This document shows, piece by piece, positions 1 to 64,000 of a stretch of DNA of 64,000 nucleotides (the stretch's first letter is position 1; each line of letters starts with the position of its first letter). The DNA lies in contig NZ_JAOTJC010000012.1 of assembly GCF_025628895.1 (NCBI RefSeq), forward strand, positions 124,001 through 188,000, written 5' to 3'. The position numbers and the translations under genes are program-made. This DNA is from Alteromonas salexigens (GTDB lineage: Bacteria; Pseudomonadota; Gammaproteobacteria; Enterobacterales; Alteromonadaceae). The notes under the pieces are model-generated. The model searched no databases. It was not told where the DNA came from and saw nothing but the letters and a program-made list of their open reading frames with translations.

Positions 1-2016
1 GCGCCGCTGACCATGATTGAAACCTTTATCCAGCTGAAGCCAAAAGACGAGTGGCGTGAAGGGGTGACCACGGAGTCATTAAAAGCTGAACTCGACAAAT
101 TAGTAAAGTTTCCCGGCCTGACCAACGCCTGGGTGATGCCAATTAAAACGCGTATCGATATGCTCGCCACAGGCATTAAAACGCCGGTGGGTATTAAAGT
201 CGCGGGCCCCGATTTGGATAAAATCCAAAAAATTGGTCAGCAAATTGAGCAACTACTGCCGCAAGTAAACGGTACCGCGTCGGTGTACTCAGAACGCGTT
301 GCGGGTGGCCGTTATATCAAAGTGGATATATCACGGGATAAAGCCAGTCGGTTTGGTTTAAACATAGCAGACGTTCAGCAGGTGGTGGCCACGGCCATCG
401 GCGGCATGAACGTGACGCAGACCGTGGAAGGACAGGAACGCTACCCGGTAAACTTACGTTACCCTCAGGATTACCGCGATTCGCCAGAACAACTGGCGAG
501 ACTGCCGGTAGTCACACCAACCGGCCAACGTATCGCGCTCGGCGACGTTGCGACAATCCGCGTTGAAAACGGACCGCCGGGGATAAAGAGTGAAAACGCC
601 CGTATTAATGGCTGGACATTTATTGATATTGACGGGGTGGATGTAGGGAGCTATGTGGACAATGCCAAAGCTTTCCTGGCCGACAACCTGGACTTGCCGG
701 CAGGTTATTCAATTACCTGGGCTGGGCAATATGAGTACATGGAGCGCGCGAAAGAGAAGCTTACTTATGTGCTACCTCTCACTCTGGCGATTATTGTCAT
801 CTTGCTTTATTTAAACTTCCGTTCATTCAGCGAAGTGGCGATTATCATCATAACCCTGCCGGTGGCGATGATTGGTGGATTGTGGTTGTTGTATCTGGAG
901 GGGTTCCACTTTTCGGTGGCGGTAGGTGTTGGATTTATAGCCCTTGCCGGCGTGGCAGTAGAAATTGGTGTCATTATGCTGGTTTATCTGAACCAGGCTT
1001 ATCAAAATGCTAAAGATGAGTGCGCGCGTGAGAATACCCAGTTAACTGCCGATAAACTGGCCCACGCGATCATGGATGGGGCAGGGAAGCGTATCCGTCC
1101 GGTCATGATGACGGTGGCCACCATAATCATAGGATTAATGCCAATTCTTTATGGTTCGGGAACCGGGTCTGAAGTGATGAGCCGCATTGCCGCACCCATG
1201 GTTGGCGGCATGGCCAGCGCTGTAATTTTAACTCTGGTCGTGTTGCCCGCTGTTTACTATCTGTGGCGTGTCCGCAGTCACGTACAAACTAAAAAACCGC
1301 CGTTCAGTCTGCTGAAATCAAGTCGTAAATATCACAAGTGGTTGATGGCATTTCTTGGTGTGCAGTTTTTATTCTGGTCGGTGAGTGGGCTTTATATGGT
1401 GAGTATGGACATTCACTATATACATGGTGAAGAACTCGTCAAAGAGCAGACTCAGACACTGAATACAGAGAAGATAAGCTATTCCACCGCCATGTTGCTG
1501 TCCGACTTTCCTGAAGCAACTGATATCTCCATTGGCAGATTAATGGATCGGCAGGTATACAGATTTACCAATGGCGACGCTGGCCTTGCGGTAGTCGATG
1601 CCAGTTCGGGAGCAGTGGTGCCGCCCGTTGATGAAAGTACAGCACGAGAAATAGCGCATTACGTCTACTCAGATACGGGAACCGTGGACTCGGTAGCACT
1701 GATAGAGTCGACGTCGGTGCTACCTGCAGAAGTCTCACCGCGACATTTGCCGCTCTGGCAGGTGAAGTATGAAGGCGTGACAACCCCCACCTTTTATATT
1801 AACCAATATACTGGGAAGGTGGTGGCTAAACGGCACAACTTCTGGCGGTTGTTCGACTGGATGTGGCGATTTCATATTATGGATTATGATGACGGCAGTA
1901 ATGTCTCTAACTGGCTGTTATTTGTCGTGGCCACACTAGGACTAGTTGCTGCCTGCAGCGGCGCGATTCTGACCTATTTCCGGGTGCTAGCGTTAGGTAG
2001 ACGGGGGGCGATGTGA
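1..2016 (+). CDS. CusA/CzcA-type heavy-metal RND efflux pump (C-terminal part) fused to a PepSY membrane domain; 5' partial
   Basis: The reading frame is open from base 1, so the gene begins outside the window and 671 residues are visible. Residues 1 to about 425 match the C-terminal half of CusA-type inner-membrane metal efflux pumps: the RIDMLATGIK segment of the periplasmic porter domain, the GFIALAGVAVE helix, and GSGTGSEVMSRIAAPM near the end. A normal CusA would stop after about YYLWRVRSHV. Here the frame continues into a PepSY_TM-like module: a helix (HKWLMAFLGVQFLFW), a periplasmic stretch with FYINQYTGKVV, and a last helix near residues 635-660. No ATG, GTG or TTG lies in frame between the pump end and the conserved RKYHKW, which favours a true fusion. 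The junction contains an A6 run (1291-1296). The next gene overlaps the stop by one base. Likely role: Cu/Ag or related metal export combined with a redox or metal-handling module (inference). Confidence 0.85.
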   Translation, partial: APLTMIETFIQLKPKDEWREGVTTESLKAELDKLVKFPGLTNAWVMPIKTRIDMLATGIKTPVGIKVAGPDLDKIQKIGQQIEQLLPQVNGTASVYSERVAGGRYIKVDISRDKASRFGLNIADVQQVVATAIGGMNVTQTVEGQERYPVNLRYPQDYRDSPEQLARLPVVTPTGQRIALGDVATIRVENGPPGIKSENARINGWTFIDIDGVDVGSYVDNAKAFLADNLDLPAGYSITWAGQYEYMERAKEKLTYVLPLTLAIIVILLYLNFRSFSEVAIIIITLPVAMIGGLWLLYLEGFHFSVAVGVGFIALAGVAVEIGVIMLVYLNQAYQNAKDECARENTQLTADKLAHAIMDGAGKRIRPVMMTVATIIIGLMPILYGSGTGSEVMSRIAAPMVGGMASAVILTLVVLPAVYYLWRVRSHVQTKKPPFSLLKSSRKYHKWLMAFLGVQFLFWSVSGLYMVSMDIHYIHGEELVKEQTQTLNTEKISYSTAMLLSDFPEATDISIGRLMDRQVYRFTNGDAGLAVVDASSGAVVPPVDESTAREIAHYVYSDTGTVDSVALIESTSVLPAEVSPRHLPLWQVKYEGVTTPTFYINQYTGKVVAKRHNFWRLFDWMWRFHIMDYDDGSNVSNWLLFVVATLGLVAACSGAILTYFRVLALGRRGAM

Positions 2017-3848
2017 TGTCCTTATTCAAAGTCAGTAAAACCGCGCATAAATGGCTGTCGCTGGTGGTGGGAATTCAACTTCTGGTTTGGTTGGGTACCG
2101 GCGTTTATTTCAATCTTATGGATCATCATAAAGCGATGGGGCATGAATTCAGGGCCCATTCTCATCAGGAAACAAAAGCCGGAAACCTCAACATTGTTCC
2201 GGTTTCTTCTATTGCGAGTGCGCCGCCCATCAGTGTTCAAATGTTATGGATCCTGAATCATCCCTATTACCATTTTGTTTATGAAAAAGGCCAGCATAGT
2301 TACCAGAAACGTAATTCGGCATTATTTGATGCGGTATCCGGTGAGCGGGCTCAGCTGACCGCAGCGCAGGCGCTTGTGCTAGCACAGCAGTCATATTCCG
2401 GTCCGGGCCAGCTGCAAAAAGCGCAGTTGGTCGCGCCTCCTTTTGACGATTATGTTACCCAGCAGAATCCAATGTGGCAGATTGACGTCACGGACGACAA
2501 TAGTACGCGGATCTACTTAGATGGGGTGACGGGCAGGGTTATTCGGCATACCAACGATGACGTAAGACTAAAAAATCTTATGATGAAGCTGCACTTCATG
2601 GACTACGGTAACGAAGGTGGCTTTAATCATGGATTAATCATCCTCTTTGCAGTTTTCACCCTGTTTTTATCCGTTACAGGGGTGCTGTGGCTGGTACAAC
2701 AATGGCAGTCCGGATTATTGAAAATTAATTGGCGGACTCGCTACAAGCCCGTCACGGTGACGTTCTCTGATGATGGCTCGCGTTCTGATATTTCTGCTAA
2801 AGAGAGTGCAAGTGTCCTCGACGAGCTAGCAAACTCTGAGATATATCTACCTACCACCTGCGGGGGCGGGGGCACCTGTGGGAAGTGCCTCTTCAAAAGT
2901 GATGTCACCCTGCCAACTACCTCTGCGGAGAAAGAGCAGCTGTCTGAGCGTCAACTTAAACAAGGCTATCGTCTGGGGTGTCAGCACAAAGTCTCGGAAA
3001 TCAGCACTATAGAAGTTGCGTCAAATCGCTGCGTGGATAGTTGCGACCTGGTGGTCACAGAAAGTAAATTTCTTACCCCCTTTATTAAAGAAGTTACCTT
3101 TAAAGAGAAATCAGGCCGTAAGTTGGCGTTTAAAGCCGGCGCCTATATGGAGTTTGACGTACCTGCCGGCGTTAACAACTTATGTCCGGTTGATTTACCG
3201 GCAAAGTTTAAACCGTACTGGACTGATTTTTCGCAAGGCGAATTTTCACACTCAGGCGCGACTCGCCATTATTCTATCGCTAATTTTGACCAGGAATCTG
3301 AAGAACTCACGTTCAATATACGCTGGCAAACCTCTGCGGGTAACTATGCTGCAGGTATCGGTTCGAGCTATCTGGGCTCGCTTAAAACCGGGGAAGAGAT
3401 TAAAGCGAGGGGCCCTTATTGTGATTTTTATGCAAGCAACAATTCACATCGGGAACGGATTTTCGTGGGCGCCGGCTCGGGGCTTGCACCCTTGCGTTCA
3501 ATTATCTTCGAGCAACTAAAAAAATATAACGCAAGTGGCGAAATGGTGTTGGTCTATGGTGCCAGAACCGAGGATGACCTTCTCTACTATGACGAGCTTA
3601 AAACACTGGAAGCGCAATTTGAAAACTTCAGATACATTCCCACCCTGTCAGCTCCCTCAGATAGCTGGCGCGGGGAGTCAGGGTATGTACAAAAAGTATT
3701 GTCGACCCTCCTAAATGAACGGGGGGAGCCATGGTCAGCGGAATACTATCTTTGTGGCCCCGCCGCAATGATGGAAGAAGTTGAGAAGATTATATTGGCC
3801 AACGGGGTACCGGCGGACCTTATATTTAAAGATAAATTTAGCCGTTAG
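2016..3848 (+). CDS. PepSY-TM / 2Fe-2S ferredoxin / NqrF-like flavin reductase fusion protein
   Basis: A 610-residue membrane oxidoreductase. The order is: N-terminal helix (about residues 12-35), periplasmic PepSY-like region with two strand motifs (about 70-190), second helix (about 205-230), then cytoplasmic domains. The plant-type 2Fe-2S ferredoxin shows Cys282, Cys288 and Cys291 in TTCGGGGTCGKC plus a later LGCQH cysteine. The FAD-binding domain carries RHYSIAN, and the NAD-binding domain carries GAGSGLAPLRS and ends with CGPAAMMEEVE. This tail resembles NqrF, the NADH-oxidising subunit of Na+-NQR, but here it is attached to PepSY helices. It would carry electrons from NADH through FAD and 2Fe-2S towards the membrane or periplasm. 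The ATG at 2016 overlaps the previous stop (TGATG), so translation is probably coupled to the CusA-PepSY gene; a GTG at 2013 is the alternative. A metal-reducing partner of the pump is an inference. Confidence 0.85.
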   Translation: MSLFKVSKTAHKWLSLVVGIQLLVWLGTGVYFNLMDHHKAMGHEFRAHSHQETKAGNLNIVPVSSIASAPPISVQMLWILNHPYYHFVYEKGQHSYQKRNSALFDAVSGERAQLTAAQALVLAQQSYSGPGQLQKAQLVAPPFDDYVTQQNPMWQIDVTDDNSTRIYLDGVTGRVIRHTNDDVRLKNLMMKLHFMDYGNEGGFNHGLIILFAVFTLFLSVTGVLWLVQQWQSGLLKINWRTRYKPVTVTFSDDGSRSDISAKESASVLDELANSEIYLPTTCGGGGTCGKCLFKSDVTLPTTSAEKEQLSERQLKQGYRLGCQHKVSEISTIEVASNRCVDSCDLVVTESKFLTPFIKEVTFKEKSGRKLAFKAGAYMEFDVPAGVNNLCPVDLPAKFKPYWTDFSQGEFSHSGATRHYSIANFDQESEELTFNIRWQTSAGNYAAGIGSSYLGSLKTGEEIKARGPYCDFYASNNSHRERIFVGAGSGLAPLRSIIFEQLKKYNASGEMVLVYGARTEDDLLYYDELKTLEAQFENFRYIPTLSAPSDSWRGESGYVQKVLSTLLNERGEPWSAEYYLCGPAAMMEEVEKIILANGVPADLIFKDKFSR

Positions 3849-3894
3849 TACCGGACTGTGAGTGCAAAGCTACCGGTGGACGGTGCATCGTAAA

Positions 3895-3909
3895 CCCGTA
3901 AGCTACGGG
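3895..3909. repeat. short inverted repeat CCCGTA-AGC-TACGGG
   Basis: Six-base arms with a three-base loop lie in the 198-base gap after the reductase gene. No T-run follows on either strand, so it is a weak terminator candidate at best. The rest of the gap (3849-4046) holds other short GC-rich stem-like stretches, such as GGGG-GTTATCG-CCCC at about 3922-3936, but no gene that can be supported. Confidence 0.3.
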
Positions 3910-4046
3910 CGTTCAATGAGTAGGGGGTTATCGCCCCTGCCGGACATGCAGTCCTTCACGGGTTATTTCACCGGGTTTGTGGGGGCATTTGGCAAAATGC
4001 GTCGTCACTGCGTATAGTTGCTATTCATTTATTTATAGGAAAAGTC

Positions 4047-4514
4047 ATGGGACGTTTACCCTTGTTATTGCTGTTAATGATCAGTGTTTCTGCCTGCAGT
4101 GATCAGGAAGTCGGAGATGTGTCTCTGGGTTTGTTTACTACCAAAGATATTAAAATAGATGCGCTTCAGGATCCCATAGTAACCGGGGTAACCTGCCACA
4201 TTTCCAGCATTGAAGCAGACTTGGACTTTTCAGACCCTTCTGACAGTGCCATTGCCTGCCGCCAGACAGGTGATATTACGGCCCGGATGATAGCGGAAAT
4301 TGATAAATCAGCGTCCGGGGATGTGGTGTTCAAAAAGTCGAAAAGTATCTTCTTTAAAAACATGAAGGTCCGCCGGATATATGATGCACAGTCCAAAACC
4401 CTGATGTACGTGTCTTACTCCACCAAAGAGTCCTCAGGTAGTTTCAAGCATAGTTTGTCTACTGTGCCGCTATGGAATACCCAGGCTTATCCTTCGGTTA
4501 GCACCACCAACTAG
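4047..4514 (+). CDS. creA: CreA-family lipoprotein
   Basis: A 155-residue exported protein similar in layout to E. coli CreA (conserved catabolite-regulation-associated protein of unknown biochemical role). The family pattern is visible: an IVTGVTCHIS segment (CreA has a cysteine at the same place), SDSAIACRQ, a VVFKKSKSIFFKNMKVRRIYDA core, and a VPLWN ending. Unlike E. coli CreA, this copy has a lipobox: VSAC with Cys17 after a hydrophobic stretch, so it is probably a lipoprotein. The start is supported by an AGGA ribosome-binding site upstream of the ATG. It stands alone, without creBCD neighbours. The family is fairly sure; the function is unknown. Confidence 0.8.
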   Translation: MGRLPLLLLLMISVSACSDQEVGDVSLGLFTTKDIKIDALQDPIVTGVTCHISSIEADLDFSDPSDSAIACRQTGDITARMIAEIDKSASGDVVFKKSKSIFFKNMKVRRIYDAQSKTLMYVSYSTKESSGSFKHSLSTVPLWNTQAYPSVSTTN

Positions 4515-4627
4515 CGGCATCGTAATGACCGTTGATATAGCGTTTTGAAAATACCGCTTGGGGCGTGAGAGCAATCTTGTTAGTGGTGTAGTGCGTAGTA
4601 GCTACATCACATTACATAAGGATTGCT

Positions 4628-5659
4628 ATGAAACGTTTTCTCTCCCTGACCACGGGCCTCTTGCTGGCCGGCATGGCTACTGCCAATGACCTCCCGCAAG
4701 CAGAAAAAGTCGCCTATAGTGACGGCGTTCAGATAACGGGTGTCACCGTCTCAGAATCGGCACGGGTGTTTGTTAATGCACCTAATTGGCGGGACGGCGT
4801 TCCTTATGCAGTAGCTGAAGTTAATCCCAGTACCAATGCTTTCACGCCGTACCCTGATGAAAAAGCCAACCGTTGTGTCGCTGACAGTAAACCTGCTGAT
4901 GACTGCTTTTTAGCAGTACAGTCGGTGGTAGCGCATGATAATAAACTCTACGTTCTGGACACGCGCAACCCGAAACTTAAACAGGTGGTAGATACTCCAC
5001 GGATATTTGTGGTGGACTTAAGTAGCAACGCCATTACCGATGTCCTGATGCTGGCTGAGGATGCTTATCACAGCGACTCTTACATTAATGATCTGCGTGT
5101 TGATGACGAAACCCAACGCATCTACCTCACCGACTCAAATCATCCCGGCCTGGTGGTCTATAACCTTAATGACGATACCAGCTATCGCATACTGGATGGG
5201 CTGGCCAGCACTACGGCGGAGGTGGCTGGTATTAATGTCGCGGGGACGCCAGTAAACATGACGATTCACTCAGATGGCATTGCCCTGGATAGCCGTAACC
5301 GCACGTTGTACTTTCACGCGCTGTCTGGTTATACGTTATACAGCATCAATACCAGCGATATTAAGCAAGGCAAGACAACCGGCAAACATGTGCGTGCGAT
5401 CTCCCAGACCGGGGCGCCTGATGGCATGATTTACGACGGTGAGGGGAATTTGTATCTGGCGGATTTAGAGCACCACAAAGTGCAATACCTCACGCCAAGT
5501 TTGGATTTGCGGACGCTGGTTGAGGGGGACGCAGTAAGCTGGGCTGACACCTTCAGTATCCATGAAGACTATCTGTATTACACGAACAGCAAAATCCAGC
5601 ATGCAGGCCAGGATGTCACTGACATGGAATTTGAAATTTACCGGGTGCCCCTGCCATAA
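4628..5659 (+). CDS. Secreted yellow/MRJP-family beta-propeller protein
   Basis: 343 residues with a clear signal peptide (about residues 1-19, cleavage near TANDL). The remainder reads as a major-royal-jelly/yellow-type six-bladed propeller, with features such as VDDETQRIYLTDSNHPGLVVYNL, DGIALDSRNRTLYFHAL and APDGMIYDGEGNLYLAD. Bacterial members are usually annotated as L-dopachrome-tautomerase-related or SMP-30-like periplasmic proteins with no established substrate. AAGGA lies six bases before the ATG. It is monocistronic in appearance, with a hairpin downstream (5714-5738). Confidence 0.8.
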   Translation: MKRFLSLTTGLLLAGMATANDLPQAEKVAYSDGVQITGVTVSESARVFVNAPNWRDGVPYAVAEVNPSTNAFTPYPDEKANRCVADSKPADDCFLAVQSVVAHDNKLYVLDTRNPKLKQVVDTPRIFVVDLSSNAITDVLMLAEDAYHSDSYINDLRVDDETQRIYLTDSNHPGLVVYNLNDDTSYRILDGLASTTAEVAGINVAGTPVNMTIHSDGIALDSRNRTLYFHALSGYTLYSINTSDIKQGKTTGKHVRAISQTGAPDGMIYDGEGNLYLADLEHHKVQYLTPSLDLRTLVEGDAVSWADTFSIHEDYLYYTNSKIQHAGQDVTDMEFEIYRVPLP

Positions 5660-5713
5660 CGGGCAGCGTGCACTGCAGGTTGCTACGAAATCAGAGAGGC
5701 GACAAACCATAAA

Positions 5714-5738
5714 AGCCGGGGTTGAAAACACCCCGGCT
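5714..5738. terminator. Strong hairpin after the yellow-family gene
   Basis: Perfect nine-base arms AGCCGGGGT and ACCCCGGCT with a seven-base loop. On the plus strand only ACCTTTC follows, so it is a poor intrinsic terminator in that direction. On the minus strand TTTTA follows. It most likely marks the transcript end of the gene at 4628-5659. Confidence 0.5.
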
Positions 5739-5926
5739 ACCTTTCACACCCTGTTACGGCCTCTAAGCAAACCGCGGGGGCACCACCCCCAAGCCTCTCC
5801 GCTGCCCCCTTTTTCAACAACCACTTTCAATTTACATTTGATGCATGATTTGTGTGAAATTTAGCCACCTTGAGCTATGTTTAATGCGCGGTGAATAATC
5901 CTATTACCGTCTACGGAGAGCAGAAA

Positions 5927-6379
5927 ATGAAAAATATAGTGAAAGGAGTAGCAGTATTTTGTTTTGTTAGTTTAATTTCAGTCTCAAATGTACTGGCGAA
6001 TGATCACGAGCCCCCCTTTGTTAGCGGCCACTATTGGGAGGTGACGGGTGTGAAACTCTCAGATGGTGCCGGTCTTAAATACAGCAAATGGCTGGCTGAC
6101 GAGTGGCGTAAAAACCTGAACTTTGGTAAGTCTGAAGGCTGGCTGGAGCGTTTTGAGGTATTAAGTAACGTACATCCCCGGCCTGATGAACCGGATCTGT
6201 ACCTAATAGTGGTTTTTAAAAATATGACCACGCCCGACCAGGATGAAGAACGGCGTAAAAAGTACATGGAGTGGGCCAAGAAAAGCATGGAAAAAATGTA
6301 CGCAGAGAGTGCAGACCGGGCGGAATATCGCACTGTGATGGGCACTAAGTTGCTGCAGGAGATGAAATTCAGAAAGTAA
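5927..6379 (+). CDS. Small secreted protein of unknown function
   Basis: 150 residues starting at the ATG preceded by GGAGAG; an upstream in-frame GTG at 5891 is less likely because the signal peptide begins at MKNIVKG. The signal peptide runs to about residue 24 (VLANDHEPP). The mature part is a charged, alpha/beta-looking domain (YWEVTGVKLSDGAGLKYSKW, DLYLIVVFKNM, then a Lys/Glu-rich helix of about residues 102-125). I do not recognise a named family. The pattern of a short strand, a KWLADEWRK helix and LIVVFK is like small ferredoxin-fold (NIPSNAP/Dabb-type) domains, but this is only a resemblance. Confidence 0.75.
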   Translation: MKNIVKGVAVFCFVSLISVSNVLANDHEPPFVSGHYWEVTGVKLSDGAGLKYSKWLADEWRKNLNFGKSEGWLERFEVLSNVHPRPDEPDLYLIVVFKNMTTPDQDEERRKKYMEWAKKSMEKMYAESADRAEYRTVMGTKLLQEMKFRK

Positions 6380-6390
6380 TTAGATGCTTA

Positions 6391-6430
6391 GGGAGCGGGC
6401 GCTTTTGCATCTGAGATGCGGTTCGCTCCC
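6391..6430 (+). terminator. Nested hairpin, possible terminator or RNA structure
   Basis: Outer arms GGGAGCG (6391-6397) and CGCTCCC (6424-6430) enclose an inner GCATC-TGA-GATGC stem. It begins 11 bases after the stop of the small secreted protein. No T-run follows, so termination is not certain. Confidence 0.4.
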
Positions 6431-6622
6431 TCATCTGGCTCTTCACCGCTCCCACTGGGTGCTTCCAGGCTGAAGCCCGGAAAGTTTATGAGCATCTTCT
6501 AGTAAAGCATGTGCCATCCTGCGTATATGTTAGTACTTCCTCCAAAGCGGTACCTTACCCTTACTACATACAAAACTTAGTGACCCATTACGCGCTTTTA
6601 TCCGTTTGAAAATACCAACATT

Positions 6623-6645
6623 ATTACTGGCCGTTGACCAGTAAT
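6623..6645. promoter_or_regulatory. Inverted repeat ATTACTGG-N7-CCAGTAAT, possible operator
   Basis: Perfect eight-base arms are separated by seven bases, 76 bases upstream of the ATG at 6721. Size and symmetry suit a dimeric regulator's operator; the regulator is unknown. Confidence 0.35.
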
Positions 6646-6720
6646 CTGAACAACTTGAGAGAGCTGCGTCCGACAGTGACGAACAGGTTTTATTGCTACC
6701 GGGCCAGAAAGGGAAGAGTT

Positions 6721-7446
6721 ATGTTGAGAATAGAAGGCGGCATTATAGCCGTATTTTGTTTAATTCATTTATTCGCCGGTAAGCTACGGGTACTGGAGAG
6801 AGTACCCCGTAGTCGCTGGTTATCGTTCGCTGGTGGCGTATCTGTAGCTTACGTATTTCTGGTGCTATTTCCCGAAATCGCTGAAATACAGGTGTCGCTG
6901 GAATCACACAGCCCAATTGCGTTAAGCAGCGAACATCAGGCCTATCTGTTGGCGCTGGTGGGGTTAAGTGTTTTCTACGGCGCGGAACGCCTTGTTAAAG
7001 GCCGAAAAGACGGGCATGAGCAGCCAGGTGAGCATAAGCAAGGGGTGTTTTTCATGCACCTGGGGGTCTTTGCACTTTACAACGCCCTGGTGGGTTATTT
7101 GCTCGTTCATCGCGAATCAGCGGAAGTTCAGAGCCTGGTATTTTATGGGCTAGCCATGGGCTTACATTTTCTTGTTAACGACTACGGGATGAGGAAGATC
7201 CATGCGCACCGTTACCATCAGCTAGGACGCTGGATATTAGCAATAGCTATTGTGGCCGGTTGGCTGGCAGGATTGGCACTGGAAGAAAGCAGTGCGTTGG
7301 TTCACGGGCTCTTTGCATTCCTGGCGGGAAGCACCATCTTGAATGTACTTAAGGAGGAGTTACCTGAAGAACGGGAGAGCCGGTTTATTCCGTTTGCGGC
7401 CGGTGTAGTCTTATTCACCTTGCTGGTTATATTTTCTGCTGGTTGA
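6721..7446 (+). CDS. Polytopic membrane protein, ZIP-like appearance, function unknown
   Basis: 241 residues from the ATG with AAGGGAAG just upstream. About seven hydrophobic helices are seen, among them residues 3-16, 29-46, 70-90, 113-135, 140-158, 176-194 and a C-terminal pair after VHGLFAFLAGSTILNVLKEELPEERESRF. The paired segments YVFLVLFPEI and FLAGSTILNVLKEELP resemble the helix ends of ZIP-type metal transporters, but the characteristic His-rich helix IV/V motifs are not evident (LHFLVNDYG is the nearest). I would call it an integral membrane protein with possible distant ZIP relationship. It appears monocistronic. Confidence 0.7.
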   Translation: MLRIEGGIIAVFCLIHLFAGKLRVLERVPRSRWLSFAGGVSVAYVFLVLFPEIAEIQVSLESHSPIALSSEHQAYLLALVGLSVFYGAERLVKGRKDGHEQPGEHKQGVFFMHLGVFALYNALVGYLLVHRESAEVQSLVFYGLAMGLHFLVNDYGMRKIHAHRYHQLGRWILAIAIVAGWLAGLALEESSALVHGLFAFLAGSTILNVLKEELPEERESRFIPFAAGVVLFTLLVIFSAG

Positions 7447-7664
7447 TTAGTGTCCGTTTGCGGTATTATCGCATGTTAACCTTTATTGAGGGGAGCGCAC
7501 CAACGTTTAGAAAAGTATCACTGGATTATAGTGAGTCATGGTTAACGGGCTGGTGGAATTAAGTCCCGATAAAGGGGCATATTGGTAAGTGAACATCCAC
7601 TGTCGGTGATCACGCCTTTCCCGGCGCACATTCACACCGGTGAAATGGCAATTAAGGAATGAAC

Positions 7665-8444
7665 ATGAGGTTCACAACATACCGTGTTATCGCTTGCGCC
7701 TTTTGCATAGCGGTAGCTCTGCCGGTACAGGGTGCTGTGTTGCGTGCGGTGACAGAACTGTACTCGCCATTCCAGGAGTATAATGAGGAAGGTAAATTAA
7801 CCGGCTGTGCGACTGAGTTGGTGAGAGCTCTGGCTGAAAAAAATAATCATGAACTGGCAATAGATGTGATGCCCTGGAGCATGGCCTATGCGGTGGCCAG
7901 GAGCACGCCAAATACTATGATTTTTTCAATCGGTCGCACACCCCAGCGAGAAAAGAGTTTTCATTGGGTGGGAGAAATAGCTCAGCAAAAGCTGTATTTC
8001 TGGGTTCTGGCGAACAGCGCTATTCAAGCCAATGAGTCATTGGACGCGTTTCGAGATTATAGTATCGCAGTAGTGAAAGATGCCAACACTCACCAATTAC
8101 TTGCAAGGCAAGGGTTTAAAAATCTGTATCTGATGTCAGCAACCGAAAGCAATATCAGCGAAAGTAGCCGGGTGCAAATGCTGTTAAAAAACCGGGTTGA
8201 TATTATGATTGGCACCACGGTGCAAATTGGTCAGGCTTTGAGTGAGATGGGGCTGAGCGATGCGGTTCTGCGCAGAGTGCATTCAAGCGATGCGTTGAAT
8301 ACCAATCTGCATTTGGCATTCAGTAAGCCTTCTGATCCTGAAATAGTGAAACGATACCGCCAGGCCTTTCAGAGCACTGTTGCAAGTCATGGCATTAAAG
8401 AATGCCTTGCGACCTGGCAAGCTCGCCAGTTGGCATCAAGATAA
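7665..8444 (+). CDS. Periplasmic solute-binding protein, SBP_bac_3-like
   Basis: 259 residues from the second ATG, because AAGGA sits six bases before it and too close to the first ATG at 7659. A signal peptide covers about residues 1-23. The mature protein follows the family-3 extracellular binding-protein layout: LRAVTELYSPFQEYNEEGKLTGCATELVRAL at the N-terminus, a WSMAYAVA helix, the SIGRTPQREKSFHWVG segment, and the DYSIAVVKDANTHQLLARQG strand. Members bind amino acids or related small ligands. No permease or ATPase gene is adjacent, so it may be a stand-alone sensor/binding protein of the kind common in Alteromonadales. Confidence 0.8.
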   Translation: MRFTTYRVIACAFCIAVALPVQGAVLRAVTELYSPFQEYNEEGKLTGCATELVRALAEKNNHELAIDVMPWSMAYAVARSTPNTMIFSIGRTPQREKSFHWVGEIAQQKLYFWVLANSAIQANESLDAFRDYSIAVVKDANTHQLLARQGFKNLYLMSATESNISESSRVQMLLKNRVDIMIGTTVQIGQALSEMGLSDAVLRRVHSSDALNTNLHLAFSKPSDPEIVKRYRQAFQSTVASHGIKECLATWQARQLASR

Positions 8445-8475
8445 CCCCACTGTACTAATTGGAAAGTGGTTGTCA

Positions 8476-8503
8476 TTGCCGTCGGGCGTGGTAAGGTTAA
8501 GAT
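8476..8503 (+). promoter_or_regulatory. Sigma70-like promoter for the attenuator transcript
   Basis: TTGCCG (8476-8481) and TAAGAT (8498-8503) are separated by 16 bases. Transcription would begin near 8510, about 45 bases before the leader-peptide start. This is a visual match only. Confidence 0.4.
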
Positions 8504-8556
8504 GAAAATTACGCGCACAGGCGCCATCGTCGAATTAGATTGATCAAGGAATTCTC

Positions 8557-8601
8557 ATGCAAACCGTTACTGCACAGTATAATTATAATTTTACCTACTG
8601 A
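8557..8601 (+). CDS. Attenuator leader peptide MQTVTAQYNYNFTY
   Basis: A 14-codon open frame with a strong AAGGA ribosome-binding site seven bases upstream. The last seven residues are YNYNFTY: three Tyr and one Phe codon just before the stop. It is followed by mutually exclusive hairpins (8637-8701), the standard arrangement of ribosome-mediated transcription attenuation. Stalling at Tyr codons, or at Phe or Asn, would favour the antiterminator and let RNA polymerase reach the XRE-like gene at 8726. This is inferred from arrangement; the peptide itself is not one I recognise. Confidence 0.65.
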   Translation: MQTVTAQYNYNFTY

Positions 8602-8636
8602 TTGCGCCTGACTTGGTGTTCAGGGGCTGATATCGC

Positions 8637-8701
8637 TTCTGGGCATCGCAGGTAAACGTTTTGCAAAAAAGCCCAGAATGGTTTCCCATCTGGGCTTTTT
8701 T
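8637..8701 (+). promoter_or_regulatory. Transcription attenuator: antiterminator and intrinsic terminator
   Basis: The terminator is a 13-base-pair stem: A6GCCCAGA at 8665-8677 pairs with TCTGGGCT6 at 8689-8701 and ends in the T-run. The antiterminator is TTCTGGGC at 8637-8644, exactly complementary to GCCCAGAA at 8671-8678, so it consumes the terminator's 5' arm. Upstream, CCTGA (8607-8611) can pair with TCAGG (8620-8624) as a possible pause stem overlapping the leader stop region. The terminator ends 24 bases before the next start codon. Confidence 0.7.
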
Positions 8702-8725
8702 AATGCCCTTTGCAGAGTGAATAAC

Positions 8726-8962
8726 ATGAAAGATCTAACACTGGGGCAGATTCGCCGCCAAAACAGAGTAAAACAGGAAGTGGTAGCCATGGCGCTTTGT
8801 GTAACTGCGTCGGGGGTGAGTAAACTGGAAGCAAAGCGCATTCAGGACGTACCCTTGCAGCGGGCCGCAGCGTACTTAGCGGCGGTTGGGGGACAAATGA
8901 AAGTAGAGCTGACGTTACCGGATGGCGTAACGCTGTCGTTAGGGGAAGGGGACACGGCCTGA
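8726..8962 (+). CDS. Small XRE-like helix-turn-helix regulator behind an attenuator
   Basis: 78 residues from the ATG at 8726. A longer in-frame start at 8678 lies inside the attenuator terminator and is rejected. The N-terminal half reads as a lambda-repressor-type HTH: LGQIRRQNRVKQEVVAMALCVTASGVSKLEAKRIQDVPLQRAAAYLAAVGG. It ends with a short strand-rich tail (MKVELTLPDGVTLSL), as in many orphan or antitoxin-like XRE proteins. No toxin gene is next to it: the following gene is a secreted hydrolase on the opposite strand. Its target is unknown; control by Tyr/Phe supply is suggested by the leader. Confidence 0.75.
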   Translation: MKDLTLGQIRRQNRVKQEVVAMALCVTASGVSKLEAKRIQDVPLQRAAAYLAAVGGQMKVELTLPDGVTLSLGEGDTA

Positions 8963-8978
8963 GCCGTGCCCTGCATGA

Positions 8979-10274
8979 CTAATTTGTGTAGCTAACACTG
9001 TTTTCCCGGAATCGTACATCCGTCGCGAATGCGTGTAGCCAGGTTTTAAACGCCACGCCTTCTGCGCTGCTCTCATTGAAGAACGGGCTGGGCTGGCTTA
9101 CCGGTAACGCATTGTGCTCACAGAAGTCGGTTAATACCATATGGCAGGTACCTTCACCGATGTAGTACTGATAATTCCACGTAAATGCTGACAATGTGTG
9201 GGCAGAGGCTCCCATGCGAACATGCCACGTCAAAAAGTATAAGAACTCTGACTGGGAAAGCGCCCAGTCCGCCGGGTTCAGGTTACCCCGATCGATCTGA
9301 TCTGCAATTTTCAGAAACTGTACCTGTACCGCATCCAGCCCGGTGGTGTACTGAGCGAATCGGTTGAAAGGGTAAGCGTACGCCAGCGCACCCATTAACT
9401 GATTATTCAGCTTGTAAAAACGGTAACCACCAAGCTTACGGTTAAACGGTGCCGGTAGGGTGTTTTCAAGATTCCAGTTTCCGCCCGGGGTAAGCACGTC
9501 ATTCACAAAGCCCCGGGTCATCACCGCCATGGCTGAGTCAGAGAGCAGGGAAGCCTGTACGTCCGGGAACGCCGACTGCATATAAGGGAAGTTGAGGGTG
9601 GCGCCGTAGCCACCGGCACTGCTACCCGCAATTAGCATATTGTCTGGCGTCTCTGAGGCATAATGGGATTTCAGCCATTCGCGTACCGCCAGCACATTGT
9701 CATGGCCACGGTGCTTAATGGACACAGGCGCACCTGGCATGCCGGTTACTACACCCGTATTATCGGTATATTCGACTTCGCTCGAACCCGCATGCAAGTC
9801 ACCACTGCAATAAGGAATGAATACCTTACTCCAGTCTTTAAACGGGTTATCGTCTCGCTGGTCATTAAAAATCCCCCCCATTTCGGCGGGGTGATTTTCC
9901 GTGTGTATAGACGGATTATAAGCTGGGCGGCTTTGTGGATTGCCGTCGTGTTGCAAGGCTAACGAGTCGACGCAGGTGGCATCATTCCAACAGGCACCGC
10001 CGCCCTGAAAATAAACCAGCACATTGTCTGACTCACCCTGTTTAAAGTAAAAACGAAAGTCGTTGGGAATGAAATCAGGCGTGCCCGGAGGCGCATCAGC
10101 CGGCGCGGGCAGTGCTTCCATAGCACAGGCAGGTTGTATTGTTTTGGAGGTGCCATCTGACAGCGTTACCTGCATATTTTTTTCAACAGGAATGGTTTGC
10201 CACTCCTGCGCATGAGCGCAGGTTAAACCGAAAACTGAACAGGCTGAGAAGAGAAACAAGCGCTTGAGAAACAT
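8979..10274 (-). CDS. Secreted pectinacetylesterase-family (PAE/Notum-type) hydrolase
   Basis: 431 residues with a signal peptide (about 1-22, cleavage near AHAQEW). Key features are an oxyanion-loop-like YFQGGGACWNDATC at about residue 90, the nucleophile elbow GSSAGGYG (serine near residue 215), conserved Cys pairs, and a C-terminal half with the catalytic histidine probably in the EGTCHMVL region. The family hydrolyses esters such as acetyl groups on pectin or other polysaccharides; bacterial members have varied or unknown substrates. It is transcribed on its own, convergent with the XRE-like gene and divergent from upp. Confidence 0.8.
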   Translation of the reverse strand: MFLKRLFLFSACSVFGLTCAHAQEWQTIPVEKNMQVTLSDGTSKTIQPACAMEALPAPADAPPGTPDFIPNDFRFYFKQGESDNVLVYFQGGGACWNDATCVDSLALQHDGNPQSRPAYNPSIHTENHPAEMGGIFNDQRDDNPFKDWSKVFIPYCSGDLHAGSSEVEYTDNTGVVTGMPGAPVSIKHRGHDNVLAVREWLKSHYASETPDNMLIAGSSAGGYGATLNFPYMQSAFPDVQASLLSDSAMAVMTRGFVNDVLTPGGNWNLENTLPAPFNRKLGGYRFYKLNNQLMGALAYAYPFNRFAQYTTGLDAVQVQFLKIADQIDRGNLNPADWALSQSEFLYFLTWHVRMGASAHTLSAFTWNYQYYIGEGTCHMVLTDFCEHNALPVSQPSPFFNESSAEGVAFKTWLHAFATDVRFRENSVSYTN

Positions 10275-10532
10275 AGTTTCGTTCCTTGAATTATTGGTTG
10301 AACAGCCTATACCGCAGACTATTAAAAAAAGTTCATCTTAAAGAAATAAATTAATGTTGGATAGAGTAAAAAATACTCAGTTGTGTTGCGTCTCTACTCC
10401 TGAAAAGTAGGTGGTCACCCGCTGGGTTGATGCGAGATTGCGCGCTTAGTCTGAGGCTGGCGGGTAACGCTCGCATATACGAGGAATTTTTCCTACCATA
10501 TGGGGTTAATTACAACCCGCAGCGAGACAAAC

Positions 10533-11162
10533 ATGGCCGTTCACGAGATTACCCACCCCCTTATTCAACACAAAGTCGGACTGATGCGTGATGCCGGTAT
10601 AAGCAGTAAGCATTTTAGGGAGCTGGCCGGTGAAGTCGGTAATTTGTTGACCTATGAGGCGACCCGGGCGCTGCCAACAGAGGAAGCAACCATCACCAGC
10701 TGGTCCGGGGATCAGGTACCGGTAAAACGCATTGCCGGCAAAAAAATCACCGTGGTGCCAATTTTACGGGCGGGCCTGGGGATGCTTGATGGTGTTCTGG
10801 AGCTTATCCCCAACGCCAAAATCAGCGTCGTTGGCCTGTATCGTGATGAGGAGTCACTGGAGCCGGTGGCCTACTTTGACAAGGTGGTGAAAGATATCGA
10901 TCAGCGCATGGCGCTTATTGTCGACCCCATGCTGGCCACCGGGGGCACTCTGATCGCCACCATTGATTTGTTAAAGCAAAAAGGCTGCACACAAATCATG
11001 GGGCTGTTTTTAGTGGCCGCCCCAGAAGGGATTAAAGCGGTGACAGATGCCCATCCGGATGTAGACATTTTCACTGCATCCATCGACGAAAAGCTCAACG
11101 ATAAAGGCTATATATTGCCCGGCCTGGGTGATGCCGGAGATAAAATATTCGGCACCCGTTAA
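10533..11162 (+). CDS. upp: Uracil phosphoribosyltransferase
   Basis: 209 residues, matching the E. coli enzyme (208). It converts uracil plus PRPP to UMP in pyrimidine salvage, in the cytoplasm. The sequence shows [13 protein letters not shown] at the N-terminus, [18 protein letters not shown], the PRPP-binding loop [12 protein letters not shown], and the C-terminal [18 protein letters not shown] uracil-binding end. The start at MAVHEITHP is chosen by alignment to the family; an in-frame ATG at 10500 would add 11 unlikely residues. It is a single gene followed by a hairpin terminator (11225-11242). Confidence 0.97.
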
Positions 11163-11224
11163 CATTTATTTCTCAATAAGGTTGCGGTCTGGCGATCAAC
11201 ATTTTAAAATTATGTTAATCGATT

Positions 11225-11242
11225 AAGCCCTCGTCGGGCTTT
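11225..11242 (+). terminator. Intrinsic terminator after upp
   Basis: AAGCCC (11225-11230), a five-base loop, then GGGCTTT and a short T-rich stretch (TTTACTT). It lies 62 bases after the upp stop. Confidence 0.6.
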
Positions 11243-11311
11243 ACTTCGCAAAGCACGTTTAAACAGCACTACAAATTTATACCGGCTCATTTGCTTGGTG
11301 AGGTGCAAAAT

Positions 11312-11325
11312 TGAAAGCGCTTGCA
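11312..11325. promoter_or_regulatory. LacI/GalR-type operator TGAAAGCGCTTGCA
   Basis: A 14-base near-palindrome fitting the general LacI-family pattern TGNAANCGNTTNCA, with only one base pair unmatched between halves and the typical central CG. It lies 32 bases before the LacI-family gene's ATG, so autoregulation is likely. I did not find an equally good copy upstream of the TonB receptor (18524-18767). Confidence 0.65.
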
Positions 11326-11357
11326 TGCGAGGGTGGCCCTTATTACTAAGCCAGGCA

Positions 11358-12383
11358 ATGACAAAAACAAAACTGACTCTTCGGGATGTAGCTACCAAGC
11401 TGGGCGTCTCAACTGCCACAATTTCAAACGCCTTTAACCGGCCGGACCAGTTATCAGCAGCAAAGCGTGAAGAAATTCTGGCTGCTTGCAAAACTATCGG
11501 CTATCACGGCCCAAACCGGGCCGCGCAAATTTTGCGTAAAGGTCACTCTAATATCATAGCGCTGGTGCTGGCAGACAGCATTCAGTATGTAGTAAGCGAT
11601 CCGCTGGCCAGTAAGTTTATCCAGGGTGTCTCCGGAGAGTTGCAGAAGCACAATAAGCACCTGTTGCTGTATGCCGGCGACTCAGAAACTATCATGGATA
11701 TTGTGGATTTCGTGGATGGCTTTATCTGCTATGGTGCCCCCCGCAATGCGGCACTGGCTCAGGAAATGGCCCAGCAGAGTAAACCGGTAGTGGCGGTGGA
11801 TTTTGACCTTCAGGGGTTTCCGTCTATTAACATAGACAACGAGGAGGCCGCCTATCAGGTGGCCAGGCAAGCTGTTAACGCAGACGACCATGTAGCTATT
11901 CTTGGTTTACGGCTGATTGATTCACCGAGTACCTGCCGGGTTTACGATACTCCCCTGTTTGAATGCGACCGTTCCATTTCACACCGTCGGCTGGAAGGGT
12001 ACCGTCGAGCCGTGTCAGAAGCGGGGGCGTCGGTCAGCAGTGACTGGATTTGGCATATACCGGAAAGTGACAGCACCTACGCCCGGCAAGCCGCGCGGGA
12101 AGTGCTGAACAGTCACCCGCGCCCGGATACGGTGCTGTGCATGAGTGATATCATTGCGCTTGAGTTGCTGCAGTGTGCGCTGGCCATGGACATTAAAATT
12201 CCCCAGGAACTGCGCATTACCGGCTTTGACGGTATAGACGAAGCGCTGCGAACCCGCCCCCCGTTAACCACGGTCTGTCAGGCCAGCATGGAAAAAGGCC
12301 AGCTGGCTGCACAATCGTTATTAAATCGTGAACAGAACGCCATTAAGATGCCGTTCGAGCTGAAACTGGGTGAAACCAGCTGA
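11358..12383 (+). CDS. LacI-family transcriptional regulator
   Basis: 341 residues from the ATG at 11358; an earlier in-frame start at 11295 would run through the operator. The N-terminal HTH is clear (LTLRDVATKLGVSTATISNAFNRPDQLS), followed by the hinge (RAAQILRKGHSNIIALVL). The periplasmic-binding-protein-like effector domain ends with the family's ITGFDGIDEALRTRPPLTTVCQ. It converges with the two halogenase-like genes and the TonB receptor and probably controls them in response to a sugar or sugar derivative, as LacI proteins usually do; the ligand cannot be read from the sequence. An operator-like site precedes it. Confidence 0.92.
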   Translation: MTKTKLTLRDVATKLGVSTATISNAFNRPDQLSAAKREEILAACKTIGYHGPNRAAQILRKGHSNIIALVLADSIQYVVSDPLASKFIQGVSGELQKHNKHLLLYAGDSETIMDIVDFVDGFICYGAPRNAALAQEMAQQSKPVVAVDFDLQGFPSINIDNEEAAYQVARQAVNADDHVAILGLRLIDSPSTCRVYDTPLFECDRSISHRRLEGYRRAVSEAGASVSSDWIWHIPESDSTYARQAAREVLNSHPRPDTVLCMSDIIALELLQCALAMDIKIPQELRITGFDGIDEALRTRPPLTTVCQASMEKGQLAAQSLLNREQNAIKMPFELKLGETS

Positions 12384-12408
12384 TTTGCTTCGCAACCAAT
12401 TCTGGCAG

Positions 12409-12443
12409 AGAGAGTTATCCGGTTAAGCTTGGATAACTCTCTT
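12409..12443. terminator. Bidirectional terminator between the LacI gene and the halogenase-like genes
   Basis: A perfect 12-base stem: AGAGAGTTATCC (12409-12420), ten-base loop, GGATAACTCTCT (12431-12442), followed by TT on the plus strand. It sits between two converging genes. Confidence 0.7.
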
Positions 12444-12457
12444 TGCATCCAGTGTCG

Positions 12458-13960
12458 CTAGGCAGGGCGGTAACGGGTTAATACGTCGGTGTGCGACTGG
12501 AAATTCAGCGCACACCCTTCGAAAAAGCGGGGCAGGCCGTTTTCTTCTAATAAATCGCCTGTGCCGGGCTGGTTGGGCGCCACGGGCGGAAAAATCCCAT
12601 AGCCTGCCAGCATACAGTGCCACGATGTCGCTCCAAAATGTGATTCCAGTTGCTGTCGCTGAATTTCCTGCGTGAGGTCGCCCTTGCGATACCATACGTC
12701 CAGTAATTGTAATAACGACTCCGACAGCGCCATATTGTTACGGTTGTCCCGCCAATAGGCTGAATCATCCCGGGTATTGAGCTTGTAGTGACCCACAATG
12801 TAGTCCCGGACCCGCTCAAAGCGTTCTGAGATGATGGCGTTATATTCGTCCCGGTACTGCGGCGAGAGCTCACCAGCGGTAAACTTATCGATAAATATTT
12901 CGATACCCAGCTGTACCAGGTGGAGTGCGGTCGCCTCCAGTGGCTCGATAAAGCCCTGTGATAACCCCAGTCCCAGGCAATTGTGGCTCCAGGCTTGTTC
13001 TGTCTGGCCTACCCGCATGTTTAAAAAGCGTGCTTCCACGTCACTGTCCAGTAACCCCAGGTGGCGTCTTAGTTCCGTTTCGGCGCTATCTTTATCCAGA
13101 TAATCCGTGCTGTATACATAGCCATTGCCGGTACGGTTGGTTAACGGGATCTGCCAAGTCCAGCCATTAGATAACGCCGTAGCCCGGGTTTCCACCGGCG
13201 GTTTCTCCATGGCCGGGGTAGGCAACACCACAGCGGCACCGTTAAAAAGGTTTTCTTTAAACGAACGGAACGGAACCTTTAGCGTGTTTTGCAGCAACAG
13301 CGAACGGAATCCTGAGCAATCGACAAAAAAGTCACCCTCGATACGCCGGCCGTCGGCCAGCTGTAAGGTTTGTATATCCTTACTGGGGGCCGTGATGACC
13401 TCTGTGATATTTGCCTGAATATGCTCTACCTGATTTGCCACCGCACGGGTGCGAAGAAACTCGCCGAGCTTGCCGGAATCAAAGTGATAGCCGTATTCAA
13501 TACGAAACGGGAAGTTGTCGGGGGTGACAGGCGCCAGTCCGCGATTGGCCAGATAACCATTAAACAGAAACTTTTCTGGCGTCGTTTCAACGTCCAGACC
13601 CAGCCGACGGGTGCGACTGTTCACATGGAAAGGGCGTTCACTGAATGTGTCCAGTTGCGAAATAAAAGGGTGGCTGTACTCAGCCACACCCATCTGCGGG
13701 CTCCAGCCGGCGAAGCGAATGTTCACTTTGTAGGTGGCATGACACGCCGGCATCCACTCTGATTCGGCGATCCCCAAATCATTAAAAAACCGCTTGAGGG
13801 TGGGGGTTGAGCCTTCACCGACGCCGATGGTGCCGAGATCGGGTGATTCAATCAGCGAAATGCGTACACGCTGGTCGGCAAGGTGGTGGGCAAACAGGTT
13901 GGCGGCCATCCAGCCGGCGGTGCCACCGCCCACAATCACCATATGCATAGGTTCAGACAT
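12458..13960 (-). CDS. Flavin-dependent tryptophan-halogenase-family protein (second of a tandem pair)
   Basis: 500 residues starting one base after the stop of the upstream halogenase-like gene, with a GGGGG stretch upstream. It has the FAD-binding VIVGGGTAGWMAA at the N-terminus, a GVGEGSTPTLKRFF loop, an active-site-lysine-like position in CHATYKVNIRF, and WTWQIP (the WxWxIP signature near residue 270). Family enzymes use FADH2, O2 and halide to chlorinate or brominate tryptophan or other aromatics. Members encoded beside TonB receptors, as here, form a separate clade whose substrate is generally unknown; some may not halogenate free tryptophan. It is probably cotranscribed with the gene before it. 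Confidence 0.88.
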   Translation of the reverse strand: MSEPMHMVIVGGGTAGWMAANLFAHHLADQRVRISLIESPDLGTIGVGEGSTPTLKRFFNDLGIAESEWMPACHATYKVNIRFAGWSPQMGVAEYSHPFISQLDTFSERPFHVNSRTRRLGLDVETTPEKFLFNGYLANRGLAPVTPDNFPFRIEYGYHFDSGKLGEFLRTRAVANQVEHIQANITEVITAPSKDIQTLQLADGRRIEGDFFVDCSGFRSLLLQNTLKVPFRSFKENLFNGAAVVLPTPAMEKPPVETRATALSNGWTWQIPLTNRTGNGYVYSTDYLDKDSAETELRRHLGLLDSDVEARFLNMRVGQTEQAWSHNCLGLGLSQGFIEPLEATALHLVQLGIEIFIDKFTAGELSPQYRDEYNAIISERFERVRDYIVGHYKLNTRDDSAYWRDNRNNMALSESLLQLLDVWYRKGDLTQEIQRQQLESHFGATSWHCMLAGYGIFPPVAPNQPGTGDLLEENGLPRFFEGCALNFQSHTDVLTRYRPA

Positions 13961-13961
13961 A

Positions 13962-15452
13962 TCAGGCCCCCGTATACCGGCGCAGAAATTCGTCGTGAGC
14001 CAGCATTTGTTCCAAAGGTTGCCGTTTGGCGTCATAAACTTTTTTCAAAGTCTCGTTCAGGGTGCCTAGCTTTGGTACATCTGCAACAGGGTGGTAGTCG
14101 CGGGGCATCAGTCCCTGACCCATCATCACCTGCACCCAGGAAGAATCTCTAAAAATGTCGCTATTTTCGTTGAAAATGGCAGAAGTTTGTTTGAACGCGT
14201 CTATTTTATGTGACAGCCGCTCAGGGATCGCCATGTTTCGCATATCCCGCCAGAAGTCACTGTCATCACGCTCATTTACGTGGTAGTGCAGAATAATAAA
14301 GTCGCGAATGGTCTCAAACTCCTGCTTCGACTCCGCGTTGTACAGCGCCACCATGCTGGGCTCAATCCCCTGATTGGGAAACATTTTCATAAGCCGTACT
14401 ATGCCTGACTGGATCAGGTGAATACTGGTGGACTCCAGCGGCTCAAGAAAACCACTCGAAAGCCCTATGGCAACCACATTTTTGTGCCACTGCTCACGGG
14501 CTCGGCCAGTACGAAAACGCAGCTGGCGCGGCGTATCGAGCGCCTCAGTTTCGAGATTGCCCATGAGCGTGTCATGGGCCTTTTCATCGGACAGGTAGTT
14601 GCTGGAATAAACAATGCCGTTGCCATTGCGGTGGGTAAGGGGAATTTGCCACTGCCAACCTGAAGGACGAGCAATGCTGCGGGTGTAAGGGGCGGTATTC
14701 GCTTTTCTGGCTGACGGTACGGCCAGCGCACGGTCGGCCGGTAACCAGTGACTCCAGTCTTCGTATTCCACGCCCAGCGTTCGTTGGCTTAGCAGAGCAC
14801 GGCTGCCGGTGCAGTCGATAAACAGGTCGCCCTGAATGGTTTCGCCACTTTTTAACTGCAGCGCAGTGATAAAACCAGATTCGGGATCCTGCTGGACATG
14901 TTCAATGAGACCTTCGGTACGCACAACTCCCATCTGTTCGGCTATCTTTCGCAGGAATTGGCCGTACAGGGCAGAGTCAAAATGGTAGGCGTACTGCATT
15001 TCGAACATGGGGTTCTGGGTATTAATTTTATTAAATTTACCCTGTTCGCAGCACAGTGCGTTTAAGTCGTAATCCCACAGTGAGGCCGTGGCACCCTGCT
15101 GTTTCGCGCGTAACCAGTAATGCTGAAATCCACAAAAACCCAGCGTGGCACCCGGTGCGCCAAAGGTATGCAGGTAGCGTTCACCGGGGACACGCCAGTT
15201 TTCGAAACTGATAGCCAGCTTAATCGTGGCATGGGTTTCTCTGAGAAACGCTTTCTCGTCTATTCCCAGTGTCTGGTTAAATGTCTGGATAGGGGGAATA
15301 GTGGCTTCACCCACTCCCACGATGCCAATGTCTTCCGATTCAACAAGACGCAGGTTCACGTGTTTTGGTAACACTTTTCGAAGTAGTGACGCCGTCATCC
15401 AGCCAGCCGTGCCGCCACCGGCGATGACCACATTTCGAACAGGTTTTTGCAT
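13962..15452 (-). CDS. Flavin-dependent tryptophan-halogenase-family protein (first of a tandem pair)
   Basis: 496 residues. FAD motif VVIAGGGTAGWMTAS at residues 8-22, GVGEATIPPIQTF, lysine in THATIKLAISF, WQWQIP near residue 264, and LSSGFLEPLESTSIHLI in the C-terminal half, all matching PrnA-type halogenases. It is related to but clearly different from its downstream neighbour (same motifs, different sequence), so the pair looks like an old duplication or two-component set. It follows the TonB receptor on the same strand after a terminator, so it may have its own promoter in the 146-base gap. Confidence 0.88.
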   Translation of the reverse strand: MQKPVRNVVIAGGGTAGWMTASLLRKVLPKHVNLRLVESEDIGIVGVGEATIPPIQTFNQTLGIDEKAFLRETHATIKLAISFENWRVPGERYLHTFGAPGATLGFCGFQHYWLRAKQQGATASLWDYDLNALCCEQGKFNKINTQNPMFEMQYAYHFDSALYGQFLRKIAEQMGVVRTEGLIEHVQQDPESGFITALQLKSGETIQGDLFIDCTGSRALLSQRTLGVEYEDWSHWLPADRALAVPSARKANTAPYTRSIARPSGWQWQIPLTHRNGNGIVYSSNYLSDEKAHDTLMGNLETEALDTPRQLRFRTGRAREQWHKNVVAIGLSSGFLEPLESTSIHLIQSGIVRLMKMFPNQGIEPSMVALYNAESKQEFETIRDFIILHYHVNERDDSDFWRDMRNMAIPERLSHKIDAFKQTSAIFNENSDIFRDSSWVQVMMGQGLMPRDYHPVADVPKLGTLNETLKKVYDAKRQPLEQMLAHDEFLRRYTGA

Positions 15453-15548
15453 GGAATAATTCCCGGGTATTTCGTTATTGCGGTAACTTTGCTTTTGCCT
15501 TTAGTTAAAGTAAAGCCAAAAGCAAAATTAATCGTCAAAATGTACTAA

Positions 15549-15577
15549 TAAAAAGCCCCCGCACAAGGGCAGGGGCT
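15549..15577 (-). terminator. Intrinsic terminator after the TonB receptor gene
   Basis: Read on the minus strand: AGCCCCTGCCCT, loop, GCGGGGGCT, then TTTTTATTA. The paired arms are at about 15555-15560 and 15571-15577, and it starts 22 bases after the receptor stop. It separates the receptor from the halogenase-like genes, at least partly. Confidence 0.7.
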
Positions 15578-15598
15578 GATCTATTGAGCCTGAGTTGC

Positions 15599-18523
15599 TT
15601 AGTAGAACGAGTAGTTCAGGTTAAGCATATAAGATGGGCCGAACTCCCGACGCAGGGTCACAATGCCATTGCTGTCGATAGTTTCTTCTTTCTCGTCGGT
15701 CAGGTTAGTGCCCTGTAATGACACCCGCAGACCTTCCAGATACTCAATACCACTGTCTTCAAAGTCGTAGCTGATTTGTGCATCGACCTGGGTTACCGCA
15801 TCGCGGGTGGCGGCATCGATCTTGTTCGAGCCCCCACGCTGGTAGGTCAGATACTCAGAACGGTCCGTCGCAGCAACCCGCACTTCAAGGCCGTTCATTT
15901 CGTAGTACGCCGTGATTGAGTACACTTCGTCGGACTGGCCCGGAATGGCCGAGCCATCTTCCAGTTCAGCGTCAATGAAGGTGGCCGACGCTGCGATACC
16001 AAAACCTTCCAGCGCGTCAGTTAGCATGCTCAGGGGGACGTTAGCAGTTAGCTCAGCCCCTTTAAGTTCGCCTTCCAGGCCGTCTTCGAAGAATGAATAG
16101 AAGCCAAAGTCCGGTGGCGTGACCAGATCACCTGCCTCGTACGGTGTATCTTCCGGACCATAGTTACCGTCCGTGTCGATGACGCGGTCATGGAAGCCAG
16201 GAATGAAGTAGTTCGCGCCTTCGTTAGTCGGGTCATTGGTGAAGTCGATTAGCTGGTTGCCGTCACGGGTCCAGTTAACCAGATCTTTATAGAACACCGC
16301 TACCGATACATAGCCTTCGTCATCGAAGTAATTCTCAAATGAGATATCGAAGTTGTTAGCTTCCAGCGGACGCAGTCTGGGGTTACCCGAGAACTTGGAC
16401 CAGGGCGAGCCGTATTCTTCCACTGCCGCTTCGGAGTTTGGCGTAGCAATCAGCTCGATGTTTTGATCGAATTTCACAAAGCCTGAGGCTTTCATTTGGT
16501 CGATACGGGCGCGGCTGATGGTTTTGCTTGCCGCCAGGCGCAGGAAGCGATTTTCAGCAAGCTCAATGTTCACGTTCACACTGGGCAGGAAGTGGGAATA
16601 CTCGTCACCATCGGTAATCACACAGTCGGCATCTACCACGCCGTTGCCATCATCATCACACACGGCAAAGTTGTCGCCGACAATACCAATGAAACCGGAT
16701 GAACTCTGATCGGTTTGTACGTATTGGGCACCTAAGTTACCTGATACCGGGAAGTCACCAATATCGGTATCAAAGTCGACCATGGCATACAGGGTGATAA
16801 TTTCTTCATCAACTGTATAGGTATCACCCAGACGATCTGGCTCCAGCAGTCCCGCATCGTTCAGGGTGTATTCGCCGTCCTGGTATGGGGCGAATCCGTT
16901 ATAGGCCACTACCTGACCTAAGCCTGCCCAGCGCAGATCGGCAAGGCCGTTGTACAGGTATTCTGAAGGAATGGAATCAGAATAGGGATAGGCTGACGCA
17001 GTCGCAAAGAAGCCTTTGTTATCTTTTGCTTTGAAGCGGTCGCTGTAGTTAATACCCGCGGTAAATTTCGTGACCATGTTCCAGTCGACGTAACCCACAA
17101 CTTCCAGACGAGTGGTAGTCAGCTCTTCTTCGAAATCGGCGAAGTTCAGGAAGCCGTCCTGGGCATTAAAGTAGCTAAAGGGGTCGCCATTGGCTTGTAG
17201 GACATTTGTCGAGAACTGGTCGGCAATATTTGCCATACCGCCACCCCATACCTGCGGGCCGGTAAGCTGTAGCAAACTAGGATCAGAGAAAGCTTCAAGT
17301 CCGGTGCTACCCGTGAAGAAAATGCCATCCGGGCTCATTTGAAACTGCCGGGTACCAAATTCATCTGAGCTAAGCGCCCCAGAACGTGCAAGGCCTGCAT
17401 AAGATTCGCCGCGCAAGTCTCGTTTGCTGGACTCACTGTCTGCCACATCCAGTTCAACTGTCCAGTTGTCGTTCACGTTATAAGTTACGTTCAGGCCAAA
17501 GGTTTGCAGTTCACCGTCTTTCTGAGCCGGGTCGGTTCGCAATACCGGGTTCACACCAACCTGGGTGCCGGATGCATTAATGCCGCTGCCGGTGATATTT
17601 TCTGCCGCAAAGGGTTCTATGAAGCCGCGGATTACGCCTGAGTCTGAGTAGTCAATATCCAGTGCATCAACAACGATATCCAGATCATCGGTAGGGCGCC
17701 ACTGAACGATAGCAGACATGGTGTCCCGCTCCAGCTCCCGGCTGATTGCCTGTGTATCCAGGCCGAACGGAGTAATCTGACCGTCCTCGTTGGCGCCGTA
17801 TCCCCACACACCGTATTTACGTTCATTACGGGGTGACTCGGTGGTCGCCAGTGATACAGCTACACCCAGCGTATCATCTGCAAATTTCTCTACGAACGAC
17901 AATGCATAGCGTTTGCCTTTGTTATCAAACTCCGGGTTATCGGAATCGTTACCGCCCACTTCATAAACACCGGTCAGTGTGAGTGTTTCCTGAGCAGCCA
18001 GCGGGCGAACGGTTTGCAGGTCTACGGTGCCGCCAATACCCTGCACTAACAGAGTGGCATCGGTGGTTTTGTAAATGGTGGCGCCGGTCATGATTTCAGC
18101 AGGGTATAGATCGTATTCAACACCCCGGTTATCACCGATACCAATTAATTCACGGCCGTTTAGCGACGTACCGGTAAAGTCTTCCTTGAAACCGCGAACT
18201 GAAATACCGGAAGTACGACCGCCTACACGTTCGCCGGCCAGCCCGGGCAACCGTGCCAGTGATTCGGCAATTGAAGAGTCAGGAAGTTTACCAATGTCTT
18301 CAGCTGAAATGGCTTCGACAATGGAGGAGTTATCCATCTTGACAGCCTGCGCCCGGATTAACGAGCCCCGGATCCCTTTAACTGCAATAACCTCAACATT
18401 TTTGTCGGCGTCTTTTGCGGCGTTGTCGGTGTCTGTTTGCTGTGAAAGTGCGCTGCCTGAATAGATTGCTGAAGACACTGCCAGAGATAGCAGTGCAGGC
18501 TTAAATAATTGGTTTCTCTTCAT
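15599..18523 (-). CDS. TonB-dependent outer-membrane receptor
   Basis: 974 residues from MKRNQLF; an upstream in-frame ATG at 18559 is less likely because the signal peptide begins here (cleavage near ALSQQ). After a short linker with a TonB-box-like VEVIAV comes the plug domain (about residues 40-175), with IVEAISAEDIGKLPDSSIAESLARLPG and SVRGFKEDFTGTSLNGRE. A long 22-strand barrel follows and ends in the aromatic MLNLNYSFY. The plug sequence is the type found in large Xanthomonas/Caulobacter/Alteromonas receptors that take up oligosaccharides or other complex nutrients. With the LacI regulator and halogenase-like flavoproteins it forms a probable uptake locus; the substrate is unknown. Confidence 0.93.
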   Translation of the reverse strand: MKRNQLFKPALLSLAVSSAIYSGSALSQQTDTDNAAKDADKNVEVIAVKGIRGSLIRAQAVKMDNSSIVEAISAEDIGKLPDSSIAESLARLPGLAGERVGGRTSGISVRGFKEDFTGTSLNGRELIGIGDNRGVEYDLYPAEIMTGATIYKTTDATLLVQGIGGTVDLQTVRPLAAQETLTLTGVYEVGGNDSDNPEFDNKGKRYALSFVEKFADDTLGVAVSLATTESPRNERKYGVWGYGANEDGQITPFGLDTQAISRELERDTMSAIVQWRPTDDLDIVVDALDIDYSDSGVIRGFIEPFAAENITGSGINASGTQVGVNPVLRTDPAQKDGELQTFGLNVTYNVNDNWTVELDVADSESSKRDLRGESYAGLARSGALSSDEFGTRQFQMSPDGIFFTGSTGLEAFSDPSLLQLTGPQVWGGGMANIADQFSTNVLQANGDPFSYFNAQDGFLNFADFEEELTTTRLEVVGYVDWNMVTKFTAGINYSDRFKAKDNKGFFATASAYPYSDSIPSEYLYNGLADLRWAGLGQVVAYNGFAPYQDGEYTLNDAGLLEPDRLGDTYTVDEEIITLYAMVDFDTDIGDFPVSGNLGAQYVQTDQSSSGFIGIVGDNFAVCDDDGNGVVDADCVITDGDEYSHFLPSVNVNIELAENRFLRLAASKTISRARIDQMKASGFVKFDQNIELIATPNSEAAVEEYGSPWSKFSGNPRLRPLEANNFDISFENYFDDEGYVSVAVFYKDLVNWTRDGNQLIDFTNDPTNEGANYFIPGFHDRVIDTDGNYGPEDTPYEAGDLVTPPDFGFYSFFEDGLEGELKGAELTANVPLSMLTDALEGFGIAASATFIDAELEDGSAIPGQSDEVYSITAYYEMNGLEVRVAATDRSEYLTYQRGGSNKIDAATRDAVTQVDAQISYDFEDSGIEYLEGLRVSLQGTNLTDEKEETIDSNGIVTLRREFGPSYMLNLNYSFY

Positions 18524-18767
18524 TTTGTGTGCCCTTAATCGACCTTGTGTTAGATGCAACTGGCGTTACATGACATTAACAATAGTGAAACATTGTTCGA
18601 TAATCAAGCATTTTGCAAAAAAAATCTTAATTGATTAAGTTTCTTGTGCAATGCGGCTTGAGCTGGAAGTTGGAGTGACCGCGGGGGTGTAGCCTTAATG
18701 CTTTCAGTCTGGCGTCGCCTGTTGCAAAAATGTTTCGTGCATCAATGCGTTCAAAAGGAGGTCGGGC
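18524..18767 (-). promoter_or_regulatory. Upstream region of the TonB receptor gene
   Basis: A 244-base non-coding stretch. It contains an AT-rich inverted repeat, CTTAAT-TG-ATTAAG (about 18626-18639), and a weak dyad around TGAAACATTGTTCG (about 18586-18599), either of which could be a regulator site. No clean copy of the LacI-type palindrome found at 11312 is seen. Confidence 0.35.
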
Positions 18768-20393
18768 TTAGGGTGTCCGTCGGAAGGTCATATCCCTGAA
18801 CGGGTGATTTCTCTGGAGGCGGACCGTGAAAGGTGCCAGAGTAAATTGAGAGATTTGGTCATCACTGCTTTGCTCGAAGGTCACCAGTACGGGCTCCATA
18901 ACATCCGGGTTGTCCCAGAGCACTTTAAAGCTGTGTTCATTAAACGGCTTGAGCCGGCCTGTGAGTGACGGCATTTTATGACTGTGAAGATAAAGCCCAT
19001 CTTCATCTTTGATGACAGAGACTTTGCCAAACCAGGTGTCTGCGTAGTGACCCGCGTAAGCACCCAGAGGGAGAGTCACGGTTCCTGAGCCCTGGGGCGG
19101 TGTGTTGCGTTCCGAGGTACGTTGTTGCCAGTTACGCTGAAATTCCTGATAGGCGGCAATCCAGTCACGAGGGGCTTGCTCCGGAGCCAGAAAGTGCTGA
19201 AGGATAGTTTGCATCACCGCCCCTCGGCTGCCGTAATCAGAGCCATTATTTAATAACACCACACCAAGCTGGTGGTTAGGAACGAAAGCGACAAATGCCT
19301 GATAGCCTGACACCGTGCCAGTATGCGAAATTACCTGCTCGCCGAATTGATCGGCTACCCGCCAGCCTAATGCGTAACCAGCATGTCGGGTATCGAACCA
19401 GGCTTTATCGGTCCCGGATACCGGCAATGGTGTCACTGGCGTCGTCATGTGTTTTACCGTGTCAGTGGTAAGCACCTGGGTACCGTCAGCGGCTTTGCCC
19501 TCTCTCAGCCACATGGCCAGCCAGTTCAGCATGTCGCGGGCGTTACACACGATGCCACCGGCGGGTGTCCAGACAGGAGCATCGGTGTTAATCGCATTTC
19601 GGGGGATCGGGTAGGTGCCGCGACGTTCCGTAAATCCGTAACTCTGCGCGACATTGTCGTTGTGGGTATCGGGTAACCTACCGACAAAGCATTGCATTTT
19701 CAGCGGGTTAAATATCTCTTCCTGAACCAGTTGGTCCCATGACTGTTCGCCAGCCGCATCGACCACCGCTGCTGCGGTTATATACATAAGGTTGTTGTAC
19801 GCATAGCGCTGCCGAAATGCGCTTTGCGGTGTTAAAAAGCGCAGGTTGTGGATAATTTCGCGGCGTGAAAATTTACTGGGGGCGGGCCACAGCATGATAT
19901 CTCCGGCGCCAGAGCCGAGGCCGCTGCGATGGGTGAGCAGGTCGGTCAGGGTAAAGTTTTCAGTTGCGTGTTCGCTGGCCAGAGCAAAGGAGGGCAGGTA
20001 AGCCGTGACCTTATCCTGCCAGTGCAGATCGCCACGGTTACTGGCTACAGCCATAGCCGAAGCGGTAAACGCCTTACTGGCCGAGGCCAGCAAGAAGTAA
20101 GTATCTGGCGTGACCGGCAATTTATGTTCAAGATCACGGTAGCCGTGCCCTGCCAAATAAATTATCTTATCCTGGTGCAGAATACCGACAGCCATTCCCG
20201 GAGTATTAAAGGCTGCCAGAGATTTATCGACGACACCGGCGAGGCGCTGCTCAAAATTGCTACTCTCACTGTCCGCAACAGCGAGTGCCGGAGAAAGAAA
20301 AACGCAGGTAAGCAGTGCTACGAGCCATGCATTCTTCTTCGTGAGGCGCGCGCAGATAGCCTGCCTGCTGAATGCATCGAAAGCAAAGCACAT
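18768..20393 (-). CDS. Serine hydrolase, class C beta-lactamase-like, with C-terminal DUF3471-like domain
   Basis: 541 residues from the ATG 12 bases after the SDR stop; a longer frame from 20489 would overlap the SDR gene and is rejected. A hydrophobic signal segment (LVALLTCVFLSPALAVA) precedes a penicillin-binding/beta-lactamase fold with SASK (SxxK, near residue 100), YNN (YxN) in RYAYNNLMY, and HTG (KTG-like) in ISHTGTVSGYQ. After about residue 430 a beta-rich tail, GHYADTWFGKVSVIKDEDGLYLHS, is like DUF3471. Such proteins are usually periplasmic esterases or peptidases rather than resistance enzymes. It is the last gene of a probable four-gene minus-strand run. Confidence 0.87.
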   Translation of the reverse strand: MCFAFDAFSRQAICARLTKKNAWLVALLTCVFLSPALAVADSESSNFEQRLAGVVDKSLAAFNTPGMAVGILHQDKIIYLAGHGYRDLEHKLPVTPDTYFLLASASKAFTASAMAVASNRGDLHWQDKVTAYLPSFALASEHATENFTLTDLLTHRSGLGSGAGDIMLWPAPSKFSRREIIHNLRFLTPQSAFRQRYAYNNLMYITAAAVVDAAGEQSWDQLVQEEIFNPLKMQCFVGRLPDTHNDNVAQSYGFTERRGTYPIPRNAINTDAPVWTPAGGIVCNARDMLNWLAMWLREGKAADGTQVLTTDTVKHMTTPVTPLPVSGTDKAWFDTRHAGYALGWRVADQFGEQVISHTGTVSGYQAFVAFVPNHQLGVVLLNNGSDYGSRGAVMQTILQHFLAPEQAPRDWIAAYQEFQRNWQQRTSERNTPPQGSGTVTLPLGAYAGHYADTWFGKVSVIKDEDGLYLHSHKMPSLTGRLKPFNEHSFKVLWDNPDVMEPVLVTFEQSSDDQISQFTLAPFTVRLQRNHPFRDMTFRRTP

Positions 20394-20404
20394 CCCGAAG
20401 CCGT

Positions 20405-21151
20405 TTAGCTCATTTTCGCCAGCCAGGACAGCGGCGCGACCCGTAATACCGCCTGCAGCAGTGCCCACGGCCATGCTGGCACGTAACAATTGTCAGGTTC
20501 TTTATTAATCGCAGCAACCAGTGCTTTGCAGCCGGTTTGCAGGTCGACAATAAACGGCACGTTTTTCACTTTGGCATTGATGTCAGTGCGAATAAATCCG
20601 GGGTGTACCGTGGTCACCTTGATAGGGGTGTTTCTGACGTCTATACGTATGCCCTCGCTTAATGAAGTCAGCGCGGCTTTGGTGGCAGCGTAAACATTGA
20701 GGGCACGACGAAAACCACGCACGGCACTGATGGATGACATCGTCACCAAATGGCCAGCATTCTGACGCCGGAATATTGTCATGGCGGCTTCACACTGTGC
20801 CAGCGCAGCAACGAAATTGGTTTCGGCAGTCTGACGGTTGGCGTGGAAGTGACCCGTACCTACCGAGGCACCTTTGCCCATACCGGCGTTAACAATTATG
20901 CGGTCAAGAGTGCCGAACTCATCCGTAAAGTCCTCGAATGTGCTGAACACTGCGTCGTGGTCGGTTACATCCAGTTCACGTACACTTACGCGAACATTGG
21001 GGTTTACGGCTTCGCATTCGTGTTTAACTGACAGCAAATTATCCAGCCGACGGGCACACAAGGCCAGGTCATGGCCTTGTCTGGCAAACTCCCGGGCCAT
21101 GCCTGCGCCAAGCCCCGAGCTGGCGCCGGTGATAAGAATGGTTTTGCGCAT
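20405..21151 (-). CDS. Short-chain dehydrogenase/reductase (SDR)
   Basis: 248 residues starting at the ATG that overlaps the tdk stop by one base (TAATG). Classical SDR features are present: cofactor motif GASSGLGAG at residues 8-16, NAG in IIVNAGMGKG, catalytic Ser in MSSISAV, YAATK (YxxxK), and HPGFIRTDIN. An Arg at the end of the second strand (CARRLDN) suggests NADP(H) preference. The substrate is not predictable. It is translationally coupled to tdk. Confidence 0.92.
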   Translation of the reverse strand: MRKTILITGASSGLGAGMAREFARQGHDLALCARRLDNLLSVKHECEAVNPNVRVSVRELDVTDHDAVFSTFEDFTDEFGTLDRIIVNAGMGKGASVGTGHFHANRQTAETNFVAALAQCEAAMTIFRRQNAGHLVTMSSISAVRGFRRALNVYAATKAALTSLSEGIRIDVRNTPIKVTTVHPGFIRTDINAKVKNVPFIVDLQTGCKALVAAINKEPDNCYVPAWPWALLQAVLRVAPLSWLAKMS

Positions 21152-21735
21152 TATGATTTGTCCCAGACCAGCTGCTTGAAATGCTTGCGGCACATTGACT
21201 CATAGCGGTCGTTACCACCAATTTCAACCTGATCGCCGCTGGTGACGGCGTGACCGTTTTCATCCAGACGGACTACAAAGCTGGCTTTACGCCCACAGTG
21301 ACAAACGGTTTTCAGTTCCGATAACTTGTCAGCCCAGGCTAACAAATAATGACTGCCTTCAAAGGTTTCACCCAAAAAGTCAGTGCGCAGGCCATATGCC
21401 AGTACGGGGATGTCTAATTCATCCACCACTTCAATAAGCTGTCGTACCTGGACTTTGGTCAGAAACTGCGCTTCATCAATAAAGATACAATCCAGCGGTT
21501 GTTTACGATGGTTATCGAATATTGCATCGAACAGATTATCAGTGGGAGTGTATAGGGACGCGTCAGCCTGTAAACCAATGCGAGAACTCACCTTACCTTC
21601 GCCATACCGGTTGTCGATGGCCGCAGTGTAAATGATGACCTGCATACCACGTTCGCGGTAGTTGTAGGCGGATTGTAACAGGGACGTGGATTTGCCGGCA
21701 TTCATTGCCGAATAGTAAAAGTAAAGCTGAGCCAT
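21151..21735 (-). CDS. tdk: Thymidine kinase
   Basis: 194 residues, type II thymidine kinase as in E. coli (205). It phosphorylates thymidine to dTMP in salvage. Walker [10 protein letters not shown] at residues 9-17, Walker-B-like FIDEAQFL, the lasso region [14 protein letters not shown], and zinc-binding cysteines in VCHCGRK and MCRKHF. Its start lies six bases after the stop of the GGDEF-EAL gene, so it may be read from that transcript. Confidence 0.97.
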
Positions 21736-21741
21736 ATTATT

Positions 21742-23769
21742 TTAATTATCTGTGTACCAGGCCAGCAGCTCGCGGGCGGGCATAGGCCGGGCGTAGTAAA
21801 AGCCTTGCAGGCAGTTTACACCCATGGCGCGTAACCGCACTGCGTCTTCTGCCGTTTCAATACCCTCTGCGACGGTCAGGCAGTGAAACTCATTGGCAAT
21901 CATGAGCGTTGCCCGCACGATAGTATCACTGCCTTCTTCGAGTTTCTGCACAAACGCGCGATCAATTTTAATATGATCGAACTGCAAACTGTGCAGTTGC
22001 CCCAGCGAAGAAAATCCGGTACCAAAATCGTCAATAGAAATTTGGATATGTCGGGCTTTGATAGCCTGAATTTGTTTCAGCACGTGTTCGGTATTTTCAG
22101 CAAACACTGACTCGGTAATTTCCAGGTGCAGTTGTTGCGGACTTAAGCCGCTACCTTCCAGCACCCGATCAAGCGAGCGGATAAAGCTGTCATCCATCAG
22201 CTGGCTGACCGATACATTGACGGACACGGCAACGCTGTCGTCAAACTGCCACTGTGCGGCATCGATACACGCGCGGTGCAGTACCCAGTTGCCAATATCA
22301 TGGATAAGACCCGTGCGTTCGGCGAGCGGAATAAATACATCAGGCGGGATATTGTCGCCTTTAAAATTCCAGCGCAGTAAGGCTTCGGCTGCCCACATGC
22401 GTTTGCCGTCCGCATACATAATAGGCTGATAATGCAAAGTAAATTCGTTTTTCTCAATGGCGTAGCGTAGGCCGTCCCGCAGCGACTGCTCGTGGCGCAA
22501 CGCGGTGTAAATGCCTTCGTTAAAAACACCCACCGAGCCCGGCCCTTTGCGCTTTTGCTCATACATGGTGAGATCGGCTTCCTGTAACAACGCCTGAGCA
22601 GTCTCGCCATGCTCCGGAAACAGTGCGATCCCAATAGTGGCATCCAGATTGATATGGTTTTCGTCTAATGTAATAGGAATGGTAATGCCACTGCGTGCCG
22701 CATGCGCAACCGCCACCGCGGTGTTTTCAGTGGCGTAGGGCAGCAGTAATACGAACTCGTCGCCTCCCCATCTGGCAAGGTGGTCAGCTTCGCAAAAGCG
22801 AGTTAGTCGTGAGGACACTTCCTGCAGCACCCGGTCGCCAACCTGATGGCCAAGGCTGTCGTTTACCTGCTTAAACCCGTCCAGATCAATAAATAATACG
22901 GCAATTTTATTGTCCATCTTACGGGCTTTTTTCAATGTACTTTCTAAATGCCGCATAAAGCCACTGCGATTCATGAGGGAGGTGAGCGGGTCGCGGTTAG
23001 ACAGGCGGTGAATATCGTCGGTGCGCTTGAGAACCTCTTCTTCAAGGTTGGCGTTTGCGTTATCCAGTTTTAAGTTTGATTCTATGAGCTGCTCGTTGAT
23101 GCGGGCCACCTCCTTGCGCTCGGCCTGCATCTCTTCAAGCAGCGTTTCGTTACTGGCCTTAATATGCAGCGCGTGCCGGAAAAAGTGATTGGCACGCAGT
23201 GAATTGATAACGATAGCCACCCAGAAGCACAGCCCCAGATAGCCCAGCAAAGACAGGTTACTGGCACTGACTAAAATAGCCACAAGGGAGATGGGAACGA
23301 GCAAAATGGAACAGTAACAGATAACCAGTGGCCGCGAGGGCGACAATACCGTGGCTGAGCCCGCCGCCAGTGCTGACACCACTACCATGGTGCAAGCCAG
23401 CTCTACGGTGGTCATGTAATCGAACAGCAATACACTGTAGGCACTGATCACCAGACCAGTGGCGATGGCGCCGGTAGAGAAACGCATGAGAGAAAGTGAC
23501 GGGTTGTAGTCTTTATCCCGTTCAAACACCTGCCAGTAAAGCACATCACAGGTACGTAAAAACAACACCGCAGAAAGCAGCATCCAGGCTAATTCTTTAT
23601 TTCGGGTTATCTCAATGGAGGAATCAGTATCGTTGAAACCAAAAGCTAAACCGGTCATGGCCAGAAAGGTGACCGCGATAGCCGTATAAACGTTACCGTA
23701 AAGCATGCCAACCAGGTCGCGTTGCATGGCAGGAGTGTGGTTGCGGGGGCCTGCAGGCTGTTTGCTCAC
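21742..23769 (-). CDS. Membrane-bound GGDEF-EAL cyclic-di-GMP enzyme
   Basis: 675 residues. About six or seven transmembrane helices (residues 25-195) form a MASE-like sensor, followed by a coiled coil (about 200-245), GGDEF domain (about 250-410) and EAL domain (about 425-670). GGDEF is intact (RWGGDEF near residue 335), but the upstream inhibitory-site position reads CEAD rather than RxxD. The EAL domain has AEALLRW, ITESVF, DDFGTGFSS, KIDRAFV and VAEGIET, so phosphodiesterase activity looks intact. The protein could make and degrade c-di-GMP in response to a membrane signal. It heads a minus-strand run with tdk, SDR and hydrolase. Confidence 0.94.
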   Translation of the reverse strand: MSKQPAGPRNHTPAMQRDLVGMLYGNVYTAIAVTFLAMTGLAFGFNDTDSSIEITRNKELAWMLLSAVLFLRTCDVLYWQVFERDKDYNPSLSLMRFSTGAIATGLVISAYSVLLFDYMTTVELACTMVVVSALAAGSATVLSPSRPLVICYCSILLVPISLVAILVSASNLSLLGYLGLCFWVAIVINSLRANHFFRHALHIKASNETLLEEMQAERKEVARINEQLIESNLKLDNANANLEEEVLKRTDDIHRLSNRDPLTSLMNRSGFMRHLESTLKKARKMDNKIAVLFIDLDGFKQVNDSLGHQVGDRVLQEVSSRLTRFCEADHLARWGGDEFVLLLPYATENTAVAVAHAARSGITIPITLDENHINLDATIGIALFPEHGETAQALLQEADLTMYEQKRKGPGSVGVFNEGIYTALRHEQSLRDGLRYAIEKNEFTLHYQPIMYADGKRMWAAEALLRWNFKGDNIPPDVFIPLAERTGLIHDIGNWVLHRACIDAAQWQFDDSVAVSVNVSVSQLMDDSFIRSLDRVLEGSGLSPQQLHLEITESVFAENTEHVLKQIQAIKARHIQISIDDFGTGFSSLGQLHSLQFDHIKIDRAFVQKLEEGSDTIVRATLMIANEFHCLTVAEGIETAEDAVRLRAMGVNCLQGFYYARPMPARELLAWYTDN

Positions 23770-23859
23770 TACTAATTCAGTTTATAAGTTATGGTCACAA
23801 CGTACCGTATCGGCGAAGTTTGTTCAAACACAGCCTTTAGTATAAAGCACAAATAAAAA

Positions 23860-23886
23860 AGCGGACAGGCTATGTCCGCTTTCATT
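23860..23886 (-). terminator. Intrinsic terminator after fadE
   Basis: AGCGGACA (23860-23867), five-base loop, TGTCCGCT (23873-23880). On the minus strand it is followed by TTTTTT ATTT, 20 bases after the fadE stop. It separates fadE from the GGDEF-EAL run. Confidence 0.8.
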
Positions 23887-23906
23887 TACTTATAACGAGC
23901 TAATAG

Positions 23907-26156
23907 CTAGGCAGCATCTTTCTCATCAACTTCTGATGGCATGGTTTCCGATGCCGGTAACAGTTCCATATCAAAAGTAAACTCGTCCACCCGGATAGCC
24001 AGTTTCCGCTTCTCATTATAATCGTGCAGCAAGTCCGCTTCTTTGGCATCAATGACACCCTTTTCCTGCAACTTGTTCAGTGCGTTTTCGAACGAAATGA
24101 ACGGAATAACCGGCTCCTGACGCAATGCTGTTTGCACTTTCTTCAACAAGTGGGCCACGGCATGCTTCGCTTTAAACGCCTGCTCGTTGATGTCATTACC
24201 GTCGCCTGCCACCGGACGAACCAGGTGGGTCAGTTGTGCTTTAACACTGTTATCCTGCATTGCCGCCATCGACAGCTCGCGAACCAGATCGTCGCTGATA
24301 GCCGGCGTGCTGTTAGAATAGGTGTTAGTTAATACTCGCATCAGCGCACGGGTCGGCGCATTCGGGAAGTTATTAACAAAATCTACCAGCGCTTTTTCGG
24401 CTTGCTGTAATGACCACTGCATGGCGTATTCAAAGTACGGTAGTGCCAACTGACGGTCTTCAATGCGTTGCTCGTAGAAACGAATTGCCGCCATTGCGCC
24501 GTACAGATAACTCATAATGTCACCCAGACGGGCACTGAGTAGCTCAGCTTTTTTCAGATCGCCACCCAAAACTGCTAACGACAAGTCAGCCAGCGGTGCC
24601 AGTTTGGCAGCCATGCTATTCATGCGTTTTTCATATTTCTTCACTTCAGGCAGTGATGACCCTGCATCACGCATGAAGGGCAGGTAACTTTGCCCCAGGC
24701 TGCGGAACGCATTTTTCACACTGAACCCAATGGTTTTCTTCAGAACTTTGTTAAATTCTTTGTCTGCGCTGCTCTCATCACTGTGAATAAGATCAACCAT
24801 CTCTTTCAGATAAGGGTGGCAACGCATTGCGCCTTGGCCGAATATCATCAGGTTACGGGTCAGGATATTCGCGCCTTCCACGGTAATTGCAATAGGCAGT
24901 GCTGAGTAGCCACTCGCCAGCGTGTTTTGTGGGCCACGCTGAATCGCCTTACCGGCTTGTACGTCCATAGCCGTATTCATTACGTCGCGGCCAAGCTCGG
25001 TCATGTGGTACTTGGCGATTGCCGTCACGACCGACGGTTTAACACCCAGGCCGAGACCTTCGGTGGTTAACACCCGCATTGCTTCCAGCAGGAATGTTTT
25101 GCCGGCGATGTCCGCCACCTGGCTCTGGATCCCTTCGAAACGCCCGATGGGTAAGCCAAATTGTTCGCGCACAAACGAGTATTCAGCGGTGCTTTTAAGC
25201 GCTGACTGCGCCGTCGCCACGCCCATCGCAGGTAACGAAATACCGCGGCCTGCGCCCAGGCAGCTCACCAGCATTTGCCAGCCGCGTCCAATATTCTTCT
25301 GACCGCCAATGATAAAGTCCATCGGAATGAACACATCCTGACCACGAGTAGTTCCGTTATAAAAACGCACGCCCATTGGGTCATGACGGTTACCCAGCTC
25401 TACACCGGGGTGGGATTTAGGTAACAGGGCACAAGTGATACCCAGTTCCAGTTTATCGCCAAGTAGTTGGTCTGGATCGAACACTTTAAATGCTAGACCC
25501 AGCACAGTGGCAATAGGCGCTAGTGTAATGTAACGCTTATCCCAGGTTACGCGCAGTCCAACGACTTCTTCACCGTTCCATTGTCCTTTAGTCACAATGG
25601 CGGCATCCGGAATCGCGCCTGCATCGGACCCAGCTTCCGGACTGGTTAATGCAAAACAGGGGATATCCCGGCCATCGGCCAGGCGGGGCAGCCAGTAGTC
25701 TTGCTGCGCTGTGGTGCCGTAATGCATCAACAGTTCGCCCGGACCTAATGAGTTAGGCACCATGACGGTGACCGCAATAGCGCCGCTTTTTGCCGCGATG
25801 GTCGCCACAATCGTGCTGTTCGCGTAGGGGCTGAACTCAAGGCCACCGAACTTCTTCGGAATAATCATTGAGAAGAAGCGATTCTTACCCAGAAAATCCA
25901 GAATATCCTGGGGAATATGGTCGCCATTGCCGAGTTCGAAATCGTCGATCATGGACAATAATTCGGTTACCGGGCCGTCCATAAACGCCTGTTCGTCGGC
26001 GCTCAGGGTTGCTTTAGGAATGGCGCGCAGGGCATGCATGTCTGGCTTGCCCTGATAAATAGAGGCCTCAAGCCACACATCACCCGCATCGAGCGCTTCT
26101 TGCTCGGTTACTGAAATTGGGGGTAGGACTTTTTTCAGGCTAGTTCTGATACTCAT
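23907..26156 (-). CDS. fadE: Acyl-CoA dehydrogenase, FadE type
   Basis: 749 residues, a long FadE-like enzyme (E. coli FadE is 814). It catalyses the first, FAD-dependent step of fatty-acid beta-oxidation. Seen: IIPKKFGGLEFSPYANS, MVPNSLGPGELLMHYGT, CFALTSPEAGSDAGAIPD (flavin/substrate loop), a middle domain ending in GRGWQMLVSCLGAGRGISLPA, and the long C-terminal DUF1974-type extension typical of FadE. The short N-terminus lacks the two membrane helices of E. coli FadE. A FadR-like half-consensus lies 15 bases upstream (26171-26185), so acyl-CoA control is plausible. Confidence 0.92.
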   Translation of the reverse strand: MSIRTSLKKVLPPISVTEQEALDAGDVWLEASIYQGKPDMHALRAIPKATLSADEQAFMDGPVTELLSMIDDFELGNGDHIPQDILDFLGKNRFFSMIIPKKFGGLEFSPYANSTIVATIAAKSGAIAVTVMVPNSLGPGELLMHYGTTAQQDYWLPRLADGRDIPCFALTSPEAGSDAGAIPDAAIVTKGQWNGEEVVGLRVTWDKRYITLAPIATVLGLAFKVFDPDQLLGDKLELGITCALLPKSHPGVELGNRHDPMGVRFYNGTTRGQDVFIPMDFIIGGQKNIGRGWQMLVSCLGAGRGISLPAMGVATAQSALKSTAEYSFVREQFGLPIGRFEGIQSQVADIAGKTFLLEAMRVLTTEGLGLGVKPSVVTAIAKYHMTELGRDVMNTAMDVQAGKAIQRGPQNTLASGYSALPIAITVEGANILTRNLMIFGQGAMRCHPYLKEMVDLIHSDESSADKEFNKVLKKTIGFSVKNAFRSLGQSYLPFMRDAGSSLPEVKKYEKRMNSMAAKLAPLADLSLAVLGGDLKKAELLSARLGDIMSYLYGAMAAIRFYEQRIEDRQLALPYFEYAMQWSLQQAEKALVDFVNNFPNAPTRALMRVLTNTYSNSTPAISDDLVRELSMAAMQDNSVKAQLTHLVRPVAGDGNDINEQAFKAKHAVAHLLKKVQTALRQEPVIPFISFENALNKLQEKGVIDAKEADLLHDYNEKRKLAIRVDEFTFDMELLPASETMPSEVDEKDAA

Positions 26157-26170
26157 ATAAAACTCATCCG

Positions 26171-26185
26171 CTCATCTGACCAGTT
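26171..26185 (-). promoter_or_regulatory. FadR-like site upstream of fadE
   Basis: On the minus strand the sequence AACTGGTCAGATGAG resembles the FadR operator (ACTGGTCNGACC...); the left half is exact, the right half is degenerate. It lies 15 bases before the fadE start, where repressor binding would block translation or transcription start. Confidence 0.4.
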
Positions 26186-26216
26186 GCTTGAGTTAATACT
26201 ACCGCACTTGTAGAAA

Positions 26217-26230
26217 AGATCAAATGATCT
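26217..26230. promoter_or_regulatory. Palindrome AGATCA-AA-TGATCT in the fadE/exporter divergent region
   Basis: Perfect six-base arms with a two-base spacer in the 206-base region between divergent genes. A possible operator, regulator unknown. Confidence 0.35.
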
Positions 26231-26362
26231 GTCATCAGAGGGTTATCAATTACCTGTCTAGGCAGGCATACAAAGGCCGCATTTACGTAATATAGATTGG
26301 ATCTGAGTGCAGCAATGGGATTAAGCTACCCACTAATAAAACAGAGCCAAGGACGTATATTC

Positions 26363-28672
26363 ATGCAGCCTCGTCACGGTTGGATTTCCACAGTACTTAC
26401 ACATCCCAGAAAACTGCTGGTGTTCTTTTTAATCATTTGGGGGGCGTTGGGCGCTGGGGTAACACAGTTGGTGTTTAATGGCGACTACCGGGTGTACTTT
26501 GAAAACGATGACCCGCATAAGGTAGCGTTCGAGGCAATCCAGACTGACTTTAACAAAAGCGAAAACCTTTCTTTTCTCATCGTGCCAGAATCAGGCACTG
26601 TTTATCAGCCGGAAACATTTCGTTTGCTTTATCAGCTGACTGAGGCTGCGTGGCAGACGCCACTCTCTAACCGTGTCGAATCGTTAGCGAATTATCAATA
26701 CAGTTATGCGGACAATGATGATTTGGTGGTTACTGACTTAATAGGCGCTGATGCCGTCTCCGACAACGATATTGCCTGGGTGCGACGGGCTGCCACCAGT
26801 ACGCCTGAAGTTGCCGGACGCCTGATAGCTGACGATGGCCGGGCTGCCATGGTGAATGTGACCGTGCAATTACCTGATGGCGATCCCACCGCAGCCGTAA
26901 GCCGAATTACCGCCTTTGCACGTACATTGCAGAAGGAATACAGCACGCAATTTCCCAATCATACAATCATGCTCACTGGTGTGGTGGTATTGAACAACGC
27001 GTTTTCAGAAGCGGCACAACGGGATGCCAGTACCTTGATACCCCTTATGTTCGTTATTATTGCGGCTATGCTGGCGGTGCTTGTTCGGTCGGTGTTTGCA
27101 GCATTTGCAACCTTGCTTGTGGTTTTTGCATCTATCGGTATGACCATGGGCCTGGCCGGATGGGCGGGATTATATCTGAGTACCGCAACGGTAAACGTCC
27201 CGACGTTGGTTACCACACTCGCCGTAGCAGACTGTATACATATTATTGTGACCACCCGCCTGATGCTCCAGGGTGGTATGGAAAAGGCGACGGCACTACA
27301 GGCTGCGGTCAGACAAAATCTTAAACCTATCCTTATTACCAGTATCACCACGGCCATAGGTTTTTTAATGTTGAATTTTGCGGCCGTCCCGGTGCTGGCG
27401 GATCTGGGCAACCTAACCGCTCTGGGCGTTATGATAGCCTGTGTGTTGTCGCTAACCGTATTACCTGTGCTGCTGCTTTTGATGCCCTTCAAGCGTCCTC
27501 GGGCCAGCCAGAAAACAGCGGGCTTCTTTGACACGACAGGAAAGCTGGTGGTACGCCACCACCGCCGCATTTTGCCCTATTCAGCGCTTCTTATGGTGCT
27601 CGCTGTAGTGTATGCATTTAACAACACACTGAACGATGTAGTAGTGGATTACTTTGATTCATCGACCACCTTCCGCCAGGCAGTAGACACCAAATCAGAC
27701 TACATGGGCGGCATGGCTACCATCAACTTTGTAGTGGATACAGAAGAAGAGTATGGCATCGCTAATCCAGCGACCCTGCAGAAAATTGCGGTATTTACCC
27801 GGTGGCTGCGGGATCGCGATGAGGTCAATCATGTACTGAGTTTTTCCGATACGCAAAAACGCCTTAATCAAAACATGAACAACGATGATCCAAATGCGTA
27901 TTCTTTACCTAGAGAACAGGATCTTGCGTCACAATACATGCTGCTCTATGAGATGTCGTTGCCCTACGGTCTGGACTTAAATAACCAGATTAATATGGAC
28001 AAATCGGCACTGAGACTGGTGGTCAGTCTGGATAATTTGGGGAGCAAAGAGTTAATCAGCCTGGAGCAGGAAGCCCGCAAGTTTTTTAAAAAACTGGCAC
28101 CTGAGTTAACACTTCGGGCTGCTAGCCCGGCGCTGATGTTTGCCCACATAGGCGAACGCAACATGCAGAGTATGGTTGCAGGCACACTGCTTGCATTGGT
28201 GTTGATCTCATTTTTAATTGTATTTGCGTTGAGGTCGTGGCGGTTGGGCCTGGTGAGCTTGCTTACCAACCTGATACCCGCGGCGGTAGGATTTGGGATA
28301 TGGGGGCTAATCTCAGGAGAGATTAATATGGCGCTGTCGGTGGTCTTGAGTATGACACTGGGTATTATCGTCGATGATAGCGTACACTTTCTAACCAAGT
28401 ACCAGGCCGCGCGGCAATCAGGAAAGGATGCCGCCGCCGCAGTTCGACATACGTTCAGTACAGTGGGAGTAGCGCTGGCCACCACCACTGTGGTGTTATC
28501 AGCAGGATTTGCTGTACTGATACTGTCGTCATTTTTACTTAACGCGGATATGGGGTTGCTTACAGTCATAATTATTGTGGCTGCACTTATTATTGATTTG
28601 CTTTTTCTACCCGCTTTTCTTATGTGGCTGGATAACCAGGCAAGTCAACACAAACAAGGAGACTTTACATGA
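26363..28672 (+). CDS. RND/MMPL-superfamily exporter
   Basis: 769 residues from the ATG with AAGGACG seven bases upstream; a start at 26297 is less likely. Twelve-helix layout in two repeats: helix (about residue 18), periplasmic loop, five-helix sterol-sensing-like bundle (about 230-380), then the same again (helix about 410, bundle about 600-760). GIIVDDSVHFLTKYQ in the second bundle corresponds to the proton-relay helix of MMPL/HpnN-type transporters, and AVADCIHIIVTTRL is its counterpart in the first. Such proteins move lipids or hydrophobic molecules from the inner membrane. It overlaps the next gene by ATGA, so they are translated together. Confidence 0.9.
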   Translation: MQPRHGWISTVLTHPRKLLVFFLIIWGALGAGVTQLVFNGDYRVYFENDDPHKVAFEAIQTDFNKSENLSFLIVPESGTVYQPETFRLLYQLTEAAWQTPLSNRVESLANYQYSYADNDDLVVTDLIGADAVSDNDIAWVRRAATSTPEVAGRLIADDGRAAMVNVTVQLPDGDPTAAVSRITAFARTLQKEYSTQFPNHTIMLTGVVVLNNAFSEAAQRDASTLIPLMFVIIAAMLAVLVRSVFAAFATLLVVFASIGMTMGLAGWAGLYLSTATVNVPTLVTTLAVADCIHIIVTTRLMLQGGMEKATALQAAVRQNLKPILITSITTAIGFLMLNFAAVPVLADLGNLTALGVMIACVLSLTVLPVLLLLMPFKRPRASQKTAGFFDTTGKLVVRHHRRILPYSALLMVLAVVYAFNNTLNDVVVDYFDSSTTFRQAVDTKSDYMGGMATINFVVDTEEEYGIANPATLQKIAVFTRWLRDRDEVNHVLSFSDTQKRLNQNMNNDDPNAYSLPREQDLASQYMLLYEMSLPYGLDLNNQINMDKSALRLVVSLDNLGSKELISLEQEARKFFKKLAPELTLRAASPALMFAHIGERNMQSMVAGTLLALVLISFLIVFALRSWRLGLVSLLTNLIPAAVGFGIWGLISGEINMALSVVLSMTLGIIVDDSVHFLTKYQAARQSGKDAAAAVRHTFSTVGVALATTTVVLSAGFAVLILSSFLLNADMGLLTVIIIVAALIIDLLFLPAFLMWLDNQASQHKQGDFT

Positions 28673-29469
28673 CAGGTCGATCACGTTTATTGCTGCCACT
28701 GCTGGCAGTGTGGGGAATGTTGCTGGCAGGCTCCGCGCACGCAGATGCAGCGTCGGAAGAAGCCGGCCTCAAAGTAGCTAAAGAGCGTAAAGCCAGAGAT
28801 CAGGGCTGGGATAACTCCGTAGCAGAAACGCTGATGATATTGCGCAATGCACAGGGCCAGGAGTCCACCCGGGATATGCGGGTTAAAACTCTGGAAGTAG
28901 ACGGCGACGGGGACAAAGCGCTGACCATTTTTGATTCACCCAGAGATGTAAGCGGAACGGCATTTTTGAGTATCTCCCATACCACCGACGCAGACGAGCA
29001 ATGGATTTACCTGCCCGCACTAAAACGCGTGAAGCGTATTGCTTCCCGCAATAAATCTGGCCCGTTCATGGCCAGTGAATTTGCGTTCGAAGATCTGACG
29101 TCCTTTGAGGTAGAAAAGTACAGCTATGATTTGCTACGCGAAGAAACCTATGAGGAAATGCCGGTATATGTGCTGGAGCAGAAGCCGCAAGACGAATTTT
29201 CCGGGTATTCGCGGCAGGTGTTATGGATCGATAAACAACATTACCGGGTCCACAGAGTCGACTTTTACGACAAAAAAGGCGAACTCCTGAAGACGCTGGA
29301 ATTTGAAGATTACAAGTTGTTCAAGGACACTTACTGGCGGCCGATGACGAGCCTGATGTACAATGTCCAGACACGAAAGTCTACAGACTTAATCACTAAG
29401 TCTCTTGAATTTGGAGTAGGTCTGGAAGACTCAGACTTTGATAAAAACAGCCTACGGAGAGCACGTTAA
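28669..29469 (+). CDS. Periplasmic LolA-like outer-membrane lipoprotein-sorting-family protein
   Basis: 266 residues with a signal peptide (about 1-24, SAHADA). The mature domain is an antiparallel beta-sheet of the LolA/LolB type found beside MMPL exporters: KTLTIFDSPRDVSGTAFLSI-like strands, QWIYLPALKRVKRIASRNKSGPFMASEFAFEDL, VLWIDKQHYRVHRVDFYDKKGELLKTLEFEDY. It probably shuttles a lipid or lipophilic substrate across the periplasm from the upstream exporter. ATGA overlap with the exporter and a three-base gap to the beta-barrel gene behind it make a tight operon. Confidence 0.87.
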   Translation: MTGRSRLLLPLLAVWGMLLAGSAHADAASEEAGLKVAKERKARDQGWDNSVAETLMILRNAQGQESTRDMRVKTLEVDGDGDKALTIFDSPRDVSGTAFLSISHTTDADEQWIYLPALKRVKRIASRNKSGPFMASEFAFEDLTSFEVEKYSYDLLREETYEEMPVYVLEQKPQDEFSGYSRQVLWIDKQHYRVHRVDFYDKKGELLKTLEFEDYKLFKDTYWRPMTSLMYNVQTRKSTDLITKSLEFGVGLEDSDFDKNSLRRAR

Positions 29470-29472
29470 CCT

Positions 29473-30705
29473 GTGATTTCAATACGACTATTATCTGCCA
29501 GTCTGGTACTCGCCAGTGCGGGCGCTTCCGCCAGTGTTGATATCAGCGGAAGTGCGGGTGTTGAAGCCCGCTATTTCTTCCAGGAAGCCGCCTATCAGCA
29601 TCAGGACCGGGCTCAGCAATCACTGTTCGTTGAACCGGAATTTTACACAGAGTGGAATGACGGCACTGACAGTGTTCTTTTTCGCCCTTTTGCTCGCGTG
29701 GATAGTGCTGATAGTGAGCGCTCACATATCGATATCAGAGAGTTACAGTGGCTGCATTTGGCAGACACCTGGGAGACCCGTGTCGGGGTAGGGAAGGTAT
29801 TCTGGGGGCAAACTGAATCGTTGCACCTGGTAGACATAATAAACCAGACCGACGGTGTGGAAGGCGTGGACGGCGAGGACAAACTCGGCCAGCCCATGAT
29901 CAATTATCGTACGTTCGGTGATTGGGGAACGTTGTCGGCCTATGTATTGCCGTACTTCCGTGAGCGAACATTCCCCGGCGAAGACGGCAGACTGAGACCA
30001 CCCCTGCCAATTGATGGCGATGCTGCTATTTATGAGTCGGGTGCGGAGGAGCACCATGTTGATTACGCGCTACGCTGGCAAAAATCTATGGGCGACTGGG
30101 AAGTGGGTCTGAGTTGGTTCGACGGCACCAGTCGTGAACCCGAATTGATCGCACCTGGCGTTACGCCGGATGAGCTGAAAGACGTGGCACCGGTAATTGG
30201 CCCCAACGGTGAGCCTGTTATCGTCCCCTATTACGCGCAGATAAATCAGTTCGGTGTGGACTTACTGAAGGTTCAGGGTGCCTGGTTACTCAAGTTTGAA
30301 GGTATCTATCGCACTGGTCAGTCAGAAGACTTTACCGCTATGGTGGCCGGATTCGAGCGCACCAGTGTGGGCGTGTTTGGTACGCAATATGACCTCGGCC
30401 TGCTGGTGGAATATCAGTACGATGAACGAGACGATAATTTCTTTGCCACCGGTCAAAACGATATTATGGCGGGCGTGCGCTGGAATCTGAATGATATTGA
30501 TGGCACAGAAGTATTAGCCGGTGTCATTCAGGATCTTGACGAAAGTGACACCTATAGCGCATTTATTGAAGCATCCAGTAGAATGACAGATGCGTGGCGG
30601 TGGCGGCTTGATGGCTATTTCTTCTCATCGAATAATCCTACAGAGACTTATTATTTTGTGCGACGAGATGACCACGTGCAATTTACACTCGAATACTTTT
30701 TCTGA
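29473..30705 (+). CDS. Outer-membrane beta-barrel protein of the exporter operon
   Basis: 410 residues from a GTG codon, with a signal peptide (ending near GASASVDI). The mature protein alternates polar and hydrophobic residues throughout, with barrel-type strands such as WHLRVGVGKVFWG-like segments and a terminal phenylalanine (VQFTLEYFF), as expected for a BAM-inserted barrel. No named family is certain; it is comparable to DUF1302/alginate-porin-like proteins. Placed three bases after the LolA-like gene, it would complete a route from inner membrane through periplasm to the outer membrane (inference). Confidence 0.75.
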   Translation: MISIRLLSASLVLASAGASASVDISGSAGVEARYFFQEAAYQHQDRAQQSLFVEPEFYTEWNDGTDSVLFRPFARVDSADSERSHIDIRELQWLHLADTWETRVGVGKVFWGQTESLHLVDIINQTDGVEGVDGEDKLGQPMINYRTFGDWGTLSAYVLPYFRERTFPGEDGRLRPPLPIDGDAAIYESGAEEHHVDYALRWQKSMGDWEVGLSWFDGTSREPELIAPGVTPDELKDVAPVIGPNGEPVIVPYYAQINQFGVDLLKVQGAWLLKFEGIYRTGQSEDFTAMVAGFERTSVGVFGTQYDLGLLVEYQYDERDDNFFATGQNDIMAGVRWNLNDIDGTEVLAGVIQDLDESDTYSAFIEASSRMTDAWRWRLDGYFFSSNNPTETYYFVRRDDHVQFTLEYFF

Positions 30706-30716
30706 CAGAGATAATA

Positions 30717-31265
30717 ATGAAAAAAATAACTGCAGTTTTGTGCCTGTGTCTGGCGGGGCTTCCCGCCGTCGCCACGGAGAAAATGTATGGTATTGCCGGA
30801 GGCAGTTTTACTGACCTGGAATACAGCCAACAGGGCGAGAAGGGCGCTGGCTTTACTCTCGCTGTGGGTCATCAGTTTCATCCGCAGTGGTACGTAGAGG
30901 CTGGCTATAACCAACTTATCGATGAAACTACAGACACCGGAGACCTGAAGGGTGATGCATTGTATCTTGCGCTGTTGGGCAAGGCGGGGAATCATACCGG
31001 CGAGTTATTTTATAAGCTTGGTATTATGAATGTGGCCATGCAGGGTAGCGAGTTACCTGTTGAAGGGAATTGTGCACTAGGCGAGTTAAGCAGCGATGGA
31101 GCATGCGCTTTTGATGAAAGCGGTTTAGCCGGCGTGGTCGGTCTGGGATTCGACTATCACTTAGGGCTTCGTTCCATGCTGCGGGTAGAATACAACTATG
31201 TGGGCGGGGAAAACGACCTGCAAGCACATACTGTTAACCTGGCAATACGTTATAACTTTAACTAA
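30717..31265 (+). CDS. Small outer-membrane beta-barrel protein
   Basis: 182 residues, signal peptide about 1-19 (AVATEK), then an eight-strand OmpA/opacity-type barrel: YGIAGGSFTDLEY, GFTLAVGHQFHPQWYVEAGYNQL, FYKLGIMNV, AGVVGLGFDYHLGLRSMLRVEYNYVGG, and a final VNLAIRYNFN. There are two cysteines in a loop (NCALGELSSDGACAF) that may form a disulfide. It lies 11 bases after the larger barrel gene on the same strand, so it is probably the fourth gene of the operon. Confidence 0.82.
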   Translation: MKKITAVLCLCLAGLPAVATEKMYGIAGGSFTDLEYSQQGEKGAGFTLAVGHQFHPQWYVEAGYNQLIDETTDTGDLKGDALYLALLGKAGNHTGELFYKLGIMNVAMQGSELPVEGNCALGELSSDGACAFDESGLAGVVGLGFDYHLGLRSMLRVEYNYVGGENDLQAHTVNLAIRYNFN

Positions 31266-31343
31266 CCAGCGGGCGGTTGAGTAATCTAAATCGTGACACG
31301 GCTGGTACAAAGACCAAAGTAGTTAAAAAGGGACACGACATCC

Positions 31344-31601
31344 ATGCAAAATGAACTGGACAGTAAGTTTCTGCTGCGCGTATTTGACAAAATCCGTCAG
31401 TTTGGTGAAAAGAAAGACGATAAGTACCTGCTTGGTGGTATCACTGCCTTTACAGATTTGGACGGTTATACGTTGTTTGTGGAAGACCCGCAGGTAAAAC
31501 TTTCGTTCGGCTTTCATAATCAATATCACTTTGATTATGAAGATAAAGAACATTACGAAAAGTTTGAGAAAAAGCTGAAACAAATCGACAAAGAGTATTA
31601 A
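31344..31601 (+). CDS. Small conserved-looking cytoplasmic protein, function unknown
   Basis: 85 residues, no signal peptide. Reads as a short alpha/beta domain: an N-terminal helix (SKFLLRVFDKIRQFGEKK), two or three strands (KYLLGGITAFTDLDGYTLFVEDPQVKLSFGF), and a highly charged C-terminal helix (YEDKEHYEKFEKKLKQIDKEY). I do not recognise a family. The ATG is preceded by AAAGGGAC about 14 bases upstream. It is followed by stem-loops (31604-31652). Confidence 0.65.
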   Translation: MQNELDSKFLLRVFDKIRQFGEKKDDKYLLGGITAFTDLDGYTLFVEDPQVKLSFGFHNQYHFDYEDKEHYEKFEKKLKQIDKEY

Positions 31602-31603
31602 CT

Positions 31604-31652
31604 GGTTGTAGTGCAGGTGCACACAACCAAACAGCATTACAGCATTCTGTTT
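31604..31652 (+). terminator. Two successive stem-loops after the 85-residue gene
   Basis: First, GGTTGT-A-GTGC-AGGT-GCAC-ACAACC (about 31604-31628), a ten-base-pair stem with one bulged A. Then AAACAG (31629-31634) and CTGTTT (31647-31652) followed by TAAT. The second with its T-run is the better terminator. Confidence 0.5.
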
Positions 31653-31862
31653 TAATCCATAAGTGGGTACTTACACCCAGCTGCGCTCGCCCTGACCAAG
31701 CTTACGACCTCTCATGTAAACTGCCGGTGCGCGCGCTGTTCCACTGCTCGATAATCGCACCCTGGTATGTGTCTGGTCACCTCTCCAACAGGAGATGGGG
31801 CTGTGGCTAGGCGAACGTCCCACAACTCGTTACAATAGCCAAAAACATGCAGGACACGTATT

Positions 31863-32792
31863 TTGGCAGCAGCAATTAAAGCCCCTCCGTTCAAACTTGC
31901 CTATCTCGGCCCCAAATACTGGGGGATCTGGTTAGGTGTCTTACTGTTAAACCTGATCATACTACTGCCGCTGCCGATCATCCGGCTAGTAGGAGGTGGT
32001 ACAGGCAAACTCATCGCCCGGCTGGCCCCGAAGCGTGCGAAGGTTGCCCGCCGCAATATAGAACTGTGTTACCCCGAAATGTCAGAGCAGCAAAAAGACC
32101 AGCTGGTGCGCGAAAATGTCCGCCGCACTGGTATGGCATTGTTTGAGATGGCCATGGGGTGGTGGTGGCCTGCGGGTAGGGTGAAACGTCATTTCCATGT
32201 GGAAGGGTACGAACATGTAGAGGCAGCCCTGGCACAAGGCAAAGGGATCCTCGGCATGGCGCTACACAATATGAACCTGGAGTTTGCGTGCCGGGGATTT
32301 GGCTATACCCATCCCAGTGTGGGCTTTTATCGCAAGCACAATAACCCGCTGATGGATTACCTGCAGTATCATGGCCGTAATCGCTCGAATAAATATATGA
32401 TCCATAAGCGAAATGCGAAGGCGTTGCTGGCAGCGCTGGATGAGCAGGAACTGTGCTTATACTTACCGGATCAGGACTATGGTCGAAACCAGAGCATGTT
32501 TGTGCCATTCGGTGGCGTGAAAGACACCGCCACAACCACCGCCACCTTAATGTTTATGCGTCGGGCAAATTGTGTCCCTATGATTTTTACGTCTCAGTAC
32601 ACTGCAGGTGGCTACAAAGTTAAAATTTATCCGCCGCTCGATAACCTGGCTGATATGGACGATGAAGCCGCGCTGACCAAGCTGAATGCAGAGATCGCAA
32701 AGGTAATCAAAGAGCAACCGGAGAGCTATTTGTGGATGCATAAACGGTTTAAAACCCGGCCTGATCCTGACTCACCGTCACTTTATGACTAG
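31863..32792 (+). CDS. Lipid A acyltransferase, LpxL/LpxM family
   Basis: 309 residues from a TTG codon with AGGA about nine bases upstream; no ATG is in frame near the beginning. An N-terminal helix (about 17-40) anchors it to the inner membrane. The HX4E catalytic motif is HNMNLE near residue 135, followed by GFYRKHNNPLMDYLQYHGRN and the YLPDQDYGRNQSMFVPFGG motif, all typical of late acyltransferases that add the secondary lauroyl/myristoyl chain to Kdo2-lipid IVA. Which of LpxL, LpxM or LpxP it is cannot be settled here. The 261 bases before it hold no other gene I can support. Confidence 0.9.
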   Translation: MAAAIKAPPFKLAYLGPKYWGIWLGVLLLNLIILLPLPIIRLVGGGTGKLIARLAPKRAKVARRNIELCYPEMSEQQKDQLVRENVRRTGMALFEMAMGWWWPAGRVKRHFHVEGYEHVEAALAQGKGILGMALHNMNLEFACRGFGYTHPSVGFYRKHNNPLMDYLQYHGRNRSNKYMIHKRNAKALLAALDEQELCLYLPDQDYGRNQSMFVPFGGVKDTATTTATLMFMRRANCVPMIFTSQYTAGGYKVKIYPPLDNLADMDDEAALTKLNAEIAKVIKEQPESYLWMHKRFKTRPDPDSPSLYD

Positions 32793-32882
32793 CGGAATGG
32801 CTCGTCCGATACGAGTTGTATGTGGTCGCGGTTTAGAAATATACTGGAATAGCAGTATTTTTATTATTAACGGATAAGCGGT

Positions 32883-33503
32883 ATGGCAAAAAAAGGATTC
32901 TCCAGCTCTTTGTTTTGGGCAAAGCATATAGGTCTGGCATTGGCCCTGGTGATTATTGCTGGCGTGGTCATCACATTGCAAAGAGAAATGGCGTCGGAAC
33001 CGGTGCCGGAGGGAGAAACCAAGTCCAAGTCAGTGGCTTCAGGATTATCAGATTTTTACCGTGAATTTCGCATGTCTTCCACCGATCCCATTCTCGAAGA
33101 AATTGGCGATTTTGTGCTAAGTATTGGTGATTCGGAAGAAAGTCTGGATGAGCGGCTTGCCGGGATGTCCAGTCAGAATCGTCCGGTCAACCGTGGCTGG
33201 ACCGGAGAACACAAATTCCGAACATTTAGCGCCGGTAATACGTTGCGTGATGCGATCTCGTCCTACGCTCAGCAAGAGGGCATGCAAGTTATCTGGGACT
33301 TAGATCAGGACTTTGTCATTAAGGATCAGTTCCAGATTGATAATACGGTAGCCGGCTCGCTGGCGAAAATAGCCAGCGCAATTGACAGTAATTTTGAGGG
33401 CGAAGTAAAAGCCTATCTGTGCCCACAGCAGCGTTCACTGGTGCTCACTGCCAGTGACAGCCCGTTTATTAAGGCAAACTGCTCGCTGGTGCGGGCTGGC
33501 TAA
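32883..33503 (+). CDS. TcpQ-domain membrane-anchored protein
   Basis: 206 residues. A single N-terminal helix (about 13-30) likely anchors it with the rest in the periplasm. Residues 108-206 resemble the TcpQ (toxin-coregulated pilus biosynthesis Q) C-terminal domain: FSAGNTLRDAISSYAQQEGMQVIWDLDQDFVIKDQFQID, then SLAKIASAIDSNFEGEVKAYLCPQQRSLVLTA. The fold is like the secretin N-domain/STN type. No pilus genes are near. It is convergent with glnE with only 26 bases between the stops. Function unknown. Confidence 0.75.
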   Translation: MAKKGFSSSLFWAKHIGLALALVIIAGVVITLQREMASEPVPEGETKSKSVASGLSDFYREFRMSSTDPILEEIGDFVLSIGDSEESLDERLAGMSSQNRPVNRGWTGEHKFRTFSAGNTLRDAISSYAQQEGMQVIWDLDQDFVIKDQFQIDNTVAGSLAKIASAIDSNFEGEVKAYLCPQQRSLVLTASDSPFIKANCSLVRAG

Positions 33504-33529
33504 GCGGCTCACCACTTCCATTCAAGAAG

Positions 33530-36418
33530 TCAGCCGGAGCTGGTGCCCAATACATCATGCCAGATGGCAGACACTTCGCTTCGCAACGCGGTCAGTTCTT
33601 CACTTTGTTGCGCATATTTATTGTCGGCTAACGTAAGCTGATGATACTGGTTACGCAGCTCAAGGTACGCGTGCTGTAACTTCCCGGCCTGCTGGGCTGT
33701 CAGTAAACCGGCTGCCGCCACACTATCTATAAGCCGGAGGTTGTCAGTATATACGGTGAGCGTTTCTGTAGAATGGGCGTGAGCCAGCACCCAGTACTGG
33801 GTAAGAAACTCAATGTCAGTAATCCCGCCTTCGCACTGTTTTAAATCAATTTCATCAACGCTTCCTGATAATAAATGCTCCCGCATTTTGTAGCGCATAG
33901 TCACCACATCCTGTTGTAACTGGTCAAGATCGCGGCGACGGGTAAGAATTTCGTTGCGCACCTCGTTAAACGCGGCCAACAGGTTCGAGTCGCCTACGAT
34001 AGCCCGGGCCCGCACCAGCGCCTGGTGCTCCCAGGTCCACGCCTCCTCGCGCTGATAGACCGCGAACCCATCAACGTGGCAGCAAAGCAAGCCAGACTTT
34101 CCTGACGGGCGTAAGCGCAGATCGGTTTCATACAGTTGACCAAACAGGGTGGTGGTATTTAGCAGATGCATAATCCGCTGCGCCAGCTTGATATAAAACT
34201 GCTGGGCTTCAATGGACTTTTTGCCATTGGTGACAGAATCACGGGGGGCGTTATGCAAAAATACCAGGTCGAGATCGGAACCATAACCCAGCTCAAAGCC
34301 GCCCAGCTTCCCGTACCCTATGACGGCGAATCCCTTGGTATCGGCGTCGAGGTGGCCAGGTACCCCATAGCGAACTGCAATTTGTTTCCATGCTGCGTTC
34401 ACTACACTGGCCAGGATGACTTCTGCCAGCACCGTTAGTTTGTCGCTGACATTCGGAATTGGCAGTGAGCCACTGATATCGCTTGCGGCAATACGTAACT
34501 GCTGACATAACTTAAACTGGCGCCATGCATCCATCATCATTTCCACGTCGTCGGGCTCAATGCGTAATAACGACTCGCGAAGTTCCTGCTGATATTCCCG
34601 TTGACTGCTGGCAATGTCGGTATTCTGTTGCTTCAGGTACATCGGCGTCAGCAACTCGTCTAACAATAGCGGGAAACGCTGAATTTCGCTGGCGATCCAC
34701 TCACTGCGTTCACATAATTTAATCAGCTGGCGCAGCACATCAGGGTTTTCCAGCAACAGGTCGAGGTAGGTCGTACGGCCGGTGATGGCGTTAATCACCC
34801 CCAGGACTCTGGCTAGCACCTGCCGGATATTATTCACATGGCAATCCAGCAGAATATACAACAGTTCAGGCATCAAGCGGTTCAGGGTATCCTCACCACG
34901 CTGCCCGATGCGATAGCCAGGTAACTGGTCGCGGAAATTAACCAGCATGGTAAAGAGCAGGGCGGCATCCTCTCCGTCCAGTTCACCGGCCAGCAGCGCC
35001 ACAAACTCCTCAGCATCAAGGGTCAGGTTCCATGCATCACGACACACGGCAAACCGTTCGTCGGAGTCGGTGTGCGATTCATGGGTTTCTTCTACCAATT
35101 CATTGAACTGCTGGTGGATCCGTTCCATCACCTCAGCCAGTTCTTCCTGAAAAGCCGCATAGCTCTCACATTCCATTACATGGGCGAGGATCTGCTGCGC
35201 CCACTCATCATCTGGCAGGGTCTGAGTTTGCCCATCCTGCCACTGTTGCAGGGTGTGCTCTACTTTACGCAGGTAAAGGTAGTCCTGCTTCATCTGCGAT
35301 GTACTCTGGGTATCCACAATTTCGAGATCTGCCAGGGCATCCAGCGTAGCCAGTAAGTTTTTTTGTCTGAGCTCCGGTTCGCGGCCGCCGTGAATCAGCT
35401 GGAAGCTTTGTGCGAAAAACTCCACTTCCCGGATCCCGCCAGCCCCAAGCTTGATATTGCCGGACAAACGACGGCGGCGAATTTCAGTGGCAATCAATTG
35501 CTTCATGTCACGCAGGGCATCGATGGTGGTGAAATCCAGATAGCGACGAAACGTAAACGGCCGCAAAATTGCCTGCAAGTCGTCAAAGTACGGCGAATTT
35601 GTATCATTGATGACACGGGCTTTGACCATGGCAAATCGCTCCCAGTGCCGGCCCTGTTCCTGATAATAATCTTCCAGCGCCGCAAAATGCATTGCCAACG
35701 GACCACTTTCACCGAATGGTCGCAGGCGCATATCCACGCGATACACCTGACCATCGACAGTAATCTTATTCAGGCTGTTAATTAACTTTTGCGCCAGGCG
35801 GGTAAAAAACTGCTGGTTTTCGATGGGCTTTTTGCCGCCTTCGGTTTCGCCTTTGTGAGGGTAGGCGAAAATCAAATCGATATCTGAAGAAAAGTTAAGT
35901 TCATTACCGCCGAGTTTCCCCATAGCGAGGATAAACATGGGTTGTTCACCATGCTCACCCATTGGCGTGCCGTGTTTAACGGCAAGTAACGTGTAGAGTC
36001 GCTGGTAGGCAACGTTTATTAGACTTTCAGCCAGCTTCGACACCTGCTGCAAGGAAATCTCTACAGTCTGCCTATTGGTGACATCCAACACGGCGATAGT
36101 GAGCATCATCGCGTTTCGGGTATCGCGCAATACTTTTGCCAATGCGTCTTCGCTATCTGCTTTTTCACAGGCGCCCTGCACGGTGTGAGCAATGTAATCA
36201 CCGGTCAGTGAGTGGGGGGTGCACTGTAGTGCACTCACTAACCACTCGGGGTGCCGGATACTTTGCTCGGCTATGAATTCCGAGAGGCCAAACACGGTTT
36301 TAGCTTGCTCCTCGCTGACGTTGTGAAGCACATCGTCACTGGCAGCATCACAAAACCGCTCCCAGAACTGAGTGGCGTGTTGCTCAATCAAACTATTATT
36401 TTGTGCGGGTGTAGGCAT
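33530..36418 (-). CDS. glnE: Bifunctional glutamine synthetase adenylyltransferase/deadenylylase
   Basis: 962 residues (E. coli 946), starting at MPTPAQNN; a start at 36463 would add 15 residues. The enzyme adenylylates glutamine synthetase with ATP and removes AMP by phosphorolysis, under PII control. Two nucleotidyltransferase domains are visible: the N-terminal one with LGGNELNFSSDIDLIFAY and the C-terminal one with LGGFELGYGSDLDLVFLH, each having the GSxxDxD metal-binding pattern, joined by a helical regulatory segment. It is divergent from the DUF350 gene. Confidence 0.96.
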   Translation of the reverse strand: MPTPAQNNSLIEQHATQFWERFCDAASDDVLHNVSEEQAKTVFGLSEFIAEQSIRHPEWLVSALQCTPHSLTGDYIAHTVQGACEKADSEDALAKVLRDTRNAMMLTIAVLDVTNRQTVEISLQQVSKLAESLINVAYQRLYTLLAVKHGTPMGEHGEQPMFILAMGKLGGNELNFSSDIDLIFAYPHKGETEGGKKPIENQQFFTRLAQKLINSLNKITVDGQVYRVDMRLRPFGESGPLAMHFAALEDYYQEQGRHWERFAMVKARVINDTNSPYFDDLQAILRPFTFRRYLDFTTIDALRDMKQLIATEIRRRRLSGNIKLGAGGIREVEFFAQSFQLIHGGREPELRQKNLLATLDALADLEIVDTQSTSQMKQDYLYLRKVEHTLQQWQDGQTQTLPDDEWAQQILAHVMECESYAAFQEELAEVMERIHQQFNELVEETHESHTDSDERFAVCRDAWNLTLDAEEFVALLAGELDGEDAALLFTMLVNFRDQLPGYRIGQRGEDTLNRLMPELLYILLDCHVNNIRQVLARVLGVINAITGRTTYLDLLLENPDVLRQLIKLCERSEWIASEIQRFPLLLDELLTPMYLKQQNTDIASSQREYQQELRESLLRIEPDDVEMMMDAWRQFKLCQQLRIAASDISGSLPIPNVSDKLTVLAEVILASVVNAAWKQIAVRYGVPGHLDADTKGFAVIGYGKLGGFELGYGSDLDLVFLHNAPRDSVTNGKKSIEAQQFYIKLAQRIMHLLNTTTLFGQLYETDLRLRPSGKSGLLCCHVDGFAVYQREEAWTWEHQALVRARAIVGDSNLLAAFNEVRNEILTRRRDLDQLQQDVVTMRYKMREHLLSGSVDEIDLKQCEGGITDIEFLTQYWVLAHAHSTETLTVYTDNLRLIDSVAAAGLLTAQQAGKLQHAYLELRNQYHQLTLADNKYAQQSEELTALRSEVSAIWHDVLGTSSG

Positions 36419-36516
36419 AATACAGGTACGCAATGTAGATAACTGACATGCAGAGTCTGTCACACTTCAAATGGGCACTCCAGCATACTGTCAGCGTCTT
36501 AAAGGGAGAATATACG

Positions 36517-37419
36517 GTGGAAGCGTTAGTAAAGTTGGTACCCCTGTCCCACGAGTTGTGGGTGTACCTGGCAATCGATTTGGCTTTGGCATTAGTGCTT
36601 CTGGTCATCATGAAGTGGCTTACGGGCTTATTGCGAAAGAGTTCGGTCACCGAGGAACTCGGGGTAAAAGACAATTTTGCCTTCGGGATCAGTATTGCCG
36701 GCGGTATGTTGTCGCTGTGTATTGTGCTTAGTTCAGTCGTAGGCCGACATATTGGACAGGGCTATGAAGATGCTGCTGTGGGCATGCTTACATTCGGCGT
36801 AGTGGGGATAATACTGGTTAAGTTTGGCCGTTTTGCCCATGACAAGCTGGTACTGAACCGGGTTGACACGGTCGCCATGATTTCTGACCGGAGCGTGAGT
36901 ATAGCGCTGGTGGACGCAGCCAGTCTGGTGGCCAGCGCCATTATTCTGCGTAGTATGATGTTATGGGTAGACGGCAGTAATATGAATGCCATTATCGCGA
37001 TATGTACCGGGTTTACCGTGGTGCTGACCATTCTGTTGGTAATGACCCGTCTCTATGAGGCACGATTTGCACGCTACAACCAGAATGACTCGTTTCAGGG
37101 CGCGCTGGAAAAAGGCCAGTTAGCGCTGGCCATTGAGCATGCCGGAAACTTATTGGGCACGGCGATGATGGTCTCTGTCGCTAAAAACCTCATTGAATAC
37201 AACCCGGATGGGTATGTGTCAAATGTGACCGGTTGGCTGATAGTGAGCGTCTGTCTTGCCATCGCGTTACACTTGATTATTATGGTAAGTAAGAAAGTGA
37301 TCCTGTTTGGCATGAATTACCGCCAGGAGGTTGACCAGCAACATAACGTGGGGGTGGCGTGCCTGGGGCTGACACTCAGCATAGGCATAGCCATGATTGT
37401 TAATGGCGTACTGAGTTAA
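36517..37419 (+). CDS. DUF350-family integral membrane protein
   Basis: 300 residues from the GTG that has AAGGGAGA seven bases upstream; the ATG at 36448 has no ribosome-binding site and would crowd the divergent glnE start. Eight or so helices are arranged as two DUF350-like repeats (for example DNFAFGISIAGGMLSLCIVLSSVVG and GQLALAIEHAGNLLGTAMMVSVAKN). The repeated pattern of polar residues around FGIS/IEHAG is characteristic. DUF350 proteins are inner-membrane proteins of unknown function. The gene stands alone. Confidence 0.8.
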   Translation: MEALVKLVPLSHELWVYLAIDLALALVLLVIMKWLTGLLRKSSVTEELGVKDNFAFGISIAGGMLSLCIVLSSVVGRHIGQGYEDAAVGMLTFGVVGIILVKFGRFAHDKLVLNRVDTVAMISDRSVSIALVDAASLVASAIILRSMMLWVDGSNMNAIIAICTGFTVVLTILLVMTRLYEARFARYNQNDSFQGALEKGQLALAIEHAGNLLGTAMMVSVAKNLIEYNPDGYVSNVTGWLIVSVCLAIALHLIIMVSKKVILFGMNYRQEVDQQHNVGVACLGLTLSIGIAMIVNGVLS

Positions 37420-37444
37420 GTAATACTGAATTTAAGAGAGGCGC

Positions 37445-37813
37445 CTACAGGTGAGTGAACCGGGCGCTCTCGCAACGAATGTCTTCCGGCAAGGGCCCTT
37501 TGCCGTTCACTAACTGCTCTTTTTGTCGACGGCTGAAGCGCTTCACCTGATATTCCAGTTTCATCGCTGCACGCTTATCCGTTACTTCAAATACCGCGCG
37601 ATAAATCAGCGGCGATTTTCCTTTCAGTGCCTTGGCACCACCTGGCTTCTCGCCCCGGTGCTGCGCTATTCTGCGCTTTGGATCGCAAGTTATTCCGGTG
37701 TAGAACTGACCCAAGCGATTTTCAATAATGTAGATATACCAAGAGGAGGGTGCTGATTCCTCATTTTCGGCGTTGGCTGTTATACTAGCTGACAAAATGG
37801 ACGTTCCCGACAC
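37445..37813 (-). CDS. GIY-YIG nuclease-superfamily small protein (UPF0213/YhbQ-like)
   Basis: 122 residues from a GTG; a TTG 18 bases further in is an alternative. The domain begins at about residue 24: [28 protein letters not shown] (the GIY and YIG strands read YIY and YTG), then [39 protein letters not shown], with the conserved Arg and Glu of the family. Members are single-domain proteins linked to DNA processing, with no settled role for most. Its start lies only 12 bases from that of hldE on the other strand, so the promoters must overlap coding sequence. Confidence 0.85.
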
Positions 37814-37825
37814 AGCGATATCTTT

Positions 37826-39262
37826 ATGATTTTACCAGATTTTAGCAAAGCAAAAATTCTCGTAGTGGGCGATTTAATGTTAGATCGCTATTGGACTGGC
37901 GGCGCAGGCCGGATTTCTCCGGAAGCGCCGGTGCCCGTGGTCAACGTAAAAAGCACTGAAGACAGGCCTGGCGGTGCCGCCAATGTGGCCATTAATGCAG
38001 CCGCGCTGGGAGCCAAAGTCACCCTGATTGGTTTATGCGGTAAAGACGATAATGCCAGGATCTTGCGACAAAAGTTGGAATCGTTCGATATTGACTGCCA
38101 GTTCCACGAGGCAGAGGATAAAGAAACCACCACCAAGCTGCGGGTAATGAGCCGGAATCAGCAATTGCTGCGCATGGACTTTGAGTCAAGCTTCGCCGAT
38201 ACCAATAAGGATGCGCTCGAAGCCTCTTTTGAAAAAGCGTTGGCACAGGCCGATGTGGTAATTCTGTCAGATTATAACAAGGGCTGTCTGGCCACGCCGC
38301 AGAAGCTCATTAGCAAGGCTCGCGAGGCCAAGAAAACCGTGATTGTGGATCCCAAAGGCACGGACTTTGAAAAATATCAGAATGCCACATTAATCACCCC
38401 CAATATGGAAGAGCTTGCCGCCGTCACCGGCGAGTCAAAAGACGAAGCTGAGCTGGTCAGCCATGCCCATGCTATGCGTGAGCAGTTAAAGCTAAGTGCA
38501 TTGTTACTGACCCGCTCAGAGCAGGGCATGACCTTGTTTGAAAAAGGGCAGGATGAATTTCATCTGCCAGCGAAAGCCAAAGAGGTTTACGATGTCACCG
38601 GTGCCGGCGACACCGTGGTGTCAACATTAGCCGTCGGTGTGGCCTGCGGCCTGCCGGTTCAGGCCGCCTGTGTGCTGGCCAACCTGGCCGCCAGCGTGGT
38701 GGTAGGTAAACTGGGTACTTCCACGGTGACGAACACTGAGCTGGCGCTGGCGTTAGGTGAGCAGTCGCTGCACCTTGACGGCGGCGTAATGAGCGAAGAG
38801 CAATTAGTTATGGCGCTGCAGTCTGCCCGCACCCGCGGTGAGAAAATCGTTATGACTAACGGCTGCTTCGACATTCTTCACGCCGGCCATGTGTCCTACC
38901 TTAAAGAAGCCGCCGACCTGGGCGACCGCTTGATTGTGGCGGTGAATACAGATGAGTCGGTCACCCAGCTGAAAGGGCCGGGCCGGCCCATCAATAACGC
39001 GGCGCGCAGAATGGCCGTGCTGGCCGGATTAAGTTCGGTAGACTGGGTGGTGCCGTTCTCAGAAGACACCCCCCGGCGGCTTATTGCCCGCTTATTGCCC
39101 GACGTGCTGGTAAAAGGTGGCGACTACAAGCTGGAAGCCATTGCCGGTGCCAAAGAAGTGCTGGATAACGGCGGCGACGTGAAGGTGCTGAATTTTGAAG
39201 ATGGCGTTTCGACTACCGGTATCATCGACAGCATCGTCAACCGGGATGTGAAAAAAGCCTGA
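37826..39262 (+). CDS. hldE: Bifunctional heptose-7-phosphate kinase / heptose-1-phosphate adenylyltransferase
   Basis: 478 residues (E. coli HldE 477). It makes ADP-heptose for the LPS inner core in the cytoplasm. The N-terminal ribokinase-like domain (1-320) shows [34 protein letters not shown] and [11 protein letters not shown] (anion hole and base). The C-terminal nucleotidyltransferase (about 340-478) has [16 protein letters not shown] (HxGH) and [13 protein letters not shown]. Monocistronic in appearance. Confidence 0.97.
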
Positions 39263-39480
39263 TCACACCATGAACGCATTACGTCCAATGGATTCGTCCA
39301 TCTCTGAAAAGGGGAGGGCGCTAATTCCGGGACCGAAAACTTACCTGTCTTATTCGCGCTTGCAGCCATGCAAGCGTCGATTAAATGCACGCTACATCCC
39401 ATTCACGCATAGCGGCAACTGGGTGTTTGCGTTAAGCTAGATTTATCCTCGTTGTAACCAACAGTATTAGCGGTATTAAC

Positions 39481-40569
39481 ATGTATGAAAGTTATTATGG
39501 ACTTAACTCTAAACCGTTTCAGCTAACGCCGGATCCGGCGTTTTTCTTTGCCAGTAAATGGCACAAGCGTGCCATGTCGTACCTACAGTACGGCCTGTCA
39601 CAAGCCGAAGGGTTTATCGTTATTACCGGCGATATTGGTACAGGTAAAACCACTATCGCAAACAGTCTGCTAAATGATATCGAAGACGATATTGTCGCGG
39701 CGCAGATTGTAACGCCCAAGCTTACGCCGGACGAACTGGTAAAAATGGTCGCGACAAAATTCGGGCTGGATACCACGGCTAAAACCAAGGCCGATATTCT
39801 CAAAGAGCTGGAAAAGTTCTTATATGATCTCAGTACGCAGGGGCGTCGGGCATTGTTGCTGGTAGATGAAGCGCAGAACCTGCCACTCGAAACCATCGAA
39901 GAATTGCGGATGCTGTCTAATTTTCAGCAAAAGGGAAAACCGTTGTTGCAAAGCTTTTTGCTGGGACAGGAGGAGCTTCAGCCCATTTTGCGCGCGCCTA
40001 ACATGGAACAGTTTCGCCAGCGTATCGTGGCATCCTGTCACCTGGCGCCGCTCACAGACGCGGAAACCAAATCTTATATTGAATACCGAATGCAACATGC
40101 AGGCTGGAGTGGTAAGACGCTGTTCTCAGATAATGCGTTCACACGAATCCACCATTTTACCCGGGGCGTGCCTCGTAAAATAAATACCCTGATGGACCGA
40201 ATCTTACTGTTTGGTTTTCTGGAGGAATTGGACGTACTTACTGAAGAAGCTGTCGACGCGGTAATCGATGAAGTGAAAGAGGAAATGTTCGAGCCGGAGA
40301 CGCTGGCCGTTCAGAAAGAGGAAGAAGTAAAGCATAGTGGTGACGAGGAAAGTAGCGAAGGGAGCTACAAGCCGGCGCAAAAAGTACTTACTCCCAACGG
40401 GAATGAAATTCAGGACGCAGAGTACTACAAAGCCATGTTGGCCGAGCTGGTAGATGCGCTTGATGATGCCATCGGTCATAAAGTGAAACTTACCCAGTAC
40501 ATAGACAAACTGTTAAAGAAAAAGTACCGCACTTATGTTCGTCTGAAGTCTGACGAGGGCGATGAATAA
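39481..40569 (+). CDS. XrtA/PEP-CTERM-associated ATPase (ExeA/GspA-like AAA)
   Basis: 362 residues. The start MYESYYGLNSKPFQLTPDP is the usual opening of ExeA-like ATPases, and the sequence matches the exosortase A-associated ATPase family. Walker A GDIGTGKTT (about residues 50-58), Walker B LLLVDEAQ (about 124-131), sensor/arginine region PNMEQFRQRIVASC, then RGVPRKINTLMDR. The C-terminal acidic tail (about 270-362) is family-variable. It normally belongs to the XrtA locus and probably acts in polysaccharide assembly or export. A ribosome-binding site is not obvious. The next gene starts immediately after its stop. Confidence 0.9.
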   Translation: MYESYYGLNSKPFQLTPDPAFFFASKWHKRAMSYLQYGLSQAEGFIVITGDIGTGKTTIANSLLNDIEDDIVAAQIVTPKLTPDELVKMVATKFGLDTTAKTKADILKELEKFLYDLSTQGRRALLLVDEAQNLPLETIEELRMLSNFQQKGKPLLQSFLLGQEELQPILRAPNMEQFRQRIVASCHLAPLTDAETKSYIEYRMQHAGWSGKTLFSDNAFTRIHHFTRGVPRKINTLMDRILLFGFLEELDVLTEEAVDAVIDEVKEEMFEPETLAVQKEEEVKHSGDEESSEGSYKPAQKVLTPNGNEIQDAEYYKAMLAELVDALDDAIGHKVKLTQYIDKLLKKKYRTYVRLKSDEGDE

Positions 40570-42507
40570 GTGGTCCCACTGCTGCCTAAGCTCAAGATTT
40601 TAGTGGTCGAAGATTCTGATGAGTTACTCGAACAGTTATCGGCCAGTATCCGTTCAACCATCGACTTCTTCGATCGTCCTGATATTGAGGTGTCGGTAAC
40701 TGAAGCGATTTCGGTAACCGAAGCGCTCAGGCAGGTCCGTGAAGACGGCGAAATTCAGGCGGTGGTTTTTAGCTGGGACACCCGGGTCACAGAGGTTGAT
40801 ATCGGCGGTGATAGTGACGCGCAGGTGGCTAACAATGCCGTAGTTATTAACGCCATTAAATATATTCGGCCTGAACTGCCCGTTTACGTACTGGGCGACG
40901 CTGTGAAAGGGCTGGATATTGTGAATGAAGCCGGCAGCATGGAGTCGTTTTTTTACCGTAACGACATCATAAGTGACCCTGAGTCGATTGTTGGCTATAT
41001 CATTAATGACTTCGATGACCGCAATGAAACTCCGTTCTGGACCGCTTACAAGGAGTATGTGCTGGAAGCCAATGATTCCTGGCATACGCCCGGACACAGT
41101 GGCGGCGCCAGTTTTCGACATTCCCCCTACATCAGTGATTTCTATCGGTTCTTCGGGCGCAACGTATTTGTCAGCGATCTGTCTGTCAGTGTGGACTCAC
41201 TGGGCTCCCTATCAGACGGCACCTATGCTATTGGGCGCGCCCAGGCGAATGTGGCCAGTACCTTCGAAGTCAGACACTCCTATTTTGTGACTAATGGCTC
41301 GTCTACTTCTAATAAAATCATTTTGCAGACCTTGCTGAGGGAAGGCGATAAGGTCATTGCCGATCGCAACTGTCATAAATCGGTCCACTACGGCATTGTG
41401 CAGGCTCGCGCGATGCCGGTGTATCTGGACAGTGTGTTTAATCCGGACTACGGCATTTTTTCACCGCCCCGATTAACGCAGCTGCGTGAAGTGATAGAAG
41501 CGAATCCGAACGCTAAGTTAGTCGTACTGACCGGGTGTACCTATGACGGTTTACTGACCGACCTGAAACAGGTGGTGGCGCTGGCACATAGCCGTGGTAT
41601 CAAGGTGTTTATTGACGAGGCGTGGTTCGCTTACGCCTCGTTCCACCCGCACTTTCGCCCGTACTCAGCAGTCCAGGCCGGCGCTGACTATGTCACACAT
41701 TCAGCCCATAAAGTGGTATCAGCCTTTTCACAGGCGTCGTTGATACATGTTAACGATCCTGACTTTGACAAAGACTTCTTCAAAGAGGTGTATAACATTC
41801 ATACCAGCACCTCGCCAAAATACCAGCTAATTGCCTCGCTGGATGTATGCCGCCAGCAGCTGGAGATGGAAGGGTACAAGATCCTCAATGAACTGCTTGC
41901 CAATGTACAGGAACTTAAGCAGCAGGTGGCTAAGTTTACACGCCTGAAAATCCTCGACCGGCAAGACTTTGCGCGCATGTTTGACCACGTAGAACAGGAT
42001 AATGTGGGGCATGATCCCCTTAAAATTCTCATTGATATTTCCGCACTGGAATACTCGAATCAGGAAATTCATCGTTTTCTGATGGATGAGGTGGGGCTGG
42101 AGATTGAGAAGTTTACCCATAGCACCATTTTGGTATTGCTTACCCTCGGTGGTATGCGCTCGAAAATCGTCCGCTTGTACAATGCACTGAAGAAGCTGGA
42201 TGATGGCTCAGTATCCCTGCAGCGAAGCAAAAACAGAAAGCCACTACCTACATCAATCCCGCCCATATCACTGGCTGAGCTTCCGTCCAGAGCTTTTTTT
42301 AGCGAACGGGAGGCGATACCGTGGGAACAAAGTGCCGGTCGCATAGCTGCTGGCCTGGTGACACCTTATCCTCCGGGCATCCCCCTTATCGTGCCCGGAC
42401 AACGGATTGAGCACGCCCATATTAATTATCTGCAGGCGCTCGCCAGTCAGAAACTAACCATTCAGGGCGTGTATGACGGGGATATTTATGTGATGACAAT
42501 CAAATGA
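40570..42507 (+). CDS. Orn/Lys/Arg decarboxylase, PLP fold-type I, with receiver-like N-terminal wing domain
   Basis: 645 residues from a GTG directly after the ATPase stop. The N-terminal 140 residues (LKILVVEDSDELLEQL...) form a CheY-like wing domain, as in E. coli LdcI, SpeC and AdiA. The PLP domain has WHTPGHSGGASFR, TNGSSTSNKIIL, VLTGCTYDG, FIDEAWFAY and the PLP-lysine motif SAHKVVSAFSQAS. The C-terminus ends with TPYPPGIPLIVPGQRIEHAHINYLQAL. It would decarboxylate ornithine, lysine or arginine to a polyamine or its precursor; which one cannot be told. The position, adjacent to the XrtA ATPase, suggests cotranscription with the polysaccharide locus. Confidence 0.9.
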   Translation: MVPLLPKLKILVVEDSDELLEQLSASIRSTIDFFDRPDIEVSVTEAISVTEALRQVREDGEIQAVVFSWDTRVTEVDIGGDSDAQVANNAVVINAIKYIRPELPVYVLGDAVKGLDIVNEAGSMESFFYRNDIISDPESIVGYIINDFDDRNETPFWTAYKEYVLEANDSWHTPGHSGGASFRHSPYISDFYRFFGRNVFVSDLSVSVDSLGSLSDGTYAIGRAQANVASTFEVRHSYFVTNGSSTSNKIILQTLLREGDKVIADRNCHKSVHYGIVQARAMPVYLDSVFNPDYGIFSPPRLTQLREVIEANPNAKLVVLTGCTYDGLLTDLKQVVALAHSRGIKVFIDEAWFAYASFHPHFRPYSAVQAGADYVTHSAHKVVSAFSQASLIHVNDPDFDKDFFKEVYNIHTSTSPKYQLIASLDVCRQQLEMEGYKILNELLANVQELKQQVAKFTRLKILDRQDFARMFDHVEQDNVGHDPLKILIDISALEYSNQEIHRFLMDEVGLEIEKFTHSTILVLLTLGGMRSKIVRLYNALKKLDDGSVSLQRSKNRKPLPTSIPPISLAELPSRAFFSEREAIPWEQSAGRIAAGLVTPYPPGIPLIVPGQRIEHAHINYLQALASQKLTIQGVYDGDIYVMTIK

Positions 42508-42529
42508 ACTGCTAAATTAAAACGCTTGT

Positions 42530-42567
42530 GCCAGTGCATGGGTGTCGTCCGACGTCAGTGCACTGGC
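42530..42567. terminator. Hairpin between the converging decarboxylase and outer-membrane protein genes
   Basis: GCCAGTGCA (42530-42538) and TGCACTGGC (42559-42567), a nine-base perfect stem with a 20-base loop, in the 72-base space between two convergent stops. No T-run follows. Confidence 0.45.
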
Positions 42568-42579
42568 GATGATAACCCT

Positions 42580-44220
42580 CTATTCGTAGCGATAGGTAAG
42601 CGACAGTGAAATGCGTCGCTCGGAATAGTTTCGACCAAGGTTACCCGTGGTTAGGTCACCTGACTTATCAATATAGCTGGAGGCTACTTTTGCTTCAAAG
42701 TGCTGGCCAATCTCTCTGGTGAGGCCCACAGAGCCATTCCAGTTTTCGCTGGCACCACTTTGAAACTCTATCGAACGTTGCTCAATATTGGCATAGCTGA
42801 TGTCACTAACAAGACGGGTATAGCTGCCCAACCGGTAAACCATATCAAAGGATACCGAGTACGTCCGGCGCATGCGATCTTCGTCCAGGTAATCATCTAA
42901 CGAGTAGCGAATATTGGAACCTAACTTTATTCTGGAAAACTCGTAGCCAATTTGCCAGTTAGTGGCTTTACGAAGAATAATGTCATCATCTATTTCAAAG
43001 TTAGACGTAGAGAACTGAACTAATTGCTCACCTTCCTTTGGCACATAGCTCAGTGAGTTTGGTTGATAACAACTACTCAAGTCAGCCTGGCCTATGTTAC
43101 ATACGAAGACCCCGAGATTCTCAGGGTTTGCTAATAATCGCGATGTACTGGTAACTGATTCATCGTAAGAAAGGCTGGAACGAATATGTTTCGTATTATA
43201 GCGGAACTTTACAGTAGCCTTTTCCCCCCAGTAACGTCTGCCGTACTGAGCAGATAATGACGTTCTGGGTGTGAACGCCCAACGCATTTCTGCACCCACA
43301 AAAGTTTGGTAATCTTCATCGTCGTTCGCTTTCCCCTGGTTGATGGTAAAGGAAACAAAACGGCCGGCCGCCTGGCGGTACGTCAGACCCACACCATAAC
43401 TATCATAAGCACGGGTGTTTGAAATAGAGTCGTTTCGTCCGAGCACCTGATCGGCATTATGTCTGGCACTCAAACGAATGCCAAAATCACTGATTAACAT
43501 GGCATCAATTTTTGCTTCTGCGCCTCGGGTGATAAAGTCACCCAGGCTACTGGTCGAGCGTTCAGTTTTGTCGTAACTGCCCTCCAGGCTCCATATTAAA
43601 TTCGTGACTTCATCGCCGTTACGCAGCTCACCAATTGTGGAATAAGTCTCATTGTCCAGGGCCAGGTTATTGGTAACCGGGCTAGCTTCAGACTCAACCA
43701 CAGCGTAACTGACAGTGCCCCTTCCGCGAACATAATCGCCCTGCGTGAATTGCAGTGTTGAGGCGAGCCTGTTTGAGCGGGTTTTAGCCAATGCATCAGG
43801 GTCAGTGAAGTAATCTGAAAGTAGATAATTGGCCCCGTCTGTATTCTGATAATTTAGGGCGCCTGATGCTCTAAACGAAAGAAAGCGCTCTATCGGCGTC
43901 CATTGCGCGTTGTACTGATATTCTTCGTAAGTATCGTCGCTATCGCCAAGGTCGTCTGTGGAACGATCGATATAGGTCACATTCCCGGACCACAACGCGG
44001 AGATGGTGCGGCTTTCGTAATATGCACTTACCACAGGATTGACAGACCAGGAGTCAACGCTGCGCGACCCCCGGTCTTTCGCCTGCACTTCTTGCGTGAC
44101 TGCCTCGGTCTCAACCTGCAAGGCAAGGTTCAGATCATTGGCCAGGGCCAGTTTGATTGGAAGCAGACACGTGCCAATTAGTACGCTGCATCCCAGCAAA
44201 TATCTGCGTTCTACTGCCAT
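42580..44220 (-). CDS. XrtA/PEP-CTERM system-associated outer-membrane beta-barrel protein (TIGR03016-like)
   Basis: 546 residues from MAVERRYLLG, five bases after the tyrosine-kinase stop. Signal peptide to about residue 27 (ALAND). The mature part is a long barrel of alternating strands with SWSVNPVVSAYYESR near the N-terminus and a C-terminal RRISLSLTYRYE. Family members are the putative outer-membrane component of exosortase A polysaccharide loci; it is always close to the chain-length and kinase genes, as here. Last gene of a four-gene minus-strand operon. Confidence 0.83.
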   Translation of the reverse strand: MAVERRYLLGCSVLIGTCLLPIKLALANDLNLALQVETEAVTQEVQAKDRGSRSVDSWSVNPVVSAYYESRTISALWSGNVTYIDRSTDDLGDSDDTYEEYQYNAQWTPIERFLSFRASGALNYQNTDGANYLLSDYFTDPDALAKTRSNRLASTLQFTQGDYVRGRGTVSYAVVESEASPVTNNLALDNETYSTIGELRNGDEVTNLIWSLEGSYDKTERSTSSLGDFITRGAEAKIDAMLISDFGIRLSARHNADQVLGRNDSISNTRAYDSYGVGLTYRQAAGRFVSFTINQGKANDDEDYQTFVGAEMRWAFTPRTSLSAQYGRRYWGEKATVKFRYNTKHIRSSLSYDESVTSTSRLLANPENLGVFVCNIGQADLSSCYQPNSLSYVPKEGEQLVQFSTSNFEIDDDIILRKATNWQIGYEFSRIKLGSNIRYSLDDYLDEDRMRRTYSVSFDMVYRLGSYTRLVSDISYANIEQRSIEFQSGASENWNGSVGLTREIGQHFEAKVASSYIDKSGDLTTGNLGRNYSERRISLSLTYRYE

Positions 44221-44224
44221 TAGA

Positions 44225-45190
44225 TTAGCTTTTTCTCTCTGCGTAGTAATAGCCATAATAGCCAGTACCTTCCGTGTCCTGATTTACCGATTTATTGACC
44301 ACAAAACCTATGGCCATATCAGGATTAAGCCGATCGACACAATGCCGGATATCGGGGATTTTTGATTTGCCCTCTTCGGTCACCACTACTGCTTGCCCGG
44401 CAAAGTTAGCCAGTACCGCTGTTTCAGTAATACCGATCAAAGGGGGCGTATCAAAAATCACAATCCGATCAGGATAGCGATTAGCGAATTCGTCAACCGT
44501 TTCATGCATTTTCTGACTGGCCAGTAATTCAGTGGTCAGGTGGTGAGACTTCCCTGCTGGGATAATCTTCAACTTATCAATATTGGTAGGGTAAAGTACG
44601 TCCGCAATATCAGCCACTTCACCAGATAAATATTCAACCAGACCTCTGCGGCGTTCTAAGCCAAGCGTGTTTAAAACATTCGGCTTAAGTACATCCGCGT
44701 CTACCAATAACACTGTCTTATCCTGTTCAGCGGCAATGCTCATAGCAAGATTGGTAGCTGTGAACGTTTTGCCTTCTGACGGGCGGCCACTGGTAACCAT
44801 AATGATATTACTGTTATGCAGTGTTTTGGCCAAAGGGCCAAAGGCATTGCTTAACAGCTTACGTTTTATTTCCCGATACTCTTCATTGATCTGTTTGCGC
44901 TCGCCGGTTAAAGAAATATGACCATTGGCTTCCAGACGCTGAAGATCAATATGAAACGGTTGCTTGTTATCAGGTTCCCGTTCGGGCTGAACAACCCTCT
45001 CCACCGATTCGGTAGCCTGCGACGATTCGGCAACTGCTTTCGGTGGATTTTCCGTCGGCGCGTCCGATGACTTCTTCGCTTTTTCAGCGCTGACCGCACG
45101 TTCGAGCGACGTGGTGCCTTCCTGCTCGGCTTTTTTACGGGCTTGTTCTTGCTGCTGTCGCTGTAGCGCTTTCTCTATCGTACTGCTCAT
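44225..45190 (-). CDS. XrtA-associated BY-kinase-type tyrosine autokinase
   Basis: 321 residues. The N-terminal 90 residues are charged and low-complexity (Lys/Glu/Gln). The P-loop domain has MVTSGRPSEGKTFTATNLA (Walker A), LLVDADVLKPN (Walker A') and VIFDTPPLIG (Walker B). The C-terminus carries a tyrosine cluster, GYYGYYYAE, for autophosphorylation. Such kinases partner with the chain-length protein encoded upstream to control polymer length and export. ATGA overlap with that gene's stop (45187-45190). Confidence 0.92.
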   Translation of the reverse strand: MSSTIEKALQRQQQEQARKKAEQEGTTSLERAVSAEKAKKSSDAPTENPPKAVAESSQATESVERVVQPEREPDNKQPFHIDLQRLEANGHISLTGERKQINEEYREIKRKLLSNAFGPLAKTLHNSNIIMVTSGRPSEGKTFTATNLAMSIAAEQDKTVLLVDADVLKPNVLNTLGLERRRGLVEYLSGEVADIADVLYPTNIDKLKIIPAGKSHHLTTELLASQKMHETVDEFANRYPDRIVIFDTPPLIGITETAVLANFAGQAVVVTEEGKSKIPDIRHCVDRLNPDMAIGFVVNKSVNQDTEGTGYYGYYYAERKS

Positions 45191-46758
45191 CTCATTACGC
45201 TCTCAATGAAGTTGATGTTCAATACCTCTGCACTAACCAAAAATCCGTACATGCATATGATCGCCCCTGACGACAGAGCGAAGACGGTTATCCTTAGACG
45301 GTTTCGTCGTCTTATTTGTGTAATGTTGAGGTGCGAGACCGTCCCCCATATAGGGTAGTCTGTTACTGTCTGCAGTTGTCTGGCTCTGACCAGTACCGGA
45401 GACAATTGACTTACCAGGAACGCGAGTGCGATACCGGATCCAAAGCCAAGTAGCAACACTATAGTGTACAACAAAATACGGTTCGGGCCTGACGGCACAT
45501 TAGGCATTAGAGGCGGCTCGATAATTCTGAATTGCAATTCCTCTGCTGAGACATCTGCGCGTCGGGACAGATCGGCGGACTCACGACGGGACAGCAACTC
45601 TTCGTATTTACGTTTGGTAATATCGTAGTCACGGTTAAGTGCAGAAGATTCTGCTTCAATCTGCGGAACCAGGTCTACCTTTGACTCTAGTTCAGCAATC
45701 TTCTGCTTAAGACTGCTTTCCTTTACTTTCAGGGACGCTATTTGACCTTCCAGACGACTGATTTCAAGACGAAGCTCTTTTTCCAGTTCACTGGTGGGCA
45801 TCGGCTCATCGTCAGTCGTATCATCCCGATAACTGGCGACTTCTTCTTTACGTGCGTCTTCAAGCGAAGACAACAGGTGCTGGGTTTCAATCACATCCGG
45901 ATGTTGTTCAGTAAATCGCAGTCTAAGATTATCCAGCTTTTCTTCTAACGCCTTAATCCGTTCGTCGTACCGGGTGCGGAATACGGGACCATCGCCGCTC
46001 GTGACACCAAAGCCATCCTGTGCCCTGGCTGAGTTCAGCTTACTTTTCATTGACTGAACCTGTTGCAGAGTTTGTTCAATTTCCAGTTGAGTCGTTTCGA
46101 GGTCCTGATTGCGTTGTTGCAATGCATTATAGAAGGTGCCGGACATTGGCAGAATATCGTTGTACTGACGCTTGAAGTCAGCCAACCGCTGTTCAGCCTC
46201 GCCGAGGCGTGCTTCATAATCAGCTATCTGCTCATCAAGGAAGCGCCCCGCAGTATCCGTATCTTTGCGGTTATTGCCCAAGGCTCCTTCAACGAATAGA
46301 TCCAGTGTTTCCTGCACAATGCGCTGTGCCATAACCGGGTTTTTGTTTTGGTAGGTGATAGTATAGATATTGTCCCGGCCAGTAGAGCCAAGCTCAATAT
46401 CATCACTTAGCCGGTCAATAAGATCTTCAAATTCCCGGTCAGTGGTGGCGGTAATATCCAGATCGGATTCACGGGCAATTTTTTCCACGTTCGATCTGCT
46501 CAGTAGCGTTTTGGCCATCATCTGAATTTCCTGATCGGGATCAGACTGAATGGCGAGTCCCTTCAGGAGTGGCTGTAAAACCGAGCGGGTATCAACGAAT
46601 ACTACTGATTCAGATTCGAACTGGTCGGGGAGGGTTGCTACATAAATAAACCCCAACGGACAAAATAACCAAGAGCAGATAATGACAAATCGCTTCTTGA
46701 TCCATATCCCTTTTATATAATCAACGACCTGATTTAAGGTCTGCTGTAAGTCCTGCAT
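45187..46758 (-). CDS. XrtA system polysaccharide chain-length determinant (Wzz/PCP family)
   Basis: 523 residues. N-terminal helix (FVIICSWLFCPLGFIYVATLP, about 25-45), periplasmic Wzz domain (SVLQPLLKGLAIQSDPDQEIQMMAKTLLSR), a long coiled coil (about 175-395, with repeated Glu/Lys/Gln heptads), and C-terminal helices near 430-455 and 495-515. The conserved PPLMPNVPSGPNRILL precedes the second membrane segment. It sets chain length together with the tyrosine kinase and the Wza-like exporter. Confidence 0.92.
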   Translation of the reverse strand: MQDLQQTLNQVVDYIKGIWIKKRFVIICSWLFCPLGFIYVATLPDQFESESVVFVDTRSVLQPLLKGLAIQSDPDQEIQMMAKTLLSRSNVEKIARESDLDITATTDREFEDLIDRLSDDIELGSTGRDNIYTITYQNKNPVMAQRIVQETLDLFVEGALGNNRKDTDTAGRFLDEQIADYEARLGEAEQRLADFKRQYNDILPMSGTFYNALQQRNQDLETTQLEIEQTLQQVQSMKSKLNSARAQDGFGVTSGDGPVFRTRYDERIKALEEKLDNLRLRFTEQHPDVIETQHLLSSLEDARKEEVASYRDDTTDDEPMPTSELEKELRLEISRLEGQIASLKVKESSLKQKIAELESKVDLVPQIEAESSALNRDYDITKRKYEELLSRRESADLSRRADVSAEELQFRIIEPPLMPNVPSGPNRILLYTIVLLLGFGSGIALAFLVSQLSPVLVRARQLQTVTDYPIWGTVSHLNITQIRRRNRLRITVFALSSGAIICMYGFLVSAEVLNINFIESVMR

Positions 46759-46778
46759 ATTGTTTGGATCCGATACTT

Positions 46779-47411
46779 CTAGAACCAGGCTTCAGGAATG
46801 ATTACGACATCTCCTGGAAGCATGTCGACATTTTCTGCAATGTCGCCATCTCTGATTAAATCGTCAATATTGATTTCGTAGGTTTTGCTTTTACCGTCAA
46901 TCACGCGTACTAGTTTAGCGTTGTTGCCGTCTGCAAACTCTGTCAGACCGCCAACAGCAATCATCAAGTCAAGCAGCGTCATGTGTTCACGGTAATTTAT
47001 GGCCTGCGGATTCGCAGCCTCACCGATCACCCTGACCTGTTCACTCAGTGGCCCGCTAAAAGAGCTGACGCTAACGGTAACACGGGGATTGTTGATATAG
47101 GTAGAGAGTTTTTCTTCTAACTCTCTGGCAAGCATGGAAGGGGTGCGCCCAGATACATCAATATCTTCGACCAACGAGGTGGTTAATTTCCCGTCAGGAC
47201 GAACAATATATTCGCCAGAAATCTCGGGGTTTCGCCAGACGAAGATCGACAAACGATCACCCGGCCCGATAAGATACTGATAGTTATTCACATCGGTTGT
47301 TAAAGAAGCTCGTGAAGTGGCCTCGGGCAATGACGACGATGAACTACACGCAGAGAGATTCATTATTCCCAAGCCTAAGCCGATAACAGCCAGGTATTGA
47401 ATATGCTTCAT
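46779..47411 (-). CDS. XrtA-associated polysaccharide export lipoprotein (Wza-like)
   Basis: 210 residues from MKHIQYL with AGGA nine bases upstream. Lipobox LSAC, so outer-membrane lipoprotein. Poly_export domain (YLIGPGDRLSIFVWRNPEISGEYIVRPDGKLTTSLVEDIDVSGRTPSMLARELEEKL) and SLBB-like region (VRVIGEAANPQAINYREHMTLLDLMIAVGGLTEFA). It forms or lines the outer-membrane export channel. First gene of the minus-strand export block, divergent from the glycosyltransferase gene; the 152 bases between hold the promoters. Confidence 0.93.
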   Translation of the reverse strand: MKHIQYLAVIGLGLGIMNLSACSSSSSLPEATSRASLTTDVNNYQYLIGPGDRLSIFVWRNPEISGEYIVRPDGKLTTSLVEDIDVSGRTPSMLARELEEKLSTYINNPRVTVSVSSFSGPLSEQVRVIGEAANPQAINYREHMTLLDLMIAVGGLTEFADGNNAKLVRVIDGKSKTYEINIDDLIRDGDIAENVDMLPGDVVIIPEAWF

Positions 47412-47563
47412 AAGAGATCGTCCTACACTCAAATGGGTGAATTATTTAGCTTAAGGTGATTTACCCTACGGTAATTACCACTATAATGCCATCATCATTT
47501 GTAGTCTATTACAATAATTCGCTTTATGATGGAAAGCACAGCAGTAATTTCAGGGGGCCGAGG

Positions 47564-48976
47564 GTGGCAGTAAATAAGCGAAATCAGAATAAGCGCTCGA
47601 ATATTTTAGTAATTACCGAAGCGCTGTTGATCGCGTACATGGGGTACATATCACAGTTCATTCTGGTTCAGCTTGGAATGACCAGAGAAGTACCTATCGA
47701 GAAATTGGTGGTCAATGTGGGCTTGCTCACCGCCAGCATACTCGTATGTTCGTTATCGGTTGGCCTGTATGAAGCCAAATTGAGAGAGACGTTCCGGGGC
47801 ATCATTCGCCGGATTTTTGTCAGTGTGGGGCTTAGCTATTTCCTGGTGGAAATCATAAGTCGTGCATTCTTCGATAATCTCGCCATGCACCCCTACTATC
47901 TGCCATCTGCAGTGTGCTCGGTGATAATCACGTTGGTGGTATTCCGGTATTTCACCAACCGGCTGGGCCTGTTAGGTCTTGGAAAAATCCGCATCGTGGT
48001 GCTGGGCGCCGGTGAACGGGCCAGTATTATCGAAAAACGTATGCGGCGGGATGTTGACCGAATAGGCTTTGAATTGCTGGGGTTCGTGCCCATTCCGGGC
48101 GATAACCGCGAAGATGGTGTCAAAAACGAAAAAATTGTTCATGTGAAAGTGGATGAAAACTTTCAGCAGTTTATTGCCGATAACGATATCGAAGAAATCG
48201 TTATCGCCTGCGATCAACGTCGCGGCACCTTGCCCATTGATGTCCTTTTTGAAAGCCGGTTGCGGGGAATAGAAGTGACCGATCTGCTTGATTTCATGGA
48301 ACGTGAAACCGGTCAGATAGTGGTAAACCTGATGTACCCAAGCTGGGTTATTTATTCGAATGGCTTTTCCAGTCAGAATTATTTGCGTGATGCACTGGAT
48401 TACAGCCTCAATGCGATCCTAGCCTTCTGCATTTTCTTTTTTGTGTGGCCCATAATGGCCATAACCGCGTTAATTATTTATCTGGACGATGGACGCCGTA
48501 CCGGTACGCCAGTGTTTTACCGGCAGGAACGGGTAGGGTTAAATGGTAAGTTATTTAAAATTATTAAGTTTCGCAGTATGCGTCCTGACGCAGAGAAAGA
48601 CGGCGCGAAATGGGCCTCTAAGAACGATGACCGGGTGACCCGCATCGGCCATTTCATCAGAAAATACAGAATTGATGAACTCCCTCAGCTGCTTAACGTA
48701 TTCAAGGGCGAAATGTCATTTATCGGCCCCCGTCCGGAGCGCCCCGAGTTTGTTGAGAAGTTGGTGAGAGAAGTGCCGTATTACAATCAGCGTCATAATG
48801 TTAAACCTGGCCTGGCCGGGTGGGCGCAACTTAATTATCCTTACGGCGCCAGCGTGGAAGACTCCATGGAAAAGCTGAAATTTGACCTTTACTATGTCAA
48901 GCACCAAAGTCTGTTGCTGGATATTCTCATTCTTATCAGAACGGTGGAAGTCGTTCTCTTTGGTAAAGGACGTTAG
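47564..48976 (+). CDS. XrtA system undecaprenyl-phosphate sugar-phosphate transferase (initiating glycosyltransferase, EpsB/WcaJ-like)
   Basis: 470 residues from a GTG with AGGGGG six bases upstream; in-frame starts at 47456 and 47486 would add weakly coding residues. N-terminal four or five helices (about 15-150), a Rossmann-like CoA-binding segment (RIVVLGAGERASIIEKRM), then helix and the Bac_transf catalytic domain: YRQERVGLNGKLFKIIKFRSMRPDAE, ASKNDDRVTRIGHFIRKYRIDELPQLLNVFKGEMSFIGPRPERPEF. It transfers the first sugar-phosphate to the lipid carrier. First gene of the plus-strand block; the deacetylase starts two bases after its stop. Confidence 0.92.
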   Translation: MAVNKRNQNKRSNILVITEALLIAYMGYISQFILVQLGMTREVPIEKLVVNVGLLTASILVCSLSVGLYEAKLRETFRGIIRRIFVSVGLSYFLVEIISRAFFDNLAMHPYYLPSAVCSVIITLVVFRYFTNRLGLLGLGKIRIVVLGAGERASIIEKRMRRDVDRIGFELLGFVPIPGDNREDGVKNEKIVHVKVDENFQQFIADNDIEEIVIACDQRRGTLPIDVLFESRLRGIEVTDLLDFMERETGQIVVNLMYPSWVIYSNGFSSQNYLRDALDYSLNAILAFCIFFFVWPIMAITALIIYLDDGRRTGTPVFYRQERVGLNGKLFKIIKFRSMRPDAEKDGAKWASKNDDRVTRIGHFIRKYRIDELPQLLNVFKGEMSFIGPRPERPEFVEKLVREVPYYNQRHNVKPGLAGWAQLNYPYGASVEDSMEKLKFDLYYVKHQSLLLDILILIRTVEVVLFGKGR

Positions 48977-48978
48977 TC

Positions 48979-49839
48979 ATGCCAGAAGGACGCCTTAATG
49001 CCATGACAGTGGACGTTGAAGACTATTTTCAGGTTTCAGCGTTCGAAGATGTTATCGCCCAAAGTGACTGGGATACGCTGTCGTTACGGGTAGAAGATAA
49101 TACTAACCGTTTACTGGACCTGTTTGCTCAACATAACGTGAAATCCACGTTTTTCACGTTAGGCTGGGTCGCCCAGCGTTGCCCGCAGTTAATTAAGCGA
49201 ATTGTTGCTGAAGGACACGAGCTGGCCAGCCACGGTTTGTTGCACAAGCGTGCTACCACCATGTCCCGACAAGCATTGTTCGAAGATATTAAAACCAGTA
49301 AAGACATACTGGAAGATATCAGTGGACAACCGGTTTTTGGTTACCGCGCCCCCAGCTTTTCTATTAACGATAGTAATACCTGGGCATATGAGATTTTAAA
49401 AGAACTTGGTTTTGTCTACTCCAGCAGTACCTATCCTATCGAACATGACCTGTATGGCGTGCCTGACTGGCCGCGCTTCAAATTTGTTCGTGAGGAAGGC
49501 ATTATTGAGGTGCCAATTCCCACCGTCAGAAAAGACGGGGTCAATACCGGTATCGGTGGCGGGGGCTATTTCCGGCTTTACCCTTACTGGTTATCTAAAC
49601 GCCGTATCGAGAAATATTTCCGGGAAGAGTCTGCACCCTATAGTTTTTACTTTCATCCCTGGGAAATAGACAGTGAGCAGCCGCGCGTAGCCAGCGCTCC
49701 ATTGAAGTCACGGTTTCGTCATTACGTGAATTTGTCCCGCATGGAAGGCAAATTAGTCAGGTTGTTGCAGGACTACCGCTGGGGAACCATGATCGATGCC
49801 TACGAAATTGAAGTTGCGCCTACAGGCCATGTAGCGTAG
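48979..49839 (+). CDS. XrtA system polysaccharide deacetylase
   Basis: 286 residues. The motif AMTVDVEDYFQVSAFE opens the NodB-type fold (catalytic Asp pair), then STFFTLGWVAQRCPQLIKRIVAEGHELASHGLLHK (metal-binding His residues), GYRAPSFSI and FYFHPWEID. The C-terminal DUF3473-like part is typical of the exosortase A-associated subfamily. It removes N- or O-acetyl groups from the polymer. Cotranscribed with the initiating transferase and exosortase genes. Confidence 0.92.
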   Translation: MPEGRLNAMTVDVEDYFQVSAFEDVIAQSDWDTLSLRVEDNTNRLLDLFAQHNVKSTFFTLGWVAQRCPQLIKRIVAEGHELASHGLLHKRATTMSRQALFEDIKTSKDILEDISGQPVFGYRAPSFSINDSNTWAYEILKELGFVYSSSTYPIEHDLYGVPDWPRFKFVREEGIIEVPIPTVRKDGVNTGIGGGGYFRLYPYWLSKRRIEKYFREESAPYSFYFHPWEIDSEQPRVASAPLKSRFRHYVNLSRMEGKLVRLLQDYRWGTMIDAYEIEVAPTGHVA

Positions 49840-49855
49840 TTAGCAGGAGCACGGA

Positions 49856-51304
49856 ATGTCAACGCAATTGCAGGGAGCAGCCCGCTTTACCATGGCAAGC
49901 ACAATATTGCTTGCGGCCTGGGTATTACTTACCTTTAATGGTCTGCAATCTGCAGTGGGGATTTGGTGGGAAAATGAAATTTTCAATCATTGTCTGCTCA
50001 TTCTTCCCGCAGTTTGTTACCTGATTTATCTTAAGCGCTATAAACTGGCAAACCGTGAACTGAAAACCGATGCCAGCGCGCTGGTTCTCATTTTACCCGC
50101 CTTGTTGGTTTATGCGGTTGGGGAACTGGGTAATGTCCACCTGCTCATGCACGTTGCGACCTTTTCTCTGCTTCCCCTGCTGATTTGGTTTGCTATCGGC
50201 TTTAAAGGCGCGTTCCAGATACTCTTTCCACTGTGCTTTATTCTCTTTGCAGTACCTGTGGGCGAGGAACTCATCCCGTATTTGCAGGAAATTACTGCTG
50301 ACGGTGCGGTGGCGCTGTTACAGGTGTCAGGTATACCGCTGTTTCGTTCAGGTTTATATATAGAGATCCCGCAAGGGCGTTTTCTGGTGGCTGAAGCCTG
50401 CTCCGGTGTCAGTTTCTTTATTGCCAGTGTAGTAATAGGCAGTCTCTATGCTTACCTCAACTTTGTGAGTCGAGCCAAACGAATCGGTTTTTTCATCATC
50501 GCGTTGGTCCTCCCCATCGTGGCCAATATTTTTCGTGTGTTTGGCATTATCGTCATCGCGTATCAAACCGATATGGAGTACGCGGCGGGTGCTGATCATC
50601 TTATTTATGGCTGGTTCTTTTTTGCGTTTGTTTTGATCTGCCTGTTAATGATTGGCGAGTTCATGCGAGATAAAGATGCTGAATGGGAAGCGCCAGCGCC
50701 TGAGCATGCAGTATTTAATTTCAGTGTCAAAACGCCACTCATTGTTCTCACAACAGGGCTGTTTCTGGGCACCGCTGGCTGGCTGTATAAGCTGGACAAC
50801 ACGTCCTATCCGGTTGCGTTGCCAGCGCAACAAGCTCAACTCACCGAGAAGGGCTGTACACTACCTTACACCTGGGAAGCGCAGTTGCGTAACCCGACAG
50901 CAGAGAACTATCAGGGCTATACCGAGGGAAGTACGTGTGTCATTCATTACCGTGCCTCCTTCGATGAACGAAATGGCGAATTAATTAGCGGGCGGCACCG
51001 GTTTTACTCCGACGAACGGTGGACGTTACTCAGCACGTCAACCTTGCCCGTGGTGTTGGCGGGGGAACAGCGCAACCTGCCCATGCAAACCATTGTGGCC
51101 GCGGACGGCACGCAACTTTATCTAACCTATTTTTACACCCTGAACGGTCGGATATTAACTAACGGTATAAAGGTTAAGTTTTTGCAAATCTGGCAAAAGC
51201 TGCTTGGCGACAGCCCTGTTGGTGTCATGCAGATTTTTGTATCTGATGATCCGAATGTTATGCAACCCGCAATTCGTGGAAGCAAACGTAATGACGATAA
51301 GTGA
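49856..51304 (+). CDS. xrtA: Exosortase A with fused C-terminal EpsI domain
   Basis: 482 residues. Residues 1-275 form the polytopic exosortase/archaeosortase domain with the catalytic Cys182 in VAEACSGVSFF, Arg227 in ANIFRVFG and His248 in GADHLIYGW. Residues 290-482 form the periplasmic EpsI-type domain often fused to XrtA. The enzyme is predicted to cleave PEP-CTERM sorting signals and attach or process the proteins for surface display alongside the polysaccharide. The sulfotransferase gene overlaps its 3' end by 14 bases. No PEP-CTERM substrate is seen in the window. Confidence 0.93.
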   Translation: MSTQLQGAARFTMASTILLAAWVLLTFNGLQSAVGIWWENEIFNHCLLILPAVCYLIYLKRYKLANRELKTDASALVLILPALLVYAVGELGNVHLLMHVATFSLLPLLIWFAIGFKGAFQILFPLCFILFAVPVGEELIPYLQEITADGAVALLQVSGIPLFRSGLYIEIPQGRFLVAEACSGVSFFIASVVIGSLYAYLNFVSRAKRIGFFIIALVLPIVANIFRVFGIIVIAYQTDMEYAAGADHLIYGWFFFAFVLICLLMIGEFMRDKDAEWEAPAPEHAVFNFSVKTPLIVLTTGLFLGTAGWLYKLDNTSYPVALPAQQAQLTEKGCTLPYTWEAQLRNPTAENYQGYTEGSTCVIHYRASFDERNGELISGRHRFYSDERWTLLSTSTLPVVLAGEQRNLPMQTIVAADGTQLYLTYFYTLNGRILTNGIKVKFLQIWQKLLGDSPVGVMQIFVSDDPNVMQPAIRGSKRNDDK

Positions 51305-52142
51305 AACACAAGCCCCGCCTTCGGCAACCGGTGAAGGTACGCTCCCTGATTTTATTGGCGTTGGCGCGCAGCGAGCAGGGACAACCTGGCTGTATCGGTG
51401 CCTTAGCGAGCATCCGGATATTTTCATGTCCGCTAAAAAAGAACTGCACTTCTTTAATCGTCACTTTGAGCAGGGACTGGAGTCCTACAAGGCTAATTTC
51501 CCTGCCAGCGAAACGGCCAACGTTAAGGTTTGTGGCGAGATAACACCTAACTACTATCACCGCGAACAAGCCTTACAGCGCATTAAGGAGACGATTCCTG
51601 ATGTAAAGCTGTTCTTCGTGTTACGCGAACCTGTCTCTCGGGCGTTTTCTCAGTATCAACTCTACGTCCAGTCCGACTATCAGGGGCTGAGTTTTGATGA
51701 GGTGCTGACTAAATACGATGATGTCACAGACCTGAGCTTACAAGGTAAGCACCTGCAACGAATATATGAGATCTTTCCCCGGGAAAATGTGCTGGTGCTT
51801 TTCTACGACGATATCGTGCGCTCGCCAGCAACTGTGGTGAAATCAGTATTTAATTTTCTCGACGTAGATAGTAGTTTCTCCCCAAGCTTTTTGAATAAAA
51901 GAGTGAATCGGGTGGTCTTGCCGGGCACTCAAAAGTGGCTGAAAAAGTTGGGCCTGGGGTGGGGGATTGAACTGGTGAAGCGCTCACCCGCATCAGAGTG
52001 GATAAAGAACGCTTTCCATAAGCCAGTAAAAAAAGCCGATGACACCGACTTTACGGCATTCTCGACTCGTTTCAAAAACGATATAGACCTGATTGAAAAG
52101 CTAACGGGCAGGGCGCTGCCAGGCTGGAAGCGCCCTGATTAG
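51291..52142 (+). CDS. Sulfotransferase (PAPS-dependent, NodH/heparan-type)
   Basis: 283 residues from the ATG at 51291, inside the exosortase end; GTGGAAG lies about nine bases upstream. The 5'-phosphosulfate loop GVGAQRAGTTWLYRCLSEHP is at residues 22-41, and the 3'-phosphate-binding region is FFVLREPVSRAFSQYQLYV. It probably sulfates the exopolysaccharide. Its stop lies one base from the stop of the converging beta-helix gene. Confidence 0.88.
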   Translation: MTISETQAPPSATGEGTLPDFIGVGAQRAGTTWLYRCLSEHPDIFMSAKKELHFFNRHFEQGLESYKANFPASETANVKVCGEITPNYYHREQALQRIKETIPDVKLFFVLREPVSRAFSQYQLYVQSDYQGLSFDEVLTKYDDVTDLSLQGKHLQRIYEIFPRENVLVLFYDDIVRSPATVVKSVFNFLDVDSSFSPSFLNKRVNRVVLPGTQKWLKKLGLGWGIELVKRSPASEWIKNAFHKPVKKADDTDFTAFSTRFKNDIDLIEKLTGRALPGWKRPD

Positions 52143-52143
52143 C

Positions 52144-53199
52144 CTAGGCGCCGAATAAGCCCGGGGCAGGCTGTTTGAGGCAACGGTTCGTGTAGGTGTA
52201 CGCCTCACCGCCGTTGCGGGCTTTGATTGCCCGGTTTGTGTTGTTATTTTCAATTACTACGTCTTTAGTAGCAGAAAAGCGGTATTCGATTGCGTTGGGA
52301 TAATCAACTGTATAGAAGATTGTGTTGTTACGGACGATGGTATCCGGACTACTTTCCAGTCCAATTGCTACGTCGTTGAAGAGGTGGGACTTGTCATTAC
52401 TGATGATGATGTTTCCTTCTATCAGTCCACCAATGTTAGACCGTTCAGCGTCCCGGTTACCCAAGCCAAAGCCAATTCCCCGATCACTGTTAACCACCAC
52501 ATTGTTGATTACTTTGATGTCTTCTGTGCCATCCCAGAAGTGAATAGCGTGTTCGGCAATTTTGTCACCCGGGCTGGCAATATTTCGGAAGGTATTGTTT
52601 TTCACCACCCAACCGTGCGATCCATGAACATCTATGCCGCCGGTGTACCAATTAGGCGCCTGTGAGGCCGTATACTCGATTATACAATTTTCAATCAGGG
52701 CATTATCAGCCGTCCCCTTGTCTCCTTTACCCCGCATTTGGCCAACTTTCAGAAACTGCTCGTAACTGTCTCTTAATATGCAGTTTCGTAGCGTAAAGTT
52801 ATCTGCGTCCTTACCGCCGCGCACCTGAATAATATGATTCGAGACATTCTGGGCGGTAAAGCCGGCTAAAGTAACGTGTTTACTTTTTATATCAAAAATG
52901 ACTTCAATATCGTTCCGCTTCTCCATGCCTTTTCCGGTCAGCACCACATTTTCACGAATGCCACTTTTAGACCGGATCGTGACGTGCGGCGCGGTAATAA
53001 TTATTCGTTGGCGAATTGCATATTCACCGTCGGCAAGCAGAATGTCGGCGTGTCCTCCAGCTTTGTTAGCATTCTTTACTGCCTTCAATAGTTCATTTGC
53101 ATTGGTCACTTCCTCCACCGAGCGCTGAGCCTGCGCGCAAAACGCAATCCCCATACACAAAAAGGCAATTGCAAAAGTTTTGATATTACACCGTAACAT
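52144..53199 (-). CDS. Secreted right-handed parallel beta-helix protein
   Basis: 351 residues with a signal peptide to about residue 24 (AQAQRS). The repeated short strands with Asn ladders (NFTLRNCILRDS, NALIENCIIEYT, WVVKNNTFRNI, IKVINNVVVN, GGLIEGNIIISN, TIVRNNTIFY, DVVIENNNTN) are typical of a beta-helix such as chondroitinase B-like polysaccharide lyases or NosD/C5-epimerase repeats. The protein may trim or modify the polymer made here; the catalytic residues cannot be assigned. Last gene of the long minus-strand operon. Confidence 0.78.
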   Translation of the reverse strand: MLRCNIKTFAIAFLCMGIAFCAQAQRSVEEVTNANELLKAVKNANKAGGHADILLADGEYAIRQRIIITAPHVTIRSKSGIRENVVLTGKGMEKRNDIEVIFDIKSKHVTLAGFTAQNVSNHIIQVRGGKDADNFTLRNCILRDSYEQFLKVGQMRGKGDKGTADNALIENCIIEYTASQAPNWYTGGIDVHGSHGWVVKNNTFRNIASPGDKIAEHAIHFWDGTEDIKVINNVVVNSDRGIGFGLGNRDAERSNIGGLIEGNIIISNDKSHLFNDVAIGLESSPDTIVRNNTIFYTVDYPNAIEYRFSATKDVVIENNNTNRAIKARNGGEAYTYTNRCLKQPAPGLFGA

Positions 53200-53200
53200 A

Positions 53201-53776
53201 TTATTTCCTCCTGATTAGTTTAGCCGGGTTACCCGCAATAATGGAGTTATCAGGGAAGTCATTCGTTACTACAGACCCTGCGCCAACAATACAATTGTCA
53301 CCGATGGAGGCCATAATGATGGCCCCATTTCCTACCCAACAGTTTTCGCCTATTGTAATTTTGCTGAACTCACCGTGCTGATCCTTTATGGGTGTATCCG
53401 GGTCATCGAAGCTATGCTGATTTTTACCACTGAGTAAGTGGACACCACTTCCCAGCAGCGTATTCTTCCCTATTAAACAGGAACCAATATTACCCTGCGG
53501 TCCGATGTACACCCCGGTTTGAATTGTGGTATTTTGCTGAGAAAATACCGTGCCAAACCCAATATATACGACGTTATCAGTTTGTTCAAAAATTACACTG
53601 CAAAAGCAGGCGCGGAAATAACTTCCTGTCTTACCCGGTAATAATGACAAAAACTGTGTACAGGCTTTCACGGCATCGTCTTTATTACTGAGCATTGCTA
53701 AGCCGGTATAGATCACATACATGGGTAGCAACAGCAACATAACAATGGCTCTTATCAGAGCTTTAAGTAACTCCAC
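53201..53776 (-). CDS. Left-handed beta-helix acyltransferase (hexapeptide repeat)
   Basis: 191 residues. N-terminal helix (about 8-30, so membrane-associated), then hexapeptide repeats: IGFGTVFSQQNTTIQTGVYIGPQGNIGSCLIGKNTLLGSGVHLLSG, and a C-terminal ITIGENCWVGNGAIIMASIGDNCIVGAGSVVTNDFPDNSIIAGNPAKLIRRK typical of CysE/WcaF/NodL-like O-acetyltransferases. Likely acetylates the polysaccharide repeat. It starts six bases after the GT4 stop and ends two bases before the beta-helix gene start. Confidence 0.88.
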   Translation of the reverse strand: MELLKALIRAIVMLLLLPMYVIYTGLAMLSNKDDAVKACTQFLSLLPGKTGSYFRACFCSVIFEQTDNVVYIGFGTVFSQQNTTIQTGVYIGPQGNIGSCLIGKNTLLGSGVHLLSGKNQHSFDDPDTPIKDQHGEFSKITIGENCWVGNGAIIMASIGDNCIVGAGSVVTNDFPDNSIIAGNPAKLIRRK

Positions 53777-53782
53777 TGACGA

Positions 53783-55003
53783 CTACGCCTCCCCTGTAAG
53801 CAAGCTATTGAACTTAGTTAACACACCATTCCACGAGTAACGCTGAAGCACTTTATTCAGTGCCGCCTGACGGACTGCATTAAAACGCACAGGCTCCTCG
53901 AGTAAATGCAATATATGTGCAAAAAACGCATCGGCTTCATCCGCCACCAGTAGGTGCTCGCCAGGAGTGGCATCGAGGCCTTCCAAGCCTTTTGTGGTGG
54001 TCACTACCGGCAGGCCGCATGCAAACGCCTGGAGAATCTTGTTCTGGATACCGCGCGCCAGTCGGAAGGGTGCCACAAACACACTGGCCTCATGGTAAAA
54101 CGGTAATATCTCATCCACAAAGCCGGTAACCCTGATACCGGGTGTGGACGCCAGTGCAGAAATCTCTGGGGTGGGGTTCATGCCGCAAATTACAAAAGTG
54201 GCGGTGGGGTAGCGCTCCAATAATTTTGGCCAAACATGCTCAGTGAACCAGAGCACAGCATCTACATTGGGTTTATAGTCCATTACGCCCGTGAACAGGA
54301 AGGCAGGCGCGGGTTGATCGGCAGCCGTCTCAGAGGGGCGGTATGCCTTCGTATCTACGCCATTTTCTATAGCATGCACACGTTCGGGATTGCCCGTTCG
54401 CTGACGAAATAAATCCGCTTCAGCCTCAGCCACGAATACAGAAGCGTTAAACGCCTCATTAATACGTTTTTCATAGTCACTCAACACCCGCGCCTCGCGG
54501 GTATAAACCCAACGCATAGGCCACCCTGCCTGACGAGCGTACTGTTGCCATTTGTCAGAATCCAAATCCATAAAATCCATCACCAGTTGGGTATTAGGAA
54601 AGGATGACAGGTCATGCCGACTGTTGAAGGCGTATTTGGCCACGCTCGAGGCGGTGAAAACGATGGCATCAAACACCGTCTGATCAAACAAACCGTCGAT
54701 CATCGTCTGCATCTCCGGCGCATAAAAGTTCCCCACCGAAAGCGGCTCCCGGCGAACCAGAGCTTTGCCCAATCGTACTGGCTTGGCGGGCAGACGTACG
54801 GAGCTAACATCGCATTTCAAATGCACAGCCAGTTCCTCTCCGAGCCGGGTGTCTTCTTCAGAGTCTGCCGGAAACAGAATTGTGAGGTTATGACCCTGAT
54901 TGGTGAGGTGTTCAAGCTGGTGAAAGGTTCGTATTTTTTCGCCTTTGTTAGGAGGGAAAGGAACCCGGTGTGCAATATAAAGAATATTTAAAGCGGTATT
55001 CAC
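53783..55003 (-). CDS. XrtA/PEP-CTERM system glycosyltransferase (TIGR03087-like, GT4)
   Basis: 406 residues. N-terminal NILYIAHRVPFPPNKGEKIRTFHQLEHL is the distinctive start of the EpsH1-associated sugar transferase 1 family. The GT-B C-terminal half shows LFTGVMDYKPNVDAVLWF, VICGMNPTPE and PFRLARGIQNKILQAFACGLPVVTT (family E/K residues). It adds a sugar to the growing repeat unit. ATGA overlap with the preceding gene (55000-55003). Confidence 0.9.
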   Translation of the reverse strand: MNTALNILYIAHRVPFPPNKGEKIRTFHQLEHLTNQGHNLTILFPADSEEDTRLGEELAVHLKCDVSSVRLPAKPVRLGKALVRREPLSVGNFYAPEMQTMIDGLFDQTVFDAIVFTASSVAKYAFNSRHDLSSFPNTQLVMDFMDLDSDKWQQYARQAGWPMRWVYTREARVLSDYEKRINEAFNASVFVAEAEADLFRQRTGNPERVHAIENGVDTKAYRPSETAADQPAPAFLFTGVMDYKPNVDAVLWFTEHVWPKLLERYPTATFVICGMNPTPEISALASTPGIRVTGFVDEILPFYHEASVFVAPFRLARGIQNKILQAFACGLPVVTTTKGLEGLDATPGEHLLVADEADAFFAHILHLLEEPVRFNAVRQAALNKVLQRYSWNGVLTKFNSLLTGEA

Positions 55004-56238
55004 TGCGTATCCTTGATGTCAGGTTGCGGCCCGTTCCATGCCAGGTGGTAAACCAGTAAGAGCGGCAAAGGGGCGGGATGAGTGGTGTCGGCTTCTCTGA
55101 GTAGCAGGTAAAGGCGTTGCTTTTCAGCCTGATAATAAGCTCCGTAAATAAGTTCGTCATGGGTAAAGAGGGGCAGTTCACCATATGCCACAGGCTCGAT
55201 TAGTGAGGGGAGAGGCGCAGACAGCGCCGCGTCCATTTCGTAGCGCCAGAAGTAGTTCTGATAATCGGTGTGAACTTTGGCGCAAGGGCCGGGGCACCGG
55301 TTGCCATTATCCTGATCTATTTTGTAGCCTAGCCCACTGTGGTGGCCGCCAGATGACCCTACCACCATGTAACTGCGACTTTTGACGTGAAGAAAACCGG
55401 TAAACGCTTTCGACACAACCGTCCACATATCATTAGTGCCGCTTTCATTATACTGATCGGGATGGAGCGGTGACTTTAACGAGTAGTCAATTACGGGCAA
55501 AGCCGGGATGGTGCCTTTTGGATCGGTGGTAACTACATCGTTGGAGTTAACAATATACATTGATGGGCCAATGCTGTGTCTCAATGCTATCGGAAAGTTT
55601 GACGCATTGCCCATTATCTGATCTCCCCCTAACAGAGATTGAAAGACAGCCGGCACAGGTGTAATCCAACCTGCTGCATGGGCCTTGCCGGTAATAGTTT
55701 TAAATACCGGCCCAAGCGAAGCACTTAGATTAAAAGCGTCTGCAGCCACCACTGTGGTATTTAAATTATCACCCCCGGCGTCGTAGTATTCCGCTACATT
55801 CACAAAAAGGCGTCCGTCGGAGACTGCCATGCCTGTGACCCGGTTAGCATCATTACGCAAGCCGGCAGGACCCACAGCCGTGAATGGCTGCTGCTGGATA
55901 GCCAGAGGATAATCAGCTACTTTGGTACTCGCCACAGGCTCTGGCAGTGTGTATTGTGCAATGGCAAACTCCTTGGCTTTGCCGGCTATCCAGATTTTAT
56001 CTTCGCCCTCCACAGACTTTACGAAAAAGGCGCCGCTGGTATAGGGCAGAGAAGAAACACCGGAGGCTTTTTTGGGAAATCGAATTCCGCCTTCAAAACG
56101 AAAGGTAAAGCCACCAGCCTCCTGTACCGGCACAGCCTGAAGTTGTGGCGTACTGGTTGCGATACATGTGTGGGGCAATAATAAGAGCAGGACTGCCCAC
56201 AGTCGGCGAGATGCGATGGATGTGTAAAGAGTTGTCAT
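55000..56238 (-). CDS. Secreted protein of unknown function in the XrtA operon
   Basis: 412 residues, signal peptide to about residue 27 (CIATST). I do not recognise a family. The mature part is rich in beta-strand-like stretches (DKIWIAGKAKEFAIAQYTLP, NRVTGMAVSDGRLFVNVAEYYDA, SRSYMVVGSSGGHHSGLGYKID, LIYGAYYQAEKQRLYLLLREAD), reading like a beta-propeller or sandwich. Two cysteines in GNRCPGPCAKVH form a CPGPC-like pair, probably a disulfide or metal site. It overlaps the O-ligase gene upstream by four bases and the GT4 gene downstream by four bases (ATGA both), so its synthesis is tied to polymer assembly enzymes. Confidence 0.82.
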   Translation of the reverse strand: MTTLYTSIASRRLWAVLLLLLPHTCIATSTPQLQAVPVQEAGGFTFRFEGGIRFPKKASGVSSLPYTSGAFFVKSVEGEDKIWIAGKAKEFAIAQYTLPEPVASTKVADYPLAIQQQPFTAVGPAGLRNDANRVTGMAVSDGRLFVNVAEYYDAGGDNLNTTVVAADAFNLSASLGPVFKTITGKAHAAGWITPVPAVFQSLLGGDQIMGNASNFPIALRHSIGPSMYIVNSNDVVTTDPKGTIPALPVIDYSLKSPLHPDQYNESGTNDMWTVVSKAFTGFLHVKSRSYMVVGSSGGHHSGLGYKIDQDNGNRCPGPCAKVHTDYQNYFWRYEMDAALSAPLPSLIEPVAYGELPLFTHDELIYGAYYQAEKQRLYLLLREADTTHPAPLPLLLVYHLAWNGPQPDIKDTQ

Positions 56239-57614
56239 ACGGGCCTCCCATAAGCATTGCGGGGGTATCGTGTAGGTTTAGCTGGCGCCGTCTCAGTTTC
56301 TGTGTTGGGAGCCAGCCTTCCATTCACTATTGCGCAATAAGTGGCGCAATAGAGGATCAGCCAATACAGCAGCTGGATCCTGAATGCGTCGATGAACGAA
56401 GCGGCCAGCAAAAATGATATGCACCCAGCTTCAATCGCCACCCCCATATAATACATATCAAGGTTGCCCACACTGGCTGCCAGCTTTCTTGCTTTAAGCA
56501 CACCTCGCCAGAGGCTGAGTAACAGTGCCAGGAAAAAAATGAAGCCGTGCCAGCCTATTTCTGCCAGTGCCTGAAACCAAATTGAATGTACAGCACGAAA
56601 TTTCACGCCCTGATCCCGTATCACGTCCTCAAAATAGCTATCGTCTTTAAGGTAAAAGGGACTCCAGGTCTGATACCCGAAAATACCAATTCCCTGAGGC
56701 TGATCTTCCAACATATCAAAGGTCGCTAACCAAAAGTTGATTCTTCGGCCGCCACTGCCCTCAGACTCTTTAGATGACTTATCGTCAATCGTTGCCATTC
56801 GTTCCCAGAATGTGGCGTCGGTAACCCTGATAGTGGCACCAGCTACACCAACAAAAATGACCAGCAGCATCACACGCTGTTTCGGCAGCTTGTATTTGGA
56901 AAACATCATGAACATTAAAAAGTAGCCCACTCCCACGGCCGCCCCGAGAAAGGCCCCGCGGCTGTTTATAAGTACGATACCGTTGGCAATCAGGGCGCCC
57001 AGAATGGCCACGGCCACTTTATATTTCCAGTTAAGCCGCCACCCGAAATAAATCAGTACTGGCAGTATCGCCACCAAGGATGCTGCGGTGGAATTTGAGT
57101 CGGGCGAGTCCACCATGCCGATACCTTCAACCCGGCCCCAACTGTCGCGCCCCACGTTCATGGCTTCAAAACCAATATACGCAGCACCTACGGCATAGAA
57201 TAACAAGGCATATTTAAGCTTGGCCTCTGAGTCCAGGATCCGGTACGCCACTACGATGATGATTACCTGTTTTAGCAATTCATACGTGAAACGGCTGTGC
57301 TGTTCTGGTGAAACAGCCCAGAACAGCGCAACCACATAGCTAAGAAATATTAGTACAAACCATTTGAAGCCGGGGAACCTGGCAAAGGTATTATTAGTAA
57401 ATTTACGCAGATGAAAAACGTAGGCCACTAAGATAAGCGATGAAATGATGAACGAATAGTTGAGCGAGGGCACGCCCGAAAACCACCAGCGTGCGCGGGG
57501 GTTGAGGAAGTAATTCACTTCATAGAAGTAAAAACCGATGGATGGGGCGACGAACAGTGCCGCATAGACACAGTAAACAAAACCGAGAATGAATACCAAA
57601 GCCAGTTTAGACAT
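56235..57614 (-). CDS. O-antigen ligase/polymerase-family protein (exosortase A-associated, TIGR03097-like)
   Basis: 459 residues from the ATG with AAGGACC five bases upstream, overlapping the Wzx end by eight bases; the extension to 57680 is rejected. About eleven helices with a long periplasmic loop before residue 360, and the Wzy_C/WaaL-type motif in the stretch around DSPDSNSTAASLVAILPV and INSRGAFLGAAVGVG (INSRGA is the usual ligase signature). Probably joins the polymer or its repeat units in the periplasm. ATGA overlap with the next gene. Confidence 0.88.
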   Translation of the reverse strand: MSKLALVFILGFVYCVYAALFVAPSIGFYFYEVNYFLNPRARWWFSGVPSLNYSFIISSLILVAYVFHLRKFTNNTFARFPGFKWFVLIFLSYVVALFWAVSPEQHSRFTYELLKQVIIIVVAYRILDSEAKLKYALLFYAVGAAYIGFEAMNVGRDSWGRVEGIGMVDSPDSNSTAASLVAILPVLIYFGWRLNWKYKVAVAILGALIANGIVLINSRGAFLGAAVGVGYFLMFMMFSKYKLPKQRVMLLVIFVGVAGATIRVTDATFWERMATIDDKSSKESEGSGGRRINFWLATFDMLEDQPQGIGIFGYQTWSPFYLKDDSYFEDVIRDQGVKFRAVHSIWFQALAEIGWHGFIFFLALLLSLWRGVLKARKLAASVGNLDMYYMGVAIEAGCISFLLAASFIDAFRIQLLYWLILYCATYCAIVNGRLAPNTETETAPAKPTRYPRNAYGRPV

Positions 57615-59097
57615 GGGTAGGTCCTTGCTTACGGAAGAGCTTGCGCAATTTGTTGACGGTCTTCCGCTTAATAAACTCACAATCCTGGCTCGGTATAATC
57701 CAAACCAGTGTTAGATAAATTATTCCCCCTGCGGGTATCAGTATCGCCAGCCGCAGCAAGTCGCTGTGCTCGGCTAACGCGGTGGCATCGGCCACTTTCA
57801 GGGTAACCAGCATAACAAATGACGCCAGCACCGGCAGCCAAAGCGGAGCAACAATAGTGATAAGTGGGAGGCGTAAGTGAAAACAGAGTAGCATGCTGGC
57901 AAAAACCACCCGGGCAATATGGAAAATCAGAACCACGGTGGCAACCGCCTCAATACCCTCTGACACCACGGCCAGCATACTGACGACCAGTCCGGAAGTC
58001 AGCACCAGCGAAAGTGCAGTCTGGAGTGCAATTTTACCGGAAGCGATGTTAATGGACTCCACAGGATTCGCTAACGCGCTAATCGCGAAGCTTGCGCACA
58101 GCAATACCAGACTGGTGATCATGGGAGCCCATTTATCCCCGAGAATAAGCATTACAAAAGGTTCAGCCACCGCAGCGAATCCGGCCAGCAAAGGGCAGAT
58201 TATGACTGCATTAGTAGCTGTGAGCCGGCGAAAGTAGTACATGAGCTCATCAGCATTCTGTCGGGTCCGGGAGAATGTAGAAAAGGCGATGTTGGCAATT
58301 TTTATAGAGATTTGATCGTGGGGCATTTTTGCCAGCCCCATCGCTTTGTCGTAAAAACCGACTTGGGCAGCACCAAGACTTTTGCCGATAATAAGTTTAT
58401 CGATATTGTTAGCTACCAACTGCAATTGACCACTGAGAAAATCCCACTTTCCAAAACGAAACAGGTCGCGCATCAGTGACCATGAGAAAACAGGTAACGG
58501 TACATAGCGGGTAACGACGCTTAAAGGTATTAGTGTGGCTGTCTGAGCGACTAACATGGCAGTTATTAAGGCCCAGAAGCCGTACCCATTCAGAGCAAGC
58601 GTTAGCGAAAATGAAATTGATACCGCTACCTTGAAGGCTTCTATCAGCGCCAGCGCTTTAAAGTTTAATTCCCTGCGCATTTTCACTTTCATGGGCGCTG
58701 AAACAGCGGTTATGACAACCATGAGGGTAAATACCTGCACCGCCGCCTCGAGTTCCGGAATGTCAAAGTAGCTGGCTATGTTGCTCGCGTTAAGTTGAAA
58801 AATAACCAGAATGGTCAGGGAGACAAACAAGTTGAATGCGAAGTAAGTGTCAAACACAGCCCGGGGAGCCTGCTCACGATTAATAATTGCTTTGGCAAAT
58901 CCAAAATCGGTGAACGTATCGCTGTAATACAGGATAACTGTAATAATACCAATGATACCGAAGTCTTCGGGGGCCAGGATCCGCGCCAGCAGCAGCGAAT
59001 TTAAAAACCGTATCATGTGGGTGGCAAAGGGCAGGGTGGAATACCACATCACACTCTGTTTAGTTTTCTGGCTAACGTCGCCGGCACTATTGGTCAT
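57607..59097 (-). CDS. Wzx-type polysaccharide flippase
   Basis: 496 residues from MTNSAGDVSQK; its start overlaps the end of the preceding sulfotransferase gene by 11 bases. Fourteen or so helices typical of the MOP/polysaccharide transporter family: SLLLARILAPEDFGIIGIITVI, DLFRFGKWDFLSGQLQLVANNIDKLIIGKSLGAAQVGFYDKAMGLAKMP. It translocates lipid-linked repeat units to the periplasmic face. Confidence 0.92.
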   Translation of the reverse strand: MTNSAGDVSQKTKQSVMWYSTLPFATHMIRFLNSLLLARILAPEDFGIIGIITVILYYSDTFTDFGFAKAIINREQAPRAVFDTYFAFNLFVSLTILVIFQLNASNIASYFDIPELEAAVQVFTLMVVITAVSAPMKVKMRRELNFKALALIEAFKVAVSISFSLTLALNGYGFWALITAMLVAQTATLIPLSVVTRYVPLPVFSWSLMRDLFRFGKWDFLSGQLQLVANNIDKLIIGKSLGAAQVGFYDKAMGLAKMPHDQISIKIANIAFSTFSRTRQNADELMYYFRRLTATNAVIICPLLAGFAAVAEPFVMLILGDKWAPMITSLVLLCASFAISALANPVESINIASGKIALQTALSLVLTSGLVVSMLAVVSEGIEAVATVVLIFHIARVVFASMLLCFHLRLPLITIVAPLWLPVLASFVMLVTLKVADATALAEHSDLLRLAILIPAGGIIYLTLVWIIPSQDCEFIKRKTVNKLRKLFRKQGPTHV

Positions 59098-60076
59098 GGT
59101 TATTACTGCATCCGAATTTACGCAACGCCTGGTAGTCGGGCTCCAGTGCTTCGCTGTAAAACTCCATCCCAAAAATTTTCAGTACATTAAGAATATTGGT
59201 GATTTGGGTGTCGGTCAGTTTGTGCTTCCAACCCGCCAAAGGGTCTTTACCCTGACGTATCATTGAGTCCTTGGTGCTGGTATCGCTGGGTTGTGCTATT
59301 TGCGCTTCGGCCGCCGCCGGGACGGTTTCTCCCCAGGCATTATAAATACGCTTGAGCTCGGCGGCACCATTTCTTACCAGCGCCTCATAACTGACCAGCA
59401 CAAACCGTTGCGGAGCTGGCGAAAAGAGTGGCGCATGGTAACGCAGACACCACGCCAAGGCAGCTAACTCTTCCGGCTCAGATAAGCTTTGGCATGCACT
59501 GCGGAGCTCCGGATAGTTGTCCAGGTAAGGGTTTGAAAGCAGCAGTTGCTTGCCGGGCGGCCACTGTTTGTTTAATTGCGACGAGATGACCCCACAGGGG
59601 TGCCTAATGACCAGCACCGGCGCGCGGAGCCCGTCCAGCCGGCTTAGCCATGGGAGCATCAGGTTGGCACGGACAAATTTAATTACCAGTTGCTTGGCGG
59701 CCGGTAGCTCGCCCGGCTTAACCTGACTGAGGATCCAGGGGTTTACCAGGCGCCCGGCAAGAATCCGGCGAAACAACGTCTCTCCCTCCGGCCAAGCTTC
59801 ATCCGGAGCCACATACCAATTGGGGGAGGGGATATGTTTTTTTACCTCTTTGACATACTTAGGATGCAAGGGTTCGAACAGCTGAATATGGTGATCCAAG
59901 GCACTGAGCATTTCCGCCAGCCAGGTGGATCCACTGCGAATTGAACCACATATGACAATGGCATTTTCAGCTTTGAACCGCTTTCGTAATAGCATCGCAA
60001 ATAACAGGTGGTTTAACGAGCCTGTCACTATGAGACGCAAACGACGAGTAATTACAGGTAGCGATAGTTTCTTCAT
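59087..60076 (-). CDS. Sulfotransferase-family protein (P-loop, second copy)
   Basis: 329 residues. N-terminal helix (about 18-32), then the P-loop-like IVICGSIRSGSTWLAEMLSAL at about residue 40, and LVIRHPCGVISSQLNKQWP as the phosphate-binding region. The middle has LRSACQSLSEPEELAALAWCLRYHAPL. It is a distant relative of the other sulfotransferase-like genes in the locus. It begins six bases after the next-upstream gene's stop. Confidence 0.82.
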   Translation of the reverse strand: MKKLSLPVITRRLRLIVTGSLNHLLFAMLLRKRFKAENAIVICGSIRSGSTWLAEMLSALDHHIQLFEPLHPKYVKEVKKHIPSPNWYVAPDEAWPEGETLFRRILAGRLVNPWILSQVKPGELPAAKQLVIKFVRANLMLPWLSRLDGLRAPVLVIRHPCGVISSQLNKQWPPGKQLLLSNPYLDNYPELRSACQSLSEPEELAALAWCLRYHAPLFSPAPQRFVLVSYEALVRNGAAELKRIYNAWGETVPAAAEAQIAQPSDTSTKDSMIRQGKDPLAGWKHKLTDTQITNILNVLKIFGMEFYSEALEPDYQALRKFGCSNNHDQ

Positions 60077-60082
60077 GAATAA

Positions 60083-60976
60083 CTAAAACAACTTACTGAG
60101 AAGCGATGCAGGCGACAGTGCACGGGGGCGCGGGTAGCCAAACTTTTTACTTTGTTTACCAACATACAATTCCGCTACAAAAGACGGGATATAGCCCATT
60201 TTCTTCCATCTGGCATTTTGATCTGAATTTGCCTTAAATGAACTCCCGCGGCCCTCAGTCATGCTCATGACATCTGTTTGTGCCGGCTCGATCTCCAGAC
60301 CAAGCTGGTCCATCACCGGACGAATAATGGTGTAATCATCAACAAAATCTTCATAGCGTAAAAAGTGAGAGCGATCATATTTATTGGCCCACGCATGAAG
60401 CTGGTGGTTCATGGCTGCCCACGACCGGGCTATACGCATTAATATCGGTAATTGCAGGATACGCTTAATGCGGGGGTATTTAGATTCACCCTGGTGAAAC
60501 GTCGTCAGCTGGCTTTCGACCACATTCAAACCTTCACGTACCACAGACAGGAAAACTGCCTGTGGGTAGAGGCTTTGCAGGAACCTCAACACTTCGGGGT
60601 TTTCGCCATAACGGATCTCTTTAAATCCCCACACTCTGTGCTTGCCGACCTGCTCTGGGTTGAAGATACTCTCCAGCATCGTACGGTAAAAATCATCGAC
60701 GTTTTCCGGCACGAACCAGTTGGTCCACGCCTGCCACTTTTTGGGATCTTTATAGTAGCCCAACAGGTTTTCACAATTTGCCGGAGCGACATTTTTATAC
60801 GCGTATTCGTGCATCGAAGGATGTTCCTTCAGTGCAAAGTAGGATTTGGCCAGGTCCTCAAGAAATCCCTGGTGCTCCCCCCATAACATGATGTCGGGGT
60901 GGGAATTGAGGAAGCGTTGGATAAGCGTAGTGCCACTTCTTCCCGTTCCCAGCAAAAACAGCGGTGTGGTTTGCAT
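60083..60976 (-). CDS. Sulfotransferase-family protein (P-loop, third copy)
   Basis: 297 residues with the 5'-PSB loop LFLLGTGRSGTTLIQRFLNSHPDI at residues 6-29 and FLSVVREGLNVVESQLTTF as the 3'-phosphate region. It also has the HFLRYEDFVDDY motif of sulfotransferase/Stf0-type proteins. Likely sulfates a polysaccharide repeat or a linked lipid. Second gene after the GT4 in the minus-strand operon. Confidence 0.85.
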   Translation of the reverse strand: MQTTPLFLLGTGRSGTTLIQRFLNSHPDIMLWGEHQGFLEDLAKSYFALKEHPSMHEYAYKNVAPANCENLLGYYKDPKKWQAWTNWFVPENVDDFYRTMLESIFNPEQVGKHRVWGFKEIRYGENPEVLRFLQSLYPQAVFLSVVREGLNVVESQLTTFHQGESKYPRIKRILQLPILMRIARSWAAMNHQLHAWANKYDRSHFLRYEDFVDDYTIIRPVMDQLGLEIEPAQTDVMSMTEGRGSSFKANSDQNARWKKMGYIPSFVAELYVGKQSKKFGYPRPRALSPASLLSKLF

Positions 60977-61014
60977 AGTTTGTCCTTGTTTGTTCTTCTC
61001 GCAAACGCGTTAAA

Positions 61015-62151
61015 TTAGTTAACTTCCTGATACAGGCTGACGTATTGCTCGTTCATGATGCTTCTTGCGAAGCGCGCCTTAAAATCGTTTATGCAATTAC
61101 CGGCCAGCCCCTGATATTCTGATTCGGACAGCAACGCCGCGTTCATAAGCGCCTGACTATAGGCGTCCTGATCATCATTCGGCGTCACAAAGCCGGTGAC
61201 ACCGTCGGTAATAACTTCCGCATTGCCACCCGCGTCAGTGACTATGCATGGGATACCAATGGATAACGCTTCCAGAAGCGTCATGGAGGTGCCTTCGCTT
61301 AACGAAGGCAACAGGAAGTAGCGCATCAGGGCCAGGTAATCGGTAGGGTTGGTTATATACCCCGTGAAGATTACGCGATCGCGTAAATCGAGATCATCAG
61401 TTAATGCCTCCAGTGACTCACGCATTTCTCCGTCACCGACAATCAGTAACTTCAGATTACGTTGAGCCTGGCATGCATCTGCAAATGCTCTGAGCATCAT
61501 CAACTGGTTTTTTATGGGATCGAGCCGGGCGATGGTACCCACCACAGTATCACTTTCAGCCAGCCCTAATGTGTGTTTAAGCTGCTCAACGTTATTCGCA
61601 TCCGGCCGGAGTGGGGCGATGCCATTGTATATTACCTCACTGCGGTCCTGCGGGATGTATTCGAAGCGGCTAAGCGCATTCCGGGTTGCCTGGGAGATAG
61701 CAGTAACTCTGTCGGTAGCCTTTAACAACAAGGGATTAATTACCCGACGCTTCCACGTGGTAGAGTCGGGGTAGAACCTGCCGTGTTCAGTGAAGACCAC
61801 AGAACAGGAGGTACTCAGTGCCGCGAGGGCGCCGTACACCCAAGGGGTATACTGGTGACAATGCACCACGTTGATCGCATGTTCGCGGATAAACGCGCGT
61901 AACTGCTTAATCACCTTTACATCCAGGCCTTCATTGCGCTGGCAACATGCGGTAATCACATTTTCATCACGCAGCGACTCTCCCCACGGACCGAGAGGGG
62001 CTTCAACGCAAAACAGATAATGGTTGATGCGGTCGCGGCTGCCCTCAATGATATTTTTTATGACCATCTCTGTGCCGCCAATACGCATGTCGAAAGTGAC
62101 ATGGGCTACGTTGAGCAGGCCCGAGGATCCCGTGCTGCTTTGTTCAGTCAT
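61015..62151 (-). CDS. GT4-family glycosyltransferase
   Basis: 378 residues from MTEQSSTG, overlapping the amidotransferase stop by eight bases; a start 21 bases upstream is possible and the 62316 start is rejected. GT-B fold: LLNVAHVTFDMRIGGTEMVIKNII with the glycine-rich acceptor loop, VVHCHQYTPWVYGAL, VGTIARLDPIKNQLMML, VGDGEMRESLEAL and LPSLSEGTSMTLLEALSIGIPCIVTDAGGNAEVI (the EX7E region). Adds a sugar to the repeat unit. Confidence 0.9.
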   Translation of the reverse strand: MTEQSSTGSSGLLNVAHVTFDMRIGGTEMVIKNIIEGSRDRINHYLFCVEAPLGPWGESLRDENVITACCQRNEGLDVKVIKQLRAFIREHAINVVHCHQYTPWVYGALAALSTSCSVVFTEHGRFYPDSTTWKRRVINPLLLKATDRVTAISQATRNALSRFEYIPQDRSEVIYNGIAPLRPDANNVEQLKHTLGLAESDTVVGTIARLDPIKNQLMMLRAFADACQAQRNLKLLIVGDGEMRESLEALTDDLDLRDRVIFTGYITNPTDYLALMRYFLLPSLSEGTSMTLLEALSIGIPCIVTDAGGNAEVITDGVTGFVTPNDDQDAYSQALMNAALLSESEYQGLAGNCINDFKARFARSIMNEQYVSLYQEVN

Positions 62152-64000
62152 CACTACAGTACCGCTCATGCCATAACTGAAAGATAAGCATGCTCCAAAG
62201 GATCGCGCCATGGTTATGGCTAGACGCCTGATGCTGCTTCCAAAGCCTTTCAATTGCATTGACTCTAAATACCGAGTGCAGCCCCTTATTGGGTGCCAAC
62301 AGGCAACGTTCAGCAAGCGGCTTTAATTCGCCACGGAACCAGGCGTCCAGTGGCACAGAAAAGCCCATCTTTTTGCGATGCAACAGGGAGTCAGGGATGA
62401 AAGGTTCGAAGACCCGTTTGAGTAAGTATTTCTTGGTGCCTTGCTTGTATTTTTGCTCACCGGGCAACGAGGCGGCAAACTCTGCGACCTGGTAATCAAG
62501 CAGGGGGGCCCGGACTTCCAGGGAGTTAGCCATGCTCATCCGATCTACTTTCACCAAAATGCCGCCACACAGATAAGTGTTGATGTCGGTGTACAAAATT
62601 TTACTCAGGTGGTCTTCGCCGTCACATTCGTTGTAGAACCGTAACGTATTTTCGCTGGGGTGATAGCTCCCCAGTTTCCCTTGTAACTCTGGTGTCACCA
62701 GGCTTTGCCACTCTTCGTCGGTCATCTGACTATTGGTAATATAGAAGCCCATGCCCGGTGTCTGGCTCAGACTGGTGAGCAACGATTTTGCTTTTTTCCC
62801 TAATGTTCCTGGCAACTTACCAGCAATACCGGCAAGTTTAGGGAACAGTTTCTCGCGCAGCGCCAGCGGAAAGCGTGCACGAAGTTTATTTTCGATATCG
62901 TCAGTGGTGTATTTTTCGTACCCCGCAAACATCTCGTCGCCACCATCACCCGCTACCGCAACCGTAACGGCTTTACGGGCCAGCTCAGAAACGAAGTAAG
63001 TGGGCACTAATGACGGGTCAGCGAATGGCTCATCGAAATAGCCAACGATTTGTTCCAGCCGCTCAGCTACGTTCTGGTGAACAGTAAACTCATGGTGTTC
63101 TGTTTTATACAGCTGTGCAATTTCACGCGCAAATTCAGATTCGTTAAAAGCTTCGTCATCAAACCCTATGGTGCAGGTCTTGACGGGTTTGTCACTGGCC
63201 TGCGACATCATTGCCACGACGCCGGAACTGTCCACACCACCGCTCAAAAAGGCGCCCAGAGGGACATCACTGATCATGCGCTTGCTGGTAACATCTTCGA
63301 GAAGCGATTTCAGGTCAGCAGTATTCTGCTCTTCGCTTTGTTGTCGTACATTTGCAAAGCTAAGCGACCAGTAGCGCTGAACGTGGATCCCGTCGGCGTT
63401 GATCGTCATATAATGCGCTGGTGGCAGTTTTCTGATGCGCGCAAATATTGACTTAGGGTCAGGCACATACTGATAAGCAAAATAATCGTGAATGGCCTCG
63501 TGATCCAGAGTCTTATCGATATCTTCCAACGCCAAAATGGCTTTAATCTCAGAAGCAAAGGCGAACCGGTTTTCTGTTTGGTAATAATACAGCGGCTTTT
63601 TACCCAGACGGTCGCGGGCGATAAACAGCGAATGGGTATGGGTATCCCATAATGCGAACGCAAACATACCGTTTAGCATGGATAAGCATTGCTCACCATG
63701 CTCGGCAAACAGCTTGAGGATAACTTCAGTGTCGGTATGACTGCGGAAAGTATGTCCGGCCTTTTCGAGTTCTGCCCGAAGTTCCAGAAAGTTATATATT
63801 TCTCCGTTGAACACAATTACATAGCGTTCGTCATCGGAAAACATGGGTTGATTACCCGCTTCAGACAAGTCAAGAATACTCAGCCTGCGGTGACACAACC
63901 CTACCTGGTCATCCAGGTAAACTCCTCCGGCATCCGGGCCACGATGAAAGATCGCCTGGCCCATGGCGTGCAATGCAGACTCATCCCCTTCGGGATGATG
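62144..64000 (-). CDS. XrtA system-associated amidotransferase (asparagine synthase-like); 5' partial
   Basis: The frame is open to the window's edge, so the N-terminal Cys and first residues lie outside; about 618 residues are visible. Glutaminase domain (RRLSILDLSEAGNQPMFSDDERYVIVFNGEIYN), then the PP-loop ATP-binding synthetase domain with LGAFLSGGVDSSGVVAMMS and VAGDGGDEMFAGYEKY, followed by LVKVDRMSMANSLEVRAPLLD. It matches the exosortase A-associated amidotransferase 1 family that amidates a sugar or uronic acid in such loci. It is the first visible gene of the minus-strand operon. Confidence 0.9.
   Translation of the reverse strand, partial: HHPEGDESALHAMGQAIFHRGPDAGGVYLDDQVGLCHRRLSILDLSEAGNQPMFSDDERYVIVFNGEIYNFLELRAELEKAGHTFRSHTDTEVILKLFAEHGEQCLSMLNGMFAFALWDTHTHSLFIARDRLGKKPLYYYQTENRFAFASEIKAILALEDIDKTLDHEAIHDYFAYQYVPDPKSIFARIRKLPPAHYMTINADGIHVQRYWSLSFANVRQQSEEQNTADLKSLLEDVTSKRMISDVPLGAFLSGGVDSSGVVAMMSQASDKPVKTCTIGFDDEAFNESEFAREIAQLYKTEHHEFTVHQNVAERLEQIVGYFDEPFADPSLVPTYFVSELARKAVTVAVAGDGGDEMFAGYEKYTTDDIENKLRARFPLALREKLFPKLAGIAGKLPGTLGKKAKSLLTSLSQTPGMGFYITNSQMTDEEWQSLVTPELQGKLGSYHPSENTLRFYNECDGEDHLSKILYTDINTYLCGGILVKVDRMSMANSLEVRAPLLDYQVAEFAASLPGEQKYKQGTKKYLLKRVFEPFIPDSLLHRKKMGFSVPLDAWFRGELKPLAERCLLAPNKGLHSVFRVNAIERLWKQHQASSHNHGAILWSMLIFQLWHERYCSDD

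What the first reader, a model, noticed from the sequence alone, without database searches (positions are those of the whole stretch)
8557..8725. Tyr/Phe-type transcription attenuator in front of an orphan XRE regulator
A 14-codon leader with a strong ribosome-binding site ends in YNYNFTY. A 13-bp terminator with a T-run follows, and the antiterminator arm TTCTGGGC (8637-8644) pairs exactly with the terminator's 5' arm (8671-8678). This is a complete attenuator, yet it controls a small DNA-binding protein rather than an amino-acid biosynthesis enzyme. It could be a regulatory relay from aromatic amino-acid supply to gene control.
Basis: partly seen in the sequence, partly recalled or inferred. 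Interest (0 to 1): 0.7.

Follow-up and report, generated by a model that had tools for sequence, protein, structure and literature searches.

The report
Codon-matched attenuators controlling spare tRNA operons
A short leader peptide seems to make transcription of a small DNA-binding protein depend on how a ribosome reads tyrosine codons, and relatives of this switch in other bacteria sit in front of extra tRNA genes whose tRNAs read the codons found in their leaders.

Summary
In detail: leader ORF 8557-8601, antiterminator arm 8637-8644, terminator 8665-8701, XRE gene 8726-8962. The anatomy is fuller: five alternating segments (1:2+3:4 read-through; 2:3+4:5 termination) plus a helix from leader start to linker. 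Leader and XRE occur in the same 21 of 36 genomes of the genus (Alteromonas); Tyr codon 10 is kept in 21/21, codon 8 in 20/21.

The XRE is not an orphan. Its closest relatives found outside Alteromonas (6 loci, 5 genomes) share the plan, with different leaders: operator-like repeat (TTTCC-N5-GGAAA in five, a variant in one), leader, attenuator, XRE, and tRNA genes on the same strand. Leader codons match those tRNAs in all six: Phe; Ser(AGY)+Pro; Tyr+Trp; Tyr+Trp+Ile(AUA); Trp+Ile(AUA); Ser(UCN)+Tyr (13 of 13 tRNAs, four of them read by eye; best of 720 permutations). Of four unit tRNAs compared with their genome's housekeeping copy, three are strongly diverged.

Best reading: stalling for lack of one tRNA switches on the regulator and a replacement tRNA. 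The window's member has no tRNA gene. No expression data exist; ten literature searches listed no such system. Nearest analogue: the Anabaena trn operon.

The parts
8451..8465 (.). degenerate operator-like inverted repeat (TGTAC-TAATT-GGAAA); consensus in relatives TTTCC-N5-GGAAA
   Evidence: 2 mismatches to consensus here; exact in 16 of 20 Alteromonas loci L106-L125, one mismatch in 4, at 267-420 nt before XRE; TTTCC-N5-GGAAA in 5 of 6 non-Alteromonas units, TGTCC-N5-GGACA in the sixth; 0 exact among 56 fetched tRNA-cluster stretches
8470..8497 (+). sigma-70-like promoter, TTGTCA-16-TAAGGT (TATGGT at -10 in most relatives)
   Evidence: read by eye from sequence and from 21 upstream regions (not visible within 190 nt in L020-L022); not tested experimentally
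8546..8550 (+). Shine-Dalgarno AAGGA of the leader
8557..8601 (+). leader ORF MQTVTAQYNYNFTY*
   Evidence: Tyr codons at 8, 10 and 14
8559..8568 (+). segment 0, inside the leader start; pairs with 8655-8664 (one mismatch in the window)
8604..8611 (+). segment 1 (GCGCCTGA), just after the stop codon; pairs with segment 2
8614..8627 (+). segment 2 (TGGTGTTCAGGGGC); pairs with 1 or 3
8635..8648 (+). segment 3, contains antiterminator arm TTCTGGGC 8637-8644; pairs with 2 or 4
8655..8664 (+). linker 3b AACGTTTTGC, partner of segment 0
8665..8701 (+). intrinsic terminator, segments 4 and 5 (13-bp stem, T6)
8704..8708 (+). TGCCC after the terminator; can pair with GGGC of segment 5 or 3
   Evidence: 21 of 21 Alteromonas; 5 of 6 other units, absent in L126
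8726..8962 (+). XRE/HigA-fold DNA-binding protein, 78 aa
10500..11162 (+). upp (uracil phosphoribosyltransferase; named by eye, not scanned), constant downstream neighbour in Alteromonas
   Evidence: 21 of 21 Alteromonas contexts; probably not part of the unit

Best explanation
The window holds a ribosome-mediated transcription attenuator of a family that couples a HigA-fold regulator (and, in the members found outside Alteromonas, extra tRNA genes) to the supply of particular tRNAs. When the ribosome translates the leader fully it sits on the stop codon and covers segment 1, so 2:3 forms and the 4:5 terminator stops transcription. When the ribosome stalls at the control codons for lack of the cognate charged tRNA, segment 1 stays free, 1:2 forms, segment 3 captures segment 4, and polymerase reads through into XRE (and tRNAs). 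Without translation, helix 0:3b would hinder 3:4 and keep the gene off (supported in the window and in three other units, borderline in one, absent in two). In relatives the leader codons are those read by the operon's own tRNAs, so read-through would refill the missing tRNA. XRE probably binds the TTTCC-N5-GGAAA repeat at its own promoter. In the window the control codon is Tyr and no tRNA gene follows. Shown: anatomy, conservation, codon-tRNA match. Inferred: stalling logic, sensed signal, autoregulation, function.
For: Leader and XRE in the same 21 of 36 genus genomes. Same plan in 6 further loci from 5 genomes: in these six and the window, operator to terminator arm 198-221 nt and leader stop to terminator arm 45-69 nt; 1:2 hairpin right after the stop in 7 of 7; antiterminator-arm shuffle fraction 0.003 (window), 0.027, 0.01, 0.024, 0.007, 0.064, 0.006. 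tRNA genes on the XRE strand in 6 of 6. 13 of 13 tRNAs have a cognate codon in their leader; the true pairing ranks 1 of 720 (whole leader) and 2 of 720 (last 10 codons), and 1 of 24 with the three related loci reduced to one; Fisher P 8e-7 and 9e-11 against window codon usage. Control: of 45 loci of weaker XRE relatives (43 distinct places) 2 have an ARAGORN tRNA, on the other strand. Phe, Tyr and Ile2 unit tRNAs are 65-68% identical to the same genome's housekeeping copy, against 85-95% between genera. AlphaFold model matches HigA antitoxins. One unit adjoins rtcR, an SPFH/slipin-type gene and rtcB.
Against: No expression data. ARAGORN finds no tRNA in the window or in 20 Alteromonas loci, so the tRNA link rests on relatives. 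Covariation inside the genus is almost nil (one compensatory pair, 35 of 500 shuffles as good). Helix 0:3b is not significant in L146 (0.69) and L126 (0.43-0.64) and borderline in L147 (0.08-0.09); the L203 antiterminator is borderline (0.064). Hairpin 2:3 is the computed fold in window, L146, L202 and L126 but was paired by eye in L147, L148 and L203, where 1:2 is the computed fold. Four of 13 tRNAs (Tyr and Trp of L148, Trp of L202 and of L203) were missed by ARAGORN and read by eye; three gave only sub-threshold tRNA-Sec matches, the fourth was not so scanned. The same ARAGORN was used for the controls. The window's operator copy is degenerate, and operator distance varies inside Alteromonas. 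The L148 leader has a poor SD (2 of 6). The Ferrimonas unit has its tRNAs before XRE, a little-diverged Tyr tRNA (91.8%), 34% XRE identity to the window and, over its whole leader, no significant codon excess (P 0.12).
Confidence: 0.75

Rival explanations
1. Classical amino-acid attenuator: the leader reports tyrosine (or aromatic amino acid) supply and XRE relays it to metabolic genes; the tRNA neighbours of relatives are incidental.
For: Tyr codons conserved; ribosome stalling cannot tell lack of amino acid from lack of tRNA.
Against: Leaders of relatives follow the tRNA set of their operon, including Ser, Pro and Ile(AUA); by eye, no aromatic biosynthesis or transport gene recurs beside the unit in the contexts listed.
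Confidence: 0.15
2. Sensor of tRNA modification: Alteromonas leaders are rich in codons of queuosine tRNAs (Tyr, Asn, His, Asp), or leaders in general in codons of ms2i6A tRNAs (UNN), and hypomodification slows the ribosome.
For: Tyr/Asn/His/Asp residues number 4-7 of 13-14 in the 21 Alteromonas leaders and Asn11 is invariant.
Against: Other units use Pro, Ser(AGY), Ile(AUA) and Trp codons that fall outside one or both groups. The modification rules are recalled, not tested.
Confidence: 0.05
3. Nascent-peptide arrest (TnaC-like): the conserved peptide itself stalls the ribosome on binding a small molecule.
For: Peptide is conserved within Alteromonas (M[QR]NVxxxYFYNF).
Against: Peptides differ between genera (only L202 and L203 are alike) while the RNA plan is kept; the MQNV part is also explained by helix 0:3b.
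Confidence: 0.05

Closest known systems
Amino-acid operon attenuators with leader peptides (his, trp, pheA, pheST types; recalled)
   Same: short ORF with control codons, mutually exclusive hairpins, intrinsic terminator, stall-dependent read-through (inferred)
   Different: five alternating segments with the anti-antiterminator after the stop codon; the genes controlled are a HigA-fold regulator and tRNA genes, not biosynthetic enzymes or synthetases; no Rfam match in the window
Anabaena trn operon and TrcR (PMC10272220; abstract, passages and section 10 read)
   Same: extra tRNA genes under an autoregulated transcription factor, induced by translation stress; its targets include rtcB, and a slipin gene is in the table of changed genes; one of our units adjoins rtcR, an SPFH gene and rtcB
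   Different: TrcR is ribbon-helix-helix and encoded apart (all0854; the trn operon is on a megaplasmid); the word stems 'attenuat' and 'leader' do not occur in the held text
HigBA toxin-antitoxin, HigA antitoxin
   Same: predicted fold (6ltz HigA, 7ewc HigA2, 6lty HigA3); weaker sequence relatives look, by eye, like antitoxins behind toxin genes
   Different: no toxin gene in the unit; long attenuated leader; tRNA genes
Phage tRNAs that offset tRNA-cleaving defences (retron-Eco7, Septu; PMC13096335 passages, PMC11555353 listing with abstract start)
   Same: extra tRNA, including Tyr, supplied when the host's tRNA is cut
   Different: here host-encoded, with a leader peptide as sensor; no cleavage evidence

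Membership tests
Ribosome-mediated (leader peptide) attenuator | translated short ORF with SD upstream of the terminator | tested here: met
   (conserved frame and SD; translation itself not measured)
Ribosome-mediated (leader peptide) attenuator | control codons enriched and conserved | tested here: met
   Tyr 3 of 13, P 0.0098; 21/21 and 20/21 at codons 10 and 8
Ribosome-mediated (leader peptide) attenuator | terminator and mutually exclusive antiterminator and anti-antiterminator | tested here: met
   covariation inside the genus inconclusive
Ribosome-mediated (leader peptide) attenuator | read-through rises when the control tRNA is limiting | not testable with these tools
   needs an experiment
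Amino-acid biosynthesis attenuators of Rfam | match to a family model | tested here: not met
   0 gathering-level matches in the 64-kb window
Amino-acid biosynthesis attenuators of Rfam | controls a gene for making or charging that amino acid | tested here: not met
   the next gene is XRE; neighbours listed, read by eye
T-box riboswitch | T-box RNA model match | tested here: not met
   no match; on 10 related loci gave tRNA matches only
HigBA toxin-antitoxin system | HigA-like fold of the protein | tested here: met
   (E 7.5e-5, TM 0.70; predicted model)
HigBA toxin-antitoxin system | toxin gene next to the antitoxin | tested here: not met
   only the leader lies between promoter and XRE; the one constant neighbour in Alteromonas is upp
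Anabaena trn/TrcR system | ribbon-helix-helix regulator | tested here: not met
   HTH_31 and HTH_37, HigA-like helical fold
Anabaena trn/TrcR system | tRNA genes under the regulator, induced by translation stress | not testable with these tools
   tRNA genes beside XRE in 6 units outside the window; induction not measured

The most novel reading that the evidence does not exclude
An inducible tRNA-replacement system: a leader peptide measures one specific tRNA through its own codons and, when that tRNA is destroyed or uncharged (for example by tRNA-cutting toxins or phage-triggered defences), switches on a diverged, presumably cleavage-resistant copy of the very same tRNA together with an antitoxin-like regulator. 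The Alteromonas branch keeps sensor and regulator without the tRNA.
Probability: 0.4. Interest if true: 0.92.

Novelty: new variant of a known kind. Interest (0 to 1): 0.8.

Why it matters
Leader-peptide attenuation is textbook control of amino-acid enzymes. Its use on tRNA genes, with leader codons matched to the tRNA made, would be a direct feedback loop on tRNA supply; the listings of my literature searches showed nothing of the kind. It would give a natural readout of single-tRNA depletion, explain some odd extra tRNA genes in bacteria, and connect attenuation to the tRNA-cutting conflicts between bacteria, phages and toxins. The codon-tRNA rule predicts the signal of each unit from sequence alone, so it is directly testable.

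Tried and rejected
Covariance model R1 over 295 family and 197 order genomes: outside Alteromonas no score above 40.2 bits. I first read 14 weak matches (10, 2, 2) and took all for terminators behind other genes; on a second look one of them, L076, does look like an attenuator (SD, leader MPSLFILNTFSKELFN, hairpin after the stop, terminator, ATGCCC) but has no operator, and no tRNA by ARAGORN nor visible XRE in the 3.1 kb held. re-scanned all 48 weak-match loci held (L056-L103): 0 exact operators, one with one mismatch (L067), 0 tRNAs within about 1.1 kb downstream by ARAGORN; two carry known-looking leaders (L087 with HHHHHH, L095 with WWW; his and trp types, recalled). Weak matches without a locus were not read, except G118 C12:206280-206370, which is the leader of unit L135/L146.

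ms2i6A (UNN codon) idea: looked good on the first leaders, dropped when Ser(AGY), Pro and Ile(AUA) codons matched their tRNAs.

Second small ORF ATGCCC... ending at the XRE start: frame not kept between species (read). Viral contigs (3 scans) and phages: no relative. Plasmids: searches gave two weak places each, three of the four read, no ARAGORN tRNA in L206 or L207; one search hit 1404 records, mostly annotated as generic XRE genes in the 20 listed, not read. Other tRNA clusters: 10 of 55 have some terminator within 400 nt upstream, not followed further. Correction: my notes say 12 of 12 tRNAs; the count is 13 of 13.

Full report
OBSERVATION. The stretch 8540-8725 folds better than 199 of 200 dinucleotide shuffles; the antiterminator arm pairs with the terminator arm better than 997 of 1000 shuffles. 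Rfam has no gathering-level match anywhere in the window.

CONSERVATION. The XRE protein and the leader DNA are found in the same 21 of 36 genomes of the genus, the window's own included; the leader DNA in none of 24 genomes of other families of the order, the protein weakly (E 7e-5) in one of them. Record titles from a protein scan name the genus Alteromonas. SD, leader, segments and terminator align across 21 loci, the DNA before them poorly. The leader keeps Tyr at codon 10 in 21 of 21 (TAT 15, TAC 6), Tyr at codon 8 in 20 of 21 and Asn at codon 11 in 21 of 21; Phe at codons 9 and 12 is replaced in 3 and 3 of 21.

ANATOMY. RNAalifold on 21 loci gives hairpin 2:3 plus terminator 4:5 (99.1% of cells paired). 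The alternative 1:2 plus 3:4 pairs in 92.9% of cells; 1:2 has one fixed mismatch, and the outermost pair of 3:4 is missing in 4 of 19 distinct rows. Segments 2 and 3 pair through fixed G-U pairs, as expected when each must also pair elsewhere. Because the stems hardly vary, covariation inside the genus says nothing (one compensatory pair; 35 of 500 shuffles as good). A further helix joins the leader start to the linker before the terminator: at most 2.1% of shuffles are as good in the window and in each of ten other Alteromonas loci tried (of 20 held).

RELATIVES. The covariance model found no further member at good score in 295 family and 197 order genomes. XRE profiles did: with the Alteromonas profile A3 over 295 family genomes, G118 (E 5e-19) and G105 (7e-17 and 3e-12), and nothing comparable in 369 class genomes; with A4, which had been widened with those three, G060 (1.5e-19) and G119 (1e-18), and nothing further below 8e-11 in 394 order genomes apart from Alteromonas and G060. 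A sixth, weaker one is Ferrimonas marina. All six have the plan upstream: operator-like repeat, leader, hairpin 1:2 directly after the stop, 3:4, terminator; 2:3 is the computed fold in L146, L202 and L126 and was paired by eye in the other three; TGCCC follows the T-run in five of six. In these six and the window, operator to terminator arm is 198-221 nt and leader stop to terminator arm 45-69 nt; inside Alteromonas the operator lies 267-420 nt before XRE. In each of the seven the chosen leader is the only ATG ORF of 7 or more codons, nested starts apart, that ends 45-70 nt before the terminator; in L126 the exact start is open. Leaders differ between genera except L202 and L203, and stems mostly differ, though all terminators share a GCCC or GCCGGG core. 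Helix 0:3b: at most 2.1% of shuffles as good in L148, L202 and L203, 8-9% in L147, no support in L146 and L126; over six units the own pairing ranks 3 of 720.

tRNA GENES. On the XRE strand, behind XRE (five loci) or between terminator and XRE (Ferrimonas), lie tRNA genes: L146 Phe; L147 Ser(GCT), Pro; L148 Tyr, Trp; L202 Tyr, Trp, Ile2(CAT); L203 Trp, Ile2(CAT); L126 Ser(CGA), Tyr, Ser(TGA). ARAGORN found 9 of the 13; it calls the CAT genes Met, and I assign Ile2 from the GGCCC...GGGCC acceptor stem shared with a housekeeping gene (the rule is recalled). The other four were read by eye; three give sub-threshold tRNA-Sec matches, the fourth (Trp of L203) was not scanned at low threshold. Some are odd: the L148 Tyr gene has no normal D arm (read).

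MATCH OF CODONS AND tRNAs. Each of the 13 tRNAs has at least one cognate codon in its own leader (decoding rules recalled). Ferrimonas ends RYSYSSIT with TAT TCG TAT TCA TCC; L147 carries CCA, CCG, AGT, AGT, CCA; L148 TAT TGG TAT; L202 ATA TAT, then TGG TAT. Among 720 ways to pair leaders with tRNA sets the real one scores best over whole leaders and second over the last ten codons (L148 and L202 overlap); with the three related loci reduced to one it is best of 24 each time. Against window codon usage (42 ORFs, 19,200 codons) Fisher's P is 8e-7 (whole) and 9e-11 (last ten), or 9e-6 and 2e-9 with four loci. Codon usage of the other genomes was not used, and the last-ten measure was chosen after seeing the leaders. 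Single loci are weaker: whole-leader P 0.0024, 0.0039, 0.03, 0.0059, 0.039 and, for Ferrimonas, 0.12.

CONTROLS. Of 45 loci of weaker XRE relatives (43 distinct places; further weak matches had no locus), two have an ARAGORN tRNA nearby, on the other strand. None of 56 fetched tRNA-cluster stretches has the exact operator; 10 of 55 tRNA clusters have some terminator within 400 nt upstream.

EXTRA COPIES. Housekeeping Phe (G118), Tyr and Ile2 (G060) and Tyr (Ferrimonas) exist elsewhere in the same genomes (the tRNA list was cut at its low-score end). Unit copies are 65.8, 65.3 and 67.9% identical to them, Ferrimonas Tyr 91.8%; housekeeping genes of different genera are 84.7-95.3% alike. Ser, Pro and Trp were not compared.

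THE PROTEIN. HTH_31 and HTH_37 by Pfam, near the cut-offs; PADLOC gives HTH_VI at E 1.4e-6 for the L146 protein and 0.013 for the window's. The AlphaFold model (pLDDT 85.5) matches HigA antitoxins. No toxin gene lies between promoter and XRE. The repeat TTTCC-N5-GGAAA near the promoter is the candidate operator; binding is inferred.

CONTEXT. In Alteromonas XRE is followed by upp in 21 of 21 contexts, in six with another gene between, and ARAGORN finds no tRNA. In G060 the unit lies behind rtcR, with an SPFH gene and rtcB divergent, an RNA-repair set; the TrcR paper states that rtcB is induced by damaged tRNAs in Salmonella (passage). The other units showed no such neighbour by eye.

LITERATURE. 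Seven searches on tRNA genes or Alteromonas with leader peptides or attenuation and three on tRNA cutting, RtcB and spare tRNA arrays of open PMC papers listed no tRNA operon under a leader-peptide attenuator. I saw listings, not the papers, save passages or sections of two; subscription papers are mostly not held. The nearest is the Anabaena trn operon with TrcR. [quoted passage not shown]

HOW IT WORKS. Stalling at control codons leaves segment 1 free, so 1:2 and 3:4 form and polymerase reads on; a ribosome at the stop codon covers segment 1, so 2:3 and 4:5 form. Cognate codons lie one to ten codons before the stop, most of them far enough upstream to leave segment 1 free. The logic is inferred from geometry. 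The replacement-tRNA role is the best use I can see for diverged tRNA copies under such a switch, and remains a hypothesis.

Noticed in passing
L076:1500-1700 region (minus strand of the locus), order-level genome G343: Another attenuator-like leader (MPSLFILNTFSKELFN, hairpin after the stop, terminator, ATGCCC) in front of unnamed small ORFs and a 329-aa protein; no operator, tRNA or XRE seen. Possibly the same kind of switch with other cargo.
   Followed up: partly
L202:9669-9883 (+): A trio of odd tRNA-like genes (anticodons read as AGA, CC?, AGT) ahead of an SPFH gene and rtcB, divergent from rtcR; perhaps tRNA-like RNAs of the RNA-repair operon.
   Followed up: partly
L148:5719-5893 (-): Tyr- and Trp-type tRNA-like genes missed by ARAGORN; the Tyr one lacks a normal D arm and both give only sub-threshold tRNA-Sec matches.
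   Followed up: partly
window 8704-8708: TGCCC just after the terminator is invariant in 21 Alteromonas loci and present in 5 of 6 other units; it could pair with GGGC of segment 5 and stabilise the read-through state.
   Followed up: partly
L087, L095: Weak matches of the covariance model hold leaders with HHHHHH and WWW, by look the classical his and trp attenuators.
   Followed up: no
window 12458-15452 (-): Two adjacent flavin-dependent tryptophan-halogenase-like proteins near a large TonB-dependent receptor (15599-18559); named by eye only.
   Followed up: no
window 10500-12383: upp followed by a LacI-type regulator (names by eye) is the constant neighbourhood of the Alteromonas unit (21 and 18 of 21 contexts).
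   Followed up: partly
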